A stretch of DNA of 64,000 nucleotides from Erysipelotrichaceae bacterium (GCA_017432005.1 JAFRKA010000003.1:1-64000), one strand, 5' to 3'; counted from the stretch's first letter, positions 1 to 64,000 are shown. A program made the numbers and translations. Notes: a model not told the origin generated them from the letters alone.

Positions 1-87
1 GAGTATTACAATACAAAACGTATCAAGGTCAAATTAAAAGGTCTGACCCCTTGTCAGGCAAGAAGCCAGGCCTTATTATTGAGTTGA
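1..87 (+). CDS. IS3-family transposase OrfB, C-terminal end (partial)
   Basis: Frame 1 reads EYYNTKRIKVKLKGLTP and runs to a TGA at 85-87. The YYNxxRIKxKLKGLTPxQ pattern is the C-terminal signature of IS3-family OrfB DDE transposases, where it follows the last catalytic Glu. Only 28 residues are present because the gene begins outside the window, so whether the transposase is active cannot be judged. Confidence 0.75.
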   Translation, partial: EYYNTKRIKVKLKGLTPCQARSQALLLS

Positions 88-97
88 TTTAATTACT

Positions 98-122
98 TGT
101 CCAAATAATGGGGTTCACGACA
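98..122. repeat. Terminal inverted repeat of the IS3-family element
   Basis: This 25-bp end ends in ACGACA and, read on the other strand, begins TGTCGTGAACCCCATTATTT. The form and its place 10 bp after the transposase stop match the right IR of IS150-group elements. Its partner lies outside the window. Confidence 0.65.
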
Positions 123-157
123 CATCATACTGGCGAATGTTGCGATCTTTTTTTGTT

Positions 158-984
158 TCAGGAATTCAGTTCCTTTAGTTTTTCTTTGAGGATCCTGTTT
201 TCTTCTTTTAATTCTTTCAGCTCTTTTTTCAGTTCTTCTTTTTCTTTGAGTTCCAGTTTTCTTTCTCTCTCAACGTTGTATTGCGTTAGAAGCATATCCA
301 TCACCTCCGCCATATTGACTATCAGCAGCTGTCTGATCACGAAGTCTTCCGGCAAACTTATTATAACATCGCGCATCAGGCCATATACCTCTTCCTCGTG
401 ATCCTTTTCCATCAGTTCATACATACTTGTACGATCTCTGATCTCTTTAATAAAGTAAGCATATTCTTTTAAATACTACATGCTTCCATCAGCTTTTTGT
501 TATGTCCGTAGTTGATGTTGATGATCCTGACTTTCATGTCGATATCGCTTCTGTCAGGATCGGAGAAAGCATCCGAAATATATATTATCCTTTCTTCATC
601 TTCTTTCTCTCTGCCGTTATAAAATACGATGAACTTTGGTACAGGAAGATCCGTTATGGAACTGTTATAGATCCTCTTTCCCTTATCAGCAAATTCTTTT
701 TCATACAGTCTTGATAAATAAATCAGCATCCTTAACGGCAGATTATAACTCCATGTACTCTGATGTTCGTAGATATTAACTTCGTTGTTGATGATAAATG
801 ATATGTCATTACGCATTCCAAGATAGACGACGTTCTCCAGAGTATTGAAGATGAGTTCATCCGGATCGCTGTAATGAGATCCGTTTACAGCATTGTACAG
901 CTGCAGCATCCATTCCTTTCTTTCTTCTCTGCCAAAGAGAAAGATAAACAGACGATCTTTATAATTACGATTGTTTCCAGGCAA
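158..984 (-). pseudogene. Rpn / PD-(D/E)XK nuclease family transposase-like gene split by a frameshift
   Basis: The 5' part (984 to 469, TTG start behind GGAGGT) encodes 171 residues with the family hallmarks: NYKDRLFIFLFG near the start, NAVNGSHYSDPDEL, and the active-site stretch NDISFIINNEVNIYEHQST. It ends abruptly at LMEAC. The tail continues in another frame: reading on from about 473 gives YLKEYAYFIKEIRDRTS, then the 88-residue segment with PEDFVIRQLL and a Lys/Glu-rich coiled coil. One missing base near 473-476 explains the break. The family is linked to recombination-promoting nucleases. The product is probably inactive unless frameshifting restores it. An IS3 end lies immediately downstream. 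Confidence 0.8.
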
Positions 985-1086
985 ATAAACACCTCCCTCT
1001 ATATCTTTATCTGCAAAAAAAGAGGGCTTTCACCTACTTCAGATTTTTAAAATATAGATAATTCGATCAGGATTATTGCCCGGGTA

Positions 1087-1977
1087 TTATTCTGTATCCT
1101 TTTTCTTTAATTCCGGTATTATTAGAGATATCACGACCATGATCACGCCGATGATCCCATAGATATCGATCTTTTCTTTAAACAGGATCGTACCGAACAG
1201 AACAGCTGCGACCGGTTCGAATGTCGACAACATCGACACCTTGACCACATCGATGTAATTTAGAGCAGTATTGATCAGATAACATGTACAAACGGCATTT
1301 GTCAGAGCCCATAAGGTACAGATCAGGATATACTGCGGTCTGCTGCTAAGAACTGTTATGATCTTTCCGTGTTCTGAGAACAGCATTACATATACGAACG
1401 AACAGATCGCTGCTCCCAGCGTCGGATAGAAAGTCCTGGTCAGCGCATCATACTTTTTCAGTCTGGTGGAGATCATGATGTTCAGGAAGGCATAACAGAA
1501 AGCCGTAAAGATTCCGGCCAGAACGCCCATCAGATCAAAATGACTGTCGCTGAGTATTCCGCTCACCAGAGCACAACCTGCCAGATTGAGAATCAGGCTT
1601 AATCCTTTTACCGCAGTGAATTTTTCTTTAAGGAAAAGACAGCTGTAGATCGTAACGATCGCCGGCATCAGATAGATCAGAACACTGGCGGTTCCCATGC
1701 CTACCAGATTTATACAGGCCGTATAGGCGACATTGAAACCGAAAATACCGAAAGCTCCTGCCAGCATAAACCAGATCAGATCTTGCCTGTCGACCTGCAG
1801 TTTCTTTCTGTCAGTTATGTAGATGAGAACGAATCCGACAAAAGCTGCGATACTTACTTTGATCGCTGCTCTTTCAAAACTGTTGAGTCCGGAATCCGCA
1901 AGCAGTCTCACGAAGATGCCGTTGCTTCCCCAGAGGATCCCGGCCAGTAATACCATAAACGGAGCTATCTTTTTCAT
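1087..1977 (-). CDS. EamA/DMT-family transporter
   Basis: The 296-residue protein is almost entirely hydrophobic, with about ten membrane segments arranged as two EamA repeats. The first repeat begins PFMVLLAGILWGSNGIFVR, with the WG(S/T)N motif typical of this family. The second repeat starts near residue 150, after a Pro-containing helix and the FLKEKF segment. Length is normal for drug/metabolite transporters. The substrate cannot be read from sequence. It is a stand-alone gene, divergent from the gene at 2060, with a possible TAAAAT -10 box just upstream and only a very short leader without a clear ribosome binding site. Confidence 0.85.
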   Translation of the reverse strand: MKKIAPFMVLLAGILWGSNGIFVRLLADSGLNSFERAAIKVSIAAFVGFVLIYITDRKKLQVDRQDLIWFMLAGAFGIFGFNVAYTACINLVGMGTASVLIYLMPAIVTIYSCLFLKEKFTAVKGLSLILNLAGCALVSGILSDSHFDLMGVLAGIFTAFCYAFLNIMISTRLKKYDALTRTFYPTLGAAICSFVYVMLFSEHGKIITVLSSRPQYILICTLWALTNAVCTCYLINTALNYIDVVKVSMLSTFEPVAAVLFGTILFKEKIDIYGIIGVIMVVISLIIPELKKKDTE

Positions 1978-2059
1978 ATACTGTCCAAAGCTATTTTAGC
2001 ACGCACTTACCGGCACATGCTTGGGTATAATTGTATTAAGCAGATGCTGGAGGTTTTAA

Positions 2060-2923
2060 ATGAGATACTCTGACAGACTCAACGGTTACTGGGAAGAAGG
2101 ATATCATCTTTATATCGAGATCCGTGATGAGAAGATCACGATCAGAGACTACCGTCGTAAGATCATGAGAGAAACGCTGATCTCTTATGATGCGGACAGC
2201 TTGGAGCGAAACGAAAAGACGCTCATAAGTCTGGAGAACAATGTTCTTTCACTCAGTCTCGCTGACGAACCGATGTCCTGGATAGCGGAAATGTTCTATG
2301 AGAGTGATCAGCTGCATATAAGAAGATCCTGTTCCTACAGCGATGAAGAACAGAACTATATTCTGCACAAAGTCGATCACGGACCCTTCGATCATCTGAA
2401 GATCAGAGATGATGAGTATCTTGAAAAACTGCAGGGAAAATGGGTACAGTGGGGCCATGCCGATAATTCTCTGGTGATTAAAGACGACGTGGTCACCTGT
2501 TTCGGTTCAAGCAACAAGTTCCATGTCGTAAGTAATCTTAATAGCTATCAGCCCGATAAAGCAAAGATCGTTCCTTATGATCTGACAGAAGACAATTTCC
2601 CAGGCTTTACAGCCATCGATATCGAAAATGATTATCTGTCTACGACGATGATGGTCTACGATGTGAGTATGCCTTTAAGTATTTTTGCCCGAAAAGAGAT
2701 GCTCGACAAGATCGATGTTCCTGAAGCAGCCAGAAAAGCTCCGGTCAGTACAATGATGAAACAGCCTGATATAGTGCCCATGAAACCTTTTATGGGCATG
2801 TCTCAGCAGAATGAAGATCTTCCGCAAAATGGTGAAAGACTGACAATCTGTCCGGATTGTGGAGAAAAGTTTGAAAAAGAAACGCCCCGTTTCTGTCCGG
2901 GCTGCGGGAGGAAACTCAAATGA
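2060..2923 (+). CDS. Zinc-ribbon protein of unknown function
   Basis: The 287-residue protein starts after GGAGG. It appears to contain two related beta-rich repeats: residues about 7-35 (LNGYWEEGYHLYIEIRDEKI) and about 124-150 (LQGKWVQWGHADNSLVIKDD). These are followed by a Pro/Met-rich linker and a C-terminal zinc ribbon with CPDCGEKF and CPGCGRKLK. There is no signal peptide or membrane segment, so it is probably cytosolic. The stop overlaps the start of the GNAT gene at 2920 by four bases, so the two are translationally coupled. I do not recognise a named family beyond the zinc ribbon. Confidence 0.7.
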   Translation: MRYSDRLNGYWEEGYHLYIEIRDEKITIRDYRRKIMRETLISYDADSLERNEKTLISLENNVLSLSLADEPMSWIAEMFYESDQLHIRRSCSYSDEEQNYILHKVDHGPFDHLKIRDDEYLEKLQGKWVQWGHADNSLVIKDDVVTCFGSSNKFHVVSNLNSYQPDKAKIVPYDLTEDNFPGFTAIDIENDYLSTTMMVYDVSMPLSIFARKEMLDKIDVPEAARKAPVSTMMKQPDIVPMKPFMGMSQQNEDLPQNGERLTICPDCGEKFEKETPRFCPGCGRKLK

Positions 2924-3360
2924 AGATCAGAAAGATGACGATCGATGATTATGAGAACGTTTATGCCCTGTGGGCTTCCTGCAAAGGCATGGGACTCAAT
3001 AATATCGACGATACCAGAGAAGGCATTGAAAAATTTCTGAACCGCAATCCTGATACATTCTTTGTGGCTGAAGAAGACGATAAGATCGTCGGGGTCATCA
3101 TGGCCGGCAATGACGGACGCAGAGGTTTTATCTATCACACATCTGTTCACCCCGAATACCGCCGAAGAGGTATCGGCACCGCTCTGGTGGATGAAACCAT
3201 GAAAGCACTCAAAGAGCTCGGCATAAATAAAGTTGCCATGGTCGTCTTTGAACGCAACACTGACGGAAATGCTTTCTGGGAGAAACAGGGCTTCAGCGAA
3301 AGAAAAGACCTTGTCTACCGAAACAAGGCCCTTACAGAGATCATCAGGATGGATACCTGA
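2920..3360 (+). CDS. GNAT-family N-acetyltransferase
   Basis: The 146-residue protein has the acetyl-CoA binding motif A, HPEYRRRGIGTALVDE, after a beta strand carrying VGVIMAGNDGRRG, and ends with FWEKQGF, the usual GNAT C-terminal element. It would transfer an acetyl group from acetyl-CoA to an amine; the substrate is unknown. It is coupled to the zinc-ribbon gene by an ATGA overlap. A close paralogue sits at 36448, sharing the GKIVGVIMAGxDGRRG core. The stop codon abuts the stop of the convergent hydrolase gene at 3361. Confidence 0.88.
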   Translation: MKIRKMTIDDYENVYALWASCKGMGLNNIDDTREGIEKFLNRNPDTFFVAEEDDKIVGVIMAGNDGRRGFIYHTSVHPEYRRRGIGTALVDETMKALKELGINKVAMVVFERNTDGNAFWEKQGFSERKDLVYRNKALTEIIRMDT

Positions 3361-4266
3361 TCAGGACATCACCTTTTTCAGGAACTTTCTGACATCTTCT
3401 TTATATTTTTCAGGATCATTGACGATCGAACGTGCGTGATCGGCACCTGGGTAAAGGTGCAGTTCACTGAGATCGTTCTTACAGTTTTCATACATGACTT
3501 TGCTGTGCTCGCATCTGATGAGACCGTCATTGTCTCCGTGCATGAAACAGATCGGCACATCCGTATTCCTCACTGCTTCTAACGGTGAGGTATCTTTTAT
3601 TCTGTAGTCATATCTGATCCTGGCCAGCGGCAGCATCATCGTCAGGATCAGTACCGGCGGTACATGCATATTCTTGCTGATCCATTCACCGAAAAGCGTC
3701 TTGCTGTCAGAGAAAGGACAGTCAGCGATGACCAGTTCCGGTCTGTCATAACGAAGTGCCAGCAGTGAGGTGGCTGCACCCATTGATTCACCATGCAGAA
3801 CGATGCGGCAGTCATCAGAGAATTTCTCTCTGGTAAATTTCATGATCCTGGCCAGATCCTTTGATTCGTTCTGACCTAAAGTAGAGAAAGCACCTTCCGA
3901 TCTGCCGAAGTGTCTTTCATCATAGATGATCACATTGAATCCTTCATTATAGAAAAGCTCAGCGTATTTAAGTGAAGCGAAACGGTTGACGGTGTGACCG
4001 TGGCAGATGATCGCTACCTTGTTATCGGCTTTCGGATTGGTAATGATCTCACCGGAGATCTTCACATCGCCGCAGTCCAGAAGAAAGTCTTCTCTCTGCC
4101 ACTTGTTCTCATATGCTTCGATCGCTGAAGAAAAGCCTTTTTCGATCTCTTCTGTTCTGATCTCCTCTTCCGTATATATCCTTGGTTTGACGACCAGATT
4201 GAGACAGCTGTTGGCGACATAGATCCAGACTGCCAGAACGATCAGTATGATGATTATCCAGAGCAT
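3361..4266 (-). CDS. Membrane-anchored alpha/beta hydrolase
   Basis: The 301-residue protein begins with a single hydrophobic segment (residues 2-19), likely a signal anchor. The alpha/beta hydrolase fold follows: oxyanion region CHGHTVNR (89-94), nucleophile elbow GESMG with Ser161, acid HGDNDGLI with Asp247, and GADH with His277, giving a full Ser-Asp-His triad. Similar proteins are esterases or peptidases of the DUF1749/BAAT-like groups; the substrate is unknown. Its ATG overlaps the stop of the MFS gene by one base, so it is probably the second gene of that operon. Confidence 0.85.
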   Translation of the reverse strand: MLWIIIILIVLAVWIYVANSCLNLVVKPRIYTEEEIRTEEIEKGFSSAIEAYENKWQREDFLLDCGDVKISGEIITNPKADNKVAIICHGHTVNRFASLKYAELFYNEGFNVIIYDERHFGRSEGAFSTLGQNESKDLARIMKFTREKFSDDCRIVLHGESMGAATSLLALRYDRPELVIADCPFSDSKTLFGEWISKNMHVPPVLILTMMLPLARIRYDYRIKDTSPLEAVRNTDVPICFMHGDNDGLIRCEHSKVMYENCKNDLSELHLYPGADHARSIVNDPEKYKEDVRKFLKKVMS

Positions 4267-5594
4267 TATTTATTTCCTTTCCTGCGTTCTCTTGCCGCAA
4301 AGATCAGTGGTATGAATGTCAGTAAGATCAGCAGCGTCGAGATCAGGAACAGGATATTAGTCGGCAGATAAGAGACCAGACCGTTACTGTCGATGATCTC
4401 GCCGTTATTCTTAATGATCGGGTTGGCGATGAATGGCGAAAGTACCCATGGGATCAACACGAAGAAGATGATCCGGAAACCTTCAAACTGTCCCTTGGCT
4501 TCTTCCGGGAAGAGCTGTTTCATCCAGACCGATGTCACCTGCATGAACATGATGTATCCGCAGCCGAAGAAGAACAGTCCGATCAGCAATGGCCAGTTGA
4601 GGATCGTGCTCGGATCGATGATCTCGGGTTTCCCAAAGATACCCAGAGTTCCTACACCGATCACACTCAGGATGATCGCCACCGAAGCAGCCAATACGAA
4701 TCTGTCTTTCTTCAGCATTCCGGTAGCCGGTATGACTGAAAACATGCCCAGGATCAATGCGATGCCCTGGATGATGCCGATGTCATCAGCCTTGAAACCC
4801 AGGTAATAGATCATGTAGTTGCCTACATGCGGATAATAGACATTGAAAGCGATGAAGTAGACCGTCAGGACCATAAAGACCCAGACGAGCTGTTTATGTC
4901 TGAACAGTTCATTGAAATCAAAAGCACTGAAAAGCTGTTTGAGGAAACTGCCCTGAACGTTTGGTCTCAGTTCAGGTGAATCGCTGACCAGCAGCAGAGA
5001 GAGGATACCGAAGACGATCGCCAGTCCGCCCATCACGATGAACAGTAGCATATAGTTATCGTTTGCACCGATCAGAAGACCGCCGACGACGGTTCCGATT
5101 ATCGTACCAATGATCGGCTGTGTCGCTAAGGCAGCACCGATCGCACCGGCGTTGTTTTCATCCATCATGTCATTGAGCCAGGCATTGAAGCTCGCATCGT
5201 TGCCCATGGAACCAAAGAACGACATCAAAGCATCGGCCAGTACGACAGCTGTTCCCGCAAACATGACGACATCTGCCGTTGCAGCCTTGCCTTTGGTGAT
5301 GAATTCTGTCGTTCCAAAAAGGATCGTAAAAATGCCCCACAGGATATAGCCGATCGACATGAACGGTTTGCGTTTTCCTTTACGGTCTGAGAGTGTTCCG
5401 AAGATGAAAGTCGAGATCGTCGTTGCGATCGCCGAGACTGCCACCATCCAGGAGATGATCGTCGGATCCTTCGCGATCTTGGCATAAACGAAAGTATTGA
5501 ACCACTGATTCTCTACGTTCCAGCACAGCTGGCCGATTATTCCCAGACCCCAGACCAGGATCCAGAAACGGAATTTTGACATATTGTTTTTCAT
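4266..5594 (-). CDS. MFS transporter (SLC45/glycoside-pentoside-like)
   Basis: The protein has about 442 residues and about twelve membrane segments. The cytoplasmic motif GTLSDRKGKRKPFM between helices 2 and 3 is the MFS signature and resembles SLC45-like and GPH sugar transporters. I chose the internal ATG (MKNNMSKF) because AAGAGG lies 7 nt before it; an upstream ATG at 5615 would lack a spaced ribosome binding site. It lies just downstream of the pentulose operon but behind that operon's terminator. A role in sugar uptake is inference from family and context. Confidence 0.82.
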   Translation of the reverse strand: MKNNMSKFRFWILVWGLGIIGQLCWNVENQWFNTFVYAKIAKDPTIISWMVAVSAIATTISTFIFGTLSDRKGKRKPFMSIGYILWGIFTILFGTTEFITKGKAATADVVMFAGTAVVLADALMSFFGSMGNDASFNAWLNDMMDENNAGAIGAALATQPIIGTIIGTVVGGLLIGANDNYMLLFIVMGGLAIVFGILSLLLVSDSPELRPNVQGSFLKQLFSAFDFNELFRHKQLVWVFMVLTVYFIAFNVYYPHVGNYMIYYLGFKADDIGIIQGIALILGMFSVIPATGMLKKDRFVLAASVAIILSVIGVGTLGIFGKPEIIDPSTILNWPLLIGLFFFGCGYIMFMQVTSVWMKQLFPEEAKGQFEGFRIIFFVLIPWVLSPFIANPIIKNNGEIIDSNGLVSYLPTNILFLISTLLILLTFIPLIFAARERRKGNK

Positions 5595-5632
5595 AGATGA
5601 ACCTCTTGTTTTCATTTTAGCTCAAAGCGCAT

Positions 5633-5662
5633 AAAAAAAGGTATGCCTTATCAGACATACCC
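5633..5662 (-). terminator. Rho-independent terminator of the pentulose operon
   Basis: On the minus strand GGTATG pairs with CATACC around a 10-nt loop and is followed by seven T residues. It sits 15-45 bases after the stop of the aldolase/epimerase gene. Confidence 0.8.
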
Positions 5663-5676
5663 TGTATCTTTCTATT

Positions 5677-6318
5677 CTACTGACCGTAGTAGCCTCGCGG
5701 GGCATCTTCAGCTTCGATCTGTTCCGGTGTGAGCTCAGTTATTTCTCTTTGAGTAGCCAGTGCCTGCAGATAGACATCGGCACTTTCCTCCAGATAGATG
5801 GCAGCACACAGCGCCTGATCAAGACTCTTGCCGTAAGCCATGACCCCGTGATTCTTTAAGATCACGCACAGGGCTTTTCCGGCATACTTCACTGTCTGAA
5901 CGCCCATGCCCTCATCCGATGAGATCGTGAACGGTGCGACATTCACTTCCGCTTTCACTTCATCAACCATCGTCGTCGAGATCACCGGCAGTCGGTCACA
6001 GACCAGTGAAAGAGCGGTAGCCTTAAGCTGATGGGTGTGGATGACGGCTTTCACTTCCGGCATGTGATTGAGGATATATAACGCAGCCTTCAGGTCGCTG
6101 CTGGGTTTCCTCTTGCCTTCAACGATATTGCCTTCAAGATCGGTAACGACGATGTCTTCGGGGACCATCGTATCATAGCTCATGGCTGTGGGAGTGATCA
6201 GTACTCTGTCATCATCTGTCCTTAAAGTCACATTCCCTCCGGACATTCTGATCAGGTCATATTTTTCCATCTTTCTGGCAGTATCGATCAGTTCCTGCCT
6301 CAGTTTCTCATACAGCAT
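5677..6318 (-). CDS. Class II aldolase/adducin family, L-ribulose-5-phosphate 4-epimerase-like
   Basis: The 213-residue protein has the SGGN phosphate-binding loop (26-29), KPSSD (71-75), the zinc histidines of HTH (94 and 96) and NHG with His157. At the position where L-fuculose-phosphate aldolase carries its catalytic Glu, this protein has Asp75 in PSSD, as in AraD/UlaF-type 4-epimerases, so I favour conversion of L-ribulose 5-phosphate to D-xylulose 5-phosphate. It is the last gene of a four-gene operon, starting 3 bases after the epimerase stop behind GGGAGG. A retro-aldol function on another sugar phosphate remains possible. Confidence 0.8.
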   Translation of the reverse strand: MLYEKLRQELIDTARKMEKYDLIRMSGGNVTLRTDDDRVLITPTAMSYDTMVPEDIVVTDLEGNIVEGKRKPSSDLKAALYILNHMPEVKAVIHTHQLKATALSLVCDRLPVISTTMVDEVKAEVNVAPFTISSDEGMGVQTVKYAGKALCVILKNHGVMAYGKSLDQALCAAIYLEESADVYLQALATQREITELTPEQIEAEDAPRGYYGQ

Positions 6319-6321
6319 CCT

Positions 6322-6990
6322 CTACCTCCCGTTAGAATACTTATTCTCGTATTCCCTGCCCAAAGCGATGTAGTGTTCATAAGCCCCTTTAAAGCTGGCT
6401 GCTTTAAATACAGCTCTGCCGATCACGACGCCGTCTGCTCCGGCTTTGACGATCTCTTCAAGATTGGAATCGTTGACTCCGCCATCGACCCAGATCGTGA
6501 TGTCTTTACCGGCCATTTTTCGTGCTTCTTCCACTTTTTTCAGGACTGCTTTCCTGAACGGCAGACCGTCTTCATCAGTCTCGACCGAAACAAACAGCAG
6601 ATGATCGATCTGATCGAGATACGGTTCGATGAAACTGACCGGCGTCTTGAGATTGATCGCCAGTCCGGCTTTCTTTCCGTAATGGTGGACAGTACTCAGA
6701 AACAGGCTCGGATAATCCAGCACTTCGATGTGGGCGCTTATCAGTCCGACCTTGGTGTCTTTCAAATCCTCAAGATGATCCAGCGGATTCAATACCTCAA
6801 GATGGACATCCAGAGGAATGTCGGTATAGTCAGAGATCTGTCTGACCATTTCAGTCCCAAAGCTGATCCCCTTAACAAAATTTCCGTCATCGACATCCAG
6901 ATGGATGTGTTCAAAACCTTTGGCTTCATCCAGGACCTTCTTCAGATCCAGCAGATCGGCCGAATAGATCGATGGACTTACTGTAAACAT
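6322..6990 (-). CDS. Ribulose-phosphate 3-epimerase family protein
   Basis: This 222-residue TIM barrel shows the RPE landmarks: an opening SPSIYSADLLDL, metal-site HLDVDDGNFV, DVHLEV, the phosphate loop VDGGV near residue 166 and GADGVVIGRAVF. Canonical enzymes have D(x)HLM where this one has DVHLEV, and MEVxPG is replaced by SVETDEDG, so it is a diverged member and probably acts on a different pentulose phosphate. In this operon, conversion of L-xylulose 5-phosphate to L-ribulose 5-phosphate would link the kinase to the 4-epimerase; that is inference. Its ATG directly follows the kinase stop. Confidence 0.82.
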   Translation of the reverse strand: MFTVSPSIYSADLLDLKKVLDEAKGFEHIHLDVDDGNFVKGISFGTEMVRQISDYTDIPLDVHLEVLNPLDHLEDLKDTKVGLISAHIEVLDYPSLFLSTVHHYGKKAGLAINLKTPVSFIEPYLDQIDHLLFVSVETDEDGLPFRKAVLKKVEEARKMAGKDITIWVDGGVNDSNLEEIVKAGADGVVIGRAVFKAASFKGAYEHYIALGREYENKYSNGR

Positions 6991-8508
6991 CTATATCACC
7001 TGCACTTTCTGAGCCAGCAGATCCACAGCTTCCAGGGCTGCTTCATATGCGGCATATTTCTTTCTGTATATCTCTGCGTATCCTTCACGCGGTTCATAGG
7101 TCTTTCCGCTTCTGACCATCTTCCTTACACCTTCTTCAAGATCTTTGAAGATACCGCAGGCCACACCTGCTCCGATCACTGCGCCTCTGGCGCCGGTCTG
7201 ACTGCCTTCCAGCGTCTCGATCGGGATCTGCAGGGCATCAGCCATCATCTGTGACCAGACGGAAGAATTGCTGACACCGCCGGAGAGTTTGGCTTTCTTA
7301 TAGGTACTTATTTCTCTTTGCAGATTATGGACATGATGGACACTGGAGAAGACTACGCCTTCGTAGATCGCTCTAAGCATAGCGGCATCGTCGTCGGCAG
7401 CACTGATGTTCAGAAAGGCACCGTGCGCATCAGGATGCGTAGCACTGCCGTAAAGATACGGCACAAAGATCACGCTGCTGTCGCAGGGATCTTCCTTTTC
7501 CACAAGTTCATTGCAGAAACTGTAGATCTCTTCATTGCTGAGATCCTTGTTGTACTTCTTTATTATCTCATTTATATACCAGTTGAAATTGGAAGCGGAA
7601 GTCGGAGTCGAATCTTCCATCAGATACAGACCGTCTATATAGCTCAGTGTAGCGGTGTTGGTCCGCTTGTCATAATCAGTCGTTGCTTCACTGGTCAGGA
7701 ATTCGTTGATCGACCAGGTCCCGGCGATCAGACACAGTTCTTCATCCGAAAGGATCCCGCTTCCCAGGGCATTCGCATCGATATCGAAGAAGCCGGCTGC
7801 CACCGGTGTACCTTCTTTGAGACCGCTGAGTTTTGCTGCTTCCTTTGTCAGATATCCGGCGATCTGCGTACTTCTTCTGATCTTCGGGAATTTCTCAAGA
7901 CAGTCTTCAATGCCCAGGGTCTCAAAGATGAACGGATCATAACTTTCGCTGTTTAGATCCATTAATGAAGTCGAAGATGCTTCGGTAAGTTCACCATACA
8001 GTTCGCCAGTCAGGCGGTAACGGATAAAATCTTTCAGGGAGAGGACCCATCTGGTCTTACTCAAAACTTCCGGTTTATTGTCCCTAAACCACGGCAAAAG
8101 TACAGCCGGCTGGGCAGACCAGATCGTCTGTCTGGTATGAGGGAAGATCTTTCTTTCGGTCCCGTCACTTTTGAAACGCTTCACATATTCAGAAGCTCTG
8201 TCGTCTGTTGATACGATTGCCGGATAGACCGGTTCGACCTTCTCATCTGCAAAGACCAATCCATTGCCATAGGCGGTGATACCGATAGCGGCAATCTCTT
8301 CCGGATCGATATGAGCTTTGCTGAGTGCTTCCCGAATGACCTCGACATTGGCCTTCCAGACCTCATTCGCATCTCTTTCGGTAAAACCTGGCCCCGGTGT
8401 TTCGATCGGCAGGTTCCTTGCGGCTACAGCCGTCTCATTTCCCTCAAGATCAAAGATCGCACACTTGATGTCACTGCCGCCGTTATCGATACCCAGAAGA
8501 TATTTCAT
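6991..8508 (-). CDS. FGGY-family carbohydrate kinase, L-xylulokinase (LyxK)-like
   Basis: The 505-residue kinase has the two actin-like domains of FGGY kinases: the N-terminal LLGIDNGGSDIKCAIFD loop, the catalytic region AGFFDIDANALGSG (canonical G-x-x-D-x-x-A-x-x-LGSG), and the C-terminal KLSGGVSNSSVWSQMMAD ATP-binding segment. The stretch TRQTIWSAQPAVLLPWFRDN closely resembles the matching part of E. coli LyxK as I remember it, so L-xylulose phosphorylation is the best guess. The start overlaps the HAD stop (TGATG) and a 3-epimerase and AraD-like gene follow, as in L-xylulose/3-keto-L-gulonate pathways. Confidence 0.85.
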   Translation of the reverse strand: MKYLLGIDNGGSDIKCAIFDLEGNETAVAARNLPIETPGPGFTERDANEVWKANVEVIREALSKAHIDPEEIAAIGITAYGNGLVFADEKVEPVYPAIVSTDDRASEYVKRFKSDGTERKIFPHTRQTIWSAQPAVLLPWFRDNKPEVLSKTRWVLSLKDFIRYRLTGELYGELTEASSTSLMDLNSESYDPFIFETLGIEDCLEKFPKIRRSTQIAGYLTKEAAKLSGLKEGTPVAAGFFDIDANALGSGILSDEELCLIAGTWSINEFLTSEATTDYDKRTNTATLSYIDGLYLMEDSTPTSASNFNWYINEIIKKYNKDLSNEEIYSFCNELVEKEDPCDSSVIFVPYLYGSATHPDAHGAFLNISAADDDAAMLRAIYEGVVFSSVHHVHNLQREISTYKKAKLSGGVSNSSVWSQMMADALQIPIETLEGSQTGARGAVIGAGVACGIFKDLEEGVRKMVRSGKTYEPREGYAEIYRKKYAAYEAALEAVDLLAQKVQVI

Positions 8509-9305
8509 CAGTCAAACTTTCCTTTCATGATCAGATCCATGATCTCAGCTACCGCATCATGGTTATTGTCGTTTATCGTCACGTAATCGGCCGCTTCCTT
8601 TACCTCATCCAGGGAATTGGCTACGGCGATCCCTGTTCCGGCCTTTTCGAGCATATCGATATCATTGTAATAATTTCCGACCGCGATCGTATCTTTCGCG
8701 GCTATCCCCAGCATATCTGCCAGAACTTTAATACCGTTAGACTTGCTGACATCGTTACGCATGATGTCGATCGTTCCCGGTTCGGAATTGGAATAACAAA
8801 GTTCAGGTAGCTGTTCATCGATGTATCTGCCTACCGGATCACAGTCAACGGTCGCCATGAAACCTTCAATCCCTTCAAGATCGATATCTTCAAAGCGATC
8901 TTTCAATACCGGTGTCACTCCCAGCATCCGCGCATAATCCATCGTCCGGCTGTTGATCTTGGTGACATACCACTCCATGCCCCGGTAGAACTGCAGCTGC
9001 AGATCGTTTTTCAGACAGTGTTTTATGATCTTTTCACAGGTCTTTACGTCGATGATCTGGTTGAAGATGATCTTTCTGTCTTTGCAGCGGATGATCTTGC
9101 CGCCATTATTGAGGATGTGATAATCCACGCTCCACCGTTCCTCTCCCAGTGTCAGCATGTCCACATCTCTTCTGCCGCTGACAAAAGCGATCACATGACC
9201 GGCTTTCTGAGCCTTTGCGATCGCCTCGATACTGGAGGAACTCATACTGTAGTCATCGGCAACGGCTGTACCGTCAAGGTCCATCGCCAGGAGTTTTCTG
9301 TTCAT
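8508..9305 (-). CDS. Cof-type HAD-superfamily phosphatase
   Basis: The 265-residue protein has all four HAD motifs: DLDGTAVADD (motif I), FVSGRR (II), the Lys of KSNGIK (III) and GNYYNDIDML (IV). A Cof-type C2 cap lies between motifs II and III. It should hydrolyse small phosphorylated metabolites, most likely sugar phosphates. It is the first gene of the pentulose operon and overlaps the kinase start by one base, so it may clear accumulated phosphorylated sugars. A GGAAAG site precedes the start. Confidence 0.88.
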   Translation of the reverse strand: MNRKLLAMDLDGTAVADDYSMSSSSIEAIAKAQKAGHVIAFVSGRRDVDMLTLGEERWSVDYHILNNGGKIIRCKDRKIIFNQIIDVKTCEKIIKHCLKNDLQLQFYRGMEWYVTKINSRTMDYARMLGVTPVLKDRFEDIDLEGIEGFMATVDCDPVGRYIDEQLPELCYSNSEPGTIDIMRNDVSKSNGIKVLADMLGIAAKDTIAVGNYYNDIDMLEKAGTGIAVANSLDEVKEAADYVTINDNNHDAVAEIMDLIMKGKFD

Positions 9306-9381
9306 CGGATTATCAGATCTTTCCTTTTTACATCATTATCTTAACCAGTTACTCTTTTACCTGTCCACTGAGATACATGAA

Positions 9382-9401
9382 AACCGGGTCTCCCCGGTTC
9401 A
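9382..9401 (-). terminator. Hairpin terminator after the M24-like gene
   Basis: AACCGGG pairs with CCCGGTT around a TCTC loop. On the minus strand the stem abuts the stop codon of the M24-like gene and is followed by TTTTC. It separates the ECF/BtpA cluster from the pentulose operon. Confidence 0.65.
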
Positions 9402-10229
9402 GATCAGTCCAAATCTGTTCAGTAAGGCATCGATATCGTTACAGACCGCGAAACCTTCAACCGTCTTTCTGACCACGAAATGATGGGTGACTTTCGGTAA
9501 CGATGGATCAGAAACTGACAAGAGCTGCGGTTCGATCGTGAACTGCATGTCTTCTTCAAAGTTCCATTCAGCCTTGCCGTTGAGGAACTTTCTAGAGCTG
9601 CTCAGCTGTTCGATGTCTTCGCTTGTGAGCTTATCTTTTGCCTCTGTGTCGCTAAGGTGCGTAAAGGTATGACCGAGGTTGCTCGGCTGATCGTCCGTGC
9701 GGCTGATCACATTGCTGTGAAGACCTCTGCTTTTGAAGATCTCCAGTGAGAGTTCATAGAGTTCGTTTGGATCCTTGACCTTCTCCAGCTGTTCAAAGAT
9801 GTCCTGAACTGCTGCCCGGCAGTTGCGGAAATGTTCCCTGATCTTTTCATCATCACCGAAATACAGCGTTACGGACATATCGCCGATGAGTCCGCTTTCT
9901 TTGTTTACCGGTGAACAGTAGGCATACAGAAGACCTTCTTTCCAGTCGATCGCTGTTTCGGTCGGCCAGAATTCTTTGTTTCTGAGCGAATCGAAATTAA
10001 GTCTTTCTCCGCTTAAGACGGCCAGTCCGAACGGAGGCGGACTGTACCAGCCTCTGGCAAAGACCTCTTTGTCTTCAGACATGAGTTCCAGCCATCTTGA
10101 AGCGAATTCGATCTCGCTTACTTCATCGATCCCGTACATTTCGTTGAGTGTCTGTTCAAGACTCCTCACGGCATTTTCTCTGGCGTGATTGAAGATGAGA
10201 TCTTTATTATCAAGTGTGTAATTGATCAT
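9399..10229 (-). CDS. M24 (pita-bread) peptidase-like protein with incomplete metal site
   Basis: The ATG of MINYTLDNKD has AAAGGTG 6 nt upstream and was chosen over in-frame ATGs that fall inside an upstream hairpin. The C-terminal half matches the M24 fold: YCSPVNKESGLIGDMSVT, NLGHTFTHL and MQFTIEPQL correspond to metal-binding segments. One conserved Asp (in the xDxS position before CSP) is Tyr, and the final Glu position is occupied by His in KVTHHFVV, so metal binding and peptidase activity are doubtful. A normal M24 protein is at 21567. It follows the BtpA gene and may belong to that nutrient cluster. Confidence 0.6.
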   Translation of the reverse strand: MINYTLDNKDLIFNHARENAVRSLEQTLNEMYGIDEVSEIEFASRWLELMSEDKEVFARGWYSPPPFGLAVLSGERLNFDSLRNKEFWPTETAIDWKEGLLYAYCSPVNKESGLIGDMSVTLYFGDDEKIREHFRNCRAAVQDIFEQLEKVKDPNELYELSLEIFKSRGLHSNVISRTDDQPSNLGHTFTHLSDTEAKDKLTSEDIEQLSSSRKFLNGKAEWNFEEDMQFTIEPQLLSVSDPSLPKVTHHFVVRKTVEGFAVCNDIDALLNRFGLI

Positions 10230-10260
10230 ATCGGTCACCTTTTCTCTCATCATAACATAT

Positions 10261-10281
10261 GGGGCACCTTTGTGGTGCCCC
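10261..10281 (-). other. Intercistronic hairpin without a U-tract
   Basis: GGGGCACC and GGTGCCCC form a perfect 8-bp stem with a 5-nt loop between the BtpA-family gene and the M24-like gene. Neither strand has a T-run right after it, so it is more likely an RNA stability or attenuation element than a simple terminator. Confidence 0.55.
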
Positions 10282-10291
10282 ATCATTGTTT

Positions 10292-11020
10292 CTATAAGGT
10301 CGCTCTGAGTTCAAAGACCTTGTCCATGAACTCCTTGACGTGTTCCGCACTGACATCTCCGGTGTCTTTGCGGGTATCCTTGAAAGTACTTCCCACGATC
10401 GCCGCATCAGCCAGTGACAGTTTTTCAAAGACTGTATCAGTCGTCATACCGGCAGCTACGACCAGCGGGAAATCACCGACGATCTTGCGGAAGTCGATGA
10501 TCTTCTGAGTCGGAGAATCCATGCCTGTACCTTCGCCGGTCACGGCCAGCGCATGACAGCGCTCCATGCCTATTTTCAGATCTGTTTCCAGATCATTGCC
10601 TGATAAGACCGGCTTGTATTTGAAACGGACTCCGCCGATGACATACATGCCGCCTTCATCCATATAGCGTCTGATCATCTCGCCATACGCGACATCTTCT
10701 TTAGGAATGAGGTGTCCGGCTACGGAATCGACCTGGATGAATTTGGCTCCGTACTTTTTGGCATATTCCCAGCTGAGCTCCCAATTGTCAAGGACGTTGA
10801 CACCGATCGTGAAGCCGCCTTTCTCTGACAGCAGTTCCAGTCCGGCTTTTACATCTTCCGCATCGCCGAAGTAGTCTTCGACGATCACCGCATCCACGCC
10901 GTTATCCCGGTAGATCTCGGCTTCTCTTAAACAGCGTTCCAGTTTTTCTTCCCGGTTTTCACCTTTGAAGTGCAGCATCCCGAAGACCGGCTTTTTTACC
11001 GGGAACAGATCCAGAAACAT
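10292..11020 (-). CDS. BtpA/SgcQ-family TIM-barrel protein
   Basis: The 242-residue protein contains the family features VFGMLHF near the start, GVDAVIVEDYFGD, GVNVLDNWE, FIQVDSVAGH, ALAVTGEGTG and VVAAGMT. BtpA was named for a role in photosystem I biogenesis, but most relatives (such as E. coli SgcQ) sit in sugar or nucleoside catabolic operons and their reaction is unknown. Here it lies 2 bases after a PfkB kinase and downstream of an ECF importer, which suggests processing of an imported ribose- or nucleoside-like compound. GGAGGAGA precedes the start. Confidence 0.85.
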   Translation of the reverse strand: MFLDLFPVKKPVFGMLHFKGENREEKLERCLREAEIYRDNGVDAVIVEDYFGDAEDVKAGLELLSEKGGFTIGVNVLDNWELSWEYAKKYGAKFIQVDSVAGHLIPKEDVAYGEMIRRYMDEGGMYVIGGVRFKYKPVLSGNDLETDLKIGMERCHALAVTGEGTGMDSPTQKIIDFRKIVGDFPLVVAAGMTTDTVFEKLSLADAAIVGSTFKDTRKDTGDVSAEHVKEFMDKVFELRATL

Positions 11021-11022
11021 CT

Positions 11023-11958
11023 TTACATCTCCTCCTGTGTTTTCTTATACAATCTTTCAGCCTGATCTTTCATCCAGGCTTTGACTTCCAGAGTATACTC
11101 CGGGAACGGTCCGTACTGTCTGGCATTGACTCCTGCTGCCACATTGGCGTAGCAGGCGGTCTTCAGAGGATGGAACCCCTCGCAATAACCGTACAGCGAT
11201 GCACCGGTCGAGCAGTTGCCGCAACCGGTCGAATCGACACTCGTGCCGCTCTCTACCGATGGTGCGAACCAGGCTTTGCCGTCCTGGATCATCGCTGATC
11301 CCTTTTTTCCCAGACGGAAGAAACATGGTTTACCTAATTTAATGATCGCTTCGATCGATTCTTCTTCATTATTTGTTCCAAACAGCGCCATGGCTTCCGG
11401 ACGGTTTAGTGAATAGATATCGATCTTATCGATGAGCTCCAGGACCTTTTCTTTTAAAACAGGATCCTTGGTCTCGGAAGTTGCGATCTCAGCCATGAAG
11501 ACGGCGTTCGGACAGGCCTTTCGCATTTCCGGCAAGCCGTTCCACACTTCCTCTGTAGCACCCGATTCAAAGTAGATGCCCTTCACATCCTCACCACCGT
11601 GTCTGATCACGTATTCGGCTTTCGCCAACGGATAGGGACCATAGAGTTTTTCAAACTCCTCACCGTAGATCGAATGTTCGACCCATTCACCACTCTCTGA
11701 GTATTCCAGGACGGTGTAATGCGTCTTCGGGAAACACAGATCGATGCCTTCTTCCGACAGCCCGTTTTTCCGGAAATAATCCCCGAAGATGGAATCAAAA
11801 TCCGGACCGGCCGCCGAGAGGAAAAGCACATCATCCGTGTAAGGAAGGATGCCGTTTACCGTATAGATGGAACCGCCCAGAAATCCTTTGACCTCTGAGC
11901 CGTCGGGATAGCGCATATCATTGACGATCACGCTGCCCGTGACAAGATATCTGGACAT
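11023..11958 (-). CDS. PfkB-family carbohydrate kinase with Asp-to-Asn change at the catalytic motif
   Basis: The 311-residue protein has the ribokinase fold: FLGGSIYTVNGI near residue 26 for substrate binding and a late anion-hole motif DSTGCGNCSTGA (242-253). The usual signature is D-T-T-G-A-G-D, whose last Asp is the catalytic base; here it is Asn248. The enzyme may be slow, may use another base, or may act in substrate sensing. It sits between the ECF ATPases and the BtpA gene with tight spacing, so it likely handles the imported ligand. A second, canonical PfkB kinase is at 20646. Confidence 0.8.
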   Translation of the reverse strand: MSRYLVTGSVIVNDMRYPDGSEVKGFLGGSIYTVNGILPYTDDVLFLSAAGPDFDSIFGDYFRKNGLSEEGIDLCFPKTHYTVLEYSESGEWVEHSIYGEEFEKLYGPYPLAKAEYVIRHGGEDVKGIYFESGATEEVWNGLPEMRKACPNAVFMAEIATSETKDPVLKEKVLELIDKIDIYSLNRPEAMALFGTNNEEESIEAIIKLGKPCFFRLGKKGSAMIQDGKAWFAPSVESGTSVDSTGCGNCSTGASLYGYCEGFHPLKTACYANVAAGVNARQYGPFPEYTLEVKAWMKDQAERLYKKTQEEM

Positions 11959-11971
11959 CGTTTCTCCGTTA

Positions 11972-12760
11972 TCAGAGCCTGTCTACGAGCTCGTCACAGA
12001 ACAGGATCTTGCCATCAAGACCCAGCCTCTTGGCCAGTTCACCGATCGCCGGCTTCTTGATCTTGGCATCCGCAACGACTTCCTCGTTCCAGAAGACATC
12101 CTGAGCCGTGCCGTCACAGATGATATTCTTATGAGCCATGGCGATGATACGGTCAAAGTTCCTGACCGCAAACTCCATGTCGTGAGTGATCGTTAAGACT
12201 GTGATACCTTCATTGGTCAGTGTGTCGACCATCTTACCCAGTACTTCCGTACCGTGAAGGTCCTGACCGGCTGTCGGTTCATCCAGGACGATGTATTTAG
12301 GTCTGGAAGCGATGACAGCTGCGATCGCGACGAACTTACGGATCGGATATGGGATCTCGTAAGGGTTGGTATCCATATATTTGGCGATATCACAGATCTC
12401 GACCGCATGATCGACACGCTGCTTCACTTCCTCTTCAGAAAGCTTGTAGTAACGCGGCATGAATTCGATCTCCTTGCGGGCGGTACTGTTGAAGATCTGC
12501 TCATCAGGGTTCTGGAAGACATAGCCGACCTTGCGGGCGACAGTCGCGACCGTTACTTCCTTGGTGTTGACGCCGTCGATGATGACATCGCCTTCAAAAG
12601 GACGGTTCAGACCGTTCATCATCTTGACACAGGTCGTCTTGCCGGCGCCGTTCTGTCCGACGATAGCTACCTTCTCACCTTCTTTGATGGTGAGGTTGAT
12701 ATTCTCCAGGGCGACAAAGCCGTTCGGATATCTGAAACTCGCATTCTTGATCTCTATCAT
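11972..12760 (-). CDS. ECF transporter ATPase (EcfA2-like) with degenerate signature motif
   Basis: The 262-residue ATPase has Walker A GQNGAGKTT (35-43), Q-loop FQNPDEQIF and Walker B YIVLDEPTAGQD with Glu161, plus the switch His in THDMEF. The ABC signature, normally LSGGQ or LSLGQ followed by RKRVAIA, reads EIPYPIRKFVAIA (135-147), so the LSGGQ itself is lost. Since ECF ATPases work as heterodimers, one of the two ATP sites would be impaired. It forms the importer with the ATPase at 12765, EcfT and the S component. GGAGA precedes the start. Confidence 0.88.
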   Translation of the reverse strand: MIEIKNASFRYPNGFVALENINLTIKEGEKVAIVGQNGAGKTTCVKMMNGLNRPFEGDVIIDGVNTKEVTVATVARKVGYVFQNPDEQIFNSTARKEIEFMPRYYKLSEEEVKQRVDHAVEICDIAKYMDTNPYEIPYPIRKFVAIAAVIASRPKYIVLDEPTAGQDLHGTEVLGKMVDTLTNEGITVLTITHDMEFAVRNFDRIIAMAHKNIICDGTAQDVFWNEEVVADAKIKKPAIGELAKRLGLDGKILFCDELVDRL

Positions 12761-12764
12761 GGCT

Positions 12765-13607
12765 CTATCTCCTTTCCTTTATAAGCTTGTATGCTTCATC
12801 CATCGTGACCGGAACTCTTGGCAGCGGTTTTCCGGCATCTTCCATGGCCAGACCGAATCGCGCCACTTCCGGAATGGATGCTTTATGATCCAGCAGTTCT
12901 CTCTTGGTCAGTACTTCATGAGCCGGACCGTTGAAGACTACTGTGCCGTTCTCCATGACCAGGATCTCATCACAGAATTCCGCAATGAGGTCGATCTTGT
13001 GTTCCACCAGGATGATGGTCTTGTTGGAATGTTTGAGGGTGTTGATGATCTTGAAGACATTCTCCGTGCCTTCAGGGTCAAGCTGGGATGTAGGTTCATC
13101 GATGACCAGAGTATCGGTATCCATCGCGATAATGGAAGCGAACGCTACACGCTGACGCTGACCGCCGGAGAGTTCGTTCGGGTTGTTTCTGATCAGATGA
13201 CCGATATCCAGCTGGTTGCAGACATCGATGACTCTTTCGATCATCTCGTCTTTCGGAACACCCAGGTTCTCTAAACCGATCGCCACTTCTTCAAAGACCG
13301 TGGACTTGATGCCCGAGATCTGGGTGAACGGGTTCTGGAAGACATAGCCGATCTGGGAAGAGAGTTCAGCCGTATTCCATTCACGGATGTCTTTGCCTTC
13401 GATCAGACACTCACCGGTGAGCTTGCCCAGATAGAAATGCGGGATCAGACCACGGATGAGGTTGCACAGCGTCGTCTTGCCGCCGCCGTTTTCACCGATG
13501 ATGCCGTAGAACTTGCCCTTTTCAAAAGAACAGGTCACGTCCTGCAGAGCATAGTTCTTGGTATAAGGATATTTATAAGATACGTTCTTCAGTTCAATAA
13601 AAGCCAT
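12765..13607 (-). CDS. ECF transporter ATPase (EcfA1-like)
   Basis: The 280-residue ATPase has Walker A GENGGGKTT, Q-loop FQNPFTQISG, an intact signature LSGGQRQRVAFA, Walker B TLVIDEPTSQLDPEG and switch VEHK. It has the C-terminal extension usual for EcfA proteins. It starts behind GGAGGTG, 10 bases after the EcfT stop, and ends 4 bases before the second ATPase gene. It should pair with the degenerate-signature ATPase to drive EcfT-mediated import. Confidence 0.9.
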   Translation of the reverse strand: MAFIELKNVSYKYPYTKNYALQDVTCSFEKGKFYGIIGENGGGKTTLCNLIRGLIPHFYLGKLTGECLIEGKDIREWNTAELSSQIGYVFQNPFTQISGIKSTVFEEVAIGLENLGVPKDEMIERVIDVCNQLDIGHLIRNNPNELSGGQRQRVAFASIIAMDTDTLVIDEPTSQLDPEGTENVFKIINTLKHSNKTIILVEHKIDLIAEFCDEILVMENGTVVFNGPAHEVLTKRELLDHKASIPEVARFGLAMEDAGKPLPRVPVTMDEAYKLIKERR

Positions 13608-13617
13608 TGTTCACCTC

Positions 13618-14427
13618 CTAGATCCTGTGCATTGCCCTTAAGACGGCAAACACGATGGAACCGATCAGCACCAGGATGGCGAGGGCGTCCAGGATATACT
13701 CCCATACCGGGATCGGACGAAGGACCCTCAGGTAAGTATGGCCGCCTTCATGAGAGAAAGCACGCGCATCCATGGCGATGGCCTTTTCCTCAGTACCGGA
13801 CATGGCACTGAGCAGGATCGGACCAAGGGTCGGGAAGAAAGCCTTCATACGGACGATGATGTTGCCGTCCGTTTCGATGCCGCGGGCCTTCTGGCTTTCG
13901 AGGATCGTATCAGCAGATTTCTTCATATCGATGATGCTCTGCATGGAACTCAGCATGATGTAGCTCGTAACGTGGCTGACGCCTCTGTTCTCTAATGCCA
14001 GCATCAGATCTCTCATTTCCGTGTTAAGGAAGTAGATCAGCAATACGCTTGAAAAGCCGATGATGTAGCAGGAGATATCCATGCCGGCAACAAACGGCTC
14101 TTTGTACCATTGCCAGCCAAGCAGATTGAATATCGGTGTATTCCCTTCCATGTGTCCGTACTGCAGCTGACGCATGATCGATGACAGCAGCAGGAGCGGA
14201 ATGGCGATCGTCAGCAGCGATTTGATATATTTGCTGAAGACCTTGGAATAGATCGCAATGATCGTTGAGAACACGATCAGCACGACACCGAACTGCCAGG
14301 TGTGAATTATACAGGAAGAAATACCGAGACAAAGGGCTATGATCAGTTTGGAGATGGGGTTAAGATCCTTGAAGCCATTGCCGTATTTCACATAATCGTT
14401 GTATGAGTAAGCAAACTCTTTATCCAT
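13618..14427 (-). CDS. ECF transporter transmembrane (T) component
   Basis: The 269-residue membrane protein has five to six hydrophobic segments, with two cytoplasmic coupling motifs of the A-R-G type: ESQKARGIETDG and MDARAFSHEGG. These motifs dock into the two ATPases in ECF transporters. The last helix is near residues 240-262. It lies between the S-component gene and the ATPase genes, behind GGAGG, but downstream of a strong terminator-like hairpin, suggesting that TAA expression is set separately from the S component. Confidence 0.88.
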   Translation of the reverse strand: MDKEFAYSYNDYVKYGNGFKDLNPISKLIIALCLGISSCIIHTWQFGVVLIVFSTIIAIYSKVFSKYIKSLLTIAIPLLLLSSIMRQLQYGHMEGNTPIFNLLGWQWYKEPFVAGMDISCYIIGFSSVLLIYFLNTEMRDLMLALENRGVSHVTSYIMLSSMQSIIDMKKSADTILESQKARGIETDGNIIVRMKAFFPTLGPILLSAMSGTEEKAIAMDARAFSHEGGHTYLRVLRPIPVWEYILDALAILVLIGSIVFAVLRAMHRI

Positions 14428-14443
14428 AAGATTCCTCCAAGAA

Positions 14444-14485
14444 AATAACGGCAGGAAACTGAAAACTCCTGCCGTTATTCAATTT
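14444..14485 (-). terminator. Terminator/attenuator between the ECF S gene and EcfT-ATPase genes
   Basis: AATAACGGCAGGA and TCCTGCCGTTATT form a perfect 13-bp stem with a 10-nt loop, and on the minus strand the stem runs directly into TTATTTTC. It lies inside the ECF gene cluster, so it should partly stop transcription from the S gene before the T and ATPase genes. Confidence 0.8.
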
Positions 14486-14519
14486 AAACAAATTGTTTCA
14501 AACAGTTCCTGATATAGGA

Positions 14520-15146
14520 CTATTCTTCTTCCAGAGCTTTCTCTTCGTCGCTGATGTACACAGGTCCCAGAGGGAGCTTAGACAGGAAGCGGGTCGGGAA
14601 GGCCTTCAGGATGAAGTAGCAGACGATGACTGTAACAGCCTTGTCGAGCAGGTCGCATGAGAATTCGCCGAGGACCTGAATGAAGAACTTGGTGACCTGA
14701 TTTTCAGGTGAACCTAAAGCCTTCCACAGAGGCAGAACGACGATTGCAGTCGTGCCGGCACCGAAGTCGAATCCCCAGAGAGACCAGGTGATCAGAGCAC
14801 CGATGACGCCGCCGATGAAGGCGAAGCCCAGTGAGCTGAGAAGAGTCGGTATGAACTTCTTGAAGACACCCTTCTTTGACAGGTAAGCAGCGAAGACGCC
14901 GAATGCCATGTTCAGAGGTGCATAGAAGAGGTTGTTAGGGCTGGTGATAGCAGTCAGGATATTGGAAATAAGACCGACGATGACACCAGGCCATGCGCCA
15001 CAGAGCGCACCGACGATGATGGTTCCGATTGAATCGAGATAGATCGGTAACTTGAGCAGCAGGATGATAGTTCCGCCGATAAAGTTAACAGCGACACCGA
15101 TTGGAACAAGGAACCAAGCCAATTTGTTCATTTCTTTTTTAGCCAT
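14520..15146 (-). CDS. ECF transporter S component, substrate unknown
   Basis: The protein has about 208 residues and five to six membrane helices, beginning with the cytoplasmic MAKKEMNKLAWFLVPIG. The first helix carries the small-residue pattern used by S components to contact EcfT, and GTIIVGALCGAWPGVIVG is the conserved second-helix region of this superfamily. I chose the internal ATG because GGAGGG lies 7 nt before it. The linked PfkB kinase and BtpA protein suggest a nucleoside- or sugar-like ligand rather than a classic vitamin; this is inference. Confidence 0.82.
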   Translation of the reverse strand: MAKKEMNKLAWFLVPIGVAVNFIGGTIILLLKLPIYLDSIGTIIVGALCGAWPGVIVGLISNILTAITSPNNLFYAPLNMAFGVFAAYLSKKGVFKKFIPTLLSSLGFAFIGGVIGALITWSLWGFDFGAGTTAIVVLPLWKALGSPENQVTKFFIQVLGEFSCDLLDKAVTVIVCYFILKAFPTRFLSKLPLGPVYISDEEKALEEE

Positions 15147-15491
15147 TATTTTTCCCTCCAAATAATCAAGACTCACAATGTCTGTGATAAATCTTTAAGT
15201 ATATTTTACTCCTATTGATTTTCCATTGCCATACCTTCAACACATAATTTCACATATTTTAACGTATAAAAAGACCTCTACAGAGAAATATCGATTGCTT
15301 CTTGCCCTCATTTCCATATTTAAACTTCACATTCTGCTGCCTTCAGAGAGTTAAGATCATATAAAAGTATGTTGAAAGACATCTTTCAGCAATCTGAATA
15401 AGATTCAGATGTGAGATAAAAATTCTGTAACAAAACGATTTTCTGATGATCACAATACAGAAATACTTTCCACAAACAAAAGGAGAAAGAA
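15147..15491. other. Divergent intergenic region with two adjacent inverted repeats
   Basis: This 345-bp AT-rich region separates the ECF S gene from the small double-glycine ORF. It holds two neighbouring dyads: TGAAAGA-CA-TCTTTCA at 15373-15388 and ATCTGAAT-AAG-ATTCAGAT at 15392-15410, 80-120 bp upstream of the small ORF. They could be regulator sites or a folded leader. I see no riboswitch I recognise and no further gene. Confidence 0.5.
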
Positions 15492-15563
15492 ATGGAAGAA
15501 AAGAGAATGCGGAATGCCAGAGAACTGAACAGTGAAGAACTGGACCAGGTTTCAGGCGGATGA
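15492..15563 (+). CDS. 23-residue double-glycine leader-like peptide, ended by UGA right after GG
   Basis: AGGAG lies 7 nt before an ATG that opens a peptide ending ELNSEELDQVSGG. This matches the double-glycine leader of peptidase-containing ABC exporter substrates (bacteriocins, pheromones), where LSxEELxxVSGG precedes the cleavage site. Here a UGA follows the second Gly directly, so no cargo is made as written. The frame stays open for 43 more codons after the UGA. A terminator follows at 15753, so this is a transcription unit with its own start and end. It may be a bacteriocin gene broken by one nonsense change. Confidence 0.6.
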   Translation: MEEKRMRNARELNSEELDQVSGG

Positions 15564-15695
15564 ACAAGAGTGAAACTTGAAAAGACATATTATAAAGACA
15601 GGATCCTAAGAAGAACTGCCGTATGGAAATGGTTAGATCAGTGTTCAGAAGAGGATAAAAAACATATCGTCGCAAGAGAGGAAATAGATCACTAA
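15564..15695 (+). pseudogene. Possible cargo part of the double-glycine peptide gene, in frame after the UGA
   Basis: After the UGA, the same frame encodes TRVKLEKTYYKDRILRRT followed by about 25 more residues with a W-K-W-L stretch and one Cys, ending in TAA at 15693-15695. The composition is basic and aromatic, as in many class II bacteriocins. There is no start codon or ribosome binding site of its own. It is listed as a pseudogene part because only readthrough or a sequencing error would express it. Confidence 0.4.
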
Positions 15696-15752
15696 GCTTG
15701 TATCGTGACCCGGCGCGGACGATCTGTTTCTGCTGGCAATTTTGTCGATCCA

Positions 15753-15773
15753 CCCTGCATTGCAGGGTTTTTA
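15753..15773 (+). terminator. Terminator of the double-glycine peptide unit
   Basis: CCCTGC and GCAGGG form a 6-bp GC-rich stem with a 3-nt loop, followed by TTTTTAATTT. It lies between the small ORF and the ABC exporter promoter. Confidence 0.75.
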
Positions 15774-15826
15774 ATTTATCAGAGACACAGAAAGGATGTT
15801 GCGCTTCATCATCCTGCACGTTTTTT

Positions 15827-15876
15827 AGTTAGTATTAACTAACTATCAGGAGTATAATGGTTAGTGGTGACTAACC
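15827..15876 (+). promoter_or_regulatory. Tandem operators flanking a TATAAT promoter of the ABC exporter operon
   Basis: Two 18-bp dyads share the core GTTAGT-N4-ACTAAC: AGTTAGT-ATTA-ACTAACT at 15827-15844 and GGTTAGT-GGTG-ACTAACC at 15859-15876. Their centres are 32 bp apart, about three helical turns. A perfect -10 box TATAAT (15853-15858) lies between them; operator 1 covers the -35 region and operator 2 covers the start of transcription. Such placement suits a TetR-type repressor, but no regulator gene is adjacent. Confidence 0.75.
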
Positions 15877-15889
15877 GGGGGTGATGACC

Positions 15890-16588
15890 ATGTTTCTGGA
15901 ACTTAAGAACATCCGCAAGAGCTATGGCGAGAAGGACTATCGAACAGAAGTTCTGAAAGGGATCGATCTGGAGATCGAAAAAGGCGAGTTTGCCGTTCTT
16001 TTGGGTCCATCCGGTTCCGGAAAATCCACCCTTCTCAATATCATCGGCGGTATCGATGAAGCCGACGAAGGAACGATTACCATAAACGGACATATTTTGA
16101 AAAGCCTGTCAAAGAAGGAGCTGGAAAAGTACCGCCGCAATCATCTCGGTTATATCTTTCAGATGTACAATCTGATCCCTAATCTGACTGTCAGAGAGAA
16201 TATCGAAACCGGCGCATTTCTCTCCAGAGATCCGCTTGAGATCGATCCGCTTATCGATGTCCTTGGTCTGAAAGAACACCAGCACAAGTTACCAAATCAG
16301 CTCTCGGGCGGTCAGCAGCAGAGAACGTCTATCGGACGGGCCATCGTCAAGAATCCCGATCTGCTTCTGTGTGATGAACCTACCGGGGCCCTGGATTATA
16401 CAACATCCAAGGAGATCATGAAGCTGATAGAGACTGTCAATCAGACATACCGGACCACGATCATCATGGTCACTCACAACGATGCCTTCAAAGGCCTGGC
16501 GGATCATGTCATCAGACTGCGTGACGGACAGATCAGAAAATCATACTACAACGACACAAAGATCAAGGCGGAGGATCTGGAATGGTAA
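15890..16588 (+). CDS. ABC transporter ATP-binding protein (MacB/LolD type)
   Basis: The 232-residue ATPase has Walker A GPSGSGKST, the Q-loop FQMYNLIPNLTVREN, the signature LSGGQQQRTSIGRA, Walker B LLLCDEPTGALD and the switch His in VTHND. This is the MacB/LolD/FtsE class that works with FtsX-like permeases. I start it at the ATG of MFLELKN because GGGGGTGA is well spaced there; GTG or ATG 6-9 bases earlier are alternatives. Its stop overlaps the permease start (ATGGTAA). Expression should be controlled by the tandem operators just upstream. Confidence 0.92.
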   Translation: MFLELKNIRKSYGEKDYRTEVLKGIDLEIEKGEFAVLLGPSGSGKSTLLNIIGGIDEADEGTITINGHILKSLSKKELEKYRRNHLGYIFQMYNLIPNLTVRENIETGAFLSRDPLEIDPLIDVLGLKEHQHKLPNQLSGGQQQRTSIGRAIVKNPDLLLCDEPTGALDYTTSKEIMKLIETVNQTYRTTIIMVTHNDAFKGLADHVIRLRDGQIRKSYYNDTKIKAEDLEW

Positions 16589-18903
16589 AAGATCCTTTAC
16601 GCAAAAGACTGCTCAGGGATCTTAAAGAAGAGTTTGGCAAGTATCTTGTCATCTTTATTCTGATGGCTTCATCGATCGGCTTTGTCTCCGGTTTTCTGGT
16701 GGCTGACGTCTCCATGCTGAAAGCCTACAATGAGAGCTTTGAAAAATACAATATCGAAGACGGAAACTTTTCGGTAAACAGGAAGCTCAATCTTGCGGAC
16801 AAGAAGATCATTGAAAGCTTCGGCATAAAAATCTACGAAAACTTCTATCTGTCGATCTCAAATGACGAAAAAGAGATAAGGGTCTTCAAAGACCGAAAGG
16901 ACGTCGATAAGGTCTGTCTCATGGAAGGAAAGATGCCGCAAAGTGATGATGAGATCGCCATCGACAGGATGTTTGCCGACAACAACAGTATCCATACCGG
17001 TGATGTTCTGAAAATGAACGAAGGCGATTTTAAAGTTACGGGTCTTGTCGCCCTTTCCGATTATTCTGCCCTGTTCTCCGATAATTCCGATGTCATGTTT
17101 GACTCTATATCTTTTTCCGTCGGGATCGTCACAGATAATGAATTTGCTTCACTGGGAAAACCTACTTATTCATATGCCTATAAATATGATGTGAGTCCGC
17201 TTGATAAGCAGGATGAGAAAGAAAAGGCTGATGAACTGATGAAGAAGATCAACGGTGAGATCCCTCTTAAAACATTTACACCGCAATATGCCAATCAGGC
17301 GATCATGTTTACCGGTACAGATATGGGATCAGATAAAGGCATGATCGAGATCCTGCTATATATGATCATCGTGATCCTGGCTTTCATCTTTGCCGTGACT
17401 GCTTCTTCAACGATCCACAAGGAAATGAGTGTTATCGGTACCCTGTTGGCATCAGGATATACCCGCAGGGAACTCGTCATTCACTACATGACGATGCCGC
17501 TGATCGTGACTTTTGTTTCATCGATCATCGGCAATATCCTCGGTTATACCGTTATGAAAAATATCTGTGCCGATCTGTACTACAGTTCTTATTCCCTGCC
17601 TACATACATTACCGTCTGGTCACCGGAGGCTTTCATCAAGACTACTGTCATCCCTTCTGTCATGATGATACTGATCAATCTGTTTGTTCTTATATACAAA
17701 CTGAACATGCCGATCATGAACTTCTTAAGAAGGCAGGAAAGCAGTGGCAGAAACAGAAAGGTCCTGCCGTTGAATAAACATATCCCTTTTTTTACGAGAT
17801 ACCGCCTGAGGATCTTCTTTCAGAATATACCGGCTTATCTTGTCTTGCTGATAGGCATCCTTTTCGCAAATCTCTTCATCCTGTTTGGTCTTGATTTTCC
17901 GGACATCATGGATCTATATGAGATCGAAATGAAAGAAAATCCGCTGGCACCCTATATAACGATGCTTGCCCTTCCTGACAGTATCAACCGTGATGATCAC
18001 AAACTTGAGTCAAGTATCGAACTGCTCGGTTTCTTTAATGAGGTCGAATCGGAAAACGAAACCGCTGAAAAGTTCTCGGCATATCAGCTGAAGTCTGCCC
18101 CCGATCCAGCCAAAAGCTACAACGGAGAAAACGTCACCATTTACGGTATAGCAAACGATTCGAAATTCATCAGTCTTGATGTCAGCGATCATAAGATCTA
18201 TGTATCAAGCGCCTATGCGGATAAATTCGATCTGAAAAAAGGAAGTAGTATATTACTCAAAGAAGAATTTGATGATCAGTATTACCGCTTTGAAATAGAC
18301 GGCGTATATGAATATCTCGGATCCTTATGCGTATTCATGAGCAGAGAAGATCTCAACGAACTCTTCGACATGGGTAAAGATACTTTTGTCGGATACTTTT
18401 CTGAAAGCAGTATCGAAGATATCGATAAGGAATATATCGGGACAGTCATTGACTATAAGGCTCTGACCAAGCTGTCAAGACAGCTCAATGTCTCCTTTGG
18501 CGGCATGATGGACCTTGTCGTCTATTTTGCGATCATCGTCTATGTGACGCTGATCTACGTACTGTCCAAAACGATTATCGACAACAACGCCCAATCCATT
18601 TCCATGAACAGGATCATGGGCTACAGCAGTTTTGAGATCTCGAGATTATACATCAACACTACAACGATCATCTTCGTTGTTCTGCTTATATCAAGTATGC
18701 CTCTGGAAGTCTATGTACTGAAACTGCTGTTCAGGTACATGATGATCGCGAAAATGTCGGGGTGGTTCCCTTTGACGGTCAGTAAAGAAATAATCATGAA
18801 AGTGATCATCATTGCCTTGCTGTCATATGGTGCTGTAAGTATCATTGAATATCGGCGTATAAGCAAGGTACCGATGGATCAGGCTTTGAAGAATGTGGAA
18901 TAG
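16582..18903 (+). CDS. FtsX-like ABC transporter permease
   Basis: The 773-residue permease has a first helix near residues 21-45, a large extracytoplasmic domain (about 46-245), a cluster of helices at about 250-370 with the cytoplasmic loop STIHKEMSVIGTLLASGYTR typical of FtsX domains, a second extracytoplasmic domain, and three C-terminal helices ending near residue 765. The two FtsX domains make it a full transporter with the upstream ATPase. Such systems export or extract lipids or peptides or sense them. It ends just before the lipoprotein gene at 18920. Confidence 0.88.
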   Translation: MVKDPLRKRLLRDLKEEFGKYLVIFILMASSIGFVSGFLVADVSMLKAYNESFEKYNIEDGNFSVNRKLNLADKKIIESFGIKIYENFYLSISNDEKEIRVFKDRKDVDKVCLMEGKMPQSDDEIAIDRMFADNNSIHTGDVLKMNEGDFKVTGLVALSDYSALFSDNSDVMFDSISFSVGIVTDNEFASLGKPTYSYAYKYDVSPLDKQDEKEKADELMKKINGEIPLKTFTPQYANQAIMFTGTDMGSDKGMIEILLYMIIVILAFIFAVTASSTIHKEMSVIGTLLASGYTRRELVIHYMTMPLIVTFVSSIIGNILGYTVMKNICADLYYSSYSLPTYITVWSPEAFIKTTVIPSVMMILINLFVLIYKLNMPIMNFLRRQESSGRNRKVLPLNKHIPFFTRYRLRIFFQNIPAYLVLLIGILFANLFILFGLDFPDIMDLYEIEMKENPLAPYITMLALPDSINRDDHKLESSIELLGFFNEVESENETAEKFSAYQLKSAPDPAKSYNGENVTIYGIANDSKFISLDVSDHKIYVSSAYADKFDLKKGSSILLKEEFDDQYYRFEIDGVYEYLGSLCVFMSREDLNELFDMGKDTFVGYFSESSIEDIDKEYIGTVIDYKALTKLSRQLNVSFGGMMDLVVYFAIIVYVTLIYVLSKTIIDNNAQSISMNRIMGYSSFEISRLYINTTTIIFVVLLISSMPLEVYVLKLLFRYMMIAKMSGWFPLTVSKEIIMKVIIIALLSYGAVSIIEYRRISKVPMDQALKNVE

Positions 18904-18919
18904 AAGGGGGGATGAACAG

Positions 18920-20572
18920 ATGAAGAAAATATTGACCATGATAACAGTCGTAATGTTTGTGCTGTGCGGATGTGAGAAAAAAGAAACAGAAGATATCCGG
19001 CCGGATGTGACTAATGTCAAAGATAAGATCGAATCCGTGAAGGAAGAGAAGTTCGTCACCCATATCGAGCATGATAAAGAAGAGACTGTCTACGTAACAG
19101 CCGACGCCTATGGAAATCCGGAAAAGACCGAAGTAGAAGTGATCCTGAAATCAGGTGATTCAAAAACTATCGAAGATATCTCCAACCTTTACGATATCCG
19201 TAATACCGGATCTGATGAGACCTTTACCAACGATGATATGAATCTTGTATTTGAAAACAAAGGCGAAGATATACACTATAAAGGCCTCAGTGATCTGCCT
19301 TTGCCGGTAAACGTCAGGCTCTCTTATTATCTTGACGGCAGGACCGTAAGTGCAGAAGAACTGAAAGGCGCCACAGGCAGAGTCAGGATCCGTTTTGACT
19401 ACACGAACACTACGAGTGTTTCACAGGACGGATATACACTGATACAGCCTTTCTTGGCCCTCAGTGTCGTAGTGCTTGACAGCGAAAAGAGCACCAACAT
19501 CAAAGTGGAAAACGGAAAACTTCTGGAATTTGACGGCAACAGGATCGCTCTGATCGCCGCCTTACCGGGCATCAGAGATTCGCTGAAGCTTTCATCATAT
19601 GAACTTACAAAAGACCTGGGACTGAAAGATTACGGTGAGATCGAATTTGATGCCTGCGACTTTTCTCTGGAATATACGGCAACCATCTTAAGCAATGATC
19701 TGTTTTCCGAGCTGAAAGACGATGATCTGGATGAACTTTATGATTTTGCGGATCAGACAAAAGACTTCAAAAAAGATTCTGAAGAACTGACTGACAGCAC
19801 AGCCAAAATGCTCGATGCCTGTATAACTCTGCAGGAGGGACTGAACGCTTATACCGGAGCGATCAATATCCTTGATACTTCGATGGATACGATCACAGAA
19901 GGTGCAGCCCAATTGGCAGCAGGACTGGAGCAGATATCTGAAATGTTCGAAGCGGAAGAAGACAAAAAAACGGCGATCGAAGAGATCATTGAGCTGCTTA
20001 AAAGTCTGATGGAGCAGACTGAAGAATATGAAAAAGCGCTTGAGCAGCTGGAAACAGACATCCAGGAACTTGAAGGCTATGCTGAATCGATTGCCGATCC
20101 TGAAAAGAAAGCAGAGTTTACCGCAAAGACGGAAGACTGTAAAACGCAATTGGAAAAACTTAAAGAGATGAAAGTAAATGATCTTCTGACAGCCGTCGAT
20201 GTCATCGTCACAAAGATAAGCCTGCTTCAGGAAAACCTTCAGCAGTTAAGCGCGGGATCGTCACAGCTTTCAGATGGTCTTGCAAAGATAAAAGAAGGAA
20301 CTTCGGCATTGTCAGAAAACGGCTGCCAGATCAATCTCGGTGTTAAGCAGCTTGTCAAGGCTGCCAGAGAATTTGATGACGGCATGAACGACTTTGTGAA
20401 TGATGATCTTGATGATCTGATGAAACTTGGAGGAAGTTCGTTGAGCGAAATAGCAGACAGGATCAAGGCAATGAAAAAAGTCGACAGCAGTTACGGATGC
20501 TTCTCCGGTCTGAAAGAAGGTAGGAGCGGAAAGACAGTCTTTATCATTGAGACTGCAGCGATCAAACAGTAA
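18920..20572 (+). CDS. Coiled-coil lipoprotein partner of the ABC exporter
   Basis: The start ATG lies behind GGGGGG, 27 bases into a longer open frame. Residues 1-18 form a lipoprotein signal ending V-L-C-G-C, so the mature protein would be lipid-anchored at Cys18. The N-terminal half is beta-rich; from about residue 280 on it has long helices with repeated L-x-x-G-type heptads (LQQLSAGSSQLSDGLAKIKE and similar), as in the extracellular part of YhgE/Pip proteins. With the ATPase and permease it likely forms one export complex, the coiled coil spanning the wall. Role inferred from operon and family. Confidence 0.7.
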   Translation: MKKILTMITVVMFVLCGCEKKETEDIRPDVTNVKDKIESVKEEKFVTHIEHDKEETVYVTADAYGNPEKTEVEVILKSGDSKTIEDISNLYDIRNTGSDETFTNDDMNLVFENKGEDIHYKGLSDLPLPVNVRLSYYLDGRTVSAEELKGATGRVRIRFDYTNTTSVSQDGYTLIQPFLALSVVVLDSEKSTNIKVENGKLLEFDGNRIALIAALPGIRDSLKLSSYELTKDLGLKDYGEIEFDACDFSLEYTATILSNDLFSELKDDDLDELYDFADQTKDFKKDSEELTDSTAKMLDACITLQEGLNAYTGAINILDTSMDTITEGAAQLAAGLEQISEMFEAEEDKKTAIEEIIELLKSLMEQTEEYEKALEQLETDIQELEGYAESIADPEKKAEFTAKTEDCKTQLEKLKEMKVNDLLTAVDVIVTKISLLQENLQQLSAGSSQLSDGLAKIKEGTSALSENGCQINLGVKQLVKAAREFDDGMNDFVNDDLDDLMKLGGSSLSEIADRIKAMKKVDSSYGCFSGLKEGRSGKTVFIIETAAIKQ

Positions 20573-20613
20573 ACAAGTTCACATATCATCCTTTTTTCAT
20601 CTGACCGGTAAGC

Positions 20614-20619
20614 TATAAT
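20614..20619 (+). promoter_or_regulatory. -10 box upstream of the PfkB kinase gene
   Basis: A perfect TATAAT lies 26 nt before the ATG at 20646, with CGGAGAAGAAG as the ribosome binding site. The matching -35 region is T-rich and weak. Confidence 0.5.
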
Positions 20620-20645
20620 TAAATTGATCAGAAACGGAGAAGAAG

Positions 20646-21572
20646 ATGGAAACTGTAAAAGACTACGCCGTATATATCGGCGATGTAGCACTTGATGAAT
20701 ACTATCGGGCTGACCGCTGGCCGGGCAAGGCTGACAAAGAAAACGTGGAAGCCCTGGAACCCGTTCCCGGAGGAATGATCGCCAATGCCGCCTGTGTGCG
20801 AGCTGCACTGGGTGAGAAGACCCTCTTCTGGACCTGCATGAACTCCGGACCGGTCTCAAGACTGCTGCTGGACGATCTGGAGAAAAGAGGTATCGATACC
20901 TCCCTGTCCGTGACTGATGATTCTCTGCCCGATTCCAAGACGATGATCTTCCTGGTAGGTGATGAACATACCGTCCTGATCCCGATCCTGAACATCGATC
21001 ATATCGACATCACCGATGAGATGTATGAAGTCATGAAGAACGCTTCCTACATCTATGCCACCTCAGGCACACTGATGACGCTTAGATACAAAGGCCGTCA
21101 CTGGAACGATTTCTCGAAAGACCTCAGAGCTGAAGGCGCCAGAGTCGTTGTCGACTTCGATGTGGATTATGAAAGAAACGGTGATGACGGACGCTTCATG
21201 ACTGTCGATATCGGCTTCTTCAACGAGACCGGTTATGACAGCGTCAGAGAAGACAGGACCTATGAGGAACAGGCTGATAAACTGCACCGTCTGGGCATGA
21301 AACTGGTAGTCGTCACCCTGGCTGATAAAGGCTGTGTCATCTACGAAGAAGGAAAAGAGACTCTGCACATCCAGGCCAGGAAAGTCGATGTAGTGGATGT
21401 CACCGGAGCTGGTGATACCTTCTGCAGCAGCTTCTGTTCCGTCATGGATGAGATGGGCATAAGAAAAGCAGCTGAATTTGCGACTGCTGCTGCTTCGATC
21501 TGTATCACTTCCTTAGGCGCCAGGAGCGGTGCTGTCTCCAAGGAAGAAGTATTCAAGGTCCTGGGATCATAG
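20646..21572 (+). CDS. PfkB/ribokinase-family carbohydrate kinase
   Basis: The 308-residue protein has the family motifs PVPGGMIANAACVRAALG (39-56) for substrate binding and DVTGAGDTFCSSF (251-263) with the catalytic Asp257. It should phosphorylate a sugar, nucleoside or related alcohol using ATP; the substrate is not clear. Unlike the kinase at 11023 it keeps the full catalytic signature. It converges with an M24 peptidase gene and overlaps it by six bases; a PfkB/M24-like pairing is also seen at 9399-11958. Confidence 0.88.
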   Translation: METVKDYAVYIGDVALDEYYRADRWPGKADKENVEALEPVPGGMIANAACVRAALGEKTLFWTCMNSGPVSRLLLDDLEKRGIDTSLSVTDDSLPDSKTMIFLVGDEHTVLIPILNIDHIDITDEMYEVMKNASYIYATSGTLMTLRYKGRHWNDFSKDLRAEGARVVVDFDVDYERNGDDGRFMTVDIGFFNETGYDSVREDRTYEEQADKLHRLGMKLVVVTLADKGCVIYEEGKETLHIQARKVDVVDVTGAGDTFCSSFCSVMDEMGIRKAAEFATAAASICITSLGARSGAVSKEEVFKVLGS

Positions 21573-22283
21573 TTCCACGAACCTGTCATCACTTATATAG
21601 TAGATATTCTCCCGCTTGTAGCCGTATTTTCCGTCTCTAAGACAGATATGCGGTTCCAGCGTAAAAGGCTTCCCGTATTCCCGGAAGCTTTTATTATTTC
21701 CCATCTCCAGACAGATCCTCTTCTTTTCATCCGTTTCGATGGAATGACCGAGGTTGCCATGGAAATCAAGATTGACGAAACCGAGCTCATGGATCTCTTC
21801 AGTCAGGATCTGATAGACCTCTTCATACGTCATATCCGGAGACAGTTCCTCCTTCAGGATCCGGTGCAGTTCCAGTTCCGCCTCCAGCCCCCTTCTGAAT
21901 TCCTCATCAGTTACATCATTCTCAGTTACGACCTTGCCATTCTCCAGGAAGATAGTCCTGGCATAGTCGCCCCATTCGCCATTGAAAGTCGGACTGCAGT
22001 CGATCGTTACGATGTCCGTCTCTTTGAGACAGTTATTCATATCCGGAACATAATTGCGGGCACTCAAAGACAGCACTGATCTTTTGCCCAGCAGCACCAG
22101 AGCTCCGACACCGTGATACCAGAAAGGACCTGATCCTTTCTTTTCCATCAGTTCACAGGTCAGGGTCGCTATCTCGTCTTCGTTCATTCCCGGATGCAGT
22201 AACCCGGCAAGTTCATCCAGTGTCTCGGAAGCGATCCTTTGCGCTCTTCTATTGTTTTCCAGCTGTGTTTCAGGATAGATCAT
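21567..22283 (-). CDS. M24-family metallopeptidase
   Basis: The 238-residue protein has the pita-bread fold motifs: IDCSPTFNGEWGDYART supplies two Asp ligands, NLGHSI the His, FTLEPHI a Glu, and RENIYYI the last Glu. All five expected metal ligands are therefore present, as in methionine or Xaa-Pro aminopeptidases. It lacks the N-terminal domain of Xaa-Pro dipeptidases and resembles short M24 proteins of unknown substrate. No strong ribosome binding site is seen before the ATG. It overlaps the convergent kinase gene by six bases. Confidence 0.8.
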   Translation of the reverse strand: MIYPETQLENNRRAQRIASETLDELAGLLHPGMNEDEIATLTCELMEKKGSGPFWYHGVGALVLLGKRSVLSLSARNYVPDMNNCLKETDIVTIDCSPTFNGEWGDYARTIFLENGKVVTENDVTDEEFRRGLEAELELHRILKEELSPDMTYEEVYQILTEEIHELGFVNLDFHGNLGHSIETDEKKRICLEMGNNKSFREYGKPFTLEPHICLRDGKYGYKRENIYYISDDRFVEL

Positions 22284-22390
22284 TATTGTTTACTTCGTTC
22301 CCCTTGATATTATCATAAACCATCTGCGTATCATTTGCTGTTCACGTCCATCTTGATTCATGAAATAATATTTTCAAAGAGGGACCAGCT

Positions 22391-23347
22391 ATGACTACAG
22401 AAATCAAGAAAAAAATACCGGTCAACGGGATCATGCAGAAGATACATGTCGTCAGTAAAGATCCGACGCTTCCTGTGCTTCTGTTCCTCCATGGTGGACC
22501 GGGTGTCGTCAACCGTCACAGTATCTTTGCCAGCCACAGTGATCTTCTGGATTCTTTCACTCTGGCTACATGGGATCAGAGAGGTACAGGCGGTTCCTAT
22601 GCAGGAGTAGATACCAATACTCTTACGATCAGCCAGCTCGTGGATGATGCCAGAGAGGTCGTTCAGTACCTCTGTGATGAATTCAATAAAGATAAGATCT
22701 TCATCATCGGTGGAAGCTGGGGAAGCCTGCTTGGAATAAGGCTGGCTTACGCCTATCCCGAACACATTGCTGCCTTTGTCGGATTCGGCCAGTTTGTCAA
22801 CGGAGAGAAGAATGAAGAAATAAGCTATCAATATACGCTTTCTGAAGCGAAAGCCGCCAAAGACGAAGAAGCAGTCAAAACACTCGAAAGTGTCGGTCCG
22901 CCGGTTGCGGGTGTATATAAAGGCGGTTTTGACGGGATGATGAAACAGCGCAGACTGATGATGAAATACGGAGGATATTCAAAAGCAGAAGAAAAACGCA
23001 GCTACTTGGATTCGTTCGTCAAACCGATGCTGCTGTCAGGCGAATACAGTCTGAGCGATCTTGCCGGGATCCTGCTCGGCTACAAGAAAGTCCTGAAAGC
23101 CATGTGGCCGGAGATCGGTGCTGAAGATCTTACCCGCTACATTTCTTTCGCTGTTCCGATCTTTGTCTTTGACGGCAGACTGGACATGAATACTCCGGCA
23201 GAGCTCGTCGAAGACTGGTTTGCCAAGATCAAGGCTCCTGAAAAAGAACTGATCTGGTTTGATAATTCCGGACATAACCCGATGGGTGATGAACCTGAAA
23301 GATTCAAAAAACTGCTTAAAGAAAAACTGAAAAAATACTCTGTCTGA
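22391..23347 (+). CDS. Alpha/beta hydrolase, prolyl aminopeptidase (S33)-like
   Basis: The 318-residue protein has the oxyanion motif LFLHGGPG, the strand TWDQRGTGGSY, the nucleophile elbow GGSWGS, a helical cap, the acid in FDGRLDMNTP and the His in DNSGHNP. HGGPG with DQRGxG is characteristic of prolyl iminopeptidases and tricorn-interacting factor F1 relatives, which release N-terminal residues from peptides. There is no signal peptide. AGAGGGA precedes the ATG. Some relatives act on other amides or esters. Confidence 0.85.
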   Translation: MTTEIKKKIPVNGIMQKIHVVSKDPTLPVLLFLHGGPGVVNRHSIFASHSDLLDSFTLATWDQRGTGGSYAGVDTNTLTISQLVDDAREVVQYLCDEFNKDKIFIIGGSWGSLLGIRLAYAYPEHIAAFVGFGQFVNGEKNEEISYQYTLSEAKAAKDEEAVKTLESVGPPVAGVYKGGFDGMMKQRRLMMKYGGYSKAEEKRSYLDSFVKPMLLSGEYSLSDLAGILLGYKKVLKAMWPEIGAEDLTRYISFAVPIFVFDGRLDMNTPAELVEDWFAKIKAPEKELIWFDNSGHNPMGDEPERFKKLLKEKLKKYSV

Positions 23348-23426
23348 GAATGATCATGGAACTTAACAAGCATTTCGTTTTGCTTATATGATAAAATAAG
23401 TCCCATACAAAAGGAGCAACTCATCT

Positions 23427-23795
23427 ATGAAAGTTACAAGCATCTGCCCACTGATCGTTTCACCCAAGGCCAAGGAATTGATCGAACTGTTTGAAGAAAT
23501 GGGCTTTGAAGGTGCTCATGTCAAATCCGACATCGAGAATGGAGCCAACATCAATACCGATCTGAAAGACACCAACGGCAACCGCATCGACATCGCCTCA
23601 TCCGAAGTCCTGCCGAAAGATCTCTTATCCATCAAGATCAATGTCGATGATTTCGATGAAGCATACGAGTTCCTCAAAAGCAAAGGCTTCGTCAATACCA
23701 GAGGAGACAAGATCACGATCACAAGTTCATCCAAGGATACCTTCATGGTGTCACCGACTGGTTTGGGCATCACCCTTTCTCAGCATCTCAAATAA
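23427..23795 (+). CDS. VOC/glyoxalase-like small protein
   Basis: The 122-residue protein shows the beta-alpha-beta-beta-beta pattern of the VOC superfamily: SPKAKELIELFEEMGFE early, then DVxx-like LSIKINVDDFDEAYEFLKSKGF, and a C-terminal TFMVSPTGLGITLSQH. Few metal-ligand His or Glu residues are visible, so it may not be an active glyoxalase. It starts behind AAAGGAGC with a TAAAAT box about 35 bases before the ATG, and ends at a bidirectional terminator. Confidence 0.7.
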   Translation: MKVTSICPLIVSPKAKELIELFEEMGFEGAHVKSDIENGANINTDLKDTNGNRIDIASSEVLPKDLLSIKINVDDFDEAYEFLKSKGFVNTRGDKITITSSSKDTFMVSPTGLGITLSQHLK

Positions 23796-23801
23796 AACAA
23801 T

Positions 23802-23845
23802 AAAACCGTTACACTTCTGACATTCTGGATCGTAACGGTTTTCTT
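23802..23845. terminator. Bidirectional terminator
   Basis: AAAACCGTTAC pairs with GTAACGGTTTT over 11 bp around a 19-nt loop. T-runs occur on both sides, serving the convergent genes at 23427 and 23846. Confidence 0.8.
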
Positions 23846-24412
23846 TCAATCAACTGTTTTTATAATGGTTTCCGGTTTTATTTCATCGCTCTTATCATAA
23901 TCGCTTTTATATTCTCTTGAATCACTGATCTCGATGAAACGAAGAGCCTCGCGATCATAGCCCCAGTGAGGCACAAGAAACCAGCGGTTCATGAGGCCGG
24001 TATACTCTTCGACCTTCTTTTCAAAATAATCTTCAGGAAACACATACTTTACGTTCTTCAGATATCTTTCAAATCCCGGAAGCCTGGGATCATCGATGGC
24101 GTTATAGTCATAGTTTCTGTGCTCGATATAGTACCACTGTCCGTCTTCAGCGTGATCTCTGTACCAGCGCCAGGTCGCTGACTTGTCGACCTTGCCGACG
24201 AAATGACAGATGTGATCGAGTTGCCACCATTTCAGATCTTCTTCGTCTTTTGCTTCAAAAACAAGACGATCCGGATCGCCTCTCTCTCCTTCTGACATCA
24301 CCTTAAGACCATCCAGATATAAGCCGGAGAATACGTCTATGTTTTCGTCCCTGCAGTCTTCAGGAAGATGTACTCTTAACCATTTTTCATCTAATTTCAT
24401 TCTTGTTGTCAT
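23846..24412 (-). CDS. Hypothetical protein, Trp/Tyr-rich
   Basis: This 188-residue acidic cytosolic protein is rich in Trp, Tyr and Asp. Notable segments are DLKWWQLDHICHFVGKVDK, TWRWYRDHAEDGQWYYIEHR and NRWFLVPHWGYDREALRF. I do not recognise the family. It lies 21 bases after the methyltransferase gene on the same strand and is probably cotranscribed. The composition resembles some immunity or DUF-type proteins, but I see no toxin partner nearby. An alternative ATG (MKLDEKW) lies 12 bases downstream. Confidence 0.6.
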   Translation of the reverse strand: MTTRMKLDEKWLRVHLPEDCRDENIDVFSGLYLDGLKVMSEGERGDPDRLVFEAKDEEDLKWWQLDHICHFVGKVDKSATWRWYRDHAEDGQWYYIEHRNYDYNAIDDPRLPGFERYLKNVKYVFPEDYFEKKVEEYTGLMNRWFLVPHWGYDREALRFIEISDSREYKSDYDKSDEIKPETIIKTVD

Positions 24413-24433
24413 TATTAAAATTTCTTAATCAGA

Positions 24434-25204
24434 TTATGATCGTCTGTCTTTTTCCGCAACGATCACAAACCGGTGTATCGTTCCGCTGATGATGCCGTTT
24501 CTGTCGATCTCTTCCTGCATCTTCAGCAAGCGGTCAAAACATTTATCTACACTGAATCCTTCGAATTCCCATTCGATGATGCGGGCAAACCAAACAAAGG
24601 CACCGATATCATAAAACCTGATCGGACGGAATGCTTCTTCTGCTTTCAGGATCCTGAAGCCTGCTTCTTTGAATCTTTCTTCCTGTATGGAAAGATGCTG
24701 ATCAGGAAAAGGTTCCTCTGTTCCAGGTAAGACCATTTCCACAAGGTCTCGATCGTTTTGCGCTCCGACCTGTTCGGTGATGAAGATGCCGCCCTCTTTG
24801 AGTATCCTGTACAATTCTTTCGGATCGATATCACCGTGCCGGTTTATCACGATATCGAAAGTTTCGTCCGCAAACGGAATATGAGAACAGTCATGACATT
24901 CTCTGATATCGATACCTAACGGTTTGAGTCTTTCTTCACATAACTTCACGTTTGGAGGATAACCTTCAGTAGCGGATGTATTACTGTAAGGATGATTCAG
25001 ACTCAGAAGATATTCTCCACCGCCGGTATCATAATCCAGAAGCTTCATCTCATCTTTAAGATAGGAACGGACGATCGCATCATAATCCCAAGGCAGATCT
25101 TCCTCTTCTTCATACCTGTCATTTATATGAGAAAAATCCCATCCTACGATGTGAGCGATCTCTTCTTCCTTTAACCAAGCTTTCTTTAATTCTTCAGTAT
25201 TCAT
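24434..25204 (-). CDS. Class I SAM-dependent methyltransferase
   Basis: The 256-residue protein has a SAM-binding motif I in LLDYDTGGGEYLLSL (near residue 54), a motif II around CHDCSHIPFADETFDIVINR and the helix DPKELYRILKEGGIFITEQVG, as in UbiE/type-11 methyltransferases. The family methylates small molecules, tRNA or proteins; the substrate here is unknown. AAAGGA precedes the start. The gene lies downstream of tRNA-Ser on the same strand and is followed by the Trp-rich hypothetical gene. Confidence 0.85.
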   Translation of the reverse strand: MNTEELKKAWLKEEEIAHIVGWDFSHINDRYEEEEDLPWDYDAIVRSYLKDEMKLLDYDTGGGEYLLSLNHPYSNTSATEGYPPNVKLCEERLKPLGIDIRECHDCSHIPFADETFDIVINRHGDIDPKELYRILKEGGIFITEQVGAQNDRDLVEMVLPGTEEPFPDQHLSIQEERFKEAGFRILKAEEAFRPIRFYDIGAFVWFARIIEWEFEGFSVDKCFDRLLKMQEEIDRNGIISGTIHRFVIVAEKDRRS

Positions 25205-25312
25205 TCTTCTGAATGTCCTTTGATTTGTGTTTGATTTATACCAATTAGCTTACACAATTATTGTTGCACAAACGCTTTGTTTTAGTGTAACTTCACATTT
25301 CTCAAAACATAA

Positions 25313-25355
25313 AAAGAGCCGATCGTTGCTTATATATCGCGCTATTCGGCTCTTT
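25313..25355 (-). terminator. Terminator of the tRNA-Ser unit
   Basis: AAAGAGCCGA and TCGGCTCTTT form a 10-bp stem; on the minus strand it follows the tRNA by 10 bases and runs into TTTTTATG. Confidence 0.8.
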
Positions 25356-25365
25356 AAGATTTTGC

Positions 25366-25458
25366 TGGCGGAGACGGTGGGATTCGAACCCACGGACCGC
25401 GTTTATGCGATCAAACGATTTCGAGTCGTTCTCGTTATGACCACTTCGATACATCTCC
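25366..25458 (-). tRNA. tRNA-Ser (anticodon CGA)
   Basis: The 93-nt minus-strand sequence begins GGAGATG and ends CGTCTCCGCCA. The acceptor stem pairs with one G-U; the loop CTCGAAA between AACGA and TCGTT gives anticodon CGA. A long variable arm and the T-loop GTTCGAATCC are present, and CCA is encoded. All fit tRNA-Ser reading UCG. Confidence 0.93.
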
Positions 25459-25507
25459 GTATACAGTTGTCCGTTACCGGTCAACTGTTATTATATCATT
25501 TTGGATT

Positions 25508-26164
25508 TTACTGATTATCGATTTGTTCCAGGAAATGGTAATAATGATCATCACATGTTCCGGTCAGATCTTCAGAAGCGTTATTGAATTTTACCTTGGT
25601 ATAGACGAAGTCGATCGGATCGAAGACCTCTTCCCTGAGCGGACTTACGATAAGCAGATAGTCGTTCGTCTTTTCCCAGTCATAACCTTTTACCAGCAGA
25701 TCTTTCTTTAAAGCCGTTTCACCGAAACAGATCCCCAGACAGACGGCCAGTTTGTACAGATCTTCTTCAGATCTCAACTGGGATTTGATGTTGCGGACAA
25801 AGTTGATCGTCTGATCGATCCTGAAAAACATTCCTTCGATCTTCTTGCCGATAGCCTTCTTCGCCAGATCGTCTGCTCTTTCACACATGGAATCGATGTT
25901 GTAACCTTCGATATAAGTCCTGCCGTCATGGGTCTTGTAGAAGTCGATCTTTTTCAAGATCTCTTCTGGCAGCGCTTTGGCTTCATCGGTCTTAAAAATG
26001 TTGTGTTCCCTGTCATATCTGATCATCGATCCCAGCATCTCCATGTTCGTAACAGAAGACATGCCTTCGGCCGGAAGGTTTAGATTGTCCACATCGATAT
26101 CGGGATAACGTTCTTTGACGAATTCCCTTTCTTCTTCATTCAGTCTCAGTATGTTGTAGATCAT
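25508..26164 (-). CDS. Hypothetical protein
   Basis: This 218-residue cytosolic protein is mainly helical and acidic, with recognisable stretches EEEREFVKERYPDIDVDN and RSEEDLYKLAVCLGICFGE. The latter resembles a short motif seen in DUF3806-like proteins, but I cannot assign a family with confidence. Its ATG lies 10 bases after the glycosidase stop, so it is probably the second gene of that operon. No signal peptide or membrane segment is visible. Confidence 0.65.
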   Translation of the reverse strand: MIYNILRLNEEEREFVKERYPDIDVDNLNLPAEGMSSVTNMEMLGSMIRYDREHNIFKTDEAKALPEEILKKIDFYKTHDGRTYIEGYNIDSMCERADDLAKKAIGKKIEGMFFRIDQTINFVRNIKSQLRSEEDLYKLAVCLGICFGETALKKDLLVKGYDWEKTNDYLLIVSPLREEVFDPIDFVYTKVKFNNASEDLTGTCDDHYYHFLEQIDNQ

Positions 26165-26173
26165 ATGTGTGCC

Positions 26174-28501
26174 TCACTCGATCGTGTAGGATATCTCTTT
26201 TCCTTCAAGACCTTCACAGGAGATGATGAGTTTTCCTGTACCTTTCTTGCCTGTGGTCTTCACATAGGTACCGATCATGCCGCCTTCCAATGTTGCGTTG
26301 GCAGGACCGACAAGTTCCAGTTCACCTTCACATTCAAAATGCAGCGGCAGCTGAGCGAATGAAGCGATCGTGTCGTTCTCATCGAGGATCCTGATCCTGA
26401 CGGCAGCCATATCATAGGTATCGCTTTCGTGCAGGACGTTGGAACTGCTGGTGACTTCAAGGTGCAGATGACTGCTCGGACAGAGCGTCTTGGAACAGAC
26501 GACCTTGCCGTCCTTTATTCCATCAAAGCGCCAGACCGTAGCTTCTCCTCCCCAGTTTCCTACGTATTTCCCGTAGAGTCCGTGGAGGTATTCATAGTTG
26601 AGATCATACTTCTTTGCGGCAGCAAGGATCTTGAGTTTATGTCGCATCGGCAGACTGTCGACACCATAGCGGGCTGCTGCCACCAGGAAACTGTGGATGG
26701 CCTTTTCCTTGTCTCCCTCAAGACCTTCCTTTGTTTTTAACAGATCACCGACCGTATCATCGATCCAGATCGGTCCATGATTGAGTGCTTTGAAACGCGA
26801 GTATTTATACTCCTTGACGAAGTCGTTGTTTTTGTAGAGTTTTATGCTGTCGGCATTGGAGAAGACATAGATTTTCCCGAGATTGCCGGCAGGATAATCA
26901 CCGATATCCATCGTCGTACCGACTTCGAGCACCGGTCTTTTTTCTCCCTGCATGGCGTAGACCGCAGCTGCCAGTTTCGGGTTGCGGAACGCATCCATGA
27001 CGCCGTGGTAACAGATCCTGTCACCGCTGCCGAAATCCTTGTGTGTCGCATAGTCGAACATGCACCACTGGAAGACACCGGTATGTTCATGACTGCCTAA
27101 GGCTCCGTTCATGACTCGCGCATGACGCAGAGCGTGTTCCTGTCTGACTTCCCACTTGTCAAAAGACTTGGTCGGAAACATATGACCGTTGGCTTCCGAG
27201 ATCAGTAAAGCCTTTTTCATGTCGGTCGTGACATCTTTCTTCTTGCGGACCGGTCCATTGTTGCCGCAGTGTGAGAAATCGTTGTAGGCATAGACGTCTT
27301 CGAAAAGCTTGCTCTTGGTGATATAGCGCACACCGGAAGTCGGTCTGGAAGGATCCAGTTCATGAGCGATCCGATTGGTCTCTTTATAAAATTCATCATC
27401 GTCAGCACTTTCGTTGATCCTGACGCCCCACAATACGATCGAAGGATGATTGCGGTACTGCAAGACCATCTCCTTCACATGTTCACAAGCGACTTTCTTC
27501 CACTGCTGATCACCGATGTGCTGCCAGCCCGGGATCTCCGTGAATACCAGTAGACCCATCTCATCACAGGCATCGATGAAAGCGTGGGACTGCGGATAAT
27601 GGGAAGTACGCACCGCGTTGCAGCAGAGCTCTTCTTTCAGGATACGGGCATCCTCTACCTGCAGTGAATCAGAGACCGCATAACCGACATACGGATAACA
27701 CTGATGACGGTCCAGTCCGCGCATGATCATCTTTTTGCCGTTGAGATAGAAAGCTCTGGCTGTGAATTCGATCGTCCTGAATCCAAATCTGACGTTTTTC
27801 TTAGCCCCACTAGCCAGTGATACTTCGCAATGATATAGATTCGGATCATCTGTACTCCATGGTTTTACACCATTTGCTTTCAGCGTGATCTCGTTTTTAT
27901 CCGTGACGGTTTCATTCAGAACGTTTCCGTCCTTATCCAGGATCTTTATCGTCTTATCCTGTTTCTGATCACCGTCTATCTCGATCTTCAGATGAGCTTC
28001 ATCAAGAGACGGTGTTGTGACGAAAACGTCCTTGATATATTCTTTCTCTTCTATATCCAGCCAGACTGATCGGTAGATACCGCCGTAGGTGAGGTAATCG
28101 ATGACGAATCCGAACGGCGGGATCGTCGGGTTCTCAGTTGAATCCAGTCTGACAGCTACTTCACATTCTTCTCCGGCTTTTACTTCTTCACTGATCTCCA
28201 CTCTGAATGCTGTATAGCCTCCTTTATGAGTGATCAGTTCTTTTCCGTTTACATATACAGTAGCGATATGTGCAGCTCCGTCAAACTGCAGGAAGACTCT
28301 TTTGCCTTCAGCTTCTTCAGGGATGAGTACCTTCTTCCGGTATCCACTGATCATCTGATAGTCTTTGTCATCGCTGTAATGCAAAGACATCAGCTTCACG
28401 GTGTGCGGTATGCGTACCTCTTCGGTATCTTTATCTATAAAACGCAGGAAATCTTCACTCCATGTCTTTGAAAACTGCCAGCCATTATTGATTTTATACA
28501 T
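26174..28501 (-). CDS. Glycoside hydrolase family 2 (beta-galactosidase/glucuronidase type)
   Basis: The 775-residue enzyme has the GH2 order: N-terminal jelly-roll sugar-binding domain, an Ig-like domain (about 185-260), then the TIM barrel. The barrel has IMRGLDRHQCYP, the acid/base in LWGVRINES (Glu364) and a nucleophile in LLISEANGH (Glu436). It hydrolyses beta-linked sugars; the type (galactose, glucuronic acid, mannose) cannot be fixed by eye. It has no signal peptide, so it acts on imported oligosaccharides. A C-terminal beta-sandwich (about 680-775) completes it. The gene at 25508 follows in the same operon. Confidence 0.92.
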   Translation of the reverse strand: MYKINNGWQFSKTWSEDFLRFIDKDTEEVRIPHTVKLMSLHYSDDKDYQMISGYRKKVLIPEEAEGKRVFLQFDGAAHIATVYVNGKELITHKGGYTAFRVEISEEVKAGEECEVAVRLDSTENPTIPPFGFVIDYLTYGGIYRSVWLDIEEKEYIKDVFVTTPSLDEAHLKIEIDGDQKQDKTIKILDKDGNVLNETVTDKNEITLKANGVKPWSTDDPNLYHCEVSLASGAKKNVRFGFRTIEFTARAFYLNGKKMIMRGLDRHQCYPYVGYAVSDSLQVEDARILKEELCCNAVRTSHYPQSHAFIDACDEMGLLVFTEIPGWQHIGDQQWKKVACEHVKEMVLQYRNHPSIVLWGVRINESADDDEFYKETNRIAHELDPSRPTSGVRYITKSKLFEDVYAYNDFSHCGNNGPVRKKKDVTTDMKKALLISEANGHMFPTKSFDKWEVRQEHALRHARVMNGALGSHEHTGVFQWCMFDYATHKDFGSGDRICYHGVMDAFRNPKLAAAVYAMQGEKRPVLEVGTTMDIGDYPAGNLGKIYVFSNADSIKLYKNNDFVKEYKYSRFKALNHGPIWIDDTVGDLLKTKEGLEGDKEKAIHSFLVAAARYGVDSLPMRHKLKILAAAKKYDLNYEYLHGLYGKYVGNWGGEATVWRFDGIKDGKVVCSKTLCPSSHLHLEVTSSSNVLHESDTYDMAAVRIRILDENDTIASFAQLPLHFECEGELELVGPANATLEGGMIGTYVKTTGKKGTGKLIISCEGLEGKEISYTIE

Positions 28502-28635
28502 ATCGTCACCTCTTATTCATATCCATCTTATCACACATAAAAAATGCAGGCTTTGAAGAAGTGCCCTGATCAAAGACAAAAAGAATCTGATGATTTTTGG
28601 ATGATATAGGATCAGTGAAGATCTGGAAAACTCTT

Positions 28636-28932
28636 TTATCCTGATGTTTCAACTCGATAGATCACATATTCGACATTCGGATCAGAAAATACCGGAATTA
28701 TTATAGTTTTATCGCTGCCGAAACCACTCAGGTCATTCTCTGACACAAGATATTCCACGCCGATCTTAGAAAGATCGTCAACATTCAGAATAATGTTGAT
28801 CCAATCATCGTTGAGTACTTCAGGTCTGGTCTTTTCTGTATCTGTTAGTTCGACCGTGATGTGTGCATAACGGTTATAACGGTCTTCATAAAGACCGGTT
28901 GGATCCAGCTGTTTCCACAGCTCAACATTCAT
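28636..28932 (-). CDS. Short hypothetical protein, possible C-terminal remnant of a YfhO/DUF6044-like membrane protein
   Basis: The 98-residue protein has no signal or membrane segment. Its pattern NRYAHITVELTD, then INIILNVDDLSKIGVEYLVS and a final VEYVIYRVE resembles the soluble C-terminus of large YfhO or DUF6044 membrane proteins, where a similar DLKxLGVKYILS segment occurs. No membrane part is found upstream, so this is either a decayed remnant or an independent small gene. The link is from memory of family patterns and is weak. Confidence 0.45.
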   Translation of the reverse strand: MNVELWKQLDPTGLYEDRYNRYAHITVELTDTEKTRPEVLNDDWINIILNVDDLSKIGVEYLVSENDLSGFGSDKTIIIPVFSDPNVEYVIYRVETSG

Positions 28933-28989
28933 ATATGTATTAGTACAGTTGATTGTATGAAAATGTATATTTAGAATATAAAGATATAA

Positions 28990-29014
28990 AAAGAAGCTCT
29001 GATAAAGCTTCTCT
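28990..29014 (-). terminator. Terminator after the gene at 29020
   Basis: On the minus strand AGAAGCT pairs with AGCTTCT around a 7-nt loop, followed by TTTTTA. It begins 8 bases after the stop codon. Confidence 0.75.
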
Positions 29015-29019
29015 GGGTT

Positions 29020-29469
29020 CTATTTCGGCGGTCTGTTTTTGCCTCTTCTGATCGTGATATCAAGTTCCTTAAGCTGTTCATATACCTCGTCAGCCGCCTT
29101 CTTCAGAACATCGACATCATATCCTCTTTCATTCATTACGTGTTCGAATGCTTTCGCATAATCACGTTTGAATCTGGTGTTGAGTTCGTGCCAATTGATG
29201 TTTTTGAAATAAGGGAGCGCTTTCTCATCAGCTTTAACTCTTCCCTGTCTGATCAGTACAGCGATCAGCGGATAACCGGGATAGGCCTGCCAGTAAGTGG
29301 CGTTGTCGTTGGAAGAATAGACATCACCTTCCCAGACCACGGTATAAGACTTCTTACCGTTTGATGACTGAACATGTGCTTCGTTAACGTCATCAGAAAA
29401 CTCAACGCGCCCATCAGCCAGCGCACTGAACGCTTCATAGATCTTTTCGATCGGTCCGACTTTTTCCAT
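29020..29469 (-). CDS. Conserved hypothetical protein
   Basis: The 149-residue protein starts MEKVGPIEKIYEAFSALADGRVE, has a central AYPGYPLIAVLIRQGRV and ends in the basic KRDYAKAFEHVMNERGYD and RRGKNRPPK. No signal peptide or membrane helix is visible. The layout, a small alpha/beta domain followed by a helical basic tail, is seen in proteins annotated only as hypothetical in Bacillota. I do not assign a function. It is a single gene with its own terminator. Confidence 0.65.
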   Translation of the reverse strand: MEKVGPIEKIYEAFSALADGRVEFSDDVNEAHVQSSNGKKSYTVVWEGDVYSSNDNATYWQAYPGYPLIAVLIRQGRVKADEKALPYFKNINWHELNTRFKRDYAKAFEHVMNERGYDVDVLKKAADEVYEQLKELDITIRRGKNRPPK

Positions 29470-29528
29470 TATTCCTTAATTCTAACAGAAACGGAAAGCC
29501 TCTTAAAATAACATAATTTTTAAGATGA

Positions 29529-29972
29529 GGAGCTTATAAATATGCCTGGCTGATCGAAAAAATCAGAGAGAATCAGGACAGCGGACTGGAGATTTCGCAG
29601 GCGATCGACAGTACTATAATGATGTTGCCGGAAGACTTCGTGATCAGAAAAATCCTGACGGCAGAAAGAGTAGAGGTGATAGATATGCTGCTTTGGGAAT
29701 ACGATGAAGAATACGAGAAAAGGTGCCAGTTAAGAGATAAAGAAAGAGCGGATCTTGAAGCTAAAAGAGCTGATATGGAAGCTAAAAGAGCTGACCAGGA
29801 AACCAAAAAAGCTGATATGGCAATAGAAAGAGCGAATCAACTGGAAATAATGAACAATCAGCTGAAAGATGAGTTCAGTAAAGAAAAACTTAAACATAAA
29901 GAAGATGTCGAAAGGCTGGAAGAGGAGATTCGTTTATTGGAAGAATCTCTGGCGTCCAAAAACATCAATTAG
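29529..29972 (+). pseudogene. Decayed C-terminal remnant of an Rpn/PD-(D/E)XK transposase-like gene
   Basis: Before the ATG at 29619 the same frame is open back to a TGA at 29526 and reads YKYAWLIEKIRENQ, then LPEDFVIRKILTAERVEVID. These match the tail of the split Rpn gene at 158-984 (LKEYAYFIKEIRDR, LPEDFVIRQLLIVNMAEVMD). The nuclease domain is absent. The end is a coiled coil with short repeats of the type EAKRADMEAKRADQE. A terminator follows at 29998. Possibly a fragment left by deletion; a coiled-coil protein starting at 29619 could still be made. Confidence 0.75.
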
Positions 29973-29997
29973 ATTAATTTGAATAACAGGAATACTT

Positions 29998-30027
29998 ACC
30001 GCTATCAGTAACTGATGGCGGTTTTTT
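29998..30027. terminator. Terminator between the Rpn remnant and the MATE gene
   Basis: ACCGCTATCAG and CTGATGGCGGT form an 11-bp stem (one G-T pair) with a TAA loop, followed by six T on the plus strand. Confidence 0.8.
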
Positions 30028-31384
30028 ATTCGTTACCGGAGAGAATCCTGTTGTACACGACGATCCACAGGATCAGCTGCGCAGAAAGCGTTATGGTCCA
30101 GCTTAAAGGAAAGCAGAGATAGAGGACCTGTGGAGTATGGTGGGTGCTGAAATAAGTAAAGATATATGCCAGACGGAATCCGCAGACACCAAACAGTGTG
30201 ATGATCGTCGGCAGATTGGACAGACCCATGCCTCGGATACTGTTGACCACTACATCCAGAGCGCCATTAAGGAACAGGAAGAGCGTTACGCACTGAAGAC
30301 GGATCATTCCCAGCCTGATGACTTCGCTTTCATCTGAAAGCAATCCCAGCAAAGTGTTGCCGTTGAGCAGGATAAACAGACCGATCGCAAAGGCTCCGAT
30401 ACTTCCCATCAGCACCGATTCGATGATCAGTTTTCTGATCTTTTTGTACTGACCGGCTCCATACATCTGAGAGGTGAAAGTCAGAGACGCCTGCGGGAAG
30501 GCATCCACAAAGACATAGACGTATTCTTCGATCGCACAGGCAGCCGTGTTGGCAGCGACGAATGTTGAACCAAAGGAATTGATACTGGACTGGACGATCA
30601 TGTTGCTGAAAGAAAACAGCTGATTCTGCAAAGCTGAAGGTATGCCATACGCCAGGATCTTCCCCGCCATCTCGCTGTCGTAGTTTTCTCTGTCGATCTC
30701 CAGGGATACGATGCTGTTGTTTTTGAGCAGTTTCTTCAGGATCAGAAAAGCTCCGAAATATTGAGATATGACGGTGGCGATAGCCACTCCGGCTACATTC
30801 AACCTGAATACGACGACAAACAGCAGGTTCAGTATGACATTCAATGCTCCGGATACAGCCAGATAGACAGTCGGATTTCTGGTATCGCCGCTGGCTCTTA
30901 AAACCGAGGAACCGAAATCAAAGATACCGATCGCTGCACCACAAAGGAAATAGATCCGCAGATAGAGGGTCGCATCTTTCATGATATCTGCCGGTGTGCT
31001 CTGCCATTTCAGCATCATCGAGGCAAACAAGACACCGAACAGCGATACGGCTGTTCCGGCAACAAGACCGATGAACATCCCGGAAAAGACAGCTTTCTTT
31101 ATGCCTTCGTGTTTTCTCGCTCCAATCAGACGGGAGACCAGAACATTGGCACCCATGGACAGACCGTTGAGTCCCCACATGAAAAAGACCGTGATCGGTG
31201 CAGTCGTTCCTACGGCAGCCAGGCCTTGTTTGGAGGCAAAGTTTCCTACGACCAGCGTATCCGCAAACTGGAACGTGATCTGCAGGATGTTTGACAACAT
31301 CAAAGGCCAGACAAAAAGCAGGATATTCTTTATCAGTGATCCGTTCAGGATGTCGATCATTTCCTTCTGTCTTTCTTCTTCCAC
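30026..31384 (-). CDS. MATE-family efflux transporter
   Basis: The 452-residue protein has twelve predicted membrane segments in two MATE halves. Helix 1 carries LFVWPLMLSNILQITFQFADTLVVGNF and the second half the matching QNQLFSFSNMIVQSSINSFGS. MATE proteins exchange organic cations or drugs for Na+ or H+. The first codon is uncertain: a GTG at 31384 lies only 9 bases after a TATAAT box, while an ATG at 31360 has AAGG too close to it. The gene is monocistronic; its 3' end reaches a shared terminator. Confidence 0.88.
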   Translation of the reverse strand: MEEERQKEMIDILNGSLIKNILLFVWPLMLSNILQITFQFADTLVVGNFASKQGLAAVGTTAPITVFFMWGLNGLSMGANVLVSRLIGARKHEGIKKAVFSGMFIGLVAGTAVSLFGVLFASMMLKWQSTPADIMKDATLYLRIYFLCGAAIGIFDFGSSVLRASGDTRNPTVYLAVSGALNVILNLLFVVVFRLNVAGVAIATVISQYFGAFLILKKLLKNNSIVSLEIDRENYDSEMAGKILAYGIPSALQNQLFSFSNMIVQSSINSFGSTFVAANTAACAIEEYVYVFVDAFPQASLTFTSQMYGAGQYKKIRKLIIESVLMGSIGAFAIGLFILLNGNTLLGLLSDESEVIRLGMIRLQCVTLFLFLNGALDVVVNSIRGMGLSNLPTIITLFGVCGFRLAYIFTYFSTHHTPQVLYLCFPLSWTITLSAQLILWIVVYNRILSGNE

Positions 31385-31414
31385 AATGACTTAATTATAC
31401 TCTATGACAGAAGA

Positions 31415-31443
31415 AAAGCTGCCGCTCCTTGTGCGACAGCTTT
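31415..31443 (-). terminator. Terminator of the DUF362 gene
   Basis: AAAGCTG/CAGCTTT with an inner CGC/GCG step, 4 bases after the DUF362 stop on the minus strand and followed by TTTTCTTC. Confidence 0.7.
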
Positions 31444-31446
31444 GTT

Positions 31447-32454
31447 TTAGTATTCGATCCTCTTGAACGGTTTTACATCCTTGACCGCATCTTTGGTACT
31501 GATGATTGTCTCACCGTTATCCAGATCGATCAGGATGTAACGGTCATTGCCCATACCCAGTTCCTTCATATAAGTGAGCTGACGGAAACCGTGACGGCTC
31601 TCCATCCTTTCCCACAGAGCACCATTCTGTTCCTTGGTCATCGCATGGACGAGATCGACGCAGGCACTGTCGATGGCGCAGATGTCCGTAGATGCCAGGA
31701 TGCCGACGTTAGGCGTGACGACCGGTTCGGCAGCCAGACCTTCACAGTCACAGGATACTGACATGTTTCTCATGACATTCACATAGCAGACTCTCTTTCC
31801 GAAGTAATCGATGGTGGCTTTAGTGGATTCGGTGATCTTCTCCATCAGTTCTTCCTTGGATACGGACCACTGGCCTTCTCCCTCGTTGGTATGGATCATC
31901 CTCTTACCTATCTTGCCGTCGGCGCAGCCGATACCGATGTTCTTATTGGAACCGCCAAAGCCGCCCTGGACATGTCCCTTGAAATGGGTCAGGGTGAACA
32001 GCGAATCATACTTGAGCATGTTCTTGCCTACGGTCATATGATCGAACCACTTGCCGCCTTCTACCGGCAGATCAGCCGTACCGTCTTCATCAGTGATATC
32101 GACAGGGCAGAAAGTCCAGCCGTTGACTTCCAGTGTCTCACGGTGCTTCTCGGTCGTATCGCGGTCACCGACATAGTAGGTGTTCGTCTCGATGATCGTT
32201 GCATCTTTCAGTGTCTCACTGGTCTCAATGACTTCCTTGACCCAGGAAGCCGGAGTAAAGTTCGGGCCGTTCTTTTCGCCGGTATGGAGCTTTACTGCTA
32301 CCTTGCCGCAGATATTGCCGTTAACTTTTTCATATGCTTTCTTTATTCCCTCAGGAGAGATGTCTCTGGTGAAATATACGATAGATTCGTTGCCCTTTCG
32401 GTCTTCATACGGAACATAGATGTTGCCGTCTGTTGCCGCCTTGATTTCTGACAT
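31447..32454 (-). CDS. DUF362 domain protein
   Basis: The 335-residue protein has the DUF362 core: GKVAVKLHTGEKNGPNFTP near residue 50, an internal FTLTHFKGHVQGGFGGSNKNIGIG and PNVGILASTDICAIDSACVD. Proteins of this family often carry an added 4Fe-4S ferredoxin domain; this one lacks it, having only scattered Cys such as SVSCDCEG. The function of DUF362 is unknown, with a proposed link to iron-sulfur or redox enzymes. GAGGAAACATA precedes the ATG. It stands alone with its own terminator. Confidence 0.85.
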   Translation of the reverse strand: MSEIKAATDGNIYVPYEDRKGNESIVYFTRDISPEGIKKAYEKVNGNICGKVAVKLHTGEKNGPNFTPASWVKEVIETSETLKDATIIETNTYYVGDRDTTEKHRETLEVNGWTFCPVDITDEDGTADLPVEGGKWFDHMTVGKNMLKYDSLFTLTHFKGHVQGGFGGSNKNIGIGCADGKIGKRMIHTNEGEGQWSVSKEELMEKITESTKATIDYFGKRVCYVNVMRNMSVSCDCEGLAAEPVVTPNVGILASTDICAIDSACVDLVHAMTKEQNGALWERMESRHGFRQLTYMKELGMGNDRYILIDLDNGETIISTKDAVKDVKPFKRIEY

Positions 32455-32524
32455 ATTATGTTTCCTCTTCTTTCAGTTACATTATAACCTGAACCGCCTG
32501 CATACCCTGTGTTTTTGCATCAAT

Positions 32525-32532
32525 GATACAAT
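32525..32532 (+). promoter_or_regulatory. Extended -10 promoter predicted to start transcription at the ATG at 32539
   Basis: TGATACAAT is an extended -10 element. Transcription would begin about 7 nt later, at or next to the ATG at 32539, leaving no room for a ribosome binding site; no good -35 box is visible. Confidence 0.5.
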
Positions 32533-32538
32533 CATAGT

Positions 32539-33060
32539 ATGGAAAAACAGTTCAGTATCTATCTCAAGATCGATGATGAGGCTGCAAAGTATCATTACCT
32601 GCTGCTTCTGGATACCGTGGCCAACACTGCCGATGTCTGTTATCTGGATAATTCTCTTCTCACCACCGGTGACGATGAAGATATCGTCAGGCTGTTTTCC
32701 AAAGCGCCCGATTACCATCTGAACATCAAGTCAGAGGCTCTGGCCATCATCGTCGACGAACTGGGCGGCATCACCTGCAACGGTCAGCAGTTAGACGGAA
32801 AAGCAGCTCTAGAGACCGCCAGAGAAGGAAGGCTCGACAAGATGCTGGATGCGATCGGTGAAAAACTGAACGCCTCACATAAACTGGTCTTCATGCTTCC
32901 TTCACTGATCTCTTCCATCAAAGATCTCTATGAGAGCGATCTGCACATCATGGAAGCAATCAAAACAGCGATCGGTGAGATCCCTGATTTTCCCAAATGG
33001 AAAGCCAACATCGTCACCGACATCAGTAAGCTCACCAATAAGCAGTCTAATAGTTTATAA
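32539..33060 (+). CDS. Hypothetical protein, probably from a leaderless mRNA
   Basis: The 173-residue cytosolic protein is mixed alpha/beta. The N-terminal half has EKQFSIYLKIDDEAAKYHYL and a LDTVANTADVCYLDNSLL segment; the C-terminal half is helical with KLVFMLPSLISSIKDLYESD. I do not recognise the family. There is no Shine-Dalgarno site before the ATG, and a TGATACAAT box ends 6 nt before it. tRNA-Gly follows 10 bases after the stop and may share the transcript. Confidence 0.65.
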   Translation: MEKQFSIYLKIDDEAAKYHYLLLLDTVANTADVCYLDNSLLTTGDDEDIVRLFSKAPDYHLNIKSEALAIIVDELGGITCNGQQLDGKAALETAREGRLDKMLDAIGEKLNASHKLVFMLPSLISSIKDLYESDLHIMEAIKTAIGEIPDFPKWKANIVTDISKLTNKQSNSL

Positions 33061-33070
33061 TTAAGACGAT

Positions 33071-33144
33071 GCGAGCGTGGTTCAATGGTAGAACCCGACC
33101 TTCCCAAGGTTGTGACGCGGGTTCGATTCCCGTCGCTCGCTCCA
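33071..33144 (+). tRNA. tRNA-Gly (anticodon CCC)
   Basis: The 74-nt sequence starts GCGAGCG and ends CGCTCGCTCCA, with a 7-bp acceptor stem. The anticodon loop TTCCCAA between CGACC and GGTTG gives CCC. The D-arm TTCAATGGTAGAA and T-loop GTTCGATTCC are typical and CCA is encoded. Confidence 0.94.
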
Positions 33145-33154
33145 TTGGAACATA

Positions 33155-33182
33155 AAACATCTCGTACTGAGATGTTTTTATT
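33155..33182 (+). terminator. Terminator of tRNA-Gly
   Basis: AAACATCTC and GAGATGTTT form a 9-bp stem with a 5-nt loop, followed by TTATTT, 10 bases after the tRNA. Confidence 0.8.
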
Positions 33183-33215
33183 TAATCAAATGAAAAAACC
33201 AATAAAACCTGATCT

Positions 33216-34307
33216 TCAATCTATTTCAACGAATATCTTATTGGCATATCCGTTTTCATCGGTTTGTTCATACTTCAACGAAGAAGAAATACCTCTGACG
33301 ATCTTTAATGGAAGATCATCAGTTTTTTTATCAATAATATTGAACGGCTCATCACCATAGAGGACGGTTATCTCAACCCTTTCATCTTTATTGGAATAGA
33401 CGATGGTGAAATGAACTTTGTAGTCATCGAGTTTTTTAAGAAGGATCCCCTGGCACAGTTCCTCAAAGACCGAATGTATGTGGTATGACTTCTTGTAGTC
33501 GATCTGATTCTTGCGGCAGTATTCATCAATGGATGCATATGCGCCGTAAAAATCATAATCGCTGCTGTCGATCCTGAATTCCAGAACCTTGAGTCCGTTG
33601 ACAAAGCGTCTGGTTTTTTCTTTTTTAGGATTGCTGAAGATCGTTTCAGGATCACCTTCCTCATAGATGACACCTTCATCCATGTAGAAAAGACGGTTGC
33701 CTATCGTTCTGGCAAAATCCATATCATGGGTGACGATGATCATTGTCTTTCCGGTATTGGTGAGATCTTTGATGACGGCCTTGACCTCGCCGACCATCGC
33801 AGGATCAAGAGCGCTTACAGGTTCATCAAACAGAATGATCTCAGGATCCATGGCCAGAGTTCTGGCGATGGCGACACGCTGTTTCTGCCCACCGGAAAGC
33901 TGATTGGGATAGCTGAAGGCTTTCTGGAAAAGATTGACTCTTTTAAGCAGCGCTACTGCTTTGTCATAGGCTTCCTGTTTTCCTGTTTTAAGGATCTCGA
34001 TCTGCGGGACCATGACGTTTTCAATTACCGTCATATGTTCAAAAAGATTGAAATTCTGGAAGACCATGCCGACCTTCCTGCTCACTTTCAGAAGATCATA
34101 ACCCACAGCCGTTATCTCTTCACCGTCAATAAAGATCTGACCGCTGGTCGGCCTTTCCAGCATGTTTATGCATTTGATGAAAGTCGATTTGCCGCAGCCC
34201 GAAGGGCCGATGACGGAAATAATGTCTCCATCATTAATGGTCACCGAAAGATCGTTTACGATCGGATTGACACGGTATATTTTTACAAGATTCTTTATCT
34301 CAATCAT
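33216..34307 (-). CDS. Polar amino-acid ABC transporter ATPase with an extra C-terminal domain
   Basis: Residues 1-240 are a GlnQ/HisP-type ATPase: Walker A GPSGCGKST, Q-loop FQNFNLFEHMTV, signature LSGGQKQRVAIAR, Walker B IILFDEPVSALDP and switch THDM. The usual protein ends there, but this one has about 120 more residues (241-363) with HSVFEELCQGILLKKL and a late YGDEPFNI then LKIVRG. That pattern resembles a GHKL/anti-sigma ATPase-like fold, perhaps a regulatory domain; this is inference. It overlaps the permease stop by four bases (ATGA), behind GGAG. Confidence 0.85.
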   Translation of the reverse strand: MIEIKNLVKIYRVNPIVNDLSVTINDGDIISVIGPSGCGKSTFIKCINMLERPTSGQIFIDGEEITAVGYDLLKVSRKVGMVFQNFNLFEHMTVIENVMVPQIEILKTGKQEAYDKAVALLKRVNLFQKAFSYPNQLSGGQKQRVAIARTLAMDPEIILFDEPVSALDPAMVGEVKAVIKDLTNTGKTMIIVTHDMDFARTIGNRLFYMDEGVIYEEGDPETIFSNPKKEKTRRFVNGLKVLEFRIDSSDYDFYGAYASIDEYCRKNQIDYKKSYHIHSVFEELCQGILLKKLDDYKVHFTIVYSNKDERVEITVLYGDEPFNIIDKKTDDLPLKIVRGISSSLKYEQTDENGYANKIFVEID

Positions 34308-35833
34308 TCTGTCTTTACTCCTTTCAGTATCTGTTCAGGAGTACGTTTTCTTCGATCGATCTTAAGATCTATCCTTTTCACAACCGCATTGAGGATGCCG
34401 GCCAATACAAAATACAGCACCGTTACAACGATCAGCGGGAAAAAAGCTTCATAGGTCCTGCTTCTGATCAGATCGCCGATTTTGGTCAGATCCTGTACGG
34501 CGATATAGCCGACAACTGAAGTTGCCTTGATCAAAGATACGATCTCGGATTTATATGAAGGCATAATATGGCCTATGGCCTGAGGAAGCAGTATCTTGTA
34601 GAAACACAATTTATCTGAATAACCAAGAGTAAAAGCGGCCTGTCTCTGACCTGGGTCGATCGTGGCGATTGCACCTGAAAGCATGTTGTAAACCGAGCAG
34701 GCAAAAGTCAGAGTAAAACCGAAGATCGAAACCCAGAAACTGTCTATGGAAACTTTTCCGAAAATGATGTAGTAGAGCACCATCAGAAGAACGACTACCG
34801 GCATGCCCTGGATGAGCCAGATCGAGAATCTGACGATCTTTAAAGCAAGGCCTTTATTGTTTCTGGTATTTGTATACATGACGAATCCCAGAAGTGTTCC
34901 GAAGATGATCGAAAGGATGGTGATCGCCACGGTGGCAAAGATCCCCTCAAAGAACATTTTCCAGCGGTCTTCATCTATGAAGGTCCTTCTGAAGCTTTCT
35001 TTTATACTGTTAATGAATCCGCCTGCAGAAACGTCAGTTTTCTTGAGAATGCCAACATCGCCATAGACGATCGCTTCGGTATCGGAGAAGATTACAGATT
35101 TAGCTCTTTCTTCGGTCTTACCGATGCCGCCGACAGCGATATCGGCTTTACCGCTCTGCACAGCTGAAAGAAGACCATCGAAATACATCTCATCCACTTC
35201 CAGAGCGTACCCGTATTTTTCACAGAACATCGCTATCAGTTCCACCTCGTAACCGGCTATCTGCCCGTTGAGCAGGATCGCAAAAGGCGGGCAGCCTGTC
35301 TGGGAGGCCAGAGTAATCTTTCCGTTGCCGCCCTTGAGAGAGCTGATATCAAACATCTCGGTATTGGAATCGTAGTTCCTCCATTTTTCATACAGCCTAT
35401 CTAGTTCGCCGCTGTCTCTTAGTTCCTTGAGCATGACGTTCATCTTCTCACAGAGTTCTGCTCCATAATCGTTCTTATTGAAAACAAAAGCAACTTCAAA
35501 AGTAGCAACATGAACATCGAGACGCCCGATTTCCGGGTTCTCTTTTATGACATCAGAGAGAATCGTATCATCAATAACAAACGCATCGATCTTGTTTCCC
35601 TTAAGCGCAGCAGCCAGATCGGATGCAGAAGCGAAATAGAAGTATTCTCCGTCAGGGAAAGTCTTCTTGGATATGCCGTCATAAACCGTTCCCTGTTTGA
35701 TGCCTATACGTTTATCTCTAAGTTCCTCTACTGATGTGAATTCTTTGTCATTAGATCCGGCGCAGCCGAAAAGAGCTAAAGAAAGAAAGGTTATCAGCAA
35801 TATATTGAAAAGTTTCTCTTTTTTCATACACAT
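34304..35833 (-). CDS. Amino-acid ABC transporter: binding-domain/permease fusion with swapped lobes
   Basis: The 509-residue protein has a lipoprotein signal ending A-L-F-G-C (Cys24), a solute-binding part (33-265) and a His/Glu-type permease (about 297-500) with the EAA loop TLGYSDKLCFYKILLPQA. In the binding part the order is unusual: the segment that is normally the second lobe (SVEELRDKRIGIKQGT ... LYEKW, 34-151) comes first, and the normal first lobe (ITLASQTGCPPFAILLNGQ ... FSDTEA, 172-254) comes second. The result looks like a circular permutation fused to the membrane domain. With the ATPase next to it, it imports a polar amino acid. Confidence 0.82.
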   Translation of the reverse strand: MCMKKEKLFNILLITFLSLALFGCAGSNDKEFTSVEELRDKRIGIKQGTVYDGISKKTFPDGEYFYFASASDLAAALKGNKIDAFVIDDTILSDVIKENPEIGRLDVHVATFEVAFVFNKNDYGAELCEKMNVMLKELRDSGELDRLYEKWRNYDSNTEMFDISSLKGGNGKITLASQTGCPPFAILLNGQIAGYEVELIAMFCEKYGYALEVDEMYFDGLLSAVQSGKADIAVGGIGKTEERAKSVIFSDTEAIVYGDVGILKKTDVSAGGFINSIKESFRRTFIDEDRWKMFFEGIFATVAITILSIIFGTLLGFVMYTNTRNNKGLALKIVRFSIWLIQGMPVVVLLMVLYYIIFGKVSIDSFWVSIFGFTLTFACSVYNMLSGAIATIDPGQRQAAFTLGYSDKLCFYKILLPQAIGHIMPSYKSEIVSLIKATSVVGYIAVQDLTKIGDLIRSRTYEAFFPLIVVTVLYFVLAGILNAVVKRIDLKIDRRKRTPEQILKGVKTE

Positions 35834-35910
35834 TCAGTTGTCTCTATTTTATAACAGGATTTATTCTGTGCGTTATCAGTGGATATTTTTGTTTTTCAAT
35901 CAACGAAAAT

Positions 35911-35938
35911 TAAAGCAGACTTCTATGAGTCTGCTTAT
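35911..35938 (-). terminator. Terminator-like hairpin upstream of the amino-acid transporter
   Basis: AAGCAGACT and AGTCTGCTT pair over 9 bp with a 6-nt loop; on the minus strand it continues TTAATTTTC. It lies right after a stop codon (35944-35946) that ends a decayed minus-strand frame. Confidence 0.55.
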
Positions 35939-35943
35939 GATGT

Positions 35944-36447
35944 TTAGAACAGATTAACGATCGTCTGTGTTCCTGATACTCTGTTTACTTCAACCCCTCT
36001 TTTGTATCTTATTGTAGCAGGATATCTCGTGATACCCGGTTTATGCATTAGCCGTTCGTTGTTTTTCCGTTCTTTAATGAGTTTTATTGTTGATGCTCAT
36101 AAGAATTTTATACGAACGAAGCAGTTCCAAGACAAACGATCATCTCGATCTATAAAAATCTTTGAACTGCTTCTTATCTATAAGATCGCTCTTCTTAGAC
36201 CGATCTCAAAGCCTTTTCTGATTGTTTCAACATAAGACAAGCTTTCATATAATTTGATAAGATATTAATTATCAAGGGACCCTTTTCTGATCCTCAGAAA
36301 GGCTTCCTTAGTCATTAATCATTCTTTGTTCTGTTTCTGGATCCTTTCCCTGTTTCCTCGGTTTATCAGGATAGTGTACAAGACGGGAAGACCGCTGAAT
36401 AAATGGAACGATCTGTAAAGATCGCTGTCTGTTGAAAGGAGGAGTCT
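35944..36447 (-). pseudogene. Non-coding region with traces of a decayed minus-strand gene and a long inverted repeat
   Basis: From the stop at 35944 the minus strand reads back NNERLMHKPGITRYPATIRY and KRGVEVNRVSGTQTIVNLF before meeting a TGA at 36097; beyond it fragments such as DRLSWNCFVRIKF continue with more stops. A terminator follows the stop, as expected for a former gene. Inside lies an inverted repeat, AAGCAGTTC at 36119-36127 with GAACTGCTT at 36164-36172. I do not recognise the protein and see no intact gene in the roughly 600-bp gap. Confidence 0.35.
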
Positions 36448-36858
36448 ATGCGTTTGATGAAGATCGAAGATTATAAGGAGATCTATGATCTCTGGAACGA
36501 ATGTGAAGGCATGGATATCAATGATATCGATGAATCCGAAGAAGGTATCGGAAAATACCTGGAACGCAATCCCTCTACCTGTTTCGTTGAAGAAAGAGAC
36601 GGAAAGATCGTCGGAGTCATCATGGCCGGACATGACGGTCGTAGAGGTACCCTTCACCATCTGGCGGTCAGGAAAAGCTGGCGTCGTCAGGGTATCGGTA
36701 GAGCGCTGTGTGCACACGCTCTGAAGGCTCTGCACGATCAGGGTATCAAGAAGGCCGGCCTGTTCATCTACAACGACAACGAAGTCGGTCTTGCTTTCTG
36801 GAAACAGGAACGCTTCGTTTCTCATGACGATTATGAATACTATGACAAAGTACTGTGA
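36448..36858 (+). CDS. GNAT-family N-acetyltransferase
   Basis: The 136-residue protein has the acetyl-CoA motif SWRRQGIGRALCAHALKAL after GKIVGVIMAGHDGRRGTLHH, and ends FWKQERFVSHDDYEYYDK. It is a clear paralogue of the enzyme at 2920: both have an EDY/DDY start, a central NIDD/DIDE-x-x-x-GI segment and the shared VIMAGxDGRRG strand. The substrate is unknown. GGAGGA precedes the ATG. The protease gene begins 33 bases downstream with its own ribosome binding site. Confidence 0.88.
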   Translation: MRLMKIEDYKEIYDLWNECEGMDINDIDESEEGIGKYLERNPSTCFVEERDGKIVGVIMAGHDGRRGTLHHLAVRKSWRRQGIGRALCAHALKALHDQGIKKAGLFIYNDNEVGLAFWKQERFVSHDDYEYYDKVL

Positions 36859-36891
36859 TACGTATATAAATGTTTAAGGAGATGTAAAGAT

Positions 36892-39537
36892 ATGCTGCTG
36901 CTGTATTATTTCGCCAAACCTACATCCTGGATTATCCCCTGGATCATTCAGGCCTTCATTTATTTCCGTCTGCTGAAAAAGATGGGACAGAACGGAAAAT
37001 ATGCGCTGATACCTTTTGTGGCTGAAAGCCGATTTTCCCGGATCTTTTTCAAGAACAGAAGATACTATACCCATACACTGATCGTTACGATCATCTTTCT
37101 GATCGGCGGAGCCTACCTGCGCTATTACGCCAAGGGTACGATGAGTGCAATCTACGGAATCCTCTTCAATCTGCTGGCGATGATCGTCTACGGTGTTTTC
37201 CTGATGGCGCTGTACTGGAAGATCGCCAGATCTTTCGGAAAGAAGTTCTTCTATTGCCTGCTGACGGTCCTGTTCCCGTTCTTCTTCCTGTTCTTGCTGA
37301 CCAGAAGAAAAGAAACGTTCTATCACGGTCCGACATTCAGACGCAGCCGTTTCGTCACGAGACCGATGAGGTTCATCTACAACGCTGTTACCGAACTCGG
37401 ATTCCTGGGTATCGCAGCCGCCCTTTTCCTGGGCGTGGCTTATTTATCAATAACTTCATATCTGCCGCGTCCTTTGGTCTCGCTGTTACTTAACGACAAG
37501 AGCAACGACATCGCCAATCTGCACAGTGACGGCAAGATCATCGACAGAGAAGCCACCATGGGCGACGAATACTACAAGCTCAACAGCGAATATGCACCGG
37601 GAAGAGAAAAGTACTTCCCTGATCATTCCCATGACAAGAGCGTCGTCGTATTGGAATACATCATCGGCTCCAACCTGGAAGATATGTACGGACTGGCTTC
37701 CTTCAACATTGACCAGATGATCAAGGCGACCAAGAATGGTTCATCACTGAAATTCGTCATCGAAGCCGGAGGCTCTGGCCGCTGGTTCACAAGCGGAATA
37801 AAAGACAACTCACGCGGACGTTATGTGATCGAGAACGGCAAACTCACACAGGTCGAAGAGCTTGACGCCACCGTCACCATGTCTTCTCCTGATACGCTCT
37901 ACGATTTCCTTGACTGGGCTAAAAACAACATTGAAGCTGACCGGTATATGCTGGTGTTCTGGGATCACGGCGGCGGTCTTAGTTCCGGATACGGACAGGA
38001 CGACCTGAACAAACGTGAAGACAACAAATACGGAACGATGCTCATCAACGAGATGGCCGAAGCGCTGGAGAAGGCCGGCATGAAATTCGATCTGATCGGT
38101 TTTGATGCCTGTCTGATGCAGGGCGTTGAAGTAGCCAAGGCCCTGGAACCGTATGCCGATTATTACCTGGCTTCCGAAGAGACCGAGAGCGGTGACGGCT
38201 GGTTCTATACCACAGCTTTCAATCTACTGGCCAGGGATCCGGGTGTTGCCACCGAAGTCTTCGCGAAAGAGATGATCTCTTCCTTTGATGTCTACAATAC
38301 TGTTTTGAAAAACGGTAAGGAACAGGCCGATACGACGTTGTCGATCATCGATCTGACCAGGATCAACCCGGCTTACGATCTGCTTACCGACCTCTATGAC
38401 AGACAGGACGAAGCTATCAAAGCCGATTCCTCCAATTACAGAGACATCTCGGCAGCAGCTTCCGTATCCTATAAATTCTTTGGTGAGGAACAGCTCGACC
38501 TGATCCATTATCTTGAACTGCTCGATGATTCCGACTACGATGATACGATCATCTCTTCAGAAGAGCTGCAGAAGATCATCAACTATTTCAAAGCGGCTGT
38601 CGTCTACCGCAACGCCGTTTCCAACGAAGGCATCAACGGCCTGGCCGTCTCCTTCCCTTACGGTTCCATCTCTTCTTACAAGGATGACCACACGCAATAT
38701 GCGGCTCTGGAAATGGATAAGGCTTCAAACTTCTATGATGACTACTTCAGTATCATGGCCTATCAGAAAAAAGAGTCCAACAAGCCGGTGGAGATCTTCG
38801 GCATAGAGATCCCGACCACCGACTACACGGAAGAAGAATGGTATGTCGCAGGTTTTGAAAACTATGAGAATATCGAAAACATCATTGATATCCCGCTCAT
38901 GGAGAAAGACGGAGCCTATGAACTGCAGCTCCCTGAAAACGTCTGGAAGATCATCATGGATGCACAAGAAGTCTATTATCAGAAAGCCGATGAAGGCTGG
39001 CGCTATCTGGGCACGGATGTCGCAGGCATGCTGGATGAAAACGACAGACCGTTATTATCTACTGACGGATACTGGATCTTCATCAACAATCAGCTCATCT
39101 GCTATGAAGCGACCGATAAAGTCGTCAGTGATGAAGGCGTTATCTACAAAGGCGTATGCAGAGCGCTGCTGAATAACGAGAAAGAAATAGTCCTGAACAT
39201 CGAATGGGAACCGATAAACGAAGAGACCGGTGAAGATGTTACCGGCAAGGTCACAGGTTACTACCTGGCCGACAACGATACCTACTACATGGAAAAGGGT
39301 CTGCATGAGATCAAACCGGGTGAAACGATCCAGTTCCTCTTTGATTACTATGATGAACAGGGCGAGCTGATCAAGAGCGAACCTTACGGCAATACGATCA
39401 GAGTAACGGCTATGGATTCCTTAAGAGTTGAAGATAAACATCTGAAAGAATGTGATCTTCGCTACGGTATCGTTCTGACCGATATCTATCAGCGTACCTT
39501 CGCTACCGAAATGGTCGAAAGCCACATCACAGATTAA
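36892..39537 (+). CDS. Membrane-anchored clostripain-family (C11) cysteine peptidase
   Basis: The 881-residue protein starts with about five hydrophobic segments (residues 5-200), then a clostripain domain with the catalytic His359 in FWDHGGG and Cys407 in FDACLMQ, in the order and spacing of C11 peptidases. The C-terminal third is beta-rich and probably extracellular. C11 enzymes cut after Arg or Lys. The multi-helix N-terminal part is unusual, as the family is normally secreted with one signal peptide. AAGGAGATG precedes the ATG, and a terminator follows at 39551. Confidence 0.88.
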   Translation: MLLLYYFAKPTSWIIPWIIQAFIYFRLLKKMGQNGKYALIPFVAESRFSRIFFKNRRYYTHTLIVTIIFLIGGAYLRYYAKGTMSAIYGILFNLLAMIVYGVFLMALYWKIARSFGKKFFYCLLTVLFPFFFLFLLTRRKETFYHGPTFRRSRFVTRPMRFIYNAVTELGFLGIAAALFLGVAYLSITSYLPRPLVSLLLNDKSNDIANLHSDGKIIDREATMGDEYYKLNSEYAPGREKYFPDHSHDKSVVVLEYIIGSNLEDMYGLASFNIDQMIKATKNGSSLKFVIEAGGSGRWFTSGIKDNSRGRYVIENGKLTQVEELDATVTMSSPDTLYDFLDWAKNNIEADRYMLVFWDHGGGLSSGYGQDDLNKREDNKYGTMLINEMAEALEKAGMKFDLIGFDACLMQGVEVAKALEPYADYYLASEETESGDGWFYTTAFNLLARDPGVATEVFAKEMISSFDVYNTVLKNGKEQADTTLSIIDLTRINPAYDLLTDLYDRQDEAIKADSSNYRDISAAASVSYKFFGEEQLDLIHYLELLDDSDYDDTIISSEELQKIINYFKAAVVYRNAVSNEGINGLAVSFPYGSISSYKDDHTQYAALEMDKASNFYDDYFSIMAYQKKESNKPVEIFGIEIPTTDYTEEEWYVAGFENYENIENIIDIPLMEKDGAYELQLPENVWKIIMDAQEVYYQKADEGWRYLGTDVAGMLDENDRPLLSTDGYWIFINNQLICYEATDKVVSDEGVIYKGVCRALLNNEKEIVLNIEWEPINEETGEDVTGKVTGYYLADNDTYYMEKGLHEIKPGETIQFLFDYYDEQGELIKSEPYGNTIRVTAMDSLRVEDKHLKECDLRYGIVLTDIYQRTFATEMVESHITD

Positions 39538-39550
39538 AAACCAACAACAT

Positions 39551-39575
39551 GAAAACGGGCTCAATGCCTGTTTTC
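39551..39575 (+). terminator. Terminator of the clostripain-like gene
   Basis: GAAAACGGGC and GCCTGTTTTC pair over 10 bp (one G-T) with a 5-nt loop, followed by AGATTTT, 13 bases after the stop. Confidence 0.6.
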
Positions 39576-39617
39576 AGATTTTAATGTTTCAATGTTAAGG
39601 AGACAGGATCTGTAAAA

Positions 39618-40181
39618 ATGAAAACCGACATATTAAAAACTCCATTAGGAGACATCTGGATCGAGGACGAAAACGGGACCTGTGTTCCTTTTGAAATTGT
39701 GCCGAATACATGTACAAATCACAATGTGTTTCTGAAAAATGACGAGGATCAGAAAATCGATGTGACGGATTATGAAGAATGCAGGATGCGTTTGGATACC
39801 AGGGATCTAAAGATCGGAAAGAATTATTATGTCAGATCATCTGAACACCTAGAATACCTGGATTCGGATGAATGGCTTTTCACATACGGGATCAGAAAAG
39901 ACGATAAGATCATGGCGATCTCTTTTCCGCAGCCAAACGACGAATACATGATGCATCAAAGAATAAACGAAGATGAAATGGAAGGCTATTATTTTGAAAC
40001 CGACAGCGGTCAGGGAAACATCGTTCTCAGAATATTGGATCATAAATATATGTACATCTTTTTTCCTGTTGCCTGGATCTGGGATATCAAAAACAACACG
40101 GACGATTATGAGGCTGCAGCTGTATGCATGACCTGGGACGGTCTGTCCTGGAACGATATATTCGGTCAGAAGATCAAATAA
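39618..40181 (+). CDS. Hypothetical protein
   Basis: The 187-residue protein is acidic with many aromatic residues, and no signal peptide or membrane helix. Landmarks are PLGDIWIEDENGTCVPFEIV near the start, NYYVRSSEHLEYLDSDEW in the middle and MTWDGLSWNDIFGQ at the end. I do not recognise the family. The only ribosome binding site, AAGGAGA, is 16-20 bases before the ATG, farther than usual. It sits between two terminators, so it is likely monocistronic. Confidence 0.65.
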   Translation: MKTDILKTPLGDIWIEDENGTCVPFEIVPNTCTNHNVFLKNDEDQKIDVTDYEECRMRLDTRDLKIGKNYYVRSSEHLEYLDSDEWLFTYGIRKDDKIMAISFPQPNDEYMMHQRINEDEMEGYYFETDSGQGNIVLRILDHKYMYIFFPVAWIWDIKNNTDDYEAAAVCMTWDGLSWNDIFGQKIK

Positions 40182-40267
40182 TATGATCGTTCATTAATGT
40201 TTAGGTTCTTTTCATTTAAGATTTTCAGAGAACAAATTATAATAAATACAGAAACCAGGAGGTCAAT

Positions 40268-41770
40268 ATGTCTAATACTATAATCACGCAGGTCGCAGTA
40301 TATCGCGAAGGCGCTTTTGTGAAAAGAAAAGGAAAGATCAGCCTGAAAAAAGGCAAAGAGACGCTCATCGTTGCGCAACTTCCTAATTCGCTGGATTCTT
40401 CGACTCTGACGCTTTCTTTGCCTGACAAGGTCATTGGATCCAACGTTCAGGTCGAAGCACTCAGTGCCGAGGAAAGAAAAGAGAAGACAGCTGAACTGAA
40501 TAAGAAGATCAAGGCTCTGAACAACCAGATCACCATCAAACAGAATCAGATGGAGATGTGGAACAAGAACGGCGACTTCTCTTCCTGCACATCCATGAAT
40601 ATCGCCGATATGAGCTCCTATATCGAGAAGCTTCCGGAAAGGCTCGGAGCACTCTATGATGAACTGGAGAAACTCAACGAAGAAAACGAAGAACTGAATA
40701 AACAGCTGAAGGATCTCAACGAAGAGATCGCGCTGTACAACGTCAAAGCCGACCTGGAGACCGAAGAAGACGGTGAGTATCCGTTTGAGCTGCGCTACTT
40801 TGACCGCAGCGCTTCCTGGTCACCGATGTATGAGATCCACAGCGGCGAAGAAGACAGCATCTCCGTCAAGCTCAAAGCCAGGATCAGACAGAACACCTGT
40901 GAAGACTGGAATGATGTAAAAGTGCTGTTATACACAGGGAATCCTAACGTTTCTCTGGATATTCCGGTCCTGTATCCGGAAAAACTGTCTTTCTATGTTC
41001 CGCAGAGGAATCTGTTCAAAGCTGCAGGCAGAGGCGCCAATATGATGGGCATGGCCAAAGCCATGGCCATGGAAGATGCTGCTCCAATGATGGAAGTTGA
41101 GGAAGTCGATGAAGAAGAAGTAGAACTCACCGATGTCAGCTATGCGGATGCACAGACCAGACAGAGCGATACGATGACTGAATATGAACTCAGCGGGACC
41201 TGGAACGTTTCCAAGATAAATGAAACAGTGGCCGATATCTATTCACATAAGATCCCTTGCACATACCACGATATCGCCGTACCGAAGAAAGACGACTGCG
41301 CCTATCTGGCTGCCAAAGTCAAGACGGCTGATGTAATGGAACTGTTAGAGACTTCAACGTTCATCTATCACGAAGGTACTTTCCAGGGCGAAGCTTATCT
41401 GAATATCGATTCCTCGAAACCGGAATGTGATATCTCCCTGGGCCGTGATGAAAGTGTACGCTTGAAGAGGACACAGAAAAAGAAATACACTTCCAATGTT
41501 CTGCTTAAGGGACAGAAGAAATGCGAATATGAATATGAGCTCGATGTGAAATCAGCCAAAGCCAAGGACTGCAAAGTCACGCTCGTCGATCAGATCCCTG
41601 TCTCTCAGGATAAAGAGATCAATGTTGATAAGAACGAACTGTCCGGTGGCAAATACAACGAGGAAAACGGAGAAGTCACCTGGGAATTCGATCTGGAAGC
41701 CAGAGGCGAAAAGAACTTCGCCCTTGCCTACAGCGTAGCCTGGCCGAAGGATAAAAGACTCAACTATTAA
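40268..41770 (+). CDS. DUF4139 / mucoidy inhibitor A (MuiA)-family protein
   Basis: The 500-residue protein has an N-terminal DUF4140 (TQVAVYREGAFVKRKGKISL), a coiled coil at about 70-155 (AELNKKIKALNNQI and ELEKLNEENEELNKQL) and a C-terminal DUF4139 with ELRYFDRSASWSPMYEI, QNTCEDWNDVKVLLYTGNP and late LDVKSAKAKDCKVTLVDQIP. The family is present in bacteria and eukaryotes; its function is not established beyond a link to mucoidy in E. coli. No signal peptide is seen. GGAGGTCAAT precedes the ATG. Confidence 0.85.
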   Translation: MSNTIITQVAVYREGAFVKRKGKISLKKGKETLIVAQLPNSLDSSTLTLSLPDKVIGSNVQVEALSAEERKEKTAELNKKIKALNNQITIKQNQMEMWNKNGDFSSCTSMNIADMSSYIEKLPERLGALYDELEKLNEENEELNKQLKDLNEEIALYNVKADLETEEDGEYPFELRYFDRSASWSPMYEIHSGEEDSISVKLKARIRQNTCEDWNDVKVLLYTGNPNVSLDIPVLYPEKLSFYVPQRNLFKAAGRGANMMGMAKAMAMEDAAPMMEVEEVDEEEVELTDVSYADAQTRQSDTMTEYELSGTWNVSKINETVADIYSHKIPCTYHDIAVPKKDDCAYLAAKVKTADVMELLETSTFIYHEGTFQGEAYLNIDSSKPECDISLGRDESVRLKRTQKKKYTSNVLLKGQKKCEYEYELDVKSAKAKDCKVTLVDQIPVSQDKEINVDKNELSGGKYNEENGEVTWEFDLEARGEKNFALAYSVAWPKDKRLNY

Positions 41771-41788
41771 TATCTGAAACAAACTGAT

Positions 41789-41818
41789 AAAGACAGAACG
41801 ATGGTTCTGTCTTTTCTT
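41789..41818 (+). terminator. Terminator of the MuiA-family gene
   Basis: AAAGACAGAAC and GTTCTGTCTTT form an 11-bp stem with GATG as loop, followed by TCTTTG. Confidence 0.8.
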
Positions 41819-41857
41819 TGTCCTGTTTCGATCATGAAAAAGTAAGCTAAAATAGTA

Positions 41858-42586
41858 ATGATGAAAAAACTCCGGGAATATCGGATCTCTGTCTTCAGTA
41901 TCGGCTGGTGGTTCTATGTGATCTTCACTTTTGTTTTACTTGCAGCGATGACTGCATACACGTCGTCTTTTACTGATGAAAAGAAATACCGTTTCATCCT
42001 GATCGTAAGCGTCATTGAACTGATCATCTTAAGGATCTATAAATTCTCCCTCAAAGACATACGTTCGGACTATAACTATTTCAATGAACTGCCCTGCTAT
42101 CTGTGCAATCAGTCGACACTCATGTGCATCGTGGCTTCGGTCATTCACGATGTTCCGATCATGGCTTATTGCGTCGCGGTGGGAACACTGGGTGCCGTAC
42201 TGGCCTATGTGATGCCTGATTCCTACAACCAGGATCAGCGCTTCTTCTCCAAACAGGCTTTCGGTTTCTACGGCTATCACGGCTTACTGATCGTCACCTG
42301 TCTGAGTTTCTATACGATGGGACTGTATGAGCCTAAAGTCAGCGACTGCATCTGGCCGGCTTTCTATACCTTTGTGCTGGCGACCATCGCTCATTTCCTG
42401 AACCTGTATTTAAGAAGGAGCGGACTCAATCCCAGAGCCAACTATGTCTTCACCTTTGATCCTGACAACATCATCTTAAAAAAGATGTACGCTCTGCTGC
42501 CTGTTCCTTTGTTCTATATGTTGCCGGTATTGCCGATCTTTGCAACCTATTCGGCGATCCTGTTTGCGATCCTGGGAATGTTCTGA
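41858..42586 (+). CDS. YwaF/TMEM164-like membrane protein
   Basis: The 242-residue protein has seven predicted membrane helices. It carries FNELPCYLCNQSTL, which matches the conserved LPLHxCN motif of the YwaF/TIGR02206 family, and a YGYHGLLIVTCLS segment with a conserved His. The related human TMEM164 has been described as an acyltransferase; the bacterial function is not known. There is no clear ribosome binding site; a TAAAAT box ends five bases before the ATG, suggesting a leaderless or near-leaderless transcript. A second ATG follows the first. Confidence 0.75.
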   Translation: MMKKLREYRISVFSIGWWFYVIFTFVLLAAMTAYTSSFTDEKKYRFILIVSVIELIILRIYKFSLKDIRSDYNYFNELPCYLCNQSTLMCIVASVIHDVPIMAYCVAVGTLGAVLAYVMPDSYNQDQRFFSKQAFGFYGYHGLLIVTCLSFYTMGLYEPKVSDCIWPAFYTFVLATIAHFLNLYLRRSGLNPRANYVFTFDPDNIILKKMYALLPVPLFYMLPVLPIFATYSAILFAILGMF

Positions 42587-42612
42587 CATTCCTTTCTTTT
42601 TTCGGATATAAT
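42583..42612 (+). promoter_or_regulatory. Strong promoter predicted to give a leaderless ruvX mRNA
   Basis: CTGACA (-35, 5 of 6) and TATAAT (-10, 6 of 6) are 18 bp apart. The -10 ends 8 bases before the ATG at 42620, so transcription should start at about the ATG itself. Confidence 0.7.
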
Positions 42613-42619
42613 ATCAGCG

Positions 42620-43036
42620 ATGAAGTATGTAAGTTTAGATCTAGGAAGTGTGACCTGCGGTATCGCGAAGTCTGACACGGGACGTCTGGCTCAGCCGGTG
42701 AAGACGATCCGTTTTCATCCTGACGATTATGATGAAGCGATCGACAGGATCCTCGCGTACCTTGAAGAAGAAAAGCCTGACCTTGTCGTCATGGGTTATC
42801 CTCTGCTGGAAAACGATGATGAGGGACCTAGAGCTCAATTGTCACGTGAGATCGGTGAGATCATCGAACAGGAATCGGGTATCAAAGTCGTCCTGCAGGA
42901 CGAAAGGAATACCACCAAGGATTCTGAAGCTTTTCTGATCGAAGCCAACGTCTCCCGCAAGAAGCGCAAAAAGGTCATCGACCAGCAGGCTGCGGTCAGG
43001 ATCCTGCAGTATTATCTGGAAAAAAACAGAAAATGA
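42620..43036 (+). CDS. ruvX: RuvX/YqgF family Holliday junction resolvase-like protein
   Basis: The 138-residue protein matches YqgF: opening KYVSLDLGSVTCGIAKSD with the first catalytic Asp, PDLVVMGYPLLENDDEGP in the middle, VVLQDERNTTKDSEAFL with the DER motif, and a final IDQQAAVRILQYYLE carrying the late Asp. It is proposed to act in 16S rRNA 5' end processing and DNA repair. There is no ribosome binding site before the ATG; a perfect TATAAT box just upstream suggests a leaderless mRNA. pyrG follows. Confidence 0.88.
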   Translation: MKYVSLDLGSVTCGIAKSDTGRLAQPVKTIRFHPDDYDEAIDRILAYLEEEKPDLVVMGYPLLENDDEGPRAQLSREIGEIIEQESGIKVVLQDERNTTKDSEAFLIEANVSRKKRKKVIDQQAAVRILQYYLEKNRK

Positions 43037-43039
43037 ATG

Positions 43040-43062
43040 ATTCCTGTTGACAGGAATATTTT
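43040..43062 (+). terminator. Terminator of ruvX
   Basis: ATTCCTG and CAGGAAT pair over 7 bp with a TTGA loop, followed by ATTTTC. TTGACA within it could also serve as a -35 box for pyrG, with TAAGAT at 43071 as -10 (18-bp spacing). Confidence 0.6.
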
Positions 43063-43211
43063 CACGGATGTAAGATTATTTCGTATTTGATTTTGTACGG
43101 CCGTACAGAAAAATAACGTCCATGTAAGGGAGCATGGTTAAGATTTTAAAACCCCTGTTAAACACATCGCCAACGATGTTGTTTTTTTTATTATTTTTCT
43201 GGAGGTAACAC
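43063..43211 (+). promoter_or_regulatory. pyrG leader with an attenuator-type terminator
   Basis: The leader holds a 14-bp perfect palindrome TGTACGGCCGTACA (43094-43107), a GGGAG run (43128) and a CCCC run (43152). A terminator ACATCG-CCAA-CGATGT followed by eight T (43161-43190) lies 22 bases before the pyrG start codon. An intrinsic terminator between promoter and pyrG is known in Gram-positive bacteria, where low CTP allows added G residues to block it. Whether that mechanism acts here is inference. Confidence 0.6.
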
Positions 43212-44822
43212 ATGTCAAAATTCATCTTTGTGACCGGAGGAGTCGTATCCGGTCTGGGTAAAGGTATAACGGATGCATCATTAGGAAGACTGTTAAAAGC
43301 CAGGGGTCTGAAAGTGGCTTCACAGAAACTCGATCCCTATATCAATGTCGATCCGGGTACCATGTCACCTTTACAGCACGGTGAAGTCTTCGTGACGGAA
43401 GACGGTGCGGAGACCGACCTGGATCTGGGACACTATGAAAGATTCATCGACGAAGACCTCAACCGCTTCTCCAACCTCACTACCGGCAAGGTCTACTGGA
43501 ATATCCTGAACAAAGAAAGACGCGGAGAATTCCTGGGCAAGACTGTTCAGGTCATCCCGCACATTACCAATGAGATCAAGAATTTCATTTACTCTGCTGC
43601 CGAAAAAGATGATCCGGACATCCTGATCTGTGAAGTAGGCGGTACGATCGGCGATATCGAATCACAGCCTTTCATCGAAGCCATCCGTCAGATCGGACTG
43701 GAACAGGGACCGGACAACGTCTGTTACATCCATGTGACGCTGATCCCTTATCTGGAAAGCTCCAAGGAACACAAGACCAAGCCGACTCAGCATTCCGTCA
43801 AGGAACTGCAGGGCATGGGCATCAATCCGGATCTGATCGTCCTTCGCTGTGTAAGACCATTAGAAGATGACGTCTTTGAAAAAATCGCCATGTTCTGTAA
43901 TATAAGAAAAGAATGTGTCATTGAAAACCGGACACTTCATCTGCTTTATGAAGTACCGCTGATGCTGGAAAAACAGCACTTTGCGGAAAACGTCTGTGAG
44001 AAACTGAAGATCGAAACAGGTGCTCCTGATCTGCAGGAATGGAAGCAGATGATCAAGAAAGCCAAACATCCAACAAAGACCGTCACGATCGGACTGGTCG
44101 GCAAATACGTGAAACTGCACGATGCCTATCTGTCCGTCGCCGAAGCTCTGACGCATGCCGGCTATCACTTTGAAACAAAGGTGAAGATCAGATGGATCGA
44201 TTCCGAGACCATCAGTGAAAACACTGTTTCTGATAAACTGAAAGAATGTAACGGCATCATCGTTCCCGGAGGCTTTGGAAGCAGAGGCATCGAGGGAATG
44301 ATCATCACCGCGAAATACTGCCGCGAACACAAGATCCCCTATCTGGGCATCTGTCTGGGCATGCAGGTGGCAGTGATAGAATTTGCCCGCCATGTCTGCG
44401 GCATGGAAAAAGCCGATTCCAGAGAGTTTGATCCTGATTCACCTTACAAGGTCATCGACTATCTGCCGGATCAGAACGACCTGACCAACAAAGGTGGAAC
44501 ATTGAGGCTCGGCGCCTATGAGTGTCGTCTTAAAGAAGGCACCCGGATACGTAAAGCATACGACAGCGATCAGATCAGGGAGAGACACCGTCACCGTTAT
44601 GAATTCAGTAACGAGTTCCGACAGCAGCTCGCCGATGCAGGTATGATCCTTTCCGGAACATCACCTGATGACTATATCGTAGAAACGATCGAATATGCAG
44701 ATCATCCTTACTTTATCGGGGTCCAGTTCCATCCGGAATTCAAATCCCGTCCGAACAGACCGCATCCGCTGTTTGCCGGTCTGGTCGCTTCAGCAATCAC
44801 TAAACAGGAGGAAACAATATGA
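43212..44822 (+). CDS. pyrG: CTP synthase
   Basis: The 536-residue enzyme has the synthase domain starting [20 protein letters not shown] with the P-loop, then [20 protein letters not shown] and [12 protein letters not shown] for metal and UTP binding, and a C-terminal glutamine amidotransferase domain with the catalytic Cys in LGICLGMQ and the late VQFHPE. It makes CTP from UTP, ATP and glutamine. Length is normal. GGAGGTAACAC precedes the ATG, behind an attenuator. The stop overlaps the glutamine synthetase start by four bases, coupling the glutamine-using and glutamine-making enzymes. Confidence 0.97.
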
Positions 44823-46906
44823 CTGACATAATAAAAACATTCGGTATAAGAGTATTCAATGACGAGGTCATGAAGACCAGGCTTTCCAAAGCCACATATC
44901 AGGAACTTAACAGGACGATCAAAAGAGGGACCTACCTCAATAAAGAGATCGCCGAAGAAGTAGCCAAAGCCATGAAAGACTGGGCAGTAGAAAACGGTGC
45001 AACGCATTTCACCCACTGGTTCCATCCGCTCAGCGGAGCTACGGCTGAGAAACACGAGAGCTTCGTTTCCGCTGCCGGCGGTGGCAAGATCACTTTGGAG
45101 TTTTCTCCTTCCAATCTCGTCAGAGGTGAAGCCGATGCTTCGTCGTTCCCTTCCGGCGGACTCAGAGATACCTTTGAAGCCAGAGGCTATACGGCCTGGG
45201 ATCCGACTTCCTATGCCTTCATCAAAGACGGTATCCTCTGTATCCCTACCATCTTCTGTGCCTATAATGGCGAAGCCTTGGACCACAAGACACCTTTACT
45301 CAGATCGATGGAAGCTCTGAATGAACAGGCCATGAGGATCCTGAAACTCTTCGGCAACAAAGACGTCGACCACGTCAAGGCGACAGCCGGTGCTGAACAG
45401 GAATACTTCCTGGTCGATAAGAAATATTTTGATGAAAGAGAAGACCTGAAACTTACCGGCAGGACGCTGTTTGGAGCCTTGCCGCCTAAGGGTCAGGAAA
45501 TGAACGATCACTACTACGGTTCCATCAAGACGACCGTTCAGGACTTCATGAAAGATCTGAATGAAGAGCTGTGGAAGCTCGGCATCCAGGCCAAGACCGA
45601 ACACAATGAGGTCGCGCCTTCACAGCACGAGCTCGCCAATAACTTCCTGACCGTCAACGTCTCTGCCGATCAGAACAACCTGACCATGGAGATCATGAAG
45701 AAAGTCGCACGTCGGCACGGTCTGGAATGTCTGCTTCATGAGAAGCCTTTCGCCAACATCAACGGCTCAGGCAAGCACAACAACTGGTCACTCAAGACCG
45801 ATACCGGTATGAACCTTCTCGATCCGGGCGATACTCCGAAAGAGAACGCCCAGTTCCTGGTCTTCCTTTGTTCAGTCATCAAGGCTGTCGATGAGTATCA
45901 GGATCTGATCAGGATCTCCGTCTCTTCAGCCGGAAACGACCATCGTCTGGGCGGACACGAAGCTCCACCGGCCATCATCTCAGTCTTCCTGGGTGATGAG
46001 CTCACCGGTATCCTCGACAGTATCGTCAACGGCACTTCATACGATCAGAAGCGTTCATCGATCCAGATCGGTGTCCATACGATCCCGGCCTTCCCTAAAG
46101 ACAACACGGACCGCAACCGTACTTCGCCTTTTGCCTTCACCGGCAACAAGTTCGAATTCCGTATGCCGGGTTCCAGCGCCTCTATCGCCACCCCGAACAC
46201 GATCCTGAATGCGGTGATCGCCGAGGAACTGAAACAGTTTGCGGATGAACTGGAAAACAGCAAGGATCTCAACAGCGCCGTCCATGATCTGGTCATCAGG
46301 ACCATCAACAAACACAAGCGCATCATCTTCAACGGCAACGGCTATGATGAAGCCTGGATCAGGGAAGCCAAGAAGCGCGGCCTGAGCAATTACTCCTCCA
46401 CTCCGGAAGCTCTGGCTCATTACATGGATGAGAAGAATGTCAGAGTCCTCATCGACAATCATGTCCTGAGCGAGACCGAGATGCATTCCCGCTACGAGAT
46501 CTATCTCGAGAAATACTACAAAACCATCAATATCGAAGCTCTGACGATGATCGACATGCTGAAAAAGGATATCCTGCCGGCTTTGAGCTGTTTTGAAAAG
46601 CAGCTGTTAAAAGTCATGATGGAAAGAAAAGAGCTCGGCCTTTCTGATAAAGACTCCTATGAACTGAAGACGCTCAAAAAGATGGATGAATACAGAAAGC
46701 AGATCATCAGTGCCATGGAAAAAGCTGAAGAACTGCTGGAAAAAGATGTTCCAGTATCAAATGCCGACAAGGCCTTCTTCTATCATGATCGGATCATCCC
46801 GCAGATGGAGATCATGAGGAAGTGTGCGGATGAAGCCGAAAAGATCTGTGACCGTGCCTGCTGGCCGTATCCGACTTATCTAGAACTGCTGTTCGGTGTC
46901 GATTAA
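44819..46906 (+). CDS. glnN: Type III glutamine synthetase
   Basis: At 695 residues it has the size of GSIII, about 1.5 times GSI. Key motifs are [19 protein letters not shown], the Glu-rich [34 protein letters not shown] and [16 protein letters not shown], then [17 protein letters not shown]. The C-terminal helical part from about residue 560 is typical of the type. It makes glutamine from glutamate, ammonia and ATP. It is coupled to pyrG by ATGA, behind GGAGGAAACA. The gene pair implies shared control of glutamine supply and CTP synthesis. Confidence 0.95.
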
Positions 46907-46913
46907 AACATAC

Positions 46914-46940
46914 AAAACCTTCCGTAGCAGGAAGGTTTTT
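46914..46940. terminator. Bidirectional terminator
   Basis: AAAACCTTCC and GGAAGGTTTTT form a 10-bp stem with a 6-nt loop between the convergent glnN and phosphodiesterase genes. Confidence 0.85.
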
Positions 46941-48612
46941 AATTGTTTTCTTTGTATCTTGTTTCAAATTCTTCGACCGTGATCGGGCGTGAGAAGTAAT
47001 AACCCTGGAAACGGGAACAGCCCATGGCACATAATGATTCGAGCTGCTGCTTTGTTTCGATACCTTCAGTCACGACATCCATACCCAGTGACTTGCCCAT
47101 CCTGATTACTGATTCCAGGATGATCCTGTCGCGATCCTTTTCGATCTGTTCGACCAGACTCATGTCGATCTTCAGGATATCCGCATGAATCTCCTTGAGC
47201 AGGGTCAAAGACGAATGGCCTTTTCCGAAATCGTCTATCTCGACCAGGAATCCCCGGTCTCTTAGTTTCTTGACGATAGTATTGCTCTGCTCAGGTTCCT
47301 TCAACAGCGCGGTCTCGGTGATCTCCAGACGCAGTTTGCCGGTATCGACATGATACCTGTCCGTGAGTTCACAGATATATTCATAGATATCGATGCTGTA
47401 AAAATCCTTGGCTGAGACATTGACGGAGATCGTCAGATCTTTTTTGTCGGTGTTGTCCCATTCGCTCAGCTGTCTGACTGCACACTCCCAGATATACATG
47501 TCCAGTTCGTGGATCCTGCCGGCGTTCTCCAGTGTTTCGATAAAGTCTCCCGGCATGATGATGCTGCCATCAGGTCTTTGCCATCTGACGAGTGCTTCGC
47601 CTCCAAGATACTTTCCGTTTTCATCGACCAGTGGCTGCAGATACATCCGGAACTGTCCGGTCTTCAGCGCTTCATCGAAGCCGCTGACCACTTCCTGATC
47701 GAAGAGGCTCTTCATCTGCATCTTCTCATCGAAGACGGCTACCGTACGCATCAGGTCTTCTCTGATCGTCCTTAAAGCGGTGTTGGCTCTGCCGCACATG
47801 ACCGAGACAGGGATCGATGATTCATTTATTTCATAGACACCGAAGTGGATGCGGAACGTATAGATGCCGCTGTTGAATTCTTCAGCCAGACTGTTTGCCG
47901 TATCCAGCAGATCTTCTTCTTTATACAGTTCCTTCGGGATCAGCAGGGCAAAGCGGTCTCCGCCCATCCTGCCGCAGAGTCCTCCGCAGTCTTCAGCGAT
48001 CTTCTCCAGCAGGGAGGCCGTCTTCATCAGCACCTCATTGCCTCTCATGACGCCGAAGAGCGTATTGACCAGACGGAAATCCATGATATTGCCGGTGATC
48101 ATCACCCAGGCCATGTCCGGATTCTTTACGAACTGTTCACGGGAGAACTCATAGAAGGCTTCAGCCGTCAGGACTTTTGTCAGGGTGTCGTGGACGGCTT
48201 TGTATTCTGCGGCTTTATGATCGAGGTTCTCGGCGTCTCTGTCGTTGGCTTTAAGATCCTCGGGTTCCTTTTCCTTGATGTTTACCAGTTCGACGACTGC
48301 CTCATAGGAATCGCCGTCAGGCAGTTTCAGCGTGACGGGGTTGGATTGGATATGATAGACCTGGTCCTGAAAGTGTTCGGCCTTTTCCTGATGACAGCCG
48401 GTCTTGCAGGCCAAAGCACTTGAACAGTTCATACACTTCTGTCCGGCATTCCAGATGCCGTAACAGCTCTTGTTCATGGTGATCTTGCCGTCGCTGTCAA
48501 ATTCCAGGATGCGGCATTCGATCGGGTCTACCACCCTTGCGACGTCATACATCCCCGACATGTTCTTCAACAGCGATCTCATTTCTTCGATCGTATATTC
48601 CGAAACTTTCAT
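46939..48612 (-). CDS. EAL-domain c-di-GMP phosphodiesterase with degenerate GGDEF and Cys-rich sensor
   Basis: Residues 1-115 form a sensor-like region with Cys33, 50, 60, 63, 69 and 73, including CYGIW and CMNC. A GGDEF-type domain (about 140-300) has GGDRF at 217-221 instead of GG(D/E)EF, so it should not make c-di-GMP. The EAL domain (about 310-555) keeps GGEALVRW, SVNVSAKDF, EITETALL, DDFGKGHSSL, KIDMSLV and TEGIET, so phosphodiesterase activity is likely. The Cys cluster could bind a metal or Fe-S centre and sense redox state (inference). GGGAGTAAGCAG precedes the ATG. Confidence 0.9.
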   Translation of the reverse strand: MKVSEYTIEEMRSLLKNMSGMYDVARVVDPIECRILEFDSDGKITMNKSCYGIWNAGQKCMNCSSALACKTGCHQEKAEHFQDQVYHIQSNPVTLKLPDGDSYEAVVELVNIKEKEPEDLKANDRDAENLDHKAAEYKAVHDTLTKVLTAEAFYEFSREQFVKNPDMAWVMITGNIMDFRLVNTLFGVMRGNEVLMKTASLLEKIAEDCGGLCGRMGGDRFALLIPKELYKEEDLLDTANSLAEEFNSGIYTFRIHFGVYEINESSIPVSVMCGRANTALRTIREDLMRTVAVFDEKMQMKSLFDQEVVSGFDEALKTGQFRMYLQPLVDENGKYLGGEALVRWQRPDGSIIMPGDFIETLENAGRIHELDMYIWECAVRQLSEWDNTDKKDLTISVNVSAKDFYSIDIYEYICELTDRYHVDTGKLRLEITETALLKEPEQSNTIVKKLRDRGFLVEIDDFGKGHSSLTLLKEIHADILKIDMSLVEQIEKDRDRIILESVIRMGKSLGMDVVTEGIETKQQLESLCAMGCSRFQGYYFSRPITVEEFETRYKENN

Positions 48613-48663
48613 CTGCTTACTCCCGTCATTAGATACAGCTTTATTTTAATCGTAATGTATATA

Positions 48664-48688
48664 AAAAGCTATCCGTCAGGATAGCTCA
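48664..48688 (-). terminator. Terminator of the lipoprotein gene at 48686
   Basis: AGCTATCC and GGATAGCT form an 8-bp stem with a GTCA loop, and on the minus strand it runs into TTTTTATA directly after the stop codon. Confidence 0.8.
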
Positions 48689-49615
48689 TTGATTGAAACT
48701 GATCGTATTCAGGAAAGCTTCAAAAGCTTTTTCTGAATCTTCTGAGCGGTCGGTGAACCAGCCGCTGTAAGAACCGTTGTTGCGGATCTCGTAGACATCG
48801 TTTCCGTGCTGAGTATAGTACTCATACGGTGCTCCGTCGTCGTTTGTAAGTACGGTATATGTTATACCGTTGACTGTCTGTTCCTCATAGGTCTTATCCG
48901 GATCTTTCACTTCATCGATCGTGCTGTCTTTGTAGACTCTGATCATGAAACGGAAATCCATGTTGTCATCGCTCTCGCCGAACTTCCAGACGATCGTCTT
49001 CTCCAGCGGTTTTCCGCTTGGATCTTCTACATAACTGCTGGTCATGCAGTAGACGTTCAGGGCAGGATCGAGCTCATAACTGATATCATAGAGATCCATG
49101 TCGTTTTTAAGCAGCTCGGTCTTTTCGTCTTTGAAAGACATTTCGCTGACAGCCTTATTGAATACTTCAGCGTCCTGGTCTTCCGTAAGGAGATATTCCA
49201 GACCATAGATATCTTCGCCGACCTGTACCAGCGCGAGATAGTCGCTGCCGGATGTATAGGTGTAGATCGTGTTTCCGTTGCTTTCGATCTTTTCCAGCTT
49301 ATCCAGATTTGATCCCAGCATCTCGACAAGATCCTGATCAGGCATAAAGGCATAGCTGATGCCACCATCCTCAGTGAAAGAATAATTGAGGTTCTTTTCG
49401 ATTATTTTTCCGCTTCCGTCCTCTTCGATGTATCTTTCGAGCTCTACATAGTTTTCCGGCACGGTGACGACCATCCGTCCCATCGTCGTATCATCAGCCA
49501 GTGTCCTGACTTCGGATTCGCTGCCTTCAGGTGTTACACTTTCGTTAGAACCTGAGCAGCCGCATAATGTCAGCAGCGTGACCATCATCACCAGCACTAC
49601 CAACGCTTTTTTCAT
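48686..49615 (-). CDS. Hypothetical lipoprotein
   Basis: I start at the second ATG (MKKALVVLVMM), 9 bases after GGAGG; the first ATG at 49621 is only 3 bases after it. A lipoprotein signal ends T-L-C-G-C. The body is acidic and beta-rich, with repeated motifs of Tyr and Asp such as GRMVVTVPENYVELERYI and VNGITYTVLTNDDGAPYEYY. No family recognised. It is probably anchored to the outer face of the membrane, and is monocistronic. Confidence 0.75.
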   Translation of the reverse strand: MKKALVVLVMMVTLLTLCGCSGSNESVTPEGSESEVRTLADDTTMGRMVVTVPENYVELERYIEEDGSGKIIEKNLNYSFTEDGGISYAFMPDQDLVEMLGSNLDKLEKIESNGNTIYTYTSGSDYLALVQVGEDIYGLEYLLTEDQDAEVFNKAVSEMSFKDEKTELLKNDMDLYDISYELDPALNVYCMTSSYVEDPSGKPLEKTIVWKFGESDDNMDFRFMIRVYKDSTIDEVKDPDKTYEEQTVNGITYTVLTNDDGAPYEYYTQHGNDVYEIRNNGSYSGWFTDRSEDSEKAFEAFLNTISFNQ

Positions 49616-49664
49616 CTTCATCTACCTCCAAAAAATACAGTATGTATTATAGTACATTATTCCT

Positions 49665-50300
49665 TCAGGCGATATCCAGCTGTCCGTCTTTCATGATCAG
49701 ATCGATCATGCGCGGATCCTGTTTCATCTGTTCAAGCATCTTGGCGTCTTCATATATGTCATTCAGATCCATGTCCTTGCCAAGCAGGGTGCGGCCGATC
49801 ACCGCAGCACTTAAAGACGCTCCAAACACCGAGCTGTGTTCACCGTCGTCAAAATACAGTTCCTCTTCCGGATGCATTTCTTTTATCTTCCACCAGACCC
49901 TGCCGACCGGACAGACGCTGGCGCCCGTTTTTTCCGCGAGCTCTTCATAGGCCTGGCTCATCACTTCCTGACCTTCAGGATTGTTTTTCTCGCTCCAGGT
50001 CATGTAAAGATAGACCTTGGCGGTCTCGGGGATCAGATCGATCATTTCCTTTCCGAAACGAAGCAGTGCTTCCTTGCCCGGAAACGGATGGGCGTTATGC
50101 TGCAGCGCTACCGCATCATAGTCTCCGTACAGTACATTGAAATAAGTCTGAGATTGTTTGAGATGCCAGTCTAGTCCCATGCCCGGGTGCGTCAGCATCA
50201 CGGCTTCGATCTTTTCTCCGTATTTCTTTCCCAGTTCCATCACTCTCATCGGAACGTAATGGACAAAAGTGTGACTGTTGCCGATAAACAGTACTTTCAT
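49665..50300 (-). CDS. SGNH/GDSL hydrolase family protein
   Basis: The 211-residue protein has block I as LFIGNSHTFVHY with the catalytic Ser in GNSH, a block with LTHPGMGLDWHL, ALQHNAHPF and late EELYFDDGEHSSVFGA with the Asp-x-x-His pair. This is the DUF4886/SGNH type, which hydrolyses esters on lipids or sugars. No signal peptide is present, so it is cytosolic. GGAGAAAAAT precedes the ATG. It is the next gene after the reverse-transcriptase operon but behind that operon's terminator. Confidence 0.82.
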   Translation of the reverse strand: MKVLFIGNSHTFVHYVPMRVMELGKKYGEKIEAVMLTHPGMGLDWHLKQSQTYFNVLYGDYDAVALQHNAHPFPGKEALLRFGKEMIDLIPETAKVYLYMTWSEKNNPEGQEVMSQAYEELAEKTGASVCPVGRVWWKIKEMHPEEELYFDDGEHSSVFGASLSAAVIGRTLLGKDMDLNDIYEDAKMLEQMKQDPRMIDLIMKDGQLDIA

Positions 50301-50342
50301 ATTTTTCTCCGTATGTCTGATATATCAGATCAATTATATTTT

Positions 50343-50373
50343 AAAAGGTATCACCGCTTAGGTGATACCTTAC
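50343..50373 (-). terminator. Terminator of the RT/PASTA operon
   Basis: AAGGTATCACC and GGTGATACCTT form an 11-bp stem with a 5-nt loop; on the minus strand it follows the PASTA-like gene by 12 bases and runs into TTTTAAAAT. Confidence 0.8.
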
Positions 50374-50382
50374 TGTGTTTGA

Positions 50383-51936
50383 TTATTCAACGTCAGAAGA
50401 AACGAGACACTTGATATAGGTGGTGAGTCCGACGTTCTGCGGATAATCGCCCAGCTGTTCCCCACCGATCTCGATCGATAAGAGGATGCCCGGCTCGTAG
50501 TTCTTATAGACGACCGGAACGATATCGTAATTCATGAAGCCTCTGCCAAAGAGATATCTGTGCATGTTCCAGGCGGCATGTTCATAATCGCCTTCAACTG
50601 TCACTTCATCATAGATCGTACCGAATGCTTCGATGATCGCTGTTTCCTGAACGACCGGTCCGCTGGATACATTGTATCCGACTTTTTCACCGGCCTTCAT
50701 CTTGCCGTGATCATTGTAAGTGACAGTGCCCTTCGGTAAGAGCGATGATTCTTCGATCCTTGAGCCGACCAGGATACCGTTGGCTGACAGGAACTTCAGC
50801 AGTTCGTTTTCATCCTGTCCGGTGAAATCCGGCACATCGACATAAGTCTCTTCCTGACCGAGCGATACATAGTATGTTACATAGTCGCCAGTTGAATACT
50901 TGCCGTAGTTGTAAGAGACGATCTTTCCGGCCGGTACAGTATTGGAATAGACGGTCTTGCGGTCGCCTTTCAGTGTCAGCATATCCAGGTAATCGATGAA
51001 GTTGGATTCCTTGCCGCCCTCATAACCCTGCTGAACATAAGCCGGACCGTAGGAGATACCATACTTGAAGTCTTCACCTTTGACGTAGACACCGTTACCG
51101 TGAGTGACGATGTTGCCCTTATCGACTTTGGCGGAGTATGAGTCTCTGCCGGTGATGTGGACAGGATTCAGAGTCAGGCTCTGAGCGATCTTGATGAATT
51201 CGCTCTCGGTCTTGCCGACATATTCACTAGGATTGACGGTGATCGCATTGATGCAGACACCGTAGTTGAATGTTTCATCTTTTTCATAGACGCCTGATCC
51301 GTGCCAGACGATGTTGCCGATCTTGACGTTGGCATCGAACTTGTCACGGCTGGTCTGGTGATTAGGTTTGAGACCTAAGGCCTTGGCCTTCTCTTCAAAC
51401 TGATCGACCGTGATGCCGATGTAGTCGCCGTATTTGACTTCGATCGTCGTATCGACCGGAGCAGCCGGACCAGAAGAGATATAGACGGTCACCGGTGTAT
51501 CCTTGGTGATATGGGCTTCCGGTTCCATCCTGATGACATGGTTCTTTTCAACGGTGTCGCTGGTCTCGTATTTGAAGACGAGTTCCTTCAGACCACTGGC
51601 CTCTTTCCAGACCTCGATATCAGACATCGTGACTTCCGGAGTGATATACGGAATGGCGATCTCTGAAGCGTTGCCGTTGGAAACCTTGAAGTGGATATCT
51701 TCCTTCAGTTTCTTGCCGGCTTTGATTGACTGCTCAAAGACGATGTCCTTTTCGAAGTCGCCGTTATCTTCGTAAGCGATCTCACATGAGTAATCATCGC
51801 TGAGGGTTCCGCACCACTCATAGACGTCTTTGACGTTGCGTCCGACGAACTCTTCAACAACGGTATGTGAAGATGATCCGCCCGAGCATGCGCTCAGCAT
51901 CATTAAGCACGTAAGCAGGATTATTATTCTTTTCAT
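50383..51936 (-). CDS. PASTA-like domain lipoprotein, last gene of the RT operon
   Basis: The 517-residue protein has a lipoprotein signal ending M-L-S-A-C (Cys17). The body is made of several PASTA-like repeats: each has a D-V-x-x-W or T-x-x-E-F helix followed by V-x-V-x-V-S-x-G-type strands, for example VTVYISSGP, VTYYVSLGQ and VGYNVSSGP. PASTA domains bind peptidoglycan fragments, mostly on Ser/Thr kinases and PBPs; here they are on a free lipoprotein. It starts 29 bases after the reverse transcriptase stop with its own GGAGGTTG, before any terminator, so cotranscription is likely. Confidence 0.78.
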   Translation of the reverse strand: MKRIIILLTCLMMLSACSGGSSSHTVVEEFVGRNVKDVYEWCGTLSDDYSCEIAYEDNGDFEKDIVFEQSIKAGKKLKEDIHFKVSNGNASEIAIPYITPEVTMSDIEVWKEASGLKELVFKYETSDTVEKNHVIRMEPEAHITKDTPVTVYISSGPAAPVDTTIEVKYGDYIGITVDQFEEKAKALGLKPNHQTSRDKFDANVKIGNIVWHGSGVYEKDETFNYGVCINAITVNPSEYVGKTESEFIKIAQSLTLNPVHITGRDSYSAKVDKGNIVTHGNGVYVKGEDFKYGISYGPAYVQQGYEGGKESNFIDYLDMLTLKGDRKTVYSNTVPAGKIVSYNYGKYSTGDYVTYYVSLGQEETYVDVPDFTGQDENELLKFLSANGILVGSRIEESSLLPKGTVTYNDHGKMKAGEKVGYNVSSGPVVQETAIIEAFGTIYDEVTVEGDYEHAAWNMHRYLFGRGFMNYDIVPVVYKNYEPGILLSIEIGGEQLGDYPQNVGLTTYIKCLVSSDVE

Positions 51937-51965
51937 TTACAACCTCCAATATTTATATGATATGT

Positions 51966-53225
51966 TCAAACGCTATTTTTTCCAATATCCGTTTTTTCCA
52001 GGGGGCGGAAGAGACCGCCTTCTTCATAACGCTTATAATACTCGTGGATCAGGGAACGATAACCCAGTTTCTTCATGTCGCTGTATCTGATCCGGTACTT
52101 GGCATTGGTCTTGCGGCCGCTGCCGACGATCCTTAGTGATTCCTGAGACAGCTGATCGAGCAGCTTCAGCCTTTCAGTCGAATTGATGATCGTCATGACC
52201 CGGTAGGCAAAGCCTAAGTTTTCAGCGTGCTCACCGGTCGCATAGAACTGTCTGTTTATATAGGCTGCCATCCTTCTTAGAGCTTCTTCCTTGTCAAAGT
52301 AGCCCTTGGAGATGCCACGCAGCAGTCTGTTGGCCCGGTGTTTCATCCTGACGGTGATCTTTTCGTAGGTGTTGTCCGAGATCTCAACGAGGTCCTTGCC
52401 GAACTTGTATCCCAGCAGGTCGTATTCTTCATAAGGCATGATGAGACCTGTCTTCTCTTCGTTCAAAGTCAGGCCCAGTTTGTTTTCCACGATATCTTTG
52501 AGCAGGGCGAGATTTGCTTCAGCACTTTCTTTGTCTTCACACATGACGCAGATGTCATCGGTATAACGCACATAGATCAGCGATCTTTGTGAAAGAGTCT
52601 CATCCAATTCAGCCAGGAAGAGGTTTTCCAGGAAGCTGGTCAGCGGATTGCCGGACATCACGGAAGTGAAGCCTTTTTCCAGAACGCCGTTATGATAGTA
52701 CTCGTTCCTGGTGACCAGCCACATGATGAAACGATGGAACTCCGGTTCGTCTTTCAGCCACTCTTTCAGTTTGACGTCGAGTATGTCGGTATTGATGGTC
52801 TCGCCATAGGAGTGGATATCCGCTTTGATGATATAGTGCTCCCTCTGCGGGTCGTTTCTGATGATGGATCGAAACAGATACAGCTGATTGTTTTCCTTGC
52901 GGAAAGAATAAAGATTGGGACTGTAGCGTTCGTCGTATTTTTCCATGACCATATAGACCATGTACTGCAGAAGCGAGCGGTCGTCGATCGCGAAACTGTA
53001 CACCTTGCGCCGGCGGTTACTGCCAGCCTTCCTAAGCATGATCAGCTTCGGTCTTTCCATGTAGTAATCTCCGGCGATCAGTCTGTCGAGGTCGCTGTCG
53101 ATCCGATCAGAAAAAAAATAATCGCTGACTTCGCGCAGACGCTGATCGTTCATGCTCAGGGATGAGCTTTTCTTTTCAATGAAAGCCTTCTTATTTTCTG
53201 CTTTCTTCATCTCTTCAAAAATCAT
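51966..53225 (-). CDS. Reverse transcriptase (RNA-directed DNA polymerase), not group II intron, class unassigned
   Basis: The 419-residue protein has RT motifs in order: LIMLRKAGSNRRRKVYSF (61-78), NLYSFRKENN, motif A KADIHSYGETI with Asp136, motif B MSGNPLTSFLENLFLAELD (190-208), the catalytic YTDD (221-224), and LGLTLNEEKTGLI then YDLLGYKF. There is no maturase, HNH or protease domain. Motif B has SGNPLTS where most RTs have QGxxxSP. I start at MIFEEM, where AGGAGAG is well placed and ATGA overlaps the upstream stop. It follows two SPOUT genes and a structured RNA. Confidence 0.88.
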   Translation of the reverse strand: MIFEEMKKAENKKAFIEKKSSSLSMNDQRLREVSDYFFSDRIDSDLDRLIAGDYYMERPKLIMLRKAGSNRRRKVYSFAIDDRSLLQYMVYMVMEKYDERYSPNLYSFRKENNQLYLFRSIIRNDPQREHYIIKADIHSYGETINTDILDVKLKEWLKDEPEFHRFIMWLVTRNEYYHNGVLEKGFTSVMSGNPLTSFLENLFLAELDETLSQRSLIYVRYTDDICVMCEDKESAEANLALLKDIVENKLGLTLNEEKTGLIMPYEEYDLLGYKFGKDLVEISDNTYEKITVRMKHRANRLLRGISKGYFDKEEALRRMAAYINRQFYATGEHAENLGFAYRVMTIINSTERLKLLDQLSQESLRIVGSGRKTNAKYRIRYSDMKKLGYRSLIHEYYKRYEEGGLFRPLEKTDIGKNSV

Positions 53226-54115
53226 GATTCTCTCCTGTCGCGGGAAAACAGTTCCCATAGCGCTACCGCCAGATCGCTCTTGTTTATAGAAGAGGCAGAT
53301 GTCCTGCCCGGTACATAAGCTTCCAGATCGAAAGCATATCGTTCATCATAGCGTCCGCTTATAATGCCGCCATCTATGATCAGGGCTCTCTTGCCCTGTT
53401 TCAGTCGCTCATCATCGATCCTCAATGTTTTATCGTTTTCGCTGTCTTTTATCAGGATCGTCGTGAAACCTTTTTTCTTCAGCAGATCAGTGATCGTTTC
53501 GTTACATATCCCCCTTGGGATCGACAGAACATACGCGGCCGACGACCTGATCAGTGTCCGGCTGTAAGGATTGATGTTGTCTTCATACAGTATGCCGTCG
53601 CAGCCCAACGCGATCGCTGTCCGGCAGATCGCACCGATAATACCGGCCTGCTTTTCGCTGTTTTCCCAGTTGCGGAAAACGATTATTCTTTCGCTTTTAT
53701 CGAGGATCTTCTCTGCTTCTGTCAGGGGCTTCTTTTTAAACAGCCCGGCACACCCGACTTTACTTAAGAGATTGTCGCTGCGACCTTCATAGAATTCCTT
53801 ATTGAAATGATACACATGCCTGATCAGACAGACCGGCGAATCGGGATAAAGCCCGATCATTTCTTCTATAAAAGGTGCGTAATGAACGTTGTTTTTGACA
53901 AAGGTCAGGACTGGTTCATATCCTTCTTTTATAGCGACCCGGTGATTATTCCCAAAGAGGACCGCAAACAGTTCGTCTTCAAAGGCGGCGACAGTATCGT
54001 CCTTCAACGAGCAGAAATAATGATCGATGGCCTCGTTATCCGTTTCTGTTCTGTCGATCAGATGCAGCCTTCCGAGCAGATCGTTCTCAAAAGGCATGAC
54101 AGATTCTTTATTCAT
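53222..54115 (-). CDS. SPOUT/TrmH-like protein with degenerate SAM-binding motif, RT-linked
   Basis: The 297-residue protein has an N-terminal domain (1-140) of unknown fold and a C-terminal SpoU/TrmH-like knot: motif 1 QAGIIGAICRTAIALGCDG with Arg165, then NPYSRTLIRSSAAYVLSIP, and a C-terminal SSINKSDLAVALWELF (motif 3). Motif 2, normally N-E-x-x-G-(L/I), reads IDGGIISGR (247-255), so the Glu is lost and SAM use is doubtful. It starts in the end of the upstream methyltransferase gene (8-bp overlap, GGAG 9 bases before ATG) and ends overlapping the RT start. I propose it works as partner of that methyltransferase. Confidence 0.75.
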   Translation of the reverse strand: MNKESVMPFENDLLGRLHLIDRTETDNEAIDHYFCSLKDDTVAAFEDELFAVLFGNNHRVAIKEGYEPVLTFVKNNVHYAPFIEEMIGLYPDSPVCLIRHVYHFNKEFYEGRSDNLLSKVGCAGLFKKKPLTEAEKILDKSERIIVFRNWENSEKQAGIIGAICRTAIALGCDGILYEDNINPYSRTLIRSSAAYVLSIPRGICNETITDLLKKKGFTTILIKDSENDKTLRIDDERLKQGKRALIIDGGIISGRYDERYAFDLEAYVPGRTSASSINKSDLAVALWELFSRDRRES

Positions 54116-54899
54116 GGCTCGCTTCTCCTCTGCCCAGTTCATACAGGGCGATAGCGGCCGCATCAGTCAGATTAAGAGAGTCGGCGTGATTGTACATCGG
54201 GATCGTGATCACGTGATCAGCGCTGTCGATGCTTTCTTCTTTCAGACCGCGAGCTTCATTGCCGACCATGATCGCAGTCCTTTCGGTTTCGATCTTCCGG
54301 ATATCTCTGATATCAAGAGACTGTTTTCTTAGCGCCAGCGCAAAGATCTCATATCCGCATTTTTTCATTAGAGCTCTGTTGGCATGGCGGTCTTCCGGCA
54401 TCTTCACCAGCGGCAGGATCATGTTGCCGAAATCCGTCATACGGGACACATACGGACAGAAAGGGTTTCTTACCGTATCGATGTAGAACAGGTCATCACA
54501 GCCAAAACGGAAACAGTTTTTTATCATATTGGCAACATTGATCAGATAGCTGGGATCTTCAATGATCAGCACTTTCCGGAAACGGCTTATAACTTCTTCA
54601 CAGAAAGGCAGAGGTCCAATGTCCCAGACTGCTTTGATCCCGGAAGGTAAAACGACATCTTCGCTTTTTCTGCTCAGGTATTCGGCTACCTCATCCTTAT
54701 CCGCAAAATAACTTATCAGTTCCGGATATTGCTGTCTTATGATCCTTTCATGTTCTCTTTCTTCTTCACAGTCATCAAAAATGATCGAAAGGGGTCTCTT
54801 TCCCATTTCCAGCAGTTTCATTATCTGATCAAAGTCTTTATAGTATGTGCTTTTTCTGTTTAGATAATTTGTGTCCAGTTCTTCCTGAAGAGTTCTCAT
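54108..54899 (-). CDS. SPOUT/TrmH-family RNA methyltransferase, first gene of the RT operon
   Basis: The 263-residue protein has a SpoU C-terminal domain with intact motif 2 IMVGNEARGLKEE (N214, E215) and motif 3 DHVITIPMYNHADSLNLTDAAAIALYE. Motif 1, NVANMIKNCFRFGCDDL, has Lys127 where the usual catalytic Arg stands. The family methylates ribose 2'-OH of tRNA or rRNA. I use the ATG at 54899; a TTG at 54923 would begin inside the RNA stem. There is no clear ribosome binding site. The ATG is 16 nt from the structured RNA and the stop overlaps the next gene. Confidence 0.78.
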   Translation of the reverse strand: MRTLQEELDTNYLNRKSTYYKDFDQIMKLLEMGKRPLSIIFDDCEEEREHERIIRQQYPELISYFADKDEVAEYLSRKSEDVVLPSGIKAVWDIGPLPFCEEVISRFRKVLIIEDPSYLINVANMIKNCFRFGCDDLFYIDTVRNPFCPYVSRMTDFGNMILPLVKMPEDRHANRALMKKCGYEIFALALRKQSLDIRDIRKIETERTAIMVGNEARGLKEESIDSADHVITIPMYNHADSLNLTDAAAIALYELGRGEASHE

Positions 54900-54915
54900 C
54901 TTGTTTTCAGTAAAG

Positions 54916-55042
54916 CAAGGCAAGGGAAGCCTTTGAAAGCGAAAGCCTCAGAACAGCACCTTGCATCAAGCCGTCCGCCAGGCCACTTACAGATACAGGA
55001 ACTGTTCACATGCGGACGCGCGAAACGCGCACCCTTGCCTTG
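54916..55042 (-). ncRNA. Structured RNA with self-complementary ends upstream of the SPOUT-RT genes
   Basis: On the minus strand the 127-nt element begins CAAGGCAAGGG (55042-55032) and ends CCCTTGCCTTG (54926-54916), a perfect 11-bp terminal stem. Inside are a GCGCG-UUU-CGCGC hairpin (55030-55018), a GUCCGC/GCGGAC stem (55017-55012 with 54978-54973), a possible AGGCUUU hairpin (54948-54928), and GAACAG/CUGUUC (55007-55002 with 54956-54951), which would cross the second stem as a pseudoknot. A TATAAT box puts transcription start at the first stem base. It could be a cofactor or template RNA for the RT, or a leader that controls translation. It matches no RNA family I know. Confidence 0.6.
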
Positions 55043-55047
55043 ATTTA

Positions 55048-55053
55048 ATTATA
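55048..55053 (-). promoter_or_regulatory. -10 box of the structured RNA/SPOUT/RT operon
   Basis: A perfect TATAAT on the minus strand is followed by TAAATCAAGG, so transcription should begin within a few bases of 55042, the 5' end of the RNA terminal stem. No convincing -35 is seen at 17 bp; TTGCGC lies at 20 bp. Confidence 0.6.
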
Positions 55054-55107
55054 TGATACGCAAAGAAAAACAAGCGCAATATACTTTATACTGCACCTGT
55101 CTTGTTC

Positions 55108-56025
55108 TTATCTGTTTATGCTGGCAGCCATACGGTGATACGTATGACGAACACCCCTTATTACGATACTGTAGGCGATGATATTTTCCGGAAGAGCCAT
55201 GCCCAGATACCCGGAATCACCGATGTGATGGATGTCTGTTCCGGTCTGCTTGGCCATCAGAGCGATCCTTCTGATCGTTTCGGTGTCAGCCCCTTCCTGG
55301 CTGGTGCCGATCGCCGTAAGTGTCAGTTTACCCAATTCATGAGCCTTCTCGACTCTTTTCTTTACCCATCCGATATCGACGCCCGGAACCGTTCCCGGTG
55401 AAGGCATCAGGATGATGTCGGCTCCCGCTTTTGCGAACTCTTCCACCTCTTCAACAGAAAGGATGGCTTCAGCTCCCTCTTTCAGGATGCCGCTGGCATG
55501 CATCTTTCCTGCAGCCAGGATCACGCTGTTACCCAGATCTTCACGGATCGCTTTTATCGAACCGATGATCGCTTCGTTGGATACACCGTTGCCCGGATTA
55601 CCGGTCAGGACGATCATATCCACACCCATCTCGACAGCCTTCCTGGCATTTTCAGGCGTAGCTGTCCGTCCTGAGCTCAATGCCCAGACGCTGCAGTCTT
55701 CTTCATTTATCTTTGCCGGTTCCAGATTGATGGCGATCGGTCTGCCTGTCAGTTTCTTCAAGGTCCTGATCGTCTCGCTTTTTTCGCATTCCGGCAAGCC
55801 CCTGATCACCGGATCATCGACATCAAAGATATTCAGGATGATCAGATCTGCACCCATCGCTGCGACCATTTCGGCGTTGGTGATATCTTCGCCAAGCGGT
55901 TGTGTCATACTGACACACTCGCCCGCCAGCACCCTGCCTTCGCTGCCTGCGATCGCTTCCAGCAGTTCAAACGAACTCATTTTTAAAAAATCAGAGGCAA
56001 AACAGTTAAGTATCCTTTTATGCAT
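55108..56025 (-). CDS. TIM-barrel protein of unknown function (PEP-mutase/HisA-like)
   Basis: The 305-residue protein shows alternating strands and helices of a TIM barrel: AGECVSMTQPLGEDITNAEMV, DLIILNIFDVDDP, PIAINLEP, DMIVLTGNPGNGVSN, SVILAAGKMHASG, GADIILMPSPGTVPG and a final KLTLTAIGTSQEGAD. Relatives are annotated as haloacid-dehalogenase-like or DUF7916 proteins, though the barrel argues for a lyase or mutase-like fold. Function and substrate are unknown. AAAGGAATAAACGAT precedes the ATG. It is upstream of the RT operon promoter and not clearly part of it. Confidence 0.7.
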   Translation of the reverse strand: MHKRILNCFASDFLKMSSFELLEAIAGSEGRVLAGECVSMTQPLGEDITNAEMVAAMGADLIILNIFDVDDPVIRGLPECEKSETIRTLKKLTGRPIAINLEPAKINEEDCSVWALSSGRTATPENARKAVEMGVDMIVLTGNPGNGVSNEAIIGSIKAIREDLGNSVILAAGKMHASGILKEGAEAILSVEEVEEFAKAGADIILMPSPGTVPGVDIGWVKKRVEKAHELGKLTLTAIGTSQEGADTETIRRIALMAKQTGTDIHHIGDSGYLGMALPENIIAYSIVIRGVRHTYHRMAASINR

Positions 56026-56137
56026 ATCGTTTATTCCTTTTTATGATTAAGATCATTATTATCTTATCATGTCCTTTGTTTCCTGTTTGGAAAGAAGGCA
56101 GGGCAGAATTATAATTAAAACGGAGAACCATACGGAT

Positions 56138-57034
56138 ATGAAAAAATTCATTTTATTACTTCTGGTCATGCTCGTCCTGTGGGGCTGCAGCGGCAAAAGC
56201 GAAGGACCGACTGTTGAACCTGAACCTGTTTCACCAACAGCCGATCCACCGACAGACACTACCGGACCACGGGTCGTTCCTGATGACATCATCGAATGGC
56301 TGAACGGCGACTGGCACATCGTCACTGCCGATCCCGAAACTAACGGCTCTGTTTCGCTCTCTTTTGATGCGGCAACAAAGACCGTCAAGATCTCAAGAAT
56401 CGACAACGAATATATCGTTGCGGAACTTGAGGCATTTGATTCTTTCGACGATCCGCAGATCAGTAACGACGCTCTGCGTTTCAAATTCAAAGAAGCTTCT
56501 GCTTTCTACATCGATACCTTCGGTACGGCTGAATACGTGTATCAGTCTGACATGCAGTATGTCACCGGATACTTTGAAGACCGTGATTTCCTCTTCTTGA
56601 GAGAACTGGGCAACGGCTTCTCGGTGATCGATTCGGAAGCCATGGGTGATTTTGACAAGATGGCCGGTGATTACGGCTGGGTATTTGTTAGAGAAAACAC
56701 CGGAAACACCTTCCCGACCATGAGCGAAAACGAAGATCTCAAGATCAAAGACGAGACGTTCTTTGCCTACTGCTGGGGCAGAGGCGACACTTATCTCTTA
56801 CAGAAAGTCAACGTCATCGAACAGGAAGAAGAATGGTACGAAGGCCTTGTCTACAATACTTACAGGATCGTTCCTGCTGAAGGCGAATATAAATATACCG
56901 CCTTCCTCTATGATGGAGAAAAGCTCCCGGAAGATCCAAGACCGAGCCTGGTCAAGGTAAGCGTCAGTAACGGAGCGATCCATGACCTGCGGGAATATGC
57001 CTATGTAGGCTACGGTGCCTATACTGCTGATTAA
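56138..57034 (+). CDS. Hypothetical lipoprotein
   Basis: The start is the ATG of MKKFILLLLVML; the longer open frame upstream has no signal for initiation. The lipobox is V-L-W-G-C (Cys17), followed by a Pro/Thr/Glu-rich linker typical of wall-spanning lipoproteins. The body has AEL/Tyr-rich beta segments such as GDWHIVTADPETNGSVSLSF and FAYCWGRGDTYLLQKVNVI. No family is recognised. It is monocistronic with a strong terminator. Confidence 0.75.
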   Translation: MKKFILLLLVMLVLWGCSGKSEGPTVEPEPVSPTADPPTDTTGPRVVPDDIIEWLNGDWHIVTADPETNGSVSLSFDAATKTVKISRIDNEYIVAELEAFDSFDDPQISNDALRFKFKEASAFYIDTFGTAEYVYQSDMQYVTGYFEDRDFLFLRELGNGFSVIDSEAMGDFDKMAGDYGWVFVRENTGNTFPTMSENEDLKIKDETFFAYCWGRGDTYLLQKVNVIEQEEEWYEGLVYNTYRIVPAEGEYKYTAFLYDGEKLPEDPRPSLVKVSVSNGAIHDLREYAYVGYGAYTAD

Positions 57035-57056
57035 CTGAATCATCATCATGATATCG

Positions 57057-57087
57057 ATATCCTTCTGGTCACAGAAGGATATTTTTT
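57057..57087 (+). terminator. Terminator of the lipoprotein gene at 56138
   Basis: ATATCCTTCTG and CAGAAGGATAT form an 11-bp stem with a GTCA loop, followed by TTTTTG. Confidence 0.85.
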
Positions 57088-57131
57088 GTCTTACAGATAT
57101 ATAATAAGAATAACTGTGCGGGGGTGCCCAT

Positions 57132-58523
57132 ATGAACTTTGAAGACATTCAGAACAACAACATCAGGGAGATCATCAGACTGATCAGAGAGACGAAAAGT
57201 GCCAAGATCCTTTCGATAGCTCTGGAAGATTTCCATGACAGCGACATTTCCGATGCCCTGGCTTATCTGAGTGCCGAAGAAAGAAAACACCTGTATAAAG
57301 CTGTCGGACCGGAGAGAGTCGGTGAGATCTTTTCCTATTTGAAATACGATGTCGACAAATACATCTCTGAGATAAACATCAATGAGGCTGCCCGTATCGT
57401 TGAAGAGATGGATACTGATGACGCGGTCGATCTTCTCGATCAGATCGATGACAGGGTCGAGGAACAGATCCTGGACAAGATGGATGATAAAGTCGAGGAT
57501 GAGATCAGGCTCATTCAGTCGTATGACAGCGATGAGCTGGGTTCTCTGATGACGACCAACTTTATAAAACTTAATATCTACTACACGGTCAAACAGGCCA
57601 TGAGAGAACTGATAAAACAATCGGAAGACAACGATAATATCGACATGCTGTATGTCGTCGACAACAACAATCTCTTCTGCGGTGCCGTCGATCTGCGTGA
57701 TCTGATCAAAGCCCGTGAATCTGATAAATTCAATGAACTGGTCATCACTTCCTATCCGGTCCTCAACGACCACGATAAGATCTCCGAATGTCTGGAAGAG
57801 ATCAGGGACTATTCCGAGAACTCCCTGCCGGTCCTGGATAAGGACCAGCACCTCCTGGGTGTCATCACTGCTACCGATATCATCGAAACAGTCGATGAAG
57901 AGATCTCTGATGACTATGCCAAGCTGGGTGGTCTTTCTTCTGAAGAAGATCTCAATGAACCGCTTCTTGCGAGCATGAGGAAACGTCTGCCCTGGCTGGC
58001 AGCCTTGCTGGTGCTGGGTATCGGTGTCTCGGCTGTCGTCGGTATCTTCGAGGATGTCGTCAAAGAGATCGCCATCATCGTCTGCTTCCAGTCGCTGGTC
58101 CTGGATATGGCCGGTAACGTCGGAACACAATCGCTGGCTGTCACAATCAGAGTCCTGATGGATGAAAAGATCTCGGCCAGAGAAAAGCTCAAACTGGTCC
58201 TGAAAGAAGTGAGAGTCGGTTTCTTCAACGGCCTGCTGCTTGGAACGATCTCTTTTGTCTTTATCGGACTGTATATCTTCTTGCTGAAGAACTATCCTGT
58301 GACTTTTGCCTTTGCGGTCTCGGCCTGTGTCGGTTTTGCCCTGCTGACGGCGATGCTGGTATCGAGCCTGGTGGGAACGGTCGTTCCGATCGTCTTTGAC
58401 CGGATCCATGTCGACCCGGCTGTTGCTTCAGGTCCGTTCATCACCACGATCAACGACCTCGTAGCAGTCGTCACCTACTACGGCCTTTCCTGGTTCCTTT
58501 TACTGAACGTCATGCATCTGTAA
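57132..58523 (+). CDS. mgtE: Magnesium transporter MgtE
   Basis: The 463-residue protein has the MgtE layout: an acidic N domain (1-125) with the superhelical repeats DISDALAYLSAEERKHLYKAV, two CBS domains (about 135-255) with LDKDQHLLGVITATDIIE, and five C-terminal helices (about 285-463) containing MAGNVGTQSLAVTIRVL and VASGPFITTINDLVAVVTYYG, the conserved pore and Mg2+ sites. It is a Mg2+-gated Mg2+ channel. The preceding 97-bp gap is too short for an M-box riboswitch, and none is seen. GGGGGTG precedes the ATG. Confidence 0.95.
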   Translation: MNFEDIQNNNIREIIRLIRETKSAKILSIALEDFHDSDISDALAYLSAEERKHLYKAVGPERVGEIFSYLKYDVDKYISEININEAARIVEEMDTDDAVDLLDQIDDRVEEQILDKMDDKVEDEIRLIQSYDSDELGSLMTTNFIKLNIYYTVKQAMRELIKQSEDNDNIDMLYVVDNNNLFCGAVDLRDLIKARESDKFNELVITSYPVLNDHDKISECLEEIRDYSENSLPVLDKDQHLLGVITATDIIETVDEEISDDYAKLGGLSSEEDLNEPLLASMRKRLPWLAALLVLGIGVSAVVGIFEDVVKEIAIIVCFQSLVLDMAGNVGTQSLAVTIRVLMDEKISAREKLKLVLKEVRVGFFNGLLLGTISFVFIGLYIFLLKNYPVTFAFAVSACVGFALLTAMLVSSLVGTVVPIVFDRIHVDPAVASGPFITTINDLVAVVTYYGLSWFLLLNVMHL

Positions 58524-58529
58524 CGGTCA

Positions 58530-59606
58530 ATGAAACGTCCTCTGACAAGATTCATAGCTGCTGTTATGCTTGTGCTGATCGATGTGACAGCGATGTCTCT
58601 TTTCAGGTGCTTTCCTTCCCTGTTTTTCCCAACTTATCGCATCATCTCCAAAAAATGGATAGCTTTGCTTTCGTCGTTAAGTTCGGCTTTTCCGTTTTCG
58701 CTTTGGGACATACTTGCATTAGTCTTGTTTATCATCTTTATCGTTTCTTTTGTGCAGATGATCCGCAGAAGGAAGTCTTTTCTTAATTGGCTTTCGATCG
58801 TTCTGCTTATTGTATCGATCATCGGATCAGAAGCGGTCCTTGGATGGATGCTGAATCATTATGGTCCCGCTTTATCTGAAGAGATCGGACTCACGATCAG
58901 AGACTATAACAAGCAGGAACTGTATGATGCTTCCGAATATTATCTTCTCAAGGCCGGCGAATACGCTGACAGGATCGAAAGAGATGAGGAAGGTCATGCC
59001 TTGGATATGGATGTCACTGAGATCGGTGTCCTGGCCGGAAAAGCCTATCAGAACATTGAAAGTGAATATCTGATCTTTAAAGGATCGCACGATCGGGTAA
59101 AAAGATTCTCACTGATCGGCGATTATCTGTTGTATAACGGCGTCATCGGCATGTTCATGCCGGTGGACGGCGAAGCTTCCGTTCCGGCTCACGTCCCTCC
59201 TGTTCCGCTGGCTTTCACTATGTGCCATGAAGCTGCACACCGCCTGGGCATCGCTTCCGAACAGGAAGCCAACTTCGCCGCTTTTATGGCCTGCATAAAC
59301 AGTGATGATATTCGGTTCCTGTACAGCGGTTACTATTCAGCCTTCTCCTACTGTTTCTCTTCGTTATATAAAAACGATCCGGAACTGGCTCTGGAACTTT
59401 ACAGCAAGTACACCGATCCCAACATTGAACTGCTGAAACAGGACCGCCGCGATACCAATGAGATCTATAAGAAATACGACTCTCCTTTAAAAGAAGTGTC
59501 CGATCAGATCAATGATACTTATCTCAAGACCTTCAACGAAGAGAGCGGTATCCTCTCCTATTCTGAAGTGACTGAATATCTTCTGGCCTGGTATCTGAAC
59601 GAGTGA
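58530..59606 (+). CDS. DUF3810-family membrane metalloprotein
   Basis: The 358-residue protein has three N-terminal membrane helices (about 10-28, 50-76, 85-108), then an extracytoplasmic domain with the zinc-binding motif MCHEAAHRLGIASEQEANFAAFMAC (HEAAH with a later Glu), typical of gluzincin-like DUF3810 proteins. The motif resembles metallopeptidases, but no substrate is known. The ATG lies 6 bases after the mgtE stop, so the two are probably one operon. No strong ribosome binding site is visible; coupling with mgtE may help. Confidence 0.82.
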   Translation: MKRPLTRFIAAVMLVLIDVTAMSLFRCFPSLFFPTYRIISKKWIALLSSLSSAFPFSLWDILALVLFIIFIVSFVQMIRRRKSFLNWLSIVLLIVSIIGSEAVLGWMLNHYGPALSEEIGLTIRDYNKQELYDASEYYLLKAGEYADRIERDEEGHALDMDVTEIGVLAGKAYQNIESEYLIFKGSHDRVKRFSLIGDYLLYNGVIGMFMPVDGEASVPAHVPPVPLAFTMCHEAAHRLGIASEQEANFAAFMACINSDDIRFLYSGYYSAFSYCFSSLYKNDPELALELYSKYTDPNIELLKQDRRDTNEIYKKYDSPLKEVSDQINDTYLKTFNEESGILSYSEVTEYLLAWYLNE

Positions 59607-59717
59607 TATCTTCATATATTTTTGTCTCTTACATAATTTCACATTTCTTTGCGATGTTCTTTCCGTCACTAATTTTATAAAATAGATATCGGATCACTTA
59701 TGATCAAGGAGGCTATG

Positions 59718-60581
59718 ATGAAAAAATTACTTACGATATCCGCAGTGCTCCTGATGATCGTCACCATGAGCGCCTGTACGAAAAAAGAACCGGAGATCGA
59801 TCTTCCGGAAATGATCCCGGATGAACTGTGCGGTCTTTATACTGATTCGATCGCCGGCAGAGCCAATGTTTCGGTTCAGACAACAGGCATAACGGTCGAC
59901 TGGGCAGGTAGCGCTTTTGAGAAAGCTCACTACGAACTGCCTACGGATTATGACGGTGAAAACGGCAGGATAAACTATGCTCACGGCGTTCTCAAGAATC
60001 GCACTTATACTTCTGATGGCAATTTCACGGAAGAGACCGTTTATGAAGATGGCACCGGTTATTTTGAGATCACTGAAGACGGATTGATCTGGCACGATGA
60101 CAAACAGGAAAGCGATCTGGAACCAACAGTCCTGGTCAGAGCTGATCAGCCTATCGGCTATCCTAATCCGTGGACTTATACGACTGATCTTGCTGAAGCG
60201 ATCACCGTTTCCGGTATCGACTTCGATCCACCGCTTCCGCTTGAAGGTTATGAATTACAGACTTACGGAGCTCTCAAAGACCAGCTCATCGAAGCTCAGT
60301 ATGTCAAAGACGGCATAAAGCTCACCGTCCGCAAGAGCGCCGAACTCAGCGGTCAGGATCTTTCCGGTGATTATTATGATTACCCGGCTACCTGGACTCT
60401 GGTCCTTAAGGGTGTAGAAGCTGTCTGCTACGGAGACGAAGAAGGTCACATCAATCTGGCTTACTTCGATAACGGTACATACAATTATTCAGTAACCGTT
60501 CACTCGTTTGACGAAACTGTATCCGCAGGTGCTTCTATCGATGCCGATGATCTGAATTCACTGATCATGAGCATGCAGTAA
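59718..60581 (+). CDS. Hypothetical lipoprotein
   Basis: The ATG of MKKLLTISAVL lies 5 bases after AAGGAGG; another in-frame ATG is one codon upstream. The signal ends T-M-S-A-C, so the protein is lipid-anchored. The body is acidic and beta-rich with many Tyr and Asp residues, for example VDWAGSAFEKAHYELPTDYD and YYDYPATWTLVLKGVEAVCY. No family is recognised; the general form is close to the lipoproteins at 56138 and 48686. Confidence 0.75.
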   Translation: MKKLLTISAVLLMIVTMSACTKKEPEIDLPEMIPDELCGLYTDSIAGRANVSVQTTGITVDWAGSAFEKAHYELPTDYDGENGRINYAHGVLKNRTYTSDGNFTEETVYEDGTGYFEITEDGLIWHDDKQESDLEPTVLVRADQPIGYPNPWTYTTDLAEAITVSGIDFDPPLPLEGYELQTYGALKDQLIEAQYVKDGIKLTVRKSAELSGQDLSGDYYDYPATWTLVLKGVEAVCYGDEEGHINLAYFDNGTYNYSVTVHSFDETVSAGASIDADDLNSLIMSMQ

Positions 60582-60605
60582 AAAGAATATAAAAAAACTC
60601 ATTTT

Positions 60606-60642
60606 ATAAAGCCGCTACGGTCACATCCCGTAACGGCTTTAT
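60606..60642. terminator. Bidirectional terminator
   Basis: ATAAAGCCG-C-TACGG and CCGTA-A-CGGCTTTAT pair over 14 positions with one mismatch and a 7-nt loop, between the convergent lipoprotein and GNAT genes. Confidence 0.85.
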
Positions 60643-61200
60643 TTAATCATCTGACAGCCGAGTGTCTGTCTTCAGTATCCCGTATATGTAATAATCGCAC
60701 CAGGTATTGACCATCTTCCCCTGCCTGATCAGTCCTTCTTTTTTATAGCCGCATTTTTCAAGCATTCTCGATGAAGCAACATTCCTGACATCGACCTGTG
60801 TCCACAGTCTCTGCAGTTCCGTGTTTTCAAAACAGAATCTTGTCATCGCAGACAGAGCCTCTGTTCCATAGCCCTTGCCGTGTTTATCCTTTGATAATCT
60901 GATCGCGATCTGAGCCATCCTGTCGTTTTCTATCAGATAGACCCAAAGATCACCTATCACTTCGTTGTCCTTTTTATCAGCGATACCCAGATGGAAACTC
61001 TTTGTCGGTCTCTCTGTTTTCTCAAACAGCAACTCCGGATCCTTTTCAGCTTTGCTTGGGCCTTTGCCCCAATAGGTATAGATCGATCTGTCCGGCATCC
61101 ACTTCTTCAGTGCAGGAACATCCAAAACGGTCATCGGTCTTATGATCAGTCGTTTTGTTTCAATGACGGGTTTGTTGTCGATGTAATCAGCAAGCGCCAT
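60643..61200 (-). CDS. GNAT-family acetyltransferase (RimJ/RimL type)
   Basis: I use the ATG of MALADYIDNKP because AAGGAGATATTT lies before it; the longer frame has no good site. The 185-residue protein opens with ETKRLIIRPMTVLDVPAL, the typical start of RimJ/RimL-type enzymes, and has the acetyl-CoA motif DKHGKGYGTEALSAMTRF, LWTQVDVRNVASSRMLEKCGY and a C-terminal Tyr-rich end. It may acetylate ribosomal or other protein N-termini, or a small molecule. It converges with the lipoprotein gene at 59718. Confidence 0.88.
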   Translation of the reverse strand: MALADYIDNKPVIETKRLIIRPMTVLDVPALKKWMPDRSIYTYWGKGPSKAEKDPELLFEKTERPTKSFHLGIADKKDNEVIGDLWVYLIENDRMAQIAIRLSKDKHGKGYGTEALSAMTRFCFENTELQRLWTQVDVRNVASSRMLEKCGYKKEGLIRQGKMVNTWCDYYIYGILKTDTRLSDD

Positions 61201-61301
61201 AAATATCTCCTTTTCTGATACGTCATTATACAAAGTGTCATTTATACTTCAAGCACTTATAAAAAATTTTGTTCTTTCATTTTGCTGCGATTTTTTTGTG
61301 T

Positions 61302-61319
61302 TGACAAGTAAACTTGGCA
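61302..61319 (+). promoter_or_regulatory. Dyad operator candidate before the DUF6442-XRE pair
   Basis: TGACAAGT-AA-ACTTGGCA is an 18-bp dyad with one mismatch, placed just before the ribosome binding site of the DUF6442 gene. The cotranscribed XRE regulator could bind here and repress its own operon; this is inference. Confidence 0.5.
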
Positions 61320-61330
61320 TGGAGGAAAAC

Positions 61331-61651
61331 ATGGAAAAAGAAAAGATTTTAGAGAACAGCCGTCTGGAAAACAAAGGCAAGGATATATATGCTTTAGAAG
61401 TGGAATCGACCGGTGTGAAGATCGCTTCCGTGACGATGCTGATAATGGCTTTGGTCTATTACACATACGAGATCATGACAGGCAAGGGTTCCAATCCGGC
61501 TTTCTATTCACTGATCACGGTCTACAACACCGTCTTGTACGGATACAAAGCATGGAAGATCGAGGAGAAAAGAAAACTCTCCATCTTCACAGCCGTCGTA
61601 TGGGGCATCCTGACCGTTATGCTGGTGCTGTCTTATTTCGGAGTCCTTTAA
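61331..61651 (+). CDS. DUF6442-family membrane protein
   Basis: The ATG of MEKEKILENSRLENKG follows GGAGG by 5 bases. The 106-residue protein has a conserved cytoplasmic start (ENSRLENKGKDIYALEVESTG) and three membrane helices at about 34-50, 57-75 and 85-104. The family occurs in Bacillota beside small XRE regulators, as here: the stop is one base before the regulator ATG. Such pairs are thought to be regulator/membrane protein units, but no biochemical role is known. Confidence 0.75.
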   Translation: MEKEKILENSRLENKGKDIYALEVESTGVKIASVTMLIMALVYYTYEIMTGKGSNPAFYSLITVYNTVLYGYKAWKIEEKRKLSIFTAVVWGILTVMLVLSYFGVL

Positions 61652-61652
61652 G

Positions 61653-61859
61653 ATGAATGGACCCCTGGTTCTTAAAAACAACCTGAAAGAGATCCGCAAG
61701 GAGAAAAACATCTCGCAACAGGAGCTGGCCGATATGGTCGGTGTTTCCCGCAACACGATCAGTTCGCTCGAGACTGGACAATATGAACCGAGCGCAAAGC
61801 TCGCCTATATCCTCTCGATCGCGCTGGATAAAAAATTCGAGGAAGTCTTCTATTTTTAG
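61653..61859 (+). CDS. XRE-family HTH transcriptional regulator
   Basis: The 68-residue protein is a bare helix-turn-helix domain: LKNNLKEIRKEKNISQQELADM, then the recognition part VGVSRNTISSLETGQYEPSAK and a final ALDKKFEEVFYF. It belongs to the small YozG/Cro-like XRE type. It forms a two-gene operon with the DUF6442 membrane protein and may control it through the dyad at 61302. A terminator follows 18 bases after the stop. Confidence 0.92.
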   Translation: MNGPLVLKNNLKEIRKEKNISQQELADMVGVSRNTISSLETGQYEPSAKLAYILSIALDKKFEEVFYF

Positions 61860-61876
61860 GATCTTTGAGAAACTGA

Positions 61877-61910
61877 AAAGGCCCAATAGTTTTTGAAACT
61901 TGGGGCCTTT
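61877..61910. terminator. Bidirectional terminator
   Basis: AAAGGCCCAA and TTGGGGCCTTT pair with one bulged G around a 13-nt loop, between the XRE gene and the convergent gene at 61944. Confidence 0.7.
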
Positions 61911-61943
61911 GTTTGTTGTGTGCTTGTGTTCTGACCGATCTGA

Positions 61944-62939
61944 TCAGTTCCAAGATCCGATGATGCTTTCCACTCTGTCTTTGATGTCGCTGGCTATCTG
62001 ATAGTTGAAATCGATGTCAGGCAAAGTGAACTGAGAATCTGAGAGCGTTTCATGAAGATCGTTTAGTGCGTCATTTACTGCCGGAATTATTGAGTCGGCG
62101 TTTTCTATGATCTGCGGCAAGACATCTTTATTATCTTTCAGAATCTGTCTGATGTTTGCGGAAAGATCCTCGATCTTCAGATCAGAAACTATATCATTGA
62201 CCGGATTCGTTATCTTCTGACTTGCTTCGTGAAGCGGCCTGATTTCTACAGGGCCTATGACATAGCGATCGTCTCCTTTTGTCCAGCAGACCATTATGGT
62301 CGAAAGATCTGTCGGCAGATCAAAGTCATATTTGGTGGAGAAAGAAAGTTCTGTTGAACCAAAATAGTATTTAAGTTTGTTCTGGAAAGAGAAACCCCGA
62401 TCTGTCCACAGATCAAGTTCATAGTCATAAGAATCATCACTGACATTAGAAACGATGACGTTCCTGAATTTTTCAGGGAGATAGTCCAATGCAGGGCTGG
62501 CAACGATGATGTTGTCGAAGACTCCGCTGACCAACATTGTATGATTGTCGTTTTTGTCTATTTCGTAATCCAGTTTATACAGACCATCGATTCCCTGATA
62601 ATAGACCTCAAGGTCGTTTCCAAAGGTCAGGGTACCGTCAGATTTCAATTTCAGCTGATAAGAATATTTTCCGCCGTTTACCGGTATATCCTTTCCCGAT
62701 ATGATGAACTGGTGTGGTATGATCCATCTTTCGTTAATGATCTCGATGTTGGCGGCCGAAAAACCATAGGTCTTGATGATGGTCGCATAAGAAAGAGTCT
62801 CGTCGTCTAACGGAAGAGAATCGACATGAGCGATGACGATCACGCGTCTGTTTTCTTCTGAACTCTCTGCATACACGGTCGTCATTCCTGCTTGAAGGAT
62901 CAGGATCGCTGACAGCAATATGGCTAATGCTTTTTTCAT
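61944..62939 (-). CDS. Secreted hypothetical protein
   Basis: The 331-residue protein has a classic signal peptide (MKKALAILLSAILILQAG, cleavage likely after VYA at residues 22-24) and no lipobox. The body is beta-rich up to about residue 230, with WIIPHQFIISGKDIPVNGG and LYKLDYEIDKNDNHTMLVSG, followed by a helical C-terminus (IRQILKDNKDVLPQIIENAD). No anchor or LPXTG motif is visible, so it is likely released. No family recognised. GAGGTACC precedes the ATG. Confidence 0.75.
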   Translation of the reverse strand: MKKALAILLSAILILQAGMTTVYAESSEENRRVIVIAHVDSLPLDDETLSYATIIKTYGFSAANIEIINERWIIPHQFIISGKDIPVNGGKYSYQLKLKSDGTLTFGNDLEVYYQGIDGLYKLDYEIDKNDNHTMLVSGVFDNIIVASPALDYLPEKFRNVIVSNVSDDSYDYELDLWTDRGFSFQNKLKYYFGSTELSFSTKYDFDLPTDLSTIMVCWTKGDDRYVIGPVEIRPLHEASQKITNPVNDIVSDLKIEDLSANIRQILKDNKDVLPQIIENADSIIPAVNDALNDLHETLSDSQFTLPDIDFNYQIASDIKDRVESIIGSWN

Positions 62940-63193
62940 AAACGGTACCTCGGATTGTCAAATAATAATCTTCTATAATTCTGCTATCTGATGATTCAGA
63001 TGATCTTGGTTATTGATAAATAAATTTTATAATCATTTAATGTTTTTAAAAGTTTTTTTCTGGCTTCCTGCAGATTACTCAGGTAGACAAAGAAATATGA
63101 AATGCCAAATAATATAACTGAAATTAAACATTTGGTTTTGTCGTTTGATTTACAGATAAAACACTATTTACGCAGATATTGTTGGAGGGCGGT

Positions 63194-63748
63194 ATGAAAC
63201 TTGATGATATCTTTAAAAACGGTTTTGAGAACTTTTTGATCCTGGTGGTATCGGTTTCGGCAGTATGCGTTATCATCTGGCTGTCGATCGAAAAGAAGAT
63301 CGATAGATTCAACATGACCTATCCGGATCGTGCTGTTTCAAAGGTTTTTGTTTCTTCAGCTGTACGCTTTGCCTATACGCTCATAGGTTTTCTGATCGTC
63401 TTCAGTCAGATAAAGGCTTTCGATCCGATAATGGATGTTCTTTTTTCTACCGGAGGTGTTCTGGCGATCTGTGTGACCTTTGCCGCCAGAGAATCTCTCG
63501 CCAACTACATAGCCGGTTTCCTGCTGGCAATACATAAGCCGTTCCGGATCGGTGAAAAGATAAACCTTGAATCGATCAAGGTCGCCGGCGTTGTGGAAGA
63601 CATCACCTTCCGTCATACGATAATCAGGACTGAAAACGGAAGCGTCGTCACAGTCCCTAACGCCATCATGAATTCGATTTCGATCGAAGATCTGACTGAG
63701 GTGAAAAAACCTAAACAAAAGAAAAGCAGGCCTTCTTCAGGAAAATGA
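63194..63748 (+). CDS. Short MscS-family mechanosensitive channel
   Basis: The 184-residue protein has membrane segments at about 13-33, 57-80 and 88-114. The last, FSTGGVLAICVTFAARESLANYIAG, resembles the pore helix of MscS, and FRIGEKINLESIKVAGVVEDITFR with TVPNAIM is the start of the cytoplasmic beta domain. It ends there, about 100 residues shorter than E. coli MscS, lacking the alpha/beta C-terminal cage, as in some short MscS-like proteins. GGAGG is 5 bases before the chosen ATG. Confidence 0.85.
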   Translation: MKLDDIFKNGFENFLILVVSVSAVCVIIWLSIEKKIDRFNMTYPDRAVSKVFVSSAVRFAYTLIGFLIVFSQIKAFDPIMDVLFSTGGVLAICVTFAARESLANYIAGFLLAIHKPFRIGEKINLESIKVAGVVEDITFRHTIIRTENGSVVTVPNAIMNSISIEDLTEVKKPKQKKSRPSSGK

Positions 63749-63783
63749 TCTGCGGAACATACCAAAACCACTTTCTCTTTTCC

Positions 63784-63792
63784 TGATATAAT
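63784..63792 (+). promoter_or_regulatory. Extended -10 promoter of the lipoprotein gene at 63817
   Basis: TGATATAAT is a perfect extended -10 element, about 25 bases before the ATG; GGGAG at 63800 serves as ribosome binding site. No clear -35 box is present, as is common with extended -10 promoters. Confidence 0.65.
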
Positions 63793-63816
63793 TTAGTCAG
63801 GGAGAGTACAGATATC

Positions 63817-64000
63817 ATGAAAAAGATCAGACAGTTTCTGTTTTTGCTTTTATGTATCATCTTTGTTCTGAGTGGCTGTACCGGTAAGAAAGAGGAAAGC
63901 CAGGATGCTTATGATCTTTCCGGTAAGACTTACTACAATACCGTCGATGAATTTGGGAACAACGATCATTCGAAGGTCTGGTTTGGCAAGGACGGCAGTT
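63817..64000 (+). CDS. Lipoprotein, N-terminal part only (window edge)
   Basis: The frame starts MKKIRQFLFLLLCIIF and reaches the lipobox V-L-S-G-C (Cys21), then a Lys/Glu linker and YDLSGKTYYNTVDEFGNN. It runs off the window at 64000 without a stop, so length and family cannot be judged. Its beginning is like the other hypothetical lipoproteins here. Confidence 0.8.
   Translation, partial: MKKIRQFLFLLLCIIFVLSGCTGKKEESQDAYDLSGKTYYNTVDEFGNNDHSKVWFGKDGS

What the first reader, a model, noticed from the sequence alone, without database searches (positions are those of the whole stretch)
51966..55053. Candidate new system: structured RNA, two SPOUT methyltransferase-like proteins and a reverse transcriptase in one coupled operon
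Seen: one promoter, a 127-nt self-complementary RNA, then three ORFs joined by overlaps of 8 and 4 bases, ending with an RT that has no maturase, HNH, protease or other fused domain. Known: retrons, DGRs, group II introns, RT-CRISPR and several defence RTs (DRT/Abi types) pair an RT with an RNA or an effector. Inference: two TrmH/SPOUT-like partners are not part of any RT system I know; they could methylate the RT template or a target tRNA/rRNA, giving an RNA-modifying defence or stress system.
Basis: partly seen in the sequence, partly recalled or inferred. Interest (0 to 1): 0.86.

Follow-up and report, generated by a model that had tools for sequence, protein, structure and literature searches.

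The report
Reverse-transcriptase RNA system with methyltransferase pair
This gut-bacterium operon is a divergent member of a known but uncharacterised group of probable antiviral reverse transcriptases (UG26) that nearly always travel with a knotted small RNA; its unusual part is a pair of complementary, half-degenerate RNA-methyltransferase genes beside the RT, seen in none of about 115 other loci of the group.

Summary
On the minus strand at 55053-51966 lie a -10 box, a 127-nt structured RNA, two SPOUT-family genes and a reverse transcriptase, with overlaps of 8 and 4 bases. The RT belongs to UG26, a catalogued defence-associated RT group (275 bits against 105 for the next model). I collected 115 other UG26 loci. 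Most carry a six-helix pseudoknotted RNA directly upstream of the RT, the known Rfam family RT-5 (RF03026). A covariance model built without the window finds the window's RNA as its best hit in 64 kb (29.5 bits, E 2e-4), although Rfam's own RT-5 model misses it. So RNA and RT are a divergent example of a known module, not a new system. What is new is the partner. About 80% of UG26 loci carry one unnamed ~180-aa gene upstream of the RNA. The window instead has two TrmH-like proteins between RNA and RT, the layout of DRT10 (ncRNA, effector, RT). Their losses are complementary: one keeps the SAM site but lost the catalytic arginine, the other keeps the arginine but lost the SAM site. This predicts a split-active-site heterodimeric RNA methyltransferase. 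The combination was found once only; defence, cDNA and methylation are untested.

The parts
55048..55053 (-). -10 box TATAAT, 5 bases upstream of the RNA; no good -35
   Evidence: sequence; not listed by the promoter scan
54916..55042 (-). 127-nt pseudoknotted ncRNA, divergent RT-5-type / UG26-associated RNA: P1 55042-55032/54926-54916; P2 hairpin 55030-55026/55022-55018; P3 (pseudoknot) 55017-55012/54978-54973; P5 55007-55002/54956-54951; P4 54997-54992/54967-54962; P6 54948-54945/54940-54937, then TCAAAG
   Evidence: covariance models built without the window: R1 18.5 bits E 0.005 in 9 kb; R2 29.5 bits E 2.2e-4 in 64 kb; fold z -3.8
54108..54899 (-). P3: TrmH-like SPOUT protein, 263 aa, predicted SAM-binding subunit (motif-1 Asn, GNE, SLN kept; catalytic Arg replaced by Lys)
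   Evidence: SpoU_methylase E 1e-22; TrmH chains E 1e-11; motif alignment
53222..54115 (-). P2: degenerate TrmH/TsnR-like SPOUT protein, 297 aa from the ATG at 54115, predicted Arg-donating/RNA-binding subunit (AICRT kept; SAM-site motifs lost)
   Evidence: TsnR-type chains E 4e-6; Foldseek best hit TrmH 1v2x E 5e-7 on a low-confidence model; motif alignment
51966..53225 (-). UG26-group reverse transcriptase, 419 aa from the ATG at 53225, YTDD active site, no fused domain
   Evidence: PADLOC RT_UG26 274.8 bits E 2.4e-82; UG26 subclade, support 0.996

Best explanation
A divergent UG26 defence-associated RT (DRT) module. One transcript starts with an RT-5-type pseudoknotted RNA and continues into P3, P2 and the RT. 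The RT binds the RNA and copies a short stretch of it, as DRT2, DRT9 and DRT10 RTs do. P3 and P2 pair as a heterodimeric SPOUT RNA 2'-O-methyltransferase with one composite active site: P3 holds SAM, P2 supplies the catalytic arginine and RNA contact. The pair fills the partner slot that SLATT fills in DRT10 and that the c1 protein fills, upstream of the RNA, in most UG26 loci. Most likely the pair is the effector or switch of the system, methylating a tRNA, an rRNA or the system's own RNA when infection perturbs the RT-RNA complex. Shown: UG26 membership, RNA homology and structure, gene order and overlaps, TrmH homology, complementary motif loss. Inferred: one transcript, heterodimer, activity, substrate, cDNA synthesis, defence.
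For: RT: UG26 274.8 bits, next model 104.6; the related loci tested also hit UG26 first; active-site YxDD and the invariant UG26 positions are kept. RNA: 30 family RNAs give 96.4% paired cells and 97 two-sided changes against 23 in shuffles, pseudoknot included; found beside about 70 of 80 distant UG26 RTs; Rfam RT-5 in 6 of 6 loci tested; same 11 of 36 genus genomes as the RT. The window RNA is the best hit of models that never saw it, and its pseudoknot helix, which was not part of the model, pairs 6 of 6. SPOUT: complementary motif retention; in TrmH one subunit binds AdoMet while Arg41 of the other is catalytic (PMC5372735). Layout: DRT10 is a 137-nt ncRNA, then SLATT, then RT (PMC12632851); L165 is a second UG26 locus with a gene between RNA and RT, ending in a 4-base overlap.
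Against: The SPOUT pair is seen once, so its link to the RT rests on overlaps and position, not conservation. The window RNA match is modest (E 2e-4, rough calibration) and Rfam's RT-5 model does not see it even at E 10. P3 and P2 are very divergent (22% identical to each other), and P2 has a 4-residue insertion in motif 1, so both could be catalytically dead. The genes around the operon look like housekeeping and lipoprotein genes, not a defence island (ORF list, by eye). No defence data exist for UG26 in the papers searched.
Confidence: 0.5

Rival explanations
1. P2 and P3 are no longer enzymes: a SPOUT-derived RNA-binding dimer that folds or protects the RNA or anchors the RT within the UG26 module.
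For: P2 lost the motif-1 Asn and motif-2 Glu and P3 the catalytic arginine; long branches; c1, the usual partner, has no recognisable enzyme domain.
Against: P3 keeps Asn, Glu, Ser and Asn of motifs 1-3, all needed for TrmH catalysis (PMC5372735), which a mere RNA binder need not keep; the losses are complementary rather than shared.
Confidence: 0.25
2. The SPOUT genes methylate the template RNA itself, marking where copying stops or protecting it from nucleases, and are not an effector (a narrower form of the best explanation).
For: They lie directly after the RNA in what looks like the same transcript; a 2'-O-methyl can pause an RT (general knowledge).
Against: About 115 other UG26 loci manage without a methyltransferase beside them, so the RNA does not generally need one.
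Confidence: 0.2
3. Chance neighbours: two host-type TrmH-like genes became caught between an ordinary UG26 RNA and its RT, with no joint function.
For: No other UG26 locus has them; related TrmH-like genes stand alone elsewhere in the order; UG26 flanks are variable.
Against: Overlaps of 8 and 4 bases, intact ORFs between RNA and RT, complementary motif loss in the pair, and no P2 relative with E below 1e-17 outside the operon in the sampled genomes.
Confidence: 0.15
4. A retron, group II intron derivative or other mobile RT rather than a UG26 system.
For: Generic RT similarity to group II maturases (101 bits) and retron RTs (37 bits).
Against: Both are far below their cut-offs (300 and 235 bits), no group II intron RNA was found, and UG26 wins by 170 bits over the next PADLOC model.
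Confidence: 0.03

Closest known systems
UG26 reverse transcriptases (PADLOC RT_UG26, 'DRT')
   Same: Best profile by a wide margin over nearly the whole protein; same RNA type upstream.
   Different: Only 23-30% identical to the nine members aligned with it; partner genes differ; RNA separated from the RT by two genes.
RT-5 RNA (Rfam RF03026)
   Same: Same order of helices, pseudoknot, length and TCAAAG-like element before the closing stem.
   Different: Not detected by Rfam's model even at E 10; found only with a wider model; the closing stem has wholly changed sequence.
DRT10 (UG17 + ncRNA + SLATT)
   Same: Order ncRNA (137 against 127 nt), partner gene(s), RT; UG17 is among the next best UG profiles for UG26 RTs.
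   Different: Different RT group; SPOUT pair instead of the SLATT protein; products unknown.
TrmH / TsnR-type SPOUT 2'-O-methyltransferases
   Same: Homologous SPOUT domain, with the catalytic motifs shared out between P2 and P3.
   Different: Almost all known members are described as homodimers (PMC9508554); here the motifs are split over two genes.
UG26 with c1 gene (common form, including other loci of this genome)
   Same: UG26 RT with RT-5 RNA.
   Different: A single ~180-aa gene of unknown function upstream of the RNA; no SPOUT.

Membership tests
UG26 defence-associated RT group | Best and near full-length match to the UG26 profile | tested here: met
   274.8 bits, residues 13-411 of the protein, profile 3-396/398
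UG26 defence-associated RT group | Intact RT active site (YxDD and conserved UG26 positions) | tested here: met
   YTDD at 232-235; Asp147, Gly203 and Asp219 invariant
UG26 defence-associated RT group | Protects against phage | not testable with these tools
   no experiment; no paper found on UG26 defence
RT-5 RNA (RF03026) | Reaches Rfam gathering score 45.7 | tested here: not met
   no RT-5 hit in the window region at E up to 5 and up to 10
RT-5 / UG26 RNA in the wider sense | Six-helix pseudoknotted fold shared with UG26 RNAs | tested here: met
   models R1 and R2, built without the window, pick this site first; all helices can be drawn
DRT10 | RT of group UG17 | tested here: not met
   UG17 67.5 bits against UG26 274.8
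DRT10 | SLATT partner gene | tested here: not met
   partners are SPOUT-family proteins
DRT10 | Order ncRNA, partner, RT | tested here: met
   compare PMC12632851
DRT10 | Tandem-repeat cDNA primed by a C-terminal residue | not testable with these tools
   conserved C-terminal Tyr392/400/407/408 are candidates only
TrmH-family SPOUT methyltransferase, P3 | Motif 1 Asn and Arg, motif 2 Glu, motif 3 Ser and Asn | tested here: not met
   all but the Arg, which is Lys
TrmH-family SPOUT methyltransferase, P2 | Same residues | tested here: not met
   Arg kept, motif 3 Ser and Asn kept; motif 1 Asn and motif 2 Glu lost
TrmH-family SPOUT methyltransferase, P2+P3 together | Complete residue set across a dimer | tested here: inconclusive
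   the set is complete if the two pair; pairing not tested
Retron | Retron RT model score | tested here: not met
   36.7 bits against cut-off 235 (St85 model)
Group II intron | RT/maturase score and intron RNA | tested here: not met
   101 bits against cut-off 300; no intron RNA

The most novel reading that the evidence does not exclude
A DRT whose effector or regulator is a split-active-site, obligately heterodimeric SPOUT 2'-O-methyltransferase, which methylates the template RNA or a host tRNA/rRNA in response to infection: RNA-modification immunity coupled to reverse transcription.
Probability: 0.3. Interest if true: 0.82.

Novelty: new variant of a known kind. Interest (0 to 1): 0.58.

Why it matters
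It ties loose ends together. UG26 is a catalogued but, in the papers searched, unstudied RT group; RT-5 is an orphan structured RNA; the evidence here says they are one system, widespread in gut and rumen Bacillota and Bacteroidales, with a pseudoknotted RNA ready to test as an RT template. The window adds a variant in which the partner is a pair of RNA methyltransferase halves, suggesting that the partner slot is exchangeable and that RNA modification can be coupled to a bacterial RT. If the heterodimer is real, it would also be an unusual split SPOUT enzyme, since SPOUT enzymes are described almost entirely as homodimers.

Tried and rejected
Retron and group II origin: scores far below cut-offs. 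New RNA family: first thought likely after the covariation result, then rejected when Rfam identified the related RNAs as RT-5. Close relatives of the operon: none by RT in 84,980 species genomes, IMG/VR or, at E 1e-50, 392 phylum genomes; plasmid RT matches are all below 60% identity, mostly group II introns; none by P2 in IMG/VR, 295 order and 395 class genomes beyond distant stand-alone relatives, and only one weak plasmid and two weak phage matches. SPOUT beside other UG26 RTs: one TrmH-like gene 3.5 kb away on the other strand in L165, taken as unrelated. Function of c1: AlphaFold model pLDDT 82.5, order H-EEE-H-E-H, but no significant PDB match; a nuclease-like fold is only a guess. The P2 model is low confidence (46.6) and used only because Foldseek still returns SPOUT enzymes first. 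Empty site: the flanking DUF7916 gene has different neighbours in the genus relatives checked, so no clean empty site could be shown. A template stretch in the RNA could not be assigned. The UG-group paper (doi 10.1093/nar/gkac467) and the paper I believe first described RT-5 (doi 10.1093/nar/gkx699, from memory) are not in the library, so I cannot exclude that they already link UG26 and RT-5.

Full report
OBSERVATION. Reading 5' to 3': TATAAT (55053-55048), a 127-nt structured RNA (55042-54916), P3 (54899-54108), P2 (54115-53222) and RT (53225-51966), with overlaps of 8 and 4 bases when the internal ATG starts are used. The RNA folds better than all 200 shuffles, z -3.8. The promoter is the weakest element: the -10 box is good but no proper -35 is found, and the scan result is no better than shuffles.

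RT IDENTITY. Pfam gives RVT_1 only. Among PADLOC models UG26 scores 274.8 bits over nearly the whole protein; the next best is 104.6. The group II and retron models stay far below their cut-offs. Relatives of this RT at E below 1e-25 occur in 40 of 273 genomes of the same family; the related RTs tested also hit UG26 first, at 200 to 606 bits. The window RT is 23-30% identical to the nine others aligned with it and sits in a small divergent subclade (support 0.996) with L142, L148, L149, L171, L083 and L098/L099; its nearest relative is L142. Catalytic and other invariant positions are kept.

RNA IDENTITY. The stretch before the RT in related loci contains a conserved 125-134-nt RNA. Thirty of them, without the window, support six helices including a pseudoknot: 96.4% of cells paired, 21 pairs with two-sided changes (10.8 in shuffles), 97 such cells (23.2 in shuffles), and sliding the partner by 1-3 columns drops pairing to about 44%. 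A covariance model from these (R1) finds the RNA in 71 of 80 UG26 loci fetched independently by their RT, in 70 of them just upstream of it (the L158 hit lies elsewhere). Rfam calls it RT-5 (RF03026) in 6 of 6 loci tested. In the genus, RT-5 is found in 11 of 36 genomes, exactly the 11 with a UG26-type RT, and in none of 14 control genomes.

THE WINDOW RNA. Rfam's RT-5 model does not report it even at E 10. R1 places its best hit exactly at 55042-54916 (18.5 bits, E 0.005 in 9 kb). The wider model R2 (81 RNAs, window excluded) places its best hit at 55041-54917 with 29.5 bits, E 2.2e-4 over 64 kb; the second-best site has 14.7 bits. The calibration is short, so these E-values are rough. All six helices can be drawn, and the pseudoknot helix GTCCGC/GCGGAC, not part of either model's structure, pairs 6 of 6 in the aligned position. 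I take it as a divergent member of the same RNA class.

PARTNER GENES. In the 112 loci with enough upstream sequence, 90 have one gene family, c1, about 180 aa, upstream of the RNA. It has no convincing Pfam match and its AlphaFold model (pLDDT 82.5) no significant PDB match. Other loci differ: L088 has a Schlafen-group-3-type helicase upstream; L171 has a gene of the same sequence cluster after the RT; L165 has a SAP/DUF6434 gene between the RNA and the RT, overlapping the RT by 4 bases. None of the 115 distinct loci has a SPOUT gene next to the RT. The window genome itself has two further RTs of this type with RT-5 RNA, one only about 34 kb away.

THE SPOUT PAIR. P3 matches TrmH chains at E 1e-11; P2 matches TsnR-type chains at 4e-6, and its low-confidence model returns TrmH first in Foldseek (E 5e-7). 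Aligned with ordinary relatives, P3 keeps the motif-1 Asn, motif-2 Glu and motif-3 Ser/Asn but has Lys for the catalytic Arg. P2 keeps that Arg (AICRT) and the motif-3 Ser and Asn but has lost the motif-1 Asn and motif-2 Glu. In TrmH one subunit binds AdoMet while Arg41 of the other acts as catalytic centre (PMC5372735; the authors call the mechanism hypothetical), so the two losses would be complementary in a P3-P2 heterodimer. This is an inference from sequence; pairing was not tested. The nearest P2 relatives in the order are ordinary stand-alone RNA methyltransferase genes at about 30% identity.

MECHANISM. DRT10 is a 137-nt ncRNA, a SLATT gene and an RT in that order, all three needed for defence, and its RT copies a short loop of the RNA into tandem repeats (PMC12632851). 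The window has the same order and nearly the same RNA length, with the SPOUT pair in the SLATT position. I therefore propose an RNA-templated DRT whose partner is a split RNA 2'-O-methyltransferase, acting on tRNA, rRNA or its own RNA. The evidence supports the RT and RNA assignments well, the heterodimer moderately, and the substrate and defence role only by analogy. The stated confidence of 0.5 is for the whole chain; for 'UG26 RT with an RT-5-type RNA' alone I would put it near 0.9.

NOVELTY. UG26 and RT-5 are both known entries. I found no paper in the searchable library that joins them or mentions SPOUT with a defence RT, but the two papers most likely to join them are not held. The SPOUT variant is new in the material searched and rests on one genome.

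Noticed in passing
G000 contig C29 87232-88278 (-) and C8 2267-3430 (+), outside the window: Two more UG26-type RTs with RT-5 RNA in the same genome, the first about 34 kb from this operon; the C8 copy has one in-frame TAA in the RT.
   Followed up: partly
L083-L202, gene upstream of the RNA: A conserved ~180-aa protein (c1; C-terminal GIPYLRFY...GWWNTRxYV or GYPFINF...EHYPN) accompanies 90 of 112 UG26 loci and has no known family; predicted order H-EEE-H-E-H.
   Followed up: partly
L165 4090-6044: RT-5 RNA, then a SAP/DUF6434 gene, then a UG26 RT with a 4-base overlap: another exchange of partner in the slot between RNA and RT.
   Followed up: partly
L088 6991-9853 and L171 4968-7872: UG26 RTs with a Schlafen-type helicase gene upstream (L088) or a gene of the same cluster downstream (L171).
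   Followed up: partly
window 54998-54987 (-): Short direct repeat CTGTAT CTGTAA in the RNA at the P4 strand and loop; unclear whether it relates to a template.
   Followed up: no
window 54899 (-) and first genes after the RNA in related loci: The gene directly after the RNA has no obvious Shine-Dalgarno sequence, here and in related loci where that gene is the RT.
   Followed up: no
window 50383-51936 and 55108-56025: Flanking genes are a PASTA-repeat lipoprotein and a DUF7916 protein; DUF7916 has different neighbours in the genus relatives checked.
   Followed up: partly
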